A stretch of 22,823 nt of DNA, taken from Parvularia atlantis (lineage: Eukaryota; Opisthokonta; Rotosphaerida). Below the pieces are notes generated by a model. That model was not told where the DNA came from, made no database searches, and worked only from the letters and a program-made list of their open reading frames with translations. A program made the position numbers and the translations under genes. Positions within the stretch are counted from its first letter, which is position 1; the number at the start of each line of letters is the position of its first letter. The DNA lies in assembly GCA_943704415.1 (NCBI GenBank), contig CALSCO010001307.1, positions 1 through 22,823 of the forward strand, given 5' to 3'. This document shows, in pieces, positions 1-22,823 of the stretch.

Positions 1-238
1 GCTGACCATTCGTGCAGCCTTCCCTCACTCACAAGATCACCGGCAAGGCACACACTGCACACCGTGTCCGACCCGGATCGGGCTCTGAACTAGGGCCTAT
101 ACCCCGAAGCAAAGGTGCGCTCCTGTTGAAACACGGACAGGTACTGACTCCTTTCCTGTGGATGTTGAATGAACGTGAATGAACTGAATGTTGTTTCTCA
201 TCCATTTTGTACTCAGGGGTACCATTCCATTCGCCAAG
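1..238. other. Edge segment without recognised gene
   Basis: No convincing coding region is seen here. The segment lies downstream of the minus-strand orphan gene that ends at 239, so part of it should be that gene's 3' untranslated region. It is less GC-rich than the coding DNA to its right. Around 167-192 it carries loosely repeated GAATGAAC/GTGAATGAACTGAATG-like words. No AATAAA or ATTAAA is visible on the minus strand. The far left may hold the promoter or 3' end of a gene outside the window. Confidence 0.4.
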
Positions 239-1639
239 CTATGCCAAGCTGTCTCTCAGTGTGTCGGCCGCGACGGCGCGGGCGAGGTCCAGCGCGGCAC
301 GCAGCGCGTCCACGACCGCGCGCGAGCTGCCCAGCCAAACCATGATGTCCTGCAGCAAGTCGAGCACGAACGCGCGCGGGAAGGTGAGCGAGCCCGCTAG
401 CAGGAGCACGTAGTAGTCGCTGGCGCGGTCGGGCGCGGCGTCGGCGCTCTGAGGCTGCAGCAGCACCTTGAACCGGCACGTGTCGATGAGCATCTCGCGC
501 ACGGTCGTCATCGGCACAAACATGCCGTAGAGCGGCAGGAGCGGGCCTGTCACACGGCGTACGTTGCGGTCACGCAGCGCGGCAGCGCTGCTGAGCGACG
601 CACCGACGCGGGCCACGGCCAGGTTCCATGTCGCGCGCTCGCCGGCTGCGGCAGACGTGCCAGCGCCGTTCACTGCCGCGCCCTCGTACTTGGCCTCGAC
701 CACGACGTACGGCAGGCGCAGGTGCGCGAGCACGAGCGGGCCGAGGCGGATCACCGACACGGCGAGCGACGCAAACAGGCGGAAGTGCTGCTGCCCGAGC
801 ACGTCGAAGGCGACGGGCACGCACGCGCCCGCGGCGTCGCGCACGGGCAGGCCGGTCGCGCGGTCGGCCCAGACGACGTCGTGGCCTTGCACAAAGGCCC
901 GGAGCGTGAAGACAAAGTTGTGGAACGTGATCGTGCCGACGCGCCGCCCGCCGTGCGGGCCCTCGACCGTCTCATCGAGCGCCTCGGCGTGCAGGTCGCT
1001 GACCCAGCCGAGCAGGCTGGCGAGGCCCGGGTAGGCGCAGGCGAGGGCGTGCCGGTCGAGCGTGACGACGACGTCGACCTCGGCCACGTCCTCGGCCACG
1101 GCGCGCACGAGCCGCAGCTGCTCGAGGTGCGCCAGCCGGCCCGCGAGCGTGTGCAGCGCCGGCATCGCGGCCGCAAACTGCTCGAGTAGCGCGGGCGTTG
1201 TCGCGCCGGCCGCGCTGAATGCCACCACAAGCGCGCGCACAAACGCGAGCACGAGCGACGGCACGAGCGGCACGACGGCCGCGAACGAGCCCGAGACGGT
1301 GCGCGCGTTACTCCGCGTCGTCAGCTCGAGCAGCAGCTCGTAGTCGGCCAGCTCGCGCGCCGGGCCTATCACCGGCGCGTCGATCGCGTCGTGCAGCCCG
1401 CTCGAGCCCTCCCAAGACACGGCCGCCGCGTCCGGCGCGTCGACATCGGCCGCGGGCACGACCGGCTTCGTGCGCCCGCACGCGACCAGGCGCTGCCGCC
1501 GCGGCTCGGCGTCTGCGGGCGGCGTCTTTCCGAGCTGCGCCATGCGCGCCATCAGCTCGGCGCCGTCGCGCACGAGCAGCCGCTGCAGGTGCGCGGCCGC
1601 GCGCGTCGCGAGCTCGCCGATGCGTGCCGCCACATCCAT
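239..1639 (-). CDS. Intronless orphan protein, about 466 aa
   Basis: I do not recognise this protein. It is one uninterrupted reading frame ending in TAG at 239-241. I chose the ATG at 1637-1639 (MDVAARIGELATRAAAH); an in-frame ATG at 1663 would add eight residues (MFFWGPTH). The protein is Ala/Val/Leu-rich, with a charged helical N-terminus and a hydrophobic stretch (VVPLVPSLVLAFVRALVVAF). A mixed alpha/beta-looking C-terminal half contains FHNFVFTLRAFVQGHDVVW, LRLPYVVVEAKYEG and REMLIDTCRFKVLLQPQ. The FHNF...DVVWAD and VVVEAKYEG segments look folded rather than low complexity. No signal peptide or catalytic motif is evident. The ATG lies only 33 bases after the OGFOD1 stop codon on the same strand, so the two may be co-transcribed or the promoter may lie inside OGFOD1. 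Unlike the other GC-rich genes here it has no intron. Base composition matches the host genes. Confidence 0.7.
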   Translation of the reverse strand: MDVAARIGELATRAAAHLQRLLVRDGAELMARMAQLGKTPPADAEPRRQRLVACGRTKPVVPAADVDAPDAAAVSWEGSSGLHDAIDAPVIGPARELADYELLLELTTRSNARTVSGSFAAVVPLVPSLVLAFVRALVVAFSAAGATTPALLEQFAAAMPALHTLAGRLAHLEQLRLVRAVAEDVAEVDVVVTLDRHALACAYPGLASLLGWVSDLHAEALDETVEGPHGGRRVGTITFHNFVFTLRAFVQGHDVVWADRATGLPVRDAAGACVPVAFDVLGQQHFRLFASLAVSVIRLGPLVLAHLRLPYVVVEAKYEGAAVNGAGTSAAAGERATWNLAVARVGASLSSAAALRDRNVRRVTGPLLPLYGMFVPMTTVREMLIDTCRFKVLLQPQSADAAPDRASDYYVLLLAGSLTFPRAFVLDLLQDIMVWLGSSRAVVDALRAALDLARAVAADTLRDSLA

Positions 1640-1650
1640 GTGCGTGGGAC

Positions 1651-1682
1651 CCCAAAAAAACAAGCTGAGACATCATGTCTCA
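1651..1682 (-). other. Perfect 17-base palindrome followed by T-run at the OGFOD1 stop
   Basis: The plus-strand sequence at 1666-1682 is TGAGACATCATGTCTCA, two 8-base perfect arms around one base. It contains the OGFOD1 stop codon (1673-1675). On the minus strand it is followed, after GCTTG, by seven T residues (1654-1660) and then the leader of the orphan gene. This shape resembles an intrinsic terminator, which is not a normal element for RNA polymerase II genes. It could be a 3'-end processing signal, a protein-binding palindrome in the orphan gene's promoter, or chance. Confidence 0.5.
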
Positions 1683-3495
1683 GTCGCTTCCGTCCAGGTG
1701 AGCGAGACGTCGCGGCGCGGCCGCGCGGCCGAGTGGTGGTGGTCGAGGTAGCGCACGAAGCGCAGCACGCCCGCGTCGCGCAGCACCAGCAGCAGCGCGT
1801 TGGGCGCCGGTGCAGACGAGAGCAGCTCCTGCGATTGGGCGCGCGGGGCCATCAGCAACCCCTCAGGCTGGGCCCGCTGCATACGTCACCGACACACCTC
1901 GGTCTCGCCCTCGGCCAGGTACACGAGCGCGCCGCCGTGCGTGGCGTCCCACGTGCCGGCGTCCGCGGGCCCCTCGAGCACGCTCAGCACGACGTCCAGG
2001 CCGAGCCGCTCGACATGGTGATCGTGCACGAGCGTGTAGTGCCCGGGCTGGAACTCGCGCAACTCGCACTGCACCGCGGCCAAGTCGAGCGCCGTGACGC
2101 GCGCGAGCCAGCCGGCGAACGCGGCCGAGCAAAGAAACGCCGCCAGCTCGCCCAACGCGCCCGCCGGCTCCGTCACACGCAGGTGCGCGCGCCGGTTGAC
2201 CGGCCCAACGAGCGTCTGCAGCGTGCGATGAGCGTGCGCGGCACGGTGTAGCACGCGCACACCTTGGACGAGCGCGCAAAGGCCTCGCAGACGGCGTCGT
2301 ACACGTCGGCGCGCAGGAACCGGTGCAGCTCGACCGACGACTGCTCGACAAACGTAGCCCGCACGCGCGACACGGCCGCGTCCTTGAGGTACTCGGGGTT
2401 GAGCCAGCGCGCGAGCTCGGCGTTGGACGCGGGCGAGGGCGTTGGCGCGAGCAGCGGCGGGAGCGGCTCGTGCCACGGCGGCGGCCGCTCGGTCGGCTCG
2501 TCGCCGTAGAACCAGCCCGAAATCGACAGCCGGTCCTTACCGGCCGCTAGCACCTCCGACACCTGGTGGAACGACTCAGGCGTGACCTTAAAGAACGCGA
2601 GCGAGTTCCAGCGCGGCACAAGCTGCACGACGGGCCGGTCGGGCTGGCCGTTGGCGTCGCTGGAGGGCGCAGCGGCGGCGTGAGCGGCTCGCACGAGCGG
2701 GGCATCACGCACCGGTCAAACAGCTCGAGCCGCCCGCCGTCCTCGGAGCACCAGTCGCGCGGGACCATGTACAGGATGAAGGCGATCTTGCGGCCCTCGA
2801 GCTCGTCGTCGTGGCACAGCAGGTAGCTCTGCGCAAGCGCGCATCAGCACGCGCACGGACCCACCACGAGGCAGCAACGCACGCCGTCACGGTAGCGGTG
2901 GCCCGAGATGTCCATGCGGCGGCTAAGGCGCACGCCCGCCACGGCCTCGATCAGCGCAATCAGCCCGTCGCCATAGACGGCGTCGCACAGCACGCGCAGC
3001 GTCGGATTCTGATCTCGCAATCAGCGTCGAGGACGGCGCAACGACGCGCATTGCGCACCGTCGTCGCCTTGAGGTCGCCCGTCTGCTCAAAATGGTACAG
3101 GTCATTGGACCGCGGCTCGAACGGCTGCGCGACAAACTCGTCCTGCACGCGCCGCGCTCGGTCGACACGGCACCATCGCGGGCGCACACGCACGGACGCA
3201 CGCGCACGCGCTCGAGGAACGCGTCGTCGAAGAGATGCGCGAGCGTGCAGGCCGCGAAGGGCGCGCGCACGACGCGGATCGCCGGGGTCCCATCCGCGTC
3301 GTCCAGCGCCCGCTCCGGCAGCCCAGCGGGGTCGTCGCCCTGGAACGCGCGCGCCGCCGCCGCGATCGCATCGGTCCCCGTGCCGCCGACGCCGTGCCGC
3401 GCGAGCGCATCGCGCCAGGGCGCAGCGAACGCGTCCGCGTCGAGCCCGGCAGAACGCGCGCGCTTGCTCGGCGTTGTATACGTTCTGCTTGCCAT
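1673..3495 (-). CDS. OGFOD1: OGFOD1/Tpa1-type prolyl 3-hydroxylase (7 exons)
   Basis: Exons (minus): 3208-3495, 3059-3142, 2883-3008, 2713-2828, 2263-2659, 1898-2215, 1673-1828. They add up to 494 codons plus stop (human protein 542 aa). The family is a nuclear/cytoplasmic 2-oxoglutarate/Fe(II) dioxygenase that hydroxylates a proline of ribosomal protein uS12 and affects translational fidelity and stress responses. The catalytic domain carries [10 protein letters not shown] (His172-x-Asp174 iron ligands), then the family signature ESFHQVSEV with His236 and Arg248 twelve residues later in [10 protein letters not shown], the same spacing as in human (218/230). The second, non-catalytic double-stranded beta-helix follows ([42 protein letters not shown]). 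Introns are 47-69 bases, GTGCGx or GTGTGx to CAG. The start is the first ATG after the divergent promoter. The Ser/Gly/Lys-rich N-terminus resembles the family's nuclear leader. The reading is secure; individual splice sites could move by a few bases. Confidence 0.93.
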
Positions 3496-3679
3496 CTTCG
3501 ACCCGAAATTCGCGCTTGCCAGATGCCAGTTTTGTCGTCCGCTCCTTCAGCCGTCGAGCCGTTCCAAGAAACGAGGTGCGTGGCACTGCGTGCGGTAGCG
3601 TGCACCCGCTTGAGCAATGCTGAACGCGCACACTCGGCTCGGCCAACAGTAGCAGCGCTGTGGTTTTGGACCACAAGAC
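3496..3679. promoter_or_regulatory. 184-base divergent promoter, OGFOD1 / SAMD9-like
   Basis: The start codons of OGFOD1 (minus, 3495) and the SAMD9-like gene (plus, 3680) are only 184 bases apart with no other gene between. The stretch must hold both core promoters and both 5' untranslated regions. No TATA box or canonical CCAAT box is seen. Near-matches are GAGCAATGCTG and GGCCAACAG. Shared regulation is inferred from geometry only. Confidence 0.6.
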
Positions 3680-6600
3680 ATGGGACACAAGAAGAAGAAA
3701 GGCAAGCAAGCTGGACGGCAAGCTGCTGGGCCCAAGCCAGACGACGAGGCGGAAGACGCAGCCGCAGGTGCGGCAGGTCGGTGTCTGCCCGCGCTGCTTC
3801 GCAAACGTACGGCGCACATGCGCACAGGCGACGGAGGCTCGTCGGCGCAGATGACCTCGTCATCAGCAACTACGTCATCACCATCCACGCCGCAGTTGCC
3901 TTCGCAGGTGCCCTCCCACCCCTCGTCCGCAACACCGGAGCCTCCAACCGACCGTCTGGCCGAGTCTGCGCCCATGAAGGACGCGTTGAAGACTGCCACG
4001 TCGAACGCTTCGTCTGCAGGCTCAGCCTCAGCAATAACAGCACCGCGCAAAGTCACCGTGACGGGCAAGAAGCCCGTTCAAGAGCGGCCTTATGTCAAGC
4101 CGATATGCGTGCCGTTCGCTGACCTTTCGAGCCTGTCGCCTGCTGCGTCCACCTTGGCTGAGCGGGTGCAGCGCATCAACGGCCTGGAACTTGGATTGCA
4201 AGACACTGACGTCGCGCGAGTTCGAAAGTGGGTCGACGAGAACTACAGCGACGCAGACATTGAGCTGATTGAAGCAAGCGACCTGCACACAAGTTTAAAT
4301 CTTCCGCTTGGCAAGGCGAAGCGACTCGCAACAATACTTCGCGCAGCTGCACTTCCCACGGTTATTTCGCCCCAGGAGCGACTGTTCCGGGCACTGGTAC
4401 TCGAAGGCGATCGGGAGGAGAAGCACTACGTTGATTTCAAGGCCGCATTTGACTACGCGGGATCAGATAAAGAAAAGTTTCTGCAGGAAATCGCTGCATT
4501 GCACAATGCTGTGAGAGTCGGAGTTCCCGACTACCCTTCTGTTGATGGCATGCACAAGGCCGCGTACCTGATCATCGGGATCGCTAACAACGTAAACGCT
4601 GCGCATCCTGAGCTCGTAAATCAACTCGTTCTAGAGCCAGCGCCCAGGTCGCGTGACGATCAGCTGTTGCAGGAGCCTTTCAAACGTTTCTCGCCCGTTC
4701 CGATGGTGAACAAGTACATCATTCCCTGTGTGGGCAACAAGGGCGGCGAGCGCGTCACGGGCGTCTGCATTATGTTTGAAATTGTCATCGGACAACATCC
4801 GATTCTGCTGGATGGCAAGATTTTCGTTCGTGTGAACACGACTACCGTGCATGCACCTTCGATTTCTTCTCTGCCCAAGGAGTACGCTGACCCTCTGTAT
4901 GCAAAGTTTTCGGCGCTAGATGAGTCAGACCAAGCAATGGCGCGGTTGCGGCAACTGCCAGACTATGAGGCGGGACTTGCCTTGAAAATTCTGCTGCTCA
5001 GCAGCCATAGGGAAAGCTCAAACGATGCGGTGACGTTGATGGACCAGTTGATGGCCGTCAACTGGGACATCGTCGTGGATCTAGACCGAAACTCGAATGC
5101 GCCTGAGAGTGCGTGGAGACGAGTTGCCGACATTGTAAACCTGAGGCGCAATCTGCACGATGTCTCTATCGGCGAAGCGAAAGCACGCTTATTCGACCCG
5201 CCTCTCACTGATAGCAACGTGAAAGAATGCATCGCCGGCAAAGTACTCCTGTGGGTCAAAGGCTGCACTGGTGCAAATCGAGACGACTTCAAGTATTTTC
5301 CCGTGCAGGAGCTCATCTGCTCAGATATCTTTAACGTCTGTCCACCGCGGCCGATCATCATTGTAAGTATCGCATTGGCGCCAGAGCAATCGCGTATTAT
5401 CACCACGCTGGGCGAGGTCGTCAAGTGGATTCAGCAGCGCGACACGTTCGCCAACACGCACCCCCTCTACGTCGCTCGCTGCGCTCTGCCTGACGCAATA
5501 GGATCTAGTGCGAATATCGCGCAAGAGGAACGGATGTTTTCAGCTCCACTATTCACCATAACGTCCAACGTCTGCAATCTTCTGGGAGCCGTGCTTCCGC
5601 CGGATCACATCATGATGGCCAAGATCCGTATCCCTGCGCTCAATCGGAACGAGTGGCTTACGGTACTGGAGCCGGTGCATGCATCTCTTGGCGAGCCCGA
5701 AACCTCTGAGGCTGCAATAGAGCTTGAGCAGGCCGTGCGGTCATTCGGTGCTATACCAGCTCAGGCAAGTGAGGGAGAGGAGCCGGACGCCCGTATCCAA
5801 TTTGGGCGGTACATCGTCTCGTTCAGCAAGAAAAGCGTGGTCTTGTCGGGCGAAAAGCTGCTGTATTTGGACTTTTTGCGCGGCTCGACGCTGTCGTGGT
5901 CGTTGCTGCACGCCAGCAGTGATCCACGCAGCTACATCCACGAATTGTTTCGTCGAAGCGAGTTTGATCCGATTTGTAAGACCATCGGCGAGCTGCTGCG
6001 CCGTCCCGCTGAGAAATGGCTCGATCGTCCGACCGTGGTCTTATGCAGCCATGAAGCCTCGGCCGGCGCCTCGACTCTGGGACGCCAGCTGCTGAAGCAC
6101 TTCGCGGATGAGTTTCCCTGCTTTGTTGTGCGCGACACGTCCGATGTGACCGTCGATCAGCTTGCCCTCGCACAGCAGAAGTTTTTTGCCAACAAGCCGT
6201 TTCTTCTGATGCTAGACAACACGACAGGTCACAAGGCCGAAGAGTTTGACCGGAAGATGCATCACCAGCATCCTAGACGCGCGAAAGCGGTCATCATTGC
6301 GATCGCTCGGACGAATGTGCGGCAGGATGTAGCACACCGCAAACCAGACGCGAAGCTTGTGCAGCTCACAACTAAGGACGCAGAGAGCCTGCAATTGCAG
6401 GTGGAGCGGCAAATTGCAAGCATTTTGGCTCCAGTACAGAAGGCGGACTTTGACATCAAGATGCCTTTCTTTTATGGGCTCGTATATTTTGGGGTTTACT
6501 ACAGCGACGAGCGCATTCGCAATCATGTCTCAAATTGCGTAGCTGCTCTGTGGCAAGCGCCTGATGACGACCAGCAGTCTATCGCAGGTATGCTCTGTGT

Positions 6601-8878
6601 CGCGGTCCTTTTGAAGCTCCATGTGCCGAGTAATATCGCGAGTGGCCTCTTGAGGTCGTATGCAGAGGAGCTGGTCAGCCGGACATACCTCAACACGCGA
6701 CCTGATCGATCTGTGCTTGCGTCTGCGTTGCTTAATCTGCTGCTTGTACGTCGCAGCGGCGCAAATATGATCTTCTCCTTGCCAAACGAAAAGACCGCGC
6801 TGACGCTGCAAGAGGAACTACAGAAGCGTATGTCTTTGCCGCCAGTCGTTTTTGGGCTCGTCTGGCTTCTGACCCGTCTCTTTAATTTTGAAAATGGGCC
6901 GCTCGATACGCTGGAGTATCGTTCTGCTGCTGTGGGTGCGAGCCGAGGTCCGAACGTCACGGTCACCTCTGATGCGTCGGCTGGAACGCAACTACTCAAC
7001 GTGATCATGGAGAAGGCTCTGCCCGCCGTGCACGAACTTCTCGAAAGTGGTCATCTGCCAGCTGCTCTCGCTGCCATGACGGCGCCAGACCTTAAACCAC
7101 TGCTGACTGCTCTGTTCTCGCGGCACGGTGAAGGGGAGGCGAACGATGTGGCGCCTGCGAGCGAGACGGATGACGATATTTTCGACTTAAGTCCTGCCCA
7201 AAGCGCAAATCTGAGGCCCAACGCTGTTACCAGCAACCGCAGATCACTGGCAGGCTTTTCGGAGTTCGTCGACTATCTGCAGCGTGAGTCAGTGGTGGGC
7301 CCTGCGTACACGAAAGCTCTGTTTGCCCTCGCGGCTGTGGCGACCGGTGACGTGCACGTTTTGTCGCATTACAGTCGATTTGTTGTCCTGTCTGCAATCG
7401 CTGCTGAGGACGTTGACGGCATGCTGCGTGGCCTCGATATCATACGGAGGACCCTAACATCTCCCCATGTTCGAGACGCACCGCCGCGGCTGTGCCATCT
7501 CGGTGGAGCTCTTGCTCTTAGAGTGGTCAAGTCCTTCTTATATATGCCCGTGGACAAGATGCAGCTGGACCTGAGTGCCGGCATCCTCGACAACGTGCGT
7601 CGTTGCGCCGATCTTGCAGAGGAACTGCTGCTGAAGATCAACGAGCACCCGCGAGGCCTGGACAACGAAGGGTACAGCGTCGCCGTCCTACGCCAGGTAT
7701 GGCGCGTCGATTTGCGCGTCGCGCTGCACAAGTTTGCCCGCAAGTGGAGCTGGGCGAACGGAATGTCTCCAGATAAGTTTCTAAGGCAAGAAGCAAAGTC
7801 GTCTCTTTTCATGAAAGACGACGTCCTCGTTAGGGAAGGTCTGCAGCTGCTGGATCATGCAGAGGAGCTCAACGGCCTTTCTTCAGACAGCTTGTCATCT
7901 CGCCGCCAGCAGACCATTTTCGATCGGCAGGTGGACGTCCTACGCCTCCTCAGTCCCGACCCTGAGAGGCATCTCTCGACTCAACAGCTTGCTGAGCATC
8001 TAAAGGGGCAGTTCCGCAACACGTCGCTTGCCGATGTCTTGCCTGCTCTTGCAGGTCATCTTCTTTTCATGGCGCATGGAAACACGCGCGGCCCCCGCTG
8101 GCGCCCGTTTTCAGGCGCGGACATTTCTGCTGATGAGCTGCTCGACACGTTCGCCACTTTGCGAGCGGCCGCCAACAAGGCCGCTAACGCGCGTGTTCGA
8201 CTGCCCTTGGTCGCTGTTCGCGATCTGCTGCATGTGATCGCGGAGATGGGCTGTCGTGGTATCGGAATGGACGAAAAGCACTTGCAGGCACTCGAAATAC
8301 TGAATCTTCTGTCGCACGTCAAGACATCTGTTGTCAATGAGCACCGCCCAACGACTGATCCGGTCTTGTGGGTACTCTACGGCGCTGTCGCATTCTCGTT
8401 GCTAAACGGCCTTGGAGCCGCGCCCGAAGCGGCGCGTCTGACGAAAATGGCCATGGGTAATCTCAAGGAGGCCAACGAGAAGCTGCGCCAACTGGCGGGC
8501 CAGAGCCCGCTCGTGCACGATGCGGCAAACACGACGGCGTTTCTCTTCGTCGCCCAGGGCCGCGCTGTGCACTGCATTCGCGACAAGAGCTACATCCGCG
8601 CGACGTTGGACGAAAACTCATATGAGGACGCCAGCGTCTTCTGGTCTTACTTGGCCTTTGACCGACTGTGGCGCATACCCGGCCAACTCCGCAACAACGG
8701 GCGTGAGGGTGTAGTTCGCTTTGGCCAGGATGAGCTGACAGCCCGAGTGACGCACCTGCATGGCGTCCCGGGCCGTAATGATATGAGCGTGGAGTTCTAC
8801 CCTGTCATGAGCAACGAGGGCCTGGTCCTCAGTGTGGCCCGTGTGGTGGGCGTGACGATTGGCCGCAGCGGCACATGA
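3680..8878 (+). CDS. SAMD9-like: SAMD9-like protein: SAM-like, AlbA_2, SIR2-like, STAND NTPase, helical repeats, OB
   Basis: One open frame of 1732 codons ending in TGA. The N-terminus is Lys-rich (MGHKKKKGK) and low-complexity to about residue 135. A SAM-like segment lies near 170-225 (RKWVDENY, SDLHTSLNLPLGKAKRL). An AlbA_2/Schlafen-like domain spans about 230-395 (EEKHYVDFKAAF, AYLIIGIANN, FVRVNTTT at 382). The SIR2-like region includes NWDIVVDLDRNS (W462). The family signature LRGSTLSW (734-740) precedes the NTPase: P-loop-like HEASAGASTLGRQLL (from 791) without the classical Lys, and hydrophobic-D strand KPFLLMLDNTT (D846). Then come PFFYGLVYFGVYY (929 on), a long helical TPR-like region, and a C-terminal OB-like module (about 1665-1732). 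This order and these motifs match SAMD9/SAMD9L from memory. That family consists of cytoplasmic STAND-like antiviral and growth-restricting proteins. Composition is lower in GC than all neighbours. It has at most one 5' intron. Any nucleic-acid target or effector activity here is inference. Confidence 0.88.
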   Translation: MGHKKKKGKQAGRQAAGPKPDDEAEDAAAGAAGRCLPALLRKRTAHMRTGDGGSSAQMTSSSATTSSPSTPQLPSQVPSHPSSATPEPPTDRLAESAPMKDALKTATSNASSAGSASAITAPRKVTVTGKKPVQERPYVKPICVPFADLSSLSPAASTLAERVQRINGLELGLQDTDVARVRKWVDENYSDADIELIEASDLHTSLNLPLGKAKRLATILRAAALPTVISPQERLFRALVLEGDREEKHYVDFKAAFDYAGSDKEKFLQEIAALHNAVRVGVPDYPSVDGMHKAAYLIIGIANNVNAAHPELVNQLVLEPAPRSRDDQLLQEPFKRFSPVPMVNKYIIPCVGNKGGERVTGVCIMFEIVIGQHPILLDGKIFVRVNTTTVHAPSISSLPKEYADPLYAKFSALDESDQAMARLRQLPDYEAGLALKILLLSSHRESSNDAVTLMDQLMAVNWDIVVDLDRNSNAPESAWRRVADIVNLRRNLHDVSIGEAKARLFDPPLTDSNVKECIAGKVLLWVKGCTGANRDDFKYFPVQELICSDIFNVCPPRPIIIVSIALAPEQSRIITTLGEVVKWIQQRDTFANTHPLYVARCALPDAIGSSANIAQEERMFSAPLFTITSNVCNLLGAVLPPDHIMMAKIRIPALNRNEWLTVLEPVHASLGEPETSEAAIELEQAVRSFGAIPAQASEGEEPDARIQFGRYIVSFSKKSVVLSGEKLLYLDFLRGSTLSWSLLHASSDPRSYIHELFRRSEFDPICKTIGELLRRPAEKWLDRPTVVLCSHEASAGASTLGRQLLKHFADEFPCFVVRDTSDVTVDQLALAQQKFFANKPFLLMLDNTTGHKAEEFDRKMHHQHPRRAKAVIIAIARTNVRQDVAHRKPDAKLVQLTTKDAESLQLQVERQIASILAPVQKADFDIKMPFFYGLVYFGVYYSDERIRNHVSNCVAALWQAPDDDQQSIAGMLCVAVLLKLHVPSNIASGLLRSYAEELVSRTYLNTRPDRSVLASALLNLLLVRRSGANMIFSLPNEKTALTLQEELQKRMSLPPVVFGLVWLLTRLFNFENGPLDTLEYRSAAVGASRGPNVTVTSDASAGTQLLNVIMEKALPAVHELLESGHLPAALAAMTAPDLKPLLTALFSRHGEGEANDVAPASETDDDIFDLSPAQSANLRPNAVTSNRRSLAGFSEFVDYLQRESVVGPAYTKALFALAAVATGDVHVLSHYSRFVVLSAIAAEDVDGMLRGLDIIRRTLTSPHVRDAPPRLCHLGGALALRVVKSFLYMPVDKMQLDLSAGILDNVRRCADLAEELLLKINEHPRGLDNEGYSVAVLRQVWRVDLRVALHKFARKWSWANGMSPDKFLRQEAKSSLFMKDDVLVREGLQLLDHAEELNGLSSDSLSSRRQQTIFDRQVDVLRLLSPDPERHLSTQQLAEHLKGQFRNTSLADVLPALAGHLLFMAHGNTRGPRWRPFSGADISADELLDTFATLRAAANKAANARVRLPLVAVRDLLHVIAEMGCRGIGMDEKHLQALEILNLLSHVKTSVVNEHRPTTDPVLWVLYGAVAFSLLNGLGAAPEAARLTKMAMGNLKEANEKLRQLAGQSPLVHDAANTTAFLFVAQGRAVHCIRDKSYIRATLDENSYEDASVFWSYLAFDRLWRIPGQLRNNGREGVVRFGQDELTARVTHLHGVPGRNDMSVEFYPVMSNEGLVLSVARVVGVTIGRSGT
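3777..3827 (+). other. Possible 51-base in-frame 5' intron in the SAMD9-like gene
   Basis: Within the low-complexity N-terminus a GTCGGTG donor (after G of a Gly codon) and a CGCACAG acceptor bracket 51 bases, a typical intron size here and a multiple of three. Removing it deletes an out-of-character Arg/Leu/His segment (RCLPALLRKRTAHMRTG) and joins GAAG to DGGSSAQ, continuing the Gly/Ala/Ser-rich style. No strong CTGAC branch site is present, so this is only a candidate. Confidence 0.35.
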
Positions 8879-9042
8879 GTCAGTGAGCCTGTCCCTGTGT
8901 GGCATGATGTTCGACTGTCGTACGCGCGCGCGCTTGTTGACCTGGTCATACAAAGGCTTCGCAACGCGCACCACAAACAAAGAACGAGCTCAAAGCTCAG
9001 AAAGAACAACTTCAACGAAGAGCGTGTATCGCGGCTCTACGG
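8879..9042. other. Convergent 3' spacer, SAMD9-like / RasGAP
   Basis: 164 bases lie between the stop of the plus-strand SAMD9-like gene and the stop of the minus-strand RasGAP. The spacer has a CG-alternating run (ACGCGCGCGCGC near 8921) and a short inverted repeat GAGCTCAAAGCTC (about 8987-8999). No canonical polyadenylation hexamer was seen on either strand. Confidence 0.4.
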
Positions 9043-12000
9043 TCAGGAGACGTTGCCGCGCCGACCCACGCCGCCCTGCCAGTGTGGAGGTGCGCGCGCC
9101 GGCATCGGCGGCAGCATCTGTGCGACGCGAGCGTGAGCTGGGGGCCGTGCGGGTCGTGCGGCAGCAAGGCGCACCACGGGGTCCTTGGGCGGCGGCGGCG
9201 GCGGCTTGTCGTAGATCAGGTCGCCCGAGGGCGACTTCTTCATCTTGCTCGAGAGCGTCGAGGGAAAAAGCTCGCTCGCGGGCACGGGTGCCGACTGCTG
9301 CACGAGCACGGGGTCGGGCGGAAGCTCCTTATCCGGCGCAGTTGCTCTGTCGTCGTTGTCGTTAGTGGGAGAGCGGCTCTGTGCGCTGCGTGGCGCGGCA
9401 CGCACTTGCTCGCGGGGCCCTCGTGCTCCTCGTCGTCCTCCTCCTCGTCCTCCTCCGGCACAGTCGACTCGGCCAAGCGCGACGGCGTCGAGCGCATCGG
9501 CCGCGACGCCGCGCTCATCGGCGGCGGACCGACCACGCGCGGCGCGCTCGGCTTCTCGCCGGGCGGCGAGGGCGGGTTCATCTGCGAGCGGGCGGCGTCA
9601 AAGCGGTGTGCACATTTGTGCTGCGGACGCACCTCGGCCACGGGCGACGACGACGCCGGCTTGAGCGGCGCGGGCAGCGAGTTGTTGAACGGGATTTTTT
9701 TCTGCTTGCGCCTCAGCAGGTGTGCGCACGGTGCAGTGCAGTAGCGCACCTCGCGGATGCCGCAGTTGCCGACTAGCTGCGACAGCGAGTGGTTGGACTG
9801 CACTGCCGCAACGACGTCCTGCGCTGTGATGTGCTGCGCGCCCGCCTGCTTGGCCGGGAGCACACATAGCTGCAGCGCGTCCTGCGCACACGGCCGTCAG
9901 CCTCACTCGCCGGCGCGGCCGCAAAAAAGCGCGACGCACAAAGCCCACAAAGGCCACCAGCTGCGCTAGCCGTGTGCTGCTTGGCCCGTCAAACGTCAGC
10001 GGCAGCTTGTGCCCGCCGCACACGGCCATGAGCACGCTCTCGATGTCCATCGACTTGCGCGCGAGCTCTTGTGCGTCCTGCGCATGCCCGATCAGCTCGC
10101 GTGCACGCTGCCCTCAGCGCTGTCGTTGCACACCTTGACGAGGTCGGCTGCGGTAATGCCGAGGCTCTTGTGCTTCAGGTCGTGCTTCTCGGAAAAGTAC
10201 GCGAGCGTGACGGGCACGAGGATCTTGGCCGCGGCCTCAACGTCGCTGCGCGCGGGTTGCATGAGCTGGCGAAAACGTGTGCGCAGCGTGATGCAACGCC
10301 ACACCTGATGTGGATCACGTGCTCCTTCAGCAGTGGCGTCGCGGACGGCGGCGGCGGGGCGGGCGCGGCAGGTGCGGCCCCGCTGGCAAGTGTCGGTGGC
10401 GGGGGTGCCTGCGCGCCAAGCAGTAAGCGCATGCGGGCGACAAGGGCCGGCATGCGCGCGCCACCTGCATCGCGATCGTTCTCCGCTGGTACGTCTTGAT
10501 CGCGTCGCGCACGAGCGCCTCCCAGATGACGCCGAGCCATGCCGCGAGCAGCTCGACGCTGTCGCTGGCCACCTCCATCCCGTCCACCGACTTACATCCG
10601 GCCTGGAGGTACTTGAGCATGTCGCCTGTGTGCGCTGTCAGGCTGGTCATGCGCGTGCGCGGTGCTCGTTTGCGTGCCCTTGAAGTCGCTGTCGCTGCTG
10701 CTGCCGCGCCGCACGGGCGCATTGTTGCCAAACACCGAGCGCTCGGGCAGGATGGACCCACGCCGGCTGTTGGTGCGTGCGATGGCGGCTGGCCGGGCGC
10801 GTCAGCTGTACCGCGAAAGCGGGCGGGTGCGCACGAACCGATGGATGGATCCAGGATCGGGCTGTCGCCGGCCTTCTTCGCACGACTGAGCATCTCTGCC
10901 CGCTGCTCCTGCGACAGCTGCGGCATGCTCGCGCTCGCTGCGGCCAGTCACGGGTGAGCGAGCGAGCCGGGCGCTCACACCGCGCGGTGGCAGCAGCACG
11001 CACAAGGCGCGTCGTTGACGTCGACGCTGACGGAGCGCAGCGCGTCGCCGTCCTCCTCGCCCGCGACGTCGTCCTCCTGCATCGCGGTCTCGCTCAGGTC
11101 GCCCGTGGAGCCCGACTTTTTGATGTTGCGCGACATCGTAGCTGCGGCGGCGCGTCAGCCGCAGGGCAGCAACGGCAGCTCAACGTCGCGCATGTACCGG
11201 AGGTGATGGTGGCCGCGGCGATGAGCTTCTTCTTGTTGCCGGTCGAGATCGTCAGGGCCTTGAAGCCCTTGAAGCGCAGCGAGTCCTGCGAGTGCGCGCG
11301 CGCGGCGACAGCCGATCAGCGATCGTGTTCGGCTGCCCGCCGTTCTGCGGCCGCGCCTTCTTCTGCGGCGCAACGGCCGTGCGAAGGCGATCCATGCGGT
11401 CGAGCACGTACTGCCGCGCGCACGCTTGCTGTCAGCCGACGAGTGCAAGCGCACAACTCGCAAGCGCGCGCACCTCGGGCACGGGCTTCTCCTCGATGCG
11501 CGGCATGACCGTCTGCAGGAACGCGTACAAGTGGTTGACGGCGAGCTCCATGTACGACGGGTCGAGCGAGCGGTTGCGACGTCCGTCGTCCTTCGCGGGC
11601 ACCTGTACGCATGCTTAGGACCCGGTTGTGCACGCGCCACATGCTGCGTGCCGCGCACACACCTGCGAGATGAACACGAGAAAGTTCTTCATGTTGGGCA
11701 GCGACGTGCGGATAAAGTCGTTGAACGGGAGCATATACTCCTCGCGGTGGAACGCGCCATTCGCGAGGCTCGTGAGGACCTGCGGGCGGCCGGTGCGTCA
11801 GCGGGGCGCGTGCGGTGTGCGCGAGCGAGCGCCGCGTGCCTTGCCGATGAGCAGGAGCGAGCCCGTCTTGTGCGTCGGCACGGACCCGGGCGGGAAGAGG
11901 GCGTACTTCTCGGGCGCCATAACAGCTGGCGCGACGCTTCAGCCCGCAACAGCATCTCGCGGTGTGCTGGCGCGCACCAGGCACGATGAAGCGTAGGAAC

Positions 12001-13444
12001 ATGAACGCGCTGAGCACCTTGAGCGCCGGCGGCAGCGCCGTCTCGTCGTTCATGCCCGTGAGCGCCTCAGGCCCAAGCGCGTGCTCCACGCTTGTGCGGA
12101 TAAACAGGCACAGGCGCCGGAACGAGAGCGGGATGAGGTCGCGGTGGCTCTGCAGTGCGGCCATGATGCTGTCGCAGCACAGCTGCAGCTGCTTGACGCT
12201 GTGCGCGATCGCCTCGGGGCTGGACTCCTTGGCCGGGTTGACCTCCAGCGCGGCCGGGTCCTGCGTGCGGCGGTGCTGAGCGCGCCGAGCGCCGCCGCCG
12301 CCGCCGCCGCCAGCGCCGCTGCCACAAGGCCGCACGCACCTCCAGGATCGCCTTGAGTGGCGCAGTGAAGGTCGCGCGCAGGAACGCCTCGCCCTCGATC
12401 TGAACAAAGGCCATGAGCATCATCACGGGCATGCTGCGTGCGCGCGCGCGCGTGCGCCGTGAGTGCACGATGTGGCGATGGCACAGCGCGCATGCGGCGC
12501 GCACGCGTTGTCGCGCAGCAGGTTGACGGTCGGCGTGACGCCCTGGCCTGGCCGCATCGCGAGGGTTGTCAGGCACAGGAGCTCGTCGAGTGCGGCACAG
12601 CGGCGCACCGCGCACAGAGTCGAGCTTGAGCTTGATCACGCGCTTGAGGAACTCCTCGGCGCGCTGCTGCGACTGCAGGAGCACGACGATGGCCATGGCC
12701 ACGCTCGACACGTTCTCGGTCGTCGGGCTGAGCTTGATGATCTGCCGGCGTGCATCGCATCAGCCCGCGATCACTGTCACGGATCGCGCCGCCCGCGTGC
12801 AACGCGCGCCGGCCGCACCTCGGACAGCAGCTCGAGGTCGGGCGTGAAGACGAGGTTGAGCATGGTCTGGCGCACGTCCTCCTGCGCGCCGTCCCTCGGG
12901 TGAGCCCCCGAAATAGCCACGAAACGCCGTTGCACGTTGGGGGAAAGGCCCGACAACACCCGTGCGTCCACCTCCCGCACCGAGCACACGGCGCGCGCGC
13001 GGCTCGGGAGGACGACAGCGGCAGCGGTGCACGACATGGGAGCGAGAGGGAGCAGAAAAGAGGCGACGGCGCACGCGCTCAGCAGCGCGCTGTCGGGAAC
13101 GGCGCGACCCTCCGCCCTTTGCCCGCGCCGCATCCGCCGTGCCTCGGCGCGCGCGCACATGTCCCGGCCACACACACGCGCGCGCGCGACCGAGCGCCAG
13201 GCGCGCAGCACGGGGCCGCGTCACGGCCCCACACGGCCCGCACAAACCCGCGAGCGCGTGAAGGACGCGTCCGCACCTTCTTCTTCGGCCGGCCCTTGCG
13301 GTCCAGGCCCGACGGCGGCAGGTGCGCGTCGTCCGTGTGCGCGCGTAGGACGCTCGCGACGATGTCGAGCTGCGCCGCGGGCTGCGCCACCGCCGCGACC
13401 GGCGCCGGCGACGACGCCGCAGAGCTGCTGCTGCTTGTGCTCAT
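9043..13444 (-). CDS. RasGAP-domain protein, about 20 exons, about 955 aa
   Basis: Likely exons (minus): 13277-13444, 12819-12881, 12616-12741, 12505-12542, 12340-12433, 11978-12260, 11840-11925, 11663-11779, 11474-11602, 11410 to about 11357-11375, 11198-11285, 11004-11141, 10835-10937, 10678-10766, 10465-10625, 10319-10408, 10134-10265, 9940-10077, 9406-9881, 9043-9346. The phases close except at the tenth donor, which is unclear. The RasGAP domain spans about residues 85-325: RAEEFLKRVIKLKLDS, the finger segment NLLRDN (Arg129), LPPALKVLSAFMFLRFIVPA, SLLLIGKVLTSLANGAF, EEYMLPFNDFIRTSLPN. It should speed GTP hydrolysis by Ras-type GTPases at membranes. No PH or C2 domain is visible. The C-terminal 550 or so residues hold a Ser-rich linker (RRGSSSDSDFKGD), a helical region of unknown type (DMLKYLQAG to AACKILV-like segments ending at ITAADLVK), an acidic run and a Pro-rich tail. 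Two introns use GC donors. The start could instead be 13037. Confidence 0.85.
10626..10677 (-). other. GC-AG intron in the RasGAP gene (52 bases)
   Basis: On the minus strand the exon ends in GACTTCAAGG and the intron starts GCACGC. It ends CTGACAGCGCACACAG, with a CTGAC branch motif 16 bases from its end. The next exon continues GCGACATGCTCAAG, giving SDFKGDMLKYL. There is no nearby GT that restores the frame: the two closest GT donors give the wrong phase. The alternative is a donor about 80 bases further upstream, which would make an unusually long intron. Confidence 0.7.
11780..11839 (-). other. GC-AG intron inside the RasGAP domain (60 bases)
   Basis: The exon ends ATCGGCAAG and the intron starts GCACGC. 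A CTGACGC branch motif precedes the CCGCAG end. Splicing joins LLLIGK to VLTSLANG, which reproduces the conserved RasGAP stretch corresponding to LIAKVLQNLAN. Reading through meets a stop codon. No GT occurs between that conserved block and the branch motif, so a GC donor is required. Confidence 0.82.
12882..13276 (-). promoter_or_regulatory. Long first intron of RasGAP or alternative promoter with ATG at 13037
   Basis: If exon 13277-13444 belongs to the gene, this 395-base intron is five to eight times longer than any other here. Inside it, a pyrimidine-rich block (CCTCTTTTCTGCTCCCTCT, minus strand) directly precedes an ATG at 13037. Its frame runs without interruption for 52 codons into exon 12819-12881 (MSCTAAAVVLPSRARA...). 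Two readings fit: a 5' exon encoding MSTSSSSSAA...GRPKKK spliced over a long intron, or an internal start, or both as alternative forms. Confidence 0.5.
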
Positions 13445-13640
13445 GGCCCGAAACAGCAGTTCTGATCGGTTGGCATGGAGACACCTGCACGTCACGCCGC
13501 TGCAACTCGTGCTGCGCCTGAACCCCCCGTCCCCCGCCCCACGTCCTGAATACCCTGGCCGCCGCCACGTGCGTCTCTTTCCTTCTTTTTTTTTTTTTGG
13601 GCGGAGGGAAAGGGGGGCCATTTCAGCGCAACAATCGTGC
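13445..13640 (-). promoter_or_regulatory. Spacer, PA2G4 3' end / RasGAP 5' end
   Basis: 196 bases lie between the PA2G4 stop codon and the upstream RasGAP ATG. On the minus strand the stretch begins with the 3' untranslated region, has a run of 12 A residues (about 13588-13599) followed by GAAGGAAAG, and continues into C-rich DNA. No TATA, CCAAT or AATAAA element was recognised. Confidence 0.4.
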
Positions 13641-15401
13641 TTACGCTGTCTCGGCCTCGTCGCCGTCGTCGCCGCCCTCGTCCTCGTCGGCCTTGTCCTC
13701 GCCGGCCGCCGCGGTCTCGCCGGCCTTCTTGGCCTTCTTCTTCTTGGCGGCCTTCTTCTTGTTGGTCGACTGGCTCAGCAGCGCGAGCAGCTCGACGTCC
13801 TCGACCTTGTGCGCCGACTGCACCAGCTCGGCCGCGTACGGCGTCGCCGTGATCTTGGACGGGCCGTTGGGCATGACGAGCACGGTGAACTTGTACTGCG
13901 CGATAAACTCGCCTGTGTGTGCACGCGCGCCGTTTCATTCGGCCAAGGCCGCTGCCGCTGCTGTCTCGGGCCACGCACCGTCCTTCTCGTACAGCACATC
14001 GTAGGGCTGCACGAGGCCGTGCGACGTGCACTCGATGATGCCCATCTTGGCCTTGGTCTCGTCCTCGAGCGCGCGCAGCGAGAACGCAAACGCGCCAAAC
14101 GTCTTCTGGATCTCGCTGTAGATCGCCCGCGCGGTCTTCATCTTGAGCATGTACGAGACCTCTGTCCGCCGGAAGACGGTTGTGCGCGTGTCTTTCTGCT
14201 TGATCTGTCAGGTGGCGCAGCTCGGTCAGCACGCGCGCCCACGTGTGCGCCCACGCAGACGCCGCGCGCCTTGCCCTCGCCCGACGACACAATGATCTCG
14301 ACGTTGTACGCTTCGTACTCCTGGAACTCGATCACCTTGTGGGCGTCCTTCTTCTGGCTCTCGCCCGGGCTGACCGTGAAGAACTTGTCGCCGCCGTCGA
14401 GCACGTTCTGTTTGTTGAGGTAGATGCTGATGCCTGTTTGGCTCAAAGTGAGACGACGCACCTGCGCCCCACGCGCACCCGCGCGCACCCTCGAGAAACT
14501 TGGTCTCATGCGCGGCAAGGACCTTGTTGATCGCGTCGACGACCTCGCTGCTCTGCGTGCATGAGCGCGGGCTGCTGAGCGCGCCGCCGGCCCGTCACGC
14601 CCGCCAGCGCGCCAGCCACCTTCTTGCCCGGCTTCATCAGCCGCAGCGCCGCCTCGCCCGCAAGGTACGCGGCTTGCATCACGTCGGCCTTGCGGCCCGT
14701 CGCGGGCGCGTCCTGCGCGTGGCGCGCGGTGTCAGGCGCTCGCGCGCACGACGCGGTATGGCACGCGCCTTGCTCGCGCCGACGACGAGCGTGTGCGCGC
14801 CCATCGCCGCGTAGCCGTCGATGTGCGTCCCGAGCTCGATCTTGACCAGGTCGCCCGCGCTCAGCGTGGTCTCGGCCTCGGTCGAGAGCGGCGAGAAGTG
14901 GCACGCGCAGTTGTTGATCGAGACGCATGTCGGGAAGGCGATGCCTGCGGGGCCGGCGCCCCCGCGCGTGGTCACGCGCCCGGTTGACACACGACGACGG
15001 CGGCGCCAGCCGAGCCGCACCGCGCTCGACCTTCTCGCCCTCCTTGTTCTTGCGGAACACGCCCGAGGCGCCCTCGCTGATGCACTTGTCGCCGGCCACG
15101 CACAGGTCCAGCACGCGCGCGCCGGCCACGCACGTGTCCGCCACGAGCTTGAGCGCTCCTGGCGCCCTCCTTGGTCAGCACTCGCTCATTGCACGGCGGC
15201 GGCGGCGCGCACGGTTGGTGATCTCGGCCGCCGTCTTGTACTTGGTCACGACGTCCGGGTTCTTGAGCGTCGCATCGACGGGCGCCGGGGCCGCGGCCGC
15301 GCTGGCCGCCGACGCTGCTGCGCTCTGCGCGCGCGCCACAAGCCCGCCGTGAGCGCGACGACGACGGCAGCGCCGCGTCTCTTGCGCCACCACACCGCCA
15401 T
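13641..15401 (-). CDS. PA2G4: PA2G4/EBP1, ribosome-associated MetAP-fold protein (9 exons)
   Basis: Exons (minus): 15396-15401, 15213-15324, 15021-15158, 14769-14944, 14620-14712, 14489-14552, 14261-14433, 13979-14195, 13641-13912, giving 416 codons plus stop (human 394 aa). The phases all close. EBP1 has the type II methionine aminopeptidase 'pita-bread' fold without activity. It binds ribosomes, rRNA and some mRNAs and influences growth. Diagnostic stretches in order: [129 protein letters not shown], then a Lys-rich nucleolar-type tail and an acidic end. Metal-ligand Asp positions read Glu (IELG) and Met/Gly (YAAMGAH), in line with a dead enzyme. The first exon is only ATGGCG. The intron 14713-14768 has a GC donor. 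The last donor-acceptor choice of intron 14196-14260 is ambiguous by a few codons. Confidence 0.95.
14713..14768 (-). other. GC-AG intron in PA2G4 (56 bases)
   Basis: The exon ends GCGAGCAAG, the intron starts GCGCGTGCC and ends in CACGCGCAG, with a CTGAC branch motif about 20 bases before its end. Splicing yields [20 protein letters not shown], exactly as long as the human segment between the same landmarks. An upstream GT (in GTCGTCGGC) would also keep frame but would remove five residues from this conserved stretch. Confidence 0.72.
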
Positions 15402-15432
15402 GTCTTCCGTCTGCGGTGAAATACAATAGCCT

Positions 15433-15438
15433 TTTAAT
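15433..15438 (-). promoter_or_regulatory. ATTAAA polyadenylation-type hexamer downstream of LARP1
   Basis: The minus strand reads CAATTAAAAGG about 75 bases after the LARP1 stop codon and about 32 bases before the PA2G4 ATG. ATTAAA is the commonest variant of the polyadenylation signal. The same A/T patch (TTAAAA) could instead be a TATA-like element for PA2G4. The 111-base spacer must serve both genes. Confidence 0.35.
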
Positions 15439-15512
15439 TGTCAGATGTCGCTTGTATGATTGCGACGATTCGAAAGTCGAGCACAGTTTCTCTTGACACG
15501 TGCGCAGGGACT

Positions 15513-18500
15513 TCACGCGTCGCCCGCGCTGGCCTTGAGCGTCGCGAGGCTCGCGCTCACATCCTCGATCGTCGCGACCTTGGGTGGCTCGCCGGCCGCG
15601 GCGTCGGCCTGCTGCTCGCGCTGCTGCTGCGCCTGCTGGTGCTCGCGTTGCTGCTCGCGCTGCTGCTGCGCCTGCTCGCGCTGCTGCTGCTCGCGCTGCT
15701 GGTGCTGCATGTGCTCGCGCAGGAGCTGCTCGCGGTGCTGCTGGTCCTTCTGCTCACGCCCGGCAGGCGCGCCATCGTCAGTGCGCGGCCGAGGCGCAGC
15801 ACAGGCGCATGGCGTGCCTTCGTGCTCCAGACGATCTTGAAGTCGTCCAGGCTCTTGAAGAGCACGAGCAGCTGCTTGAGGTCCGCCAGCACGTCGATCT
15901 GGTTCTGCGCCTTGTCTGGACGGTAGAACAGATACGCCCAAAACTGACGCGCACGCGTTACGGCGTGCCCGCTGGCGGCGCGGGGGCGCACACCTTCTCG
16001 AGGCCGTAGAGGTGGCCCTCGGCGTAGTCGCTCAGCGTCATCTCCTGGAACTCGCGGAAGATCTCCGGGCGGAACTTGACCTCGAGGCCGTACGAGAAGA
16101 AGCGGAAGACGCACTCGAGGCCGTAGCTGAGAGCGCGCGCGCGCGCGCGGCACTGTCAGCCGCCGCGGTGTCAAACTGGCGCGACGCACCGGTGGCCAAC
16201 CGCTGAGTCCTCGAGCGCGAGCTTCTTGAACTCGAGGTAGATGCGCCGGTTGAAGTGCTCGCGCAGAAAGATGGACCAGAAGCGGAACAGCGTGTTCATC
16301 TCGCGCGACTTGCCGAAACCGAGGCGCTTGCGCTCTGCACGCACAGCCAGTCAGCGGTCAGCGAGAAGGCGGCGCGCGCGCGGGGCCTGCGCACGCACCC
16401 TTGAGCGCGTTCGCGCGGTACTTGTAGTACTTGTGCTGCACAAAGTCGTTCTCCTTGAGCAGGTCGCGCGACGGGTGTTGCAGCGCGCCGAAGGACGACG
16501 ACGGTGTCGAGTCGACCGACGACGGGCCCTTCCACGACGACGACGGCGACGGCGCTGGGCTAACGGTCGGGTCGTACGATCGGCCCTCGGTGTACGCCTT
16601 GGAACTGGTGCGGCGGCGGCGGCGGCGGCGGCGGCGATCGCGCGTGAGCAAGTTCTGCATTGCACAGAACAGAAGTCGACAGCGCACCCGAGCAGCCAGC
16701 CGACGTGGCTCTCTTGCGGCGGGTTCTGGCTGTAGGCCGTCTTCTGCTTGCGCGGGATCTCGAGCTGCGCGTACGTGAGCACCGTTGCCCGCTGCTCATC
16801 GCTCGTGCGCGCGCACCGAGTTGCCCTCGTTCACCTTCGAGCGCTCTTTGGTCACGGGGAAGAAGCGCTTCGCATTGCTGTCGTGCTGGATCTGCCGCTC
16901 CAGTGCGTTCAGCACAGGGGGGCAAACGATCGGCGTGCGAGGCGCACCGACGCCTGCGCGTTGATCTCGGCCGCGGCCGCAGCCGCGCTCGCCGCCGCAG
17001 ACGGCTGGAAGATGCCACCTGTGTAGTGGTCGCCGTTGACCGCCCCGGACACGACGCGTAGCCGTGCATGAGCGCACCAGCCGTGAAGCTACCCGAGAGC
17101 GACAGCGGCGGGACATGCGCCGAGCCGCTCGCGTTCGGCGCCACCCGCGGCGACGCGTTCGGCGTGCTGCGCGCGCGAGTGGTGAGCGCGCCAGTTGCCG
17201 CATGGCCGCGCACACGCACGTCGCCGGGGAGTTGCTGGCCGAGTTGGCGTCCTTGCGGCCGGTGTCGATCGCCTGCTGGCGGAGCTGTTCGAGCGCCTCG
17301 CTGCGGCGCACGATGCGTGTCAGCTTTGCGCGGCACTCGCAGGCGAAGCGACGACCTGACGCTGGCCGGCTTGGGTTCGGTCGTGCTGCCGCTCTTCGCC
17401 TCGCGCGTGAAGCGCTTCTGCAGGCGCTGCTCAAACTCGAGCAGACCCTCATTGATGATAGAGCCGACGTCGTCTGCAACAGGGGTCCGCCGTGCTCAGC
17501 GTACACGCAAAACGGGCGTGCACACGCAGGCGCACCGGCGATGACCGGGCGGCCGTTGGCCGTGCGACCGGACGAGGCGTGGCTCGGGTTCTTTTGCGTA
17601 ACGATGAGCAGCTTGGCCACAAAGTCGTCGTCGACCTCGGACGTGCTGTGCGCACGCTCCGTGAGACTCACCGCCAGACGCATCGTGAGACGCACTCTTC
17701 CGCCAGATGCGCGCCCATCAGCTCGGGCGCGTGCAGCTTCGCGTCATCCAGGTCCTCGTCAAACTTGAAGTCAAAGTCGCCGTCCTCCGCCTGAGCTTCA
17801 CGTTAAGCACCACGAGCGCGACCCAGCGGCGGTCAAGCGCGCCCCGCACCTTGTCGGTCGCCGGCGCGGGCTTGCGCGTCGCCGGGGCTGGGCGGCCGGC
17901 GCTGGAGGCGCTGCTGGCGCTGTTGCGACGCTGTTGTGCACCGCTGTGCCACTCGTTCGCGACCGTCGCCGCGCCCGCCCTGGCATCGCCCGTCGCGCGC
18001 GACAGGCCCTCGTTCACGCCCGCGCCCTTGGCCAGCCCCGGGCCCGTCTTCAGGCCGAGCTTCTTCTCGACCTCGCGCACATCCGTCGCACTCGGCGCCG
18101 GCGCCGGCTTCTCGGCCGAGCCAGCACTCGCACTCGCGCTCGCAGCCTTCAGGTTCGGCATCGGCGGCTGCGCGTGCGTGGGCGCGCGTGTCAGCTCGTG
18201 TGTTGGCGCCGCACAACGGGCCGCCGCGCACTAGTTGCATCAGCCACTTGTCCCAGTCGACGCGCTTGCGGATTCGGTCGCCCGACATCTCGACCTCGGT
18301 GCTGTCCTTTACAGCCTGCGCAAAAAAAAAAAAACCTCAGCAACAGAGTGCGACAACCACCAGCGCACGGGGCACAACGCACATCCTTGATCTGCTCGAC
18401 GTCCGACGTGAGCGCGCGCACGCGGTTGAAATTGGCCAGCACGGCTAGGTGCACGTAGCCCTGCGTGTCCATCTGCGGCAGCCGCAGCGTAAGCTCGACA

Positions 18501-19803
18501 GCTCTGCGCACGCGCGTTGTAGGACATGCCAACTTGCGGATGTACACGTCGCGCACGAGGTTCTCGATGCTGAAGTAGTACTCGCTGCACCGATCACGCG
18601 TCAGACCCGGTCGCGGACTGTGCCGGCACGCACATCTGGCTGCGGATGTACACGCGCAGCATCTCCGCGTCCATGGCCACCGGTGCGGGGCCGTACGGGC
18701 CTGCGCAGAGGGGCGGTTCAGCGTGCCGGACGGCGGGCGACGAGCCTGGAGCGCACCCAGTTCGCCCTGGTACACCTGAGCAGTCCGCTGCGGGCGTGCA
18801 AAGCCCGGCTCGTGGCGCGCCTGCTGCGGCGCGACCGGCGGACGCTGCTGTGACGCGTTCGAGTCGCCGTCGAAGACCGGGCGCGAGTACTGCTGCTGGT
18901 GCTGCTGGTGATGGGCGCGGCGCTGGCCCGTGTGGTGACCCTTGGGCACGTGCGTCTGCGCCGGTGCTTGCGTCTGCGCCGGTGCTTGCGACTGCGGGGC
19001 CGCACGCGGCGGCAGGTGATTGGGTGCGCCGAAGGGCACGCCGACGACCGGGAGAGGCGCCGCAGGCGGGTGCATCGGCGCCGGAGCAGTCGCCGCCGGG
19101 CTGAAGCCGCCGATAAACGTCGGCACGGCAACACCGGGCACAGCCATCCCGTTGGGCGCGCGCAGCATGCCCGGCGCGACCGGGCCGCCAAACGATGCCG
19201 GCCAGCCGCCCTGGCCGAAGCCGCCCGCGCCAGCGCTGTTGTAAGCCTCGAACGGCACCCACTTGCTGTTGTTGTTGTTGTTGCCGTGATGCGGCGGGTG
19301 GCCTCCGCCTGCGCCTCCACCGCCGCCGCCTGGTCGCGCAGGTCAAAGCTGCCCGCAAGGAGCGCTCCACCGTCGCGCACCGCGCTTCTTGTGGCCGCTG
19401 CCGTGGGCCGTGTGCCGTGGCGCCTGCGCAGGACGCTGCTGCTGCTGCTGTGGCTGCGCAGCCGGCACCGCCTGCGCAGGTGTCGTGGGGGCCGCGGGCG
19501 TGGTCGCAGCGATCGGCACAGGCGCGCTGGCAGGCGTCGGCGTCGACGGCACCGTCGCAGTCACGAGCACGGGTGGGCCCTTGCTCCACGCGGACGGCAC
19601 GGCTGCGCGGTGCGGCGCGTCCGTGAGCGCAGAGCGCACGCCACAGGACAATACGCACCGCTCTTGGCCGGGCCGGACGGCGCGGGCGCCATGTTTTTGG
19701 ACGACGCGATGCCCGCCGACAGCAGGCTGCGCGGCGCGGCAGGGACGGCGACGGCGGGCGACGGCGGCTTGGCCATCGACGGTGTGGTGTCCTTAGACGT
19801 CAT
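15513..19803 (-). CDS. LARP1: LARP1, La-related protein with DM15 cap-binding repeats (20 exons)
   Basis: Exons (minus): 19659-19803, 19381-19602, 18757-19329, 18634-18700, 18383-18584, 18232-18315, 17850-18167, 17696-17790, 17536-17645, 17356-17473, 17220-17300, 17078-17166, 16948-17018, 16817-16891, 16688-16764, 16399-16604, 16190-16334, 15994-16126, 15818-15943 (or 15803-15943), 15513-15749. That is about 1057 aa (human 1096). LARP1 binds the cap and first bases of TOP mRNAs and poly(A)/PABP, controlled by TORC1. Order: Pro/Gln/Asn-rich N-terminus with SKWVPFE; La motif about 327-430 ([34 protein letters not shown]); FDEDLDD and LLIVTQ linker; EIPRKQKT and [14 protein letters not shown]; three DM15 repeats about 825-945 ([66 protein letters not shown]). 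It ends with a Gln/Arg/Glu-rich tail encoded by CTG/GCG repeats (15590-15740). All introns are 49-83 bases. The La motif holds a 20-residue insertion. Confidence 0.96.
15750..15817 (-). other. LARP1 last intron with competing GC and GT donors
   Basis: After the DM15 region the frame must change before the Gln-rich tail (KDQQHREQ). The acceptor after CGTGAGCAG (15750) is clear, with a CTGACG branch motif. The donor may be GCACGC directly after an AAG codon (15817) or GTGCTGCGC 15 bases later (15802). Both keep frame and differ by five residues (ARHAP). Confidence 0.5.
16611..16636 (+). repeat. CGG trinucleotide run inside a LARP1 intron
   Basis: Eight CGG units plus two bases lie in the intron 16605-16687, just before its acceptor. 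On the transcribed (minus) strand they are CCG/GCC units that take the place of the polypyrimidine tract. A similar seven-unit run lies at 12291-12311 in a RasGAP intron. Confidence 0.85.
18473..18532 (-). other. 60-base in-frame insertion in the LARP1 La motif
   Basis: The conserved La-motif run RDVYIRK should continue directly into MDTQGYV (human RDFFLRRKMD). Here 60 bases (20 codons, LACPTTRV... to LRLPQ) stand between them without a stop. The segment starts TTGGCATG after AAG and ends GCTGCCGCAG. It has the length, a CTTAC branch-like word and the acceptor of a local intron, but no GT or GC at the expected donor. Confidence 0.75.
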
Positions 19804-20570
19804 TGTGCGGACTGCGCGCGCGGGCCGCGATCGCGTTTGAGCGCACACGTCCGCGTCGCGCCCCAGCCCGCGGGGTGCCACGGCGCACGCACACGGCGGC
19901 AGGGCCTCTGCCGCGTCGCGGTCTGACGGTCCTCTCCACACGGCGTCGCGGGGGGTTCCGGCGCGGGGTGGCGCGCGGACGGGCGCTGCGGGCGGGGCGA
20001 CGGCGGCGCGCTCGGCTAGTGGTCAGCGAGGATGGGCGGGGTGCGGGCGACGCGGTCGGCGGACAGGCTCAGTGTCGTGCTCGTGAGGGCGAGGGAGGTG
20101 CGGCAACGGGCGACGACGGGCGACGCGGGCGCGGCAGACGGCAGGCAAAGAGGACCAACGCGGGTGCGCTGCTCCTGTCTGCTCCCGTGCGACCGCGACC
20201 GTGCGACTCGCGCGCCCCGCAGGCCGACCGACTTGCGCGCGGCGCACGGAGAGCGTGAGAGGCGCGCCGTGACGACAGCGGTCCGCCCGCGCCGGCGCCG
20301 CCGCCTCCACCACCACCACCACGCCCGTCCATGTCCAGCACACGACGCGCAGGTGCCCGCGCGCCCCCCCGGCGACGCGCGCAGCCCGCAGCCCGCGCAG
20401 CCGCCCCCCGAAAGCGCGCCAAGAAGCAAGCCCACGCGCCCGCTGACGTCGCCGCACCTGATTGGTCGAAAAGGCCGGCCAATGGCGCGCGATGGCGCCG
20501 TCCTCTCGGCGCCGTCGCCGCCGCCGCGCGCGCCACACGCCGAGCCAGTTCCCCGCCAACGCGCCGCGAG
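19804..20570. promoter_or_regulatory. 767-base divergent spacer, LARP1 / coiled-coil gene
   Basis: This very GC-rich stretch lies between the ATG codons of LARP1 (minus) and the coiled-coil gene (plus). Open frames cross it in several frames but look like composition artefacts: Arg/Ala/Pro-rich with no recognisable domain. The reading frame of the plus gene stays open upstream to 20331. A His-coding CCACCA run lies near 20307-20321. Candidate promoter elements cluster at 20444-20483. Confidence 0.45.
20444..20483 (+). promoter_or_regulatory. CRE-like site and two opposed CCAAT boxes
   Basis: TGACGTC at 20444-20450 is followed by CTGATTGGTC (inverted CCAAT, 20461-20465) and GGCCAATGG (direct CCAAT, 20479-20483), 88-127 bases before the ATG at 20571. 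CTGATTGG is the classical NF-Y-type context. A bZIP site next to opposed CCAAT boxes is a coherent promoter layout. Factor identity is inferred. Confidence 0.6.
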
Positions 20571-22223
20571 ATGGACGCGGTGTGGCGCCAGTGGTCGCAG
20601 CTGCTCGCCGACGTCGCGGCCCGGGTGCGCCTCGGCCCACCTCGCCCTGCTGCGTGCACGCCTGACGCGACACACTACAGGTCACCGCGCCGCCGCCGGA
20701 CGTGCCCGTCGCGCCGCCCGCGCCCGCGCCGGACGAGCACGCCGAGTTTCTCGCCGCGCACAAGCTGCTGCTGGACGACGGCCCGCCCCCTGAGGCCGAC
20801 GCCGCCGCGCCCGCGGTGCGCTGCCGCAACTCGACCTCACGGAACGGACGCTGACGGCGAGCTGCGGCCGCAGACCGTGCGCGCGGACGAGCACGAACAG
20901 GTTGCCGCGCGGCTGCAGGCGGCGCTCGACCAGCTTCATCGCGCGAGCGCCAAGCAGCAGGCCCTCGAGGACGACTGCCGGTTCAAGGTGCGCGCCCCTT
21001 CGGCGTACTCGCTCCTGGTGCCCGGTCCAACGTGCCGCCGCGCTCGCAGGGCGAGGAGATCGAGCGCCTGCGCTCGCTCGTCCAGCAGATGACGGCGCGC
21101 ACAAGCGAGCTCAAGCAGATGCAGCGTTCGCTCATGGCGCACGTGAGCGAGATCCGCGGCGACATCGACCTCGGCACTCGCTCCGGTGCAACAACACGCT
21201 GGCTTGCCGTGCTCGCGCTCACCCGCCGCACCAGCCCTGGAGCTGTCGCAAGCGCAGACGGTGATCAACCGCGAGCTGGCCGCGCGGCTCGCGCAGCTCA
21301 CGTCGATGGAACACGCGCTGGCGCAAGCCAACCGGGTGCACGACTCAGTGTGGGTCTTGGCAAGCTGACGTGACGTGTCCTCGCCAGGGCTGGGACGACT
21401 CGCGTGCGGAGCAGCGGCGTACCGCCAAGACGCTGGCAGACCAGGCGCTCGTGCTCGCCGCGGCGCGCGCCGCTGCTGACGAGGTGCGCCCTCTCGTAGC
21501 AAGCGCGTGGGCACGCGCTCACGCCGGCGCGCTGCAGGCGGACCGTGCAGCAGAGCGCCACAAGGCGGATGCGCAGGACAGAGCGCGTCGCATCGAAGTG
21601 CGCCCTCGCCTGGTTGTGGAGTGCGCACCCACGCATCAACGCCGCAGATGCTCGCGGCTGAGCACACCAAGGCGCTCGGGCTGCTGGCACGGTCGCTGGC
21701 CAACCGCGAGCGGCTCCCGGCGCCGCCAACACCGCATGAGCCCCCACACGCGCTCTTCAACGACACGACCACAGCCGAGCCTGCAGCCGAGCCTGCAGCC
21801 GAGCCTGCAGCCCACGCCGAGCTCGTGCAACACCCCACAGAGCCCGAACCGGTCACCGCAGAGCCGTTTGTGCCTAACAAGCCGATGCCTCAGCCGCTGC
21901 CCGAGCAGGACCCGGCGCCCGAGCAGAACCCGGTGCAGACCACGGACAGCAGCGCACCCGAGCAGCCACCGACCGCACACCCCGAACAGGTGCCTGTGAA
22001 GGACGACCGCGCGCCCGAGCAGCTCGTCGACGGACCGCAGCTAGTCGAGGCCGCAGCAGTCGCGCAGGCACCGCCGTCAGTCCAGCCGCCGTCCGTTGCG
22101 ACAACTGTCGAACCCCAAGCCTACGTCTTCACGCCCCTGCCCACGCTTCAGACGGCCGCCATCCATCCGCCGCCGACCGACCCTGCCACGCCCGACGCAC
22201 CGAAGCGGCCGCGCCTCGAGTGA
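20571..22223 (+). CDS. Coiled-coil protein with Pro/Glu-rich tail (8 exons, about 423 aa)
   Basis: Exons: 20571-20624, 20681-20815, 20874-20987, 21050-21185, 21235-21335, 21388-21483, 21538-21597, 21648-22223. The phases close and give 423 codons plus stop. I do not recognise the family. The N-terminus (MDAVWRQWSQLLADVAAR) and a Pro/Ala/Asp linker lead into a long heptad-rich region, about residues 64-250. It is rich in Glu, Gln, Arg, Leu and Ala (HEQVAARLQAALDQLHRA, EEIERLRSLVQQMT, INRELAARLAQLTSMEHAL). The last 170 residues are disordered-looking and rich in Pro, Glu, Gln, Ala and Thr, with three exact AEPA repeats. The C-terminus is PKRPRLE, resembling a monopartite nuclear localisation signal. 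Introns are 49-62 bases of the local GTGCGx...CAG type. The acceptor of intron 20816-20873 could be shifted to add six residues (LRPQ region). A nuclear structural or adaptor role is only a guess. Confidence 0.72.
21774..21809 (+). repeat. Three exact 12-base tandem units in the coiled-coil gene
   Basis: GCCGAGCCTGCA occurs three times head to tail and encodes AEPA repeats in the disordered tail. It is a short coding minisatellite likely to vary in copy number. Confidence 0.9.
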
Positions 22224-22542
22224 GATGAAACGCGCCGCAGCGAAGGTCAATAATAATACGGCCCAAGCGCATAAACTTTCGCGTAGAGGCAGACTTTTGC
22301 GCTAGCTAGTAGCAGCGCATGGTCGGGCAGCAGACAGCGGGCACAGTGGCCGCACGGAGGAACACGGCGGAGGGCACTGCAGCGTTCGGTGCGAGCGCCA
22401 GCAAGGCAGACGCAGCGCGGAGAAAGACGGAGAGCGAACGCGGGGAAGAAACACTGATTGGCTGCGTTTCACGCGGTAGAGGCGCAAACACAACGCACAG
22501 CACAGTGTGTCCGACCGTCCACCTATCAAGCCGCCGCACGAC
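22224..22542 (+). promoter_or_regulatory. Spacer with 3' signal and CCAAT promoter for the next gene
   Basis: After the coiled-coil stop codon, an A/T-rich word CAATAATAATA (22249-22259) may serve as a non-canonical polyadenylation signal. Further right, CTGATTGGCT (inverted CCAAT at 22457-22461) stands 82 bases before the ATG at 22543. That is nearly the position of the nearer CCAAT box in front of the coiled-coil gene. No TATA box and no other gene are seen. Confidence 0.5.
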
Positions 22543-22823
22543 ATGGCAGGCGGCGGTATGCTGCGCACGTGTCGCGGCAAGTGTGCCCTCGCCCTGCTCG
22601 TCGTTGGCCTGCTTTTCATCGCCGCCGGCATCACCGTGTATTACGTGCGTGTGCCGCCGACTCTGCCTCCGCGTTCCTCGCTCACACCGACGCGGCTGAC
22701 GCGGCTCCAGGTGCTGCCGACGGCCGTTGATAAGCTCGTGGAGGCGCAGCGCACGACGTACACGCCTGACGAGAACCAGAGCAAGTACAACGACTTTGTG
22801 CGTGCTGCGTGCTGCATTATCTC
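22543..22823 (+). CDS. Single-pass membrane protein, 5' end only; probable CD36/LIMP-2 family
   Basis: Exon 1 is 22543-22644, an intron runs 22645-22710 (GTGCGTGTG ... CTGACGCGGCTCCAG), and exon 2 is 22711-22797. A second intron begins at 22798 with GTGCGTGCTGCG and the gene leaves the window. The visible 63 residues start MAGGGMLRTCRGK, then one strongly hydrophobic segment (ALALLVVGLLFIAAGITVYY), then VLPTAVDKLVEAQRTTYTPD. A short basic cytoplasmic N-terminus, one membrane segment and a following 'P..VDK.V..Q' helix resemble the start of CD36, SR-B1 and LIMP-2 scavenger/lysosomal receptors. They carry lipids or lysosomal enzymes and have a second membrane segment near the C-terminus. Too little is present to prove this: another type II membrane protein is possible. 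A CCAAT box upstream supports the start. Confidence 0.6.
   Translation, partial: MAGGGMLRTCRGKCALALLVVGLLFIAAGITVYYVRVPPTLPPRSSLTPTRLTRLQVLPTAVDKLVEAQRTTYTPDENQSKYNDFVRAACCII

Follow-up and report, generated by a model that had tools for sequence, protein, structure and literature searches.

The window (the whole stretch of DNA that was analysed, 22,823 nucleotides) contains an open reading frame that probably encodes a divergent, STAND-like member of the SAMD9 family. The host is probably a unicellular opisthokont carrying at least two such copies, and the mechanism of the protein is for the most part a proposed one. The window makes up the entire contig C327 in a genome of 16.25 Mb and 616 contigs. 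The features are as follows.

3680–8878, + strand: SAMD9-like open reading frame, a single uninterrupted frame of 1732 aa with no apparent intron.
3680–4141, + strand: low-complexity N-terminal region rich in Ser, Ala and Pro, from direct reading; Pfam found no SAM domain.
4418–4855, + strand: AlbA_2 (Schlafen-type nuclease) domain, residues 247–392, from Pfam PF04326 and alignment with the paralog and bacterial AlbA_2.
4907–5839, + strand: SIR2-like region, about residues 410–720, from marginal HMM scores, alignment and the fold search of a low-confidence model.
5873–6655, + strand: SAMD9-type P-loop NTPase with flanks, residues 732–992, from an HMM of eight bacterial relatives.
5873–5899, + strand: FLRGSTLSW box, residues 732–740 (RGSTLSW at 734–740), from alignment.
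6050–6085, + strand: P-loop HEASAGASTLGR, residues 791–802, with the Walker lysine changed to Ala and the upstream His retained.
6200–6220, + strand: Walker-B-like FLLMLDN, residues 841–847, aligned to IICVVDD of the paralog.
6470–6490, + strand: FYGLVYF, residues 931–937, from the HMM match and alignments.
6677–8704, + strand: C-terminal half, predicted helical (model pLDDT 41), homology undetectable, HMM test negative.
8705–8875, + strand: C-terminal segment with two predicted strands; the proposed OB module is unconfirmed.
About 2176–2712, − strand: Ofd1/Tpa1-type 2OG-Fe(II) oxygenase, a eukaryotic neighbour.
11316–12407, − strand: probable RasGAP, below the cut-off (24.3 versus 28.3 bits).
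About 18194–19258, − strand: La-domain protein, a eukaryotic neighbour.
Contig C479, L006:3450–8888, + strand: second SAMD9-family gene (the paralog), spliced, with seven exons and six introns by model, about 1696 aa.

The core architecture of the SAMD9 family, as given in the available part of PMC5445408, consists of AlbA_2, SIR2-like, NTPase, TPR array and OB fold. The original prediction assigned this layout to the window protein. Kinship from AlbA_2 to the NTPase was borne out by the NTPase HMM, the AlbA_2 domain, the paralog and the fold search, with the SIR2-like part marginal, but the helical half and the OB fold were not recovered. The comparisons below show, at the level of sequence, that the AlbA_2 and NTPase parts are related to the SAMD9 family. 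The outcome named as a refutation of the prediction, no profile match from AlbA_2 to the NTPase, did not occur.

The NTPase carries the strongest signal. A DNA pattern for the P-loop, designed after that of the paralog, was used to scan contigs of bacterial genomes and returned nine stretches, eight of SAMD9 type and one chance match (L028, dropped); selection by this pattern favours the P-loop and not its flanks. An HMM of the eight bacterial proteins, with no sequence from the window's own genome, matched human SAMD9 structures in PDB at E=1.3e-34 over profile positions 67–895, so the eight are real SAMD9 relatives. With this HMM the window protein scored 43.2 bits (E=5.6e-13) and the paralog 68.5 bits (E=1.3e-20), and the top score of 1,000 shuffles was 2.2 bits (2.2–4.3 bits across the HMMs used). 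The match covers the FLRG..SW box, the lysine-less P-loop and FYGLVYF. The degenerate P-loop NTPase that had been proposed is therefore confirmed by this profile, and RGSTLSW before it and FYGLVYF after it are present at homologous places. In the accessible text of PMC5445408, the SAMD9 family is recognised by a P-loop that has lost the Walker lysine (GGT/S) and by a histidine conserved upstream of it. The window P-loop, HEASAGASTLGR, lacks the lysine and has the upstream His, with Ala where the family has Gly; it therefore agrees with the signature in kind but not letter for letter. The paralog P-loop, HEPGAGGTTLAR, fits the signature in full. Searches with the whole window protein gave no family at E≤10 in Pfam, PADLOC or NCBIfam, and phmmer against PDB gave no SAMD9 chain at E≤10. 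All 13 of the PDB matches from phmmer (E≤10) were acyl carrier proteins (best E=0.14), which were judged to be chance.

When residues 247–392 were scanned alone, Pfam SLFN_AlbA_2 matched over model positions 1–117 of 118 with 23.2 bits (E=1e-4), slightly below the cut-off of 25.3 bits. The corresponding segment of the paralog is above the cut-off (39 bits, E=1.3e-9) and is similar to bacterial AlbA_2 (E=1.2e-10). An HMM of bacterial AlbA_2 did not separate the window protein from shuffles (5.0 bits versus 6.6 for the best shuffle). By alignment, E247, D252, K254 and E270 of the window protein fall on conserved AlbA_2 positions, and the paralog has no acidic residue at the position equivalent to E270. 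Human tRNase-SA makes use of E184, E196, E218 and D241 together with K198, K214 and R221, according to the portions available of PMC12331169 and PMC13245274. Searching PF04326 against the genome in six frames found nothing, because the AlbA_2 of the window protein is below the cut-off and that of the paralog is split across exons. Two profiles of bacterial and protist AlbA_2 domains, one of them joining paralog, window protein and bacteria, retrieved no human SAMD9 from PDB at E≤10. Their top PDB match was CbCash (9ylu; E=9.6e-4 and 8.8e-10), and in these profile searches the AlbA_2 of the paralog, the window protein and the bacterial SAMD9-type proteins was closer to CbCash than to human tRNase-SA.

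For the SIR2-like region, homology appears marginal by sequence. An HMM of seven bacterial regions ranked the window protein first of 1,002 with a marginal E=0.036, and one of nine regions still ranked it first with a marginal E=0.16. The paralog was not significant with either (E=1.3 and 1.2). VNWDIVVDLD of the window protein aligned to INWSLVIDFN of a bacterial protein. An AlphaFold model of residues 225–1020 had low confidence (pLDDT 46). With this model, Foldseek placed human SAMD9 chains at ranks 1–5 of 1,136 (E=2.6e-11 to 2.7e-10), followed by p97 at rank 6 (E=9.1e-5), with low TM-scores (0.17–0.19). The fold search is support rather than independent proof, because the AlphaFold alignment contained SAMD9 relatives and the TM-scores were low. 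The structural comparison suggested by the original prediction thus ranks human SAMD9 first for residues 225–1020, but through a model of low confidence.

The AlphaFold model of the C-terminal half (pLDDT 41) consists largely of helices, and two strands lie close to its end. Its fold search returned generic helical repeats, with no SAMD9 among the 50 matches listed, and an HMM of bacterial C-terminal parts set neither the window protein nor the paralog apart from shuffles. Pfam gave no TPR match in the window protein. Because this half shows no detectable homology, the claim of a full-length SAMD9 relative is unsupported; a fast-evolving C-terminal sensor would fit such a lack. OB HMMs of four and five bacterial members did not list the window protein at E≤100 and gave the paralog no scored domain. 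The OB module, for which the model offers two strands only, is thus unproved. Pfam also found no SAM domain, either in residues 140–237 (0 families) or in the whole window protein. In the part of PMC5445408 that was available, the SAM domain belongs to vertebrate members only and is not needed for membership of the SAMD9 family.

The paralog is a second line of evidence. In blastp the window protein matched it with 48.1 bits (E=8e-9), 49 of 169 residues being identical (29%, in the NTPase), versus 28.5 bits for the best of 50 shuffles. Its NTPase exon alone found human SAMD9 in six of eight PDB matches (E=2.5e-4 to 1.7e-3), and the cyanobacterial protein L032 found the paralog in the host genome (E=3.9e-9) and missed the window gene. 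The two proteins have the same kind of Lys-rich start (MGHKKKKGK in the window protein, MGSKAKQRQRK in the paralog), AlbA_2, NTPase and GC-poor composition. They differ in that the paralog has six introns by model (49–68 bp) and a canonical GGTT P-loop, whereas the window copy has GAST and no apparent intron. Judged by its sequence, the paralog is more canonical than the window copy. The genome holds at least two SAMD9-like copies, and further copies may exist. A third locus (contig C556, E=0.079, internal stop) was judged spurious after it was read.

The EF1A gene of this genome (contig C464) contains PWFKGWKKLDKKGAEVKGVTLVEALD, and we take an EF1A insertion of about 12 residues to be an opisthokont marker. 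This suggests an opisthokont host, and EF1A together with the genome size makes a unicellular one probable. At another locus (L008, contig C351) there seems to be a gene for a TypA/BipA-like translational GTPase, which would be unusual for an opisthokont if confirmed. The nucleariid Parvularia atlantis has a genome of 19.24 Mb, 8.58 introns per gene and a mean intron of 60.67 bp, as reported in the available part of PMC9492541. The control for base composition was a set of 190 overlapping 1-kb windows, drawn from the flanks of the target and from 17 further loci of this genome (mean GC 0.690, sd 0.029, minimum 0.602). Together with EF1A, these values agree with the GC-rich, protist-like eukaryotic host that had been predicted. 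The control minimum lies in a GC-poor part (about 0–3000) of L053 (C360:1–6000), where retroelement integrase-like sequence was read by eye. Each of the nine overlapping 1-kb windows of the SAMD9-like frame (GC 0.538–0.587) was under the control minimum, as was each of the nine at the paralog locus (0.546–0.601). GC3 was 0.640 for the SAMD9-like frame versus 0.914 for the neighbouring frame at 239–1663. Foreign origin or escape from the GC drive of the genome would either of them explain these GC-poor islands.

Relatives were rare in the genomes that were surveyed with a profile that also included the window protein and the paralog. Four of 244 genomes from the phylum of L032 matched, one of them with a lysine-less SAMD9-type protein after reading; for the phylum of L030 the numbers were three of 247 and two. 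Two of these three lysine-less members were seeds, and the remaining matches were GKS/GKT STANDs and one AAA-type protein. L046, from the phylum of L030, is a full-length bacterial SAMD9-type protein of 1212 aa on the reverse strand, in which AlbA_2, SIR2-like, a GSGGSTVGRR P-loop, a helical region and a C terminus resembling OB were read; ST-VGR in this P-loop is similar to ST-LGR of the window protein. Scanning bacterial-genome contigs with the alignment of window protein and paralog gave 42 pattern matches, and three scans of viral contigs gave 33, 1 and 14; none was confirmed. Tblastn against plasmids found nothing with the window protein or the paralog, and with L032 it found one piece of a Leptospira plasmid covering 20% of the query.

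Given the GC-poor islands and a window copy with no apparent intron, horizontal acquisition is possible. Both genes would then have come from bacteria or another donor instead of descending from a pre-animal opisthokont SAMD9, and we give this account somewhat less than an even chance. Both genes have a GC of 54–60% against 69%, and the window frame shows no intron where the paralog needs six by model. Rarity in the sampled bacteria is as expected for a mobile defence gene, and the AlbA_2 of the paralog is bacterial-like while the joint AlbA_2 profile misses human SAMD9. However, the scans of plasmids, bacterial genomes and viral contigs confirmed no close relative, introns are present in the paralog, and low GC can also mark genes that are weakly selected or poor in recombination. 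With no more than 29% identity between their NTPases, the two copies must be old or separate. The other history, that SAMD9-type STAND RNases predate animals in unicellular opisthokonts and that this genome keeps two descendants, one with an AlbA_2 that still looks bacterial, is a tentative one that we think rather unlikely. If true, bacterial AlbA_2-STAND proteins and animal SAMD9 would be joined by a missing link, and a protist would have a defence in which one protein arrests translation.

Membership of the SAMD9 family, the reading we prefer under either history, has also to be weighed against membership of another nSTAND group. An AlbA_2 STAND of such a group could have lost its Walker lysine independently and resemble SAMD9 through the wider clade. 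RGSTLSW had been named as a specific SAMD9 signature, but FyxG precedes the P-loop in all three of the GKS/GKT STANDs compared (W in two of them), so the box is not SAMD9-specific. The best weak Pfam NTPase match, nSTAND_NTPase5 (E=0.012, 15.9 bits, cut-off 34), and the missing OB module fit such a group as well. True bacterial relatives are likewise under the nSTAND_NTPase5 cut-off (L032 29.4 bits, L030 31.3 bits). L043 (G022, from the survey of the L032 phylum) has a SIR2-like part by reading and a GKS-type STAND with an FYKG..W box before the P-loop, which suggests that SAMD9 NTPases originated inside a wider FyxG-STAND clade. In an HMM of the NTPase only, the paralog scored 84 bits, the human SAMD9 segment 66 bits and the window protein 43.8 bits, versus 28.0, 27 and 23 bits for the three GK-type STANDs and 12 bits for an AAA-type protein. 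Bacterial members that were left out in turn still scored 134–243 bits, and the window protein is therefore far out in the family. This and other later HMMs, in which L034 was swapped for its longer version L042, are not fully independent of the window protein, because L046, found by the survey whose profile included window protein and paralog, was added to them; the eight-protein HMM is free of such a link. The upstream His, the missing lysine, FYGLVYF and the preceding AlbA_2, which L032, L036 and L046 have as well, also argue for the SAMD9 family. In the NTPase phylogeny that had been called for (242 columns), the three GK-type STANDs stand apart (85/89) from a group of the window protein, the paralog, human SAMD9 and the bacterial members. 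The tree does not resolve the branching inside this group, either for window protein with paralog (83.5/43) or for human SAMD9. Taken with these results, membership of another nSTAND group is improbable.

It is quite improbable that the window copy is decaying or has lost its catalytic function, leaving the spliced gene on C479 as the working one: the window copy has diverged further (43 versus 68–84 bits), with GAST in place of GGTT and an AlbA_2 below the cut-off, but its frame of 1732 codons is intact, E247, D252, K254 and E270 are retained, and the paralog itself lacks the acidic residue equivalent to E270.

As a SAMD9-family protein, the window protein would have a nuclease activity, an RNA target, a sensing function and an antiviral role that are predicted by analogy. 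Human SAMD9 has a latent tRNase-SA that is activated on infection, and an autoinhibition model has been proposed for it, according to the available portions of PMC13245274 and PMC12331169. By this analogy the resting window protein may be autoinhibited. The helical, fast-evolving C-terminal half would sense a trigger, and the lysine-less P-loop domain might then bind nucleotide and switch or oligomerise instead of hydrolysing it fast. The N-terminal AlbA_2 nuclease would thereby be freed to cut tRNA or a related RNA, and this cutting would stop translation and growth.

SAMD9 and SAMD9L restrict viruses, and their overactivity causes human disease; mammalian SAMD9 blocks viruses by cutting transfer RNA. 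In the accessible parts of PMC5445408 and PMC13245274 the family is placed in animals and bacteria. Among the papers listed by searches of the open-licence PMC literature, none that mentions SAMD9 deals with protists judging by its title, and the sole co-mention with a choanoflagellate concerns progranulin. The present results suggest that the SAMD9 family is not limited to animals and bacteria. The relative outside animals that had been anticipated is probably present, in what is probably a unicellular opisthokont, but it is not the first, since bacterial relatives were already known from what is available of PMC5445408. Two copies in such a host offer a test of descent versus bacterial transfer. 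They also offer a simple eukaryotic system for a self-contained tRNase-STAND, its tRNase predicted by analogy, where interferon and adaptors would not come into play.

Compared with known systems, the window protein resembles vertebrate SAMD9/SAMD9L in the AlbA_2-like putative tRNase, a SIR2-like part that is marginal by sequence, the lysine-less P-loop NTPase with an upstream His and a long region predicted to be helical. In contrast to them, it has no detected SAM domain, it has GAST and not GGT/S, its C-terminal half and OB are unrecognisable, and its host is probably not an animal. The AlbA_2-bearing bacterial SAMD9-type proteins (L032 from Nostoc, L036 from a Cylindrospermum plasmid, and L046) have the same order of AlbA_2, SIR2-like (marginal in the window protein) and NTPase. 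They share the F-x-x-G..W box, the H-x2-[GS]-x-G-[GA]-[ST]-T P-loop and, behind the NTPase, an aligned motif of F[YF]xGL type, but the bacterial members that were read keep GG in the P-loop where the window protein has GA. The bacterial SAMD9-type profile also matches TPR and cold-shock chains in PDB, and in L030 a CSD match lies below the threshold. Avs and other nSTANDs have a logic of effector, NTPase and sensor similar to the one proposed here (for Avs, as described in the available part of PMC13245274), whereas the three GK-type STANDs have GK[ST] P-loops and reach 23–28 bits with the SAMD9-type HMM. Schlafens share the AlbA_2 (SLFN_AlbA_2) nuclease domain, and long Schlafens carry a helicase-like part; in contrast, the window protein carries a STAND NTPase whose P-loop is of SAMD9 type.
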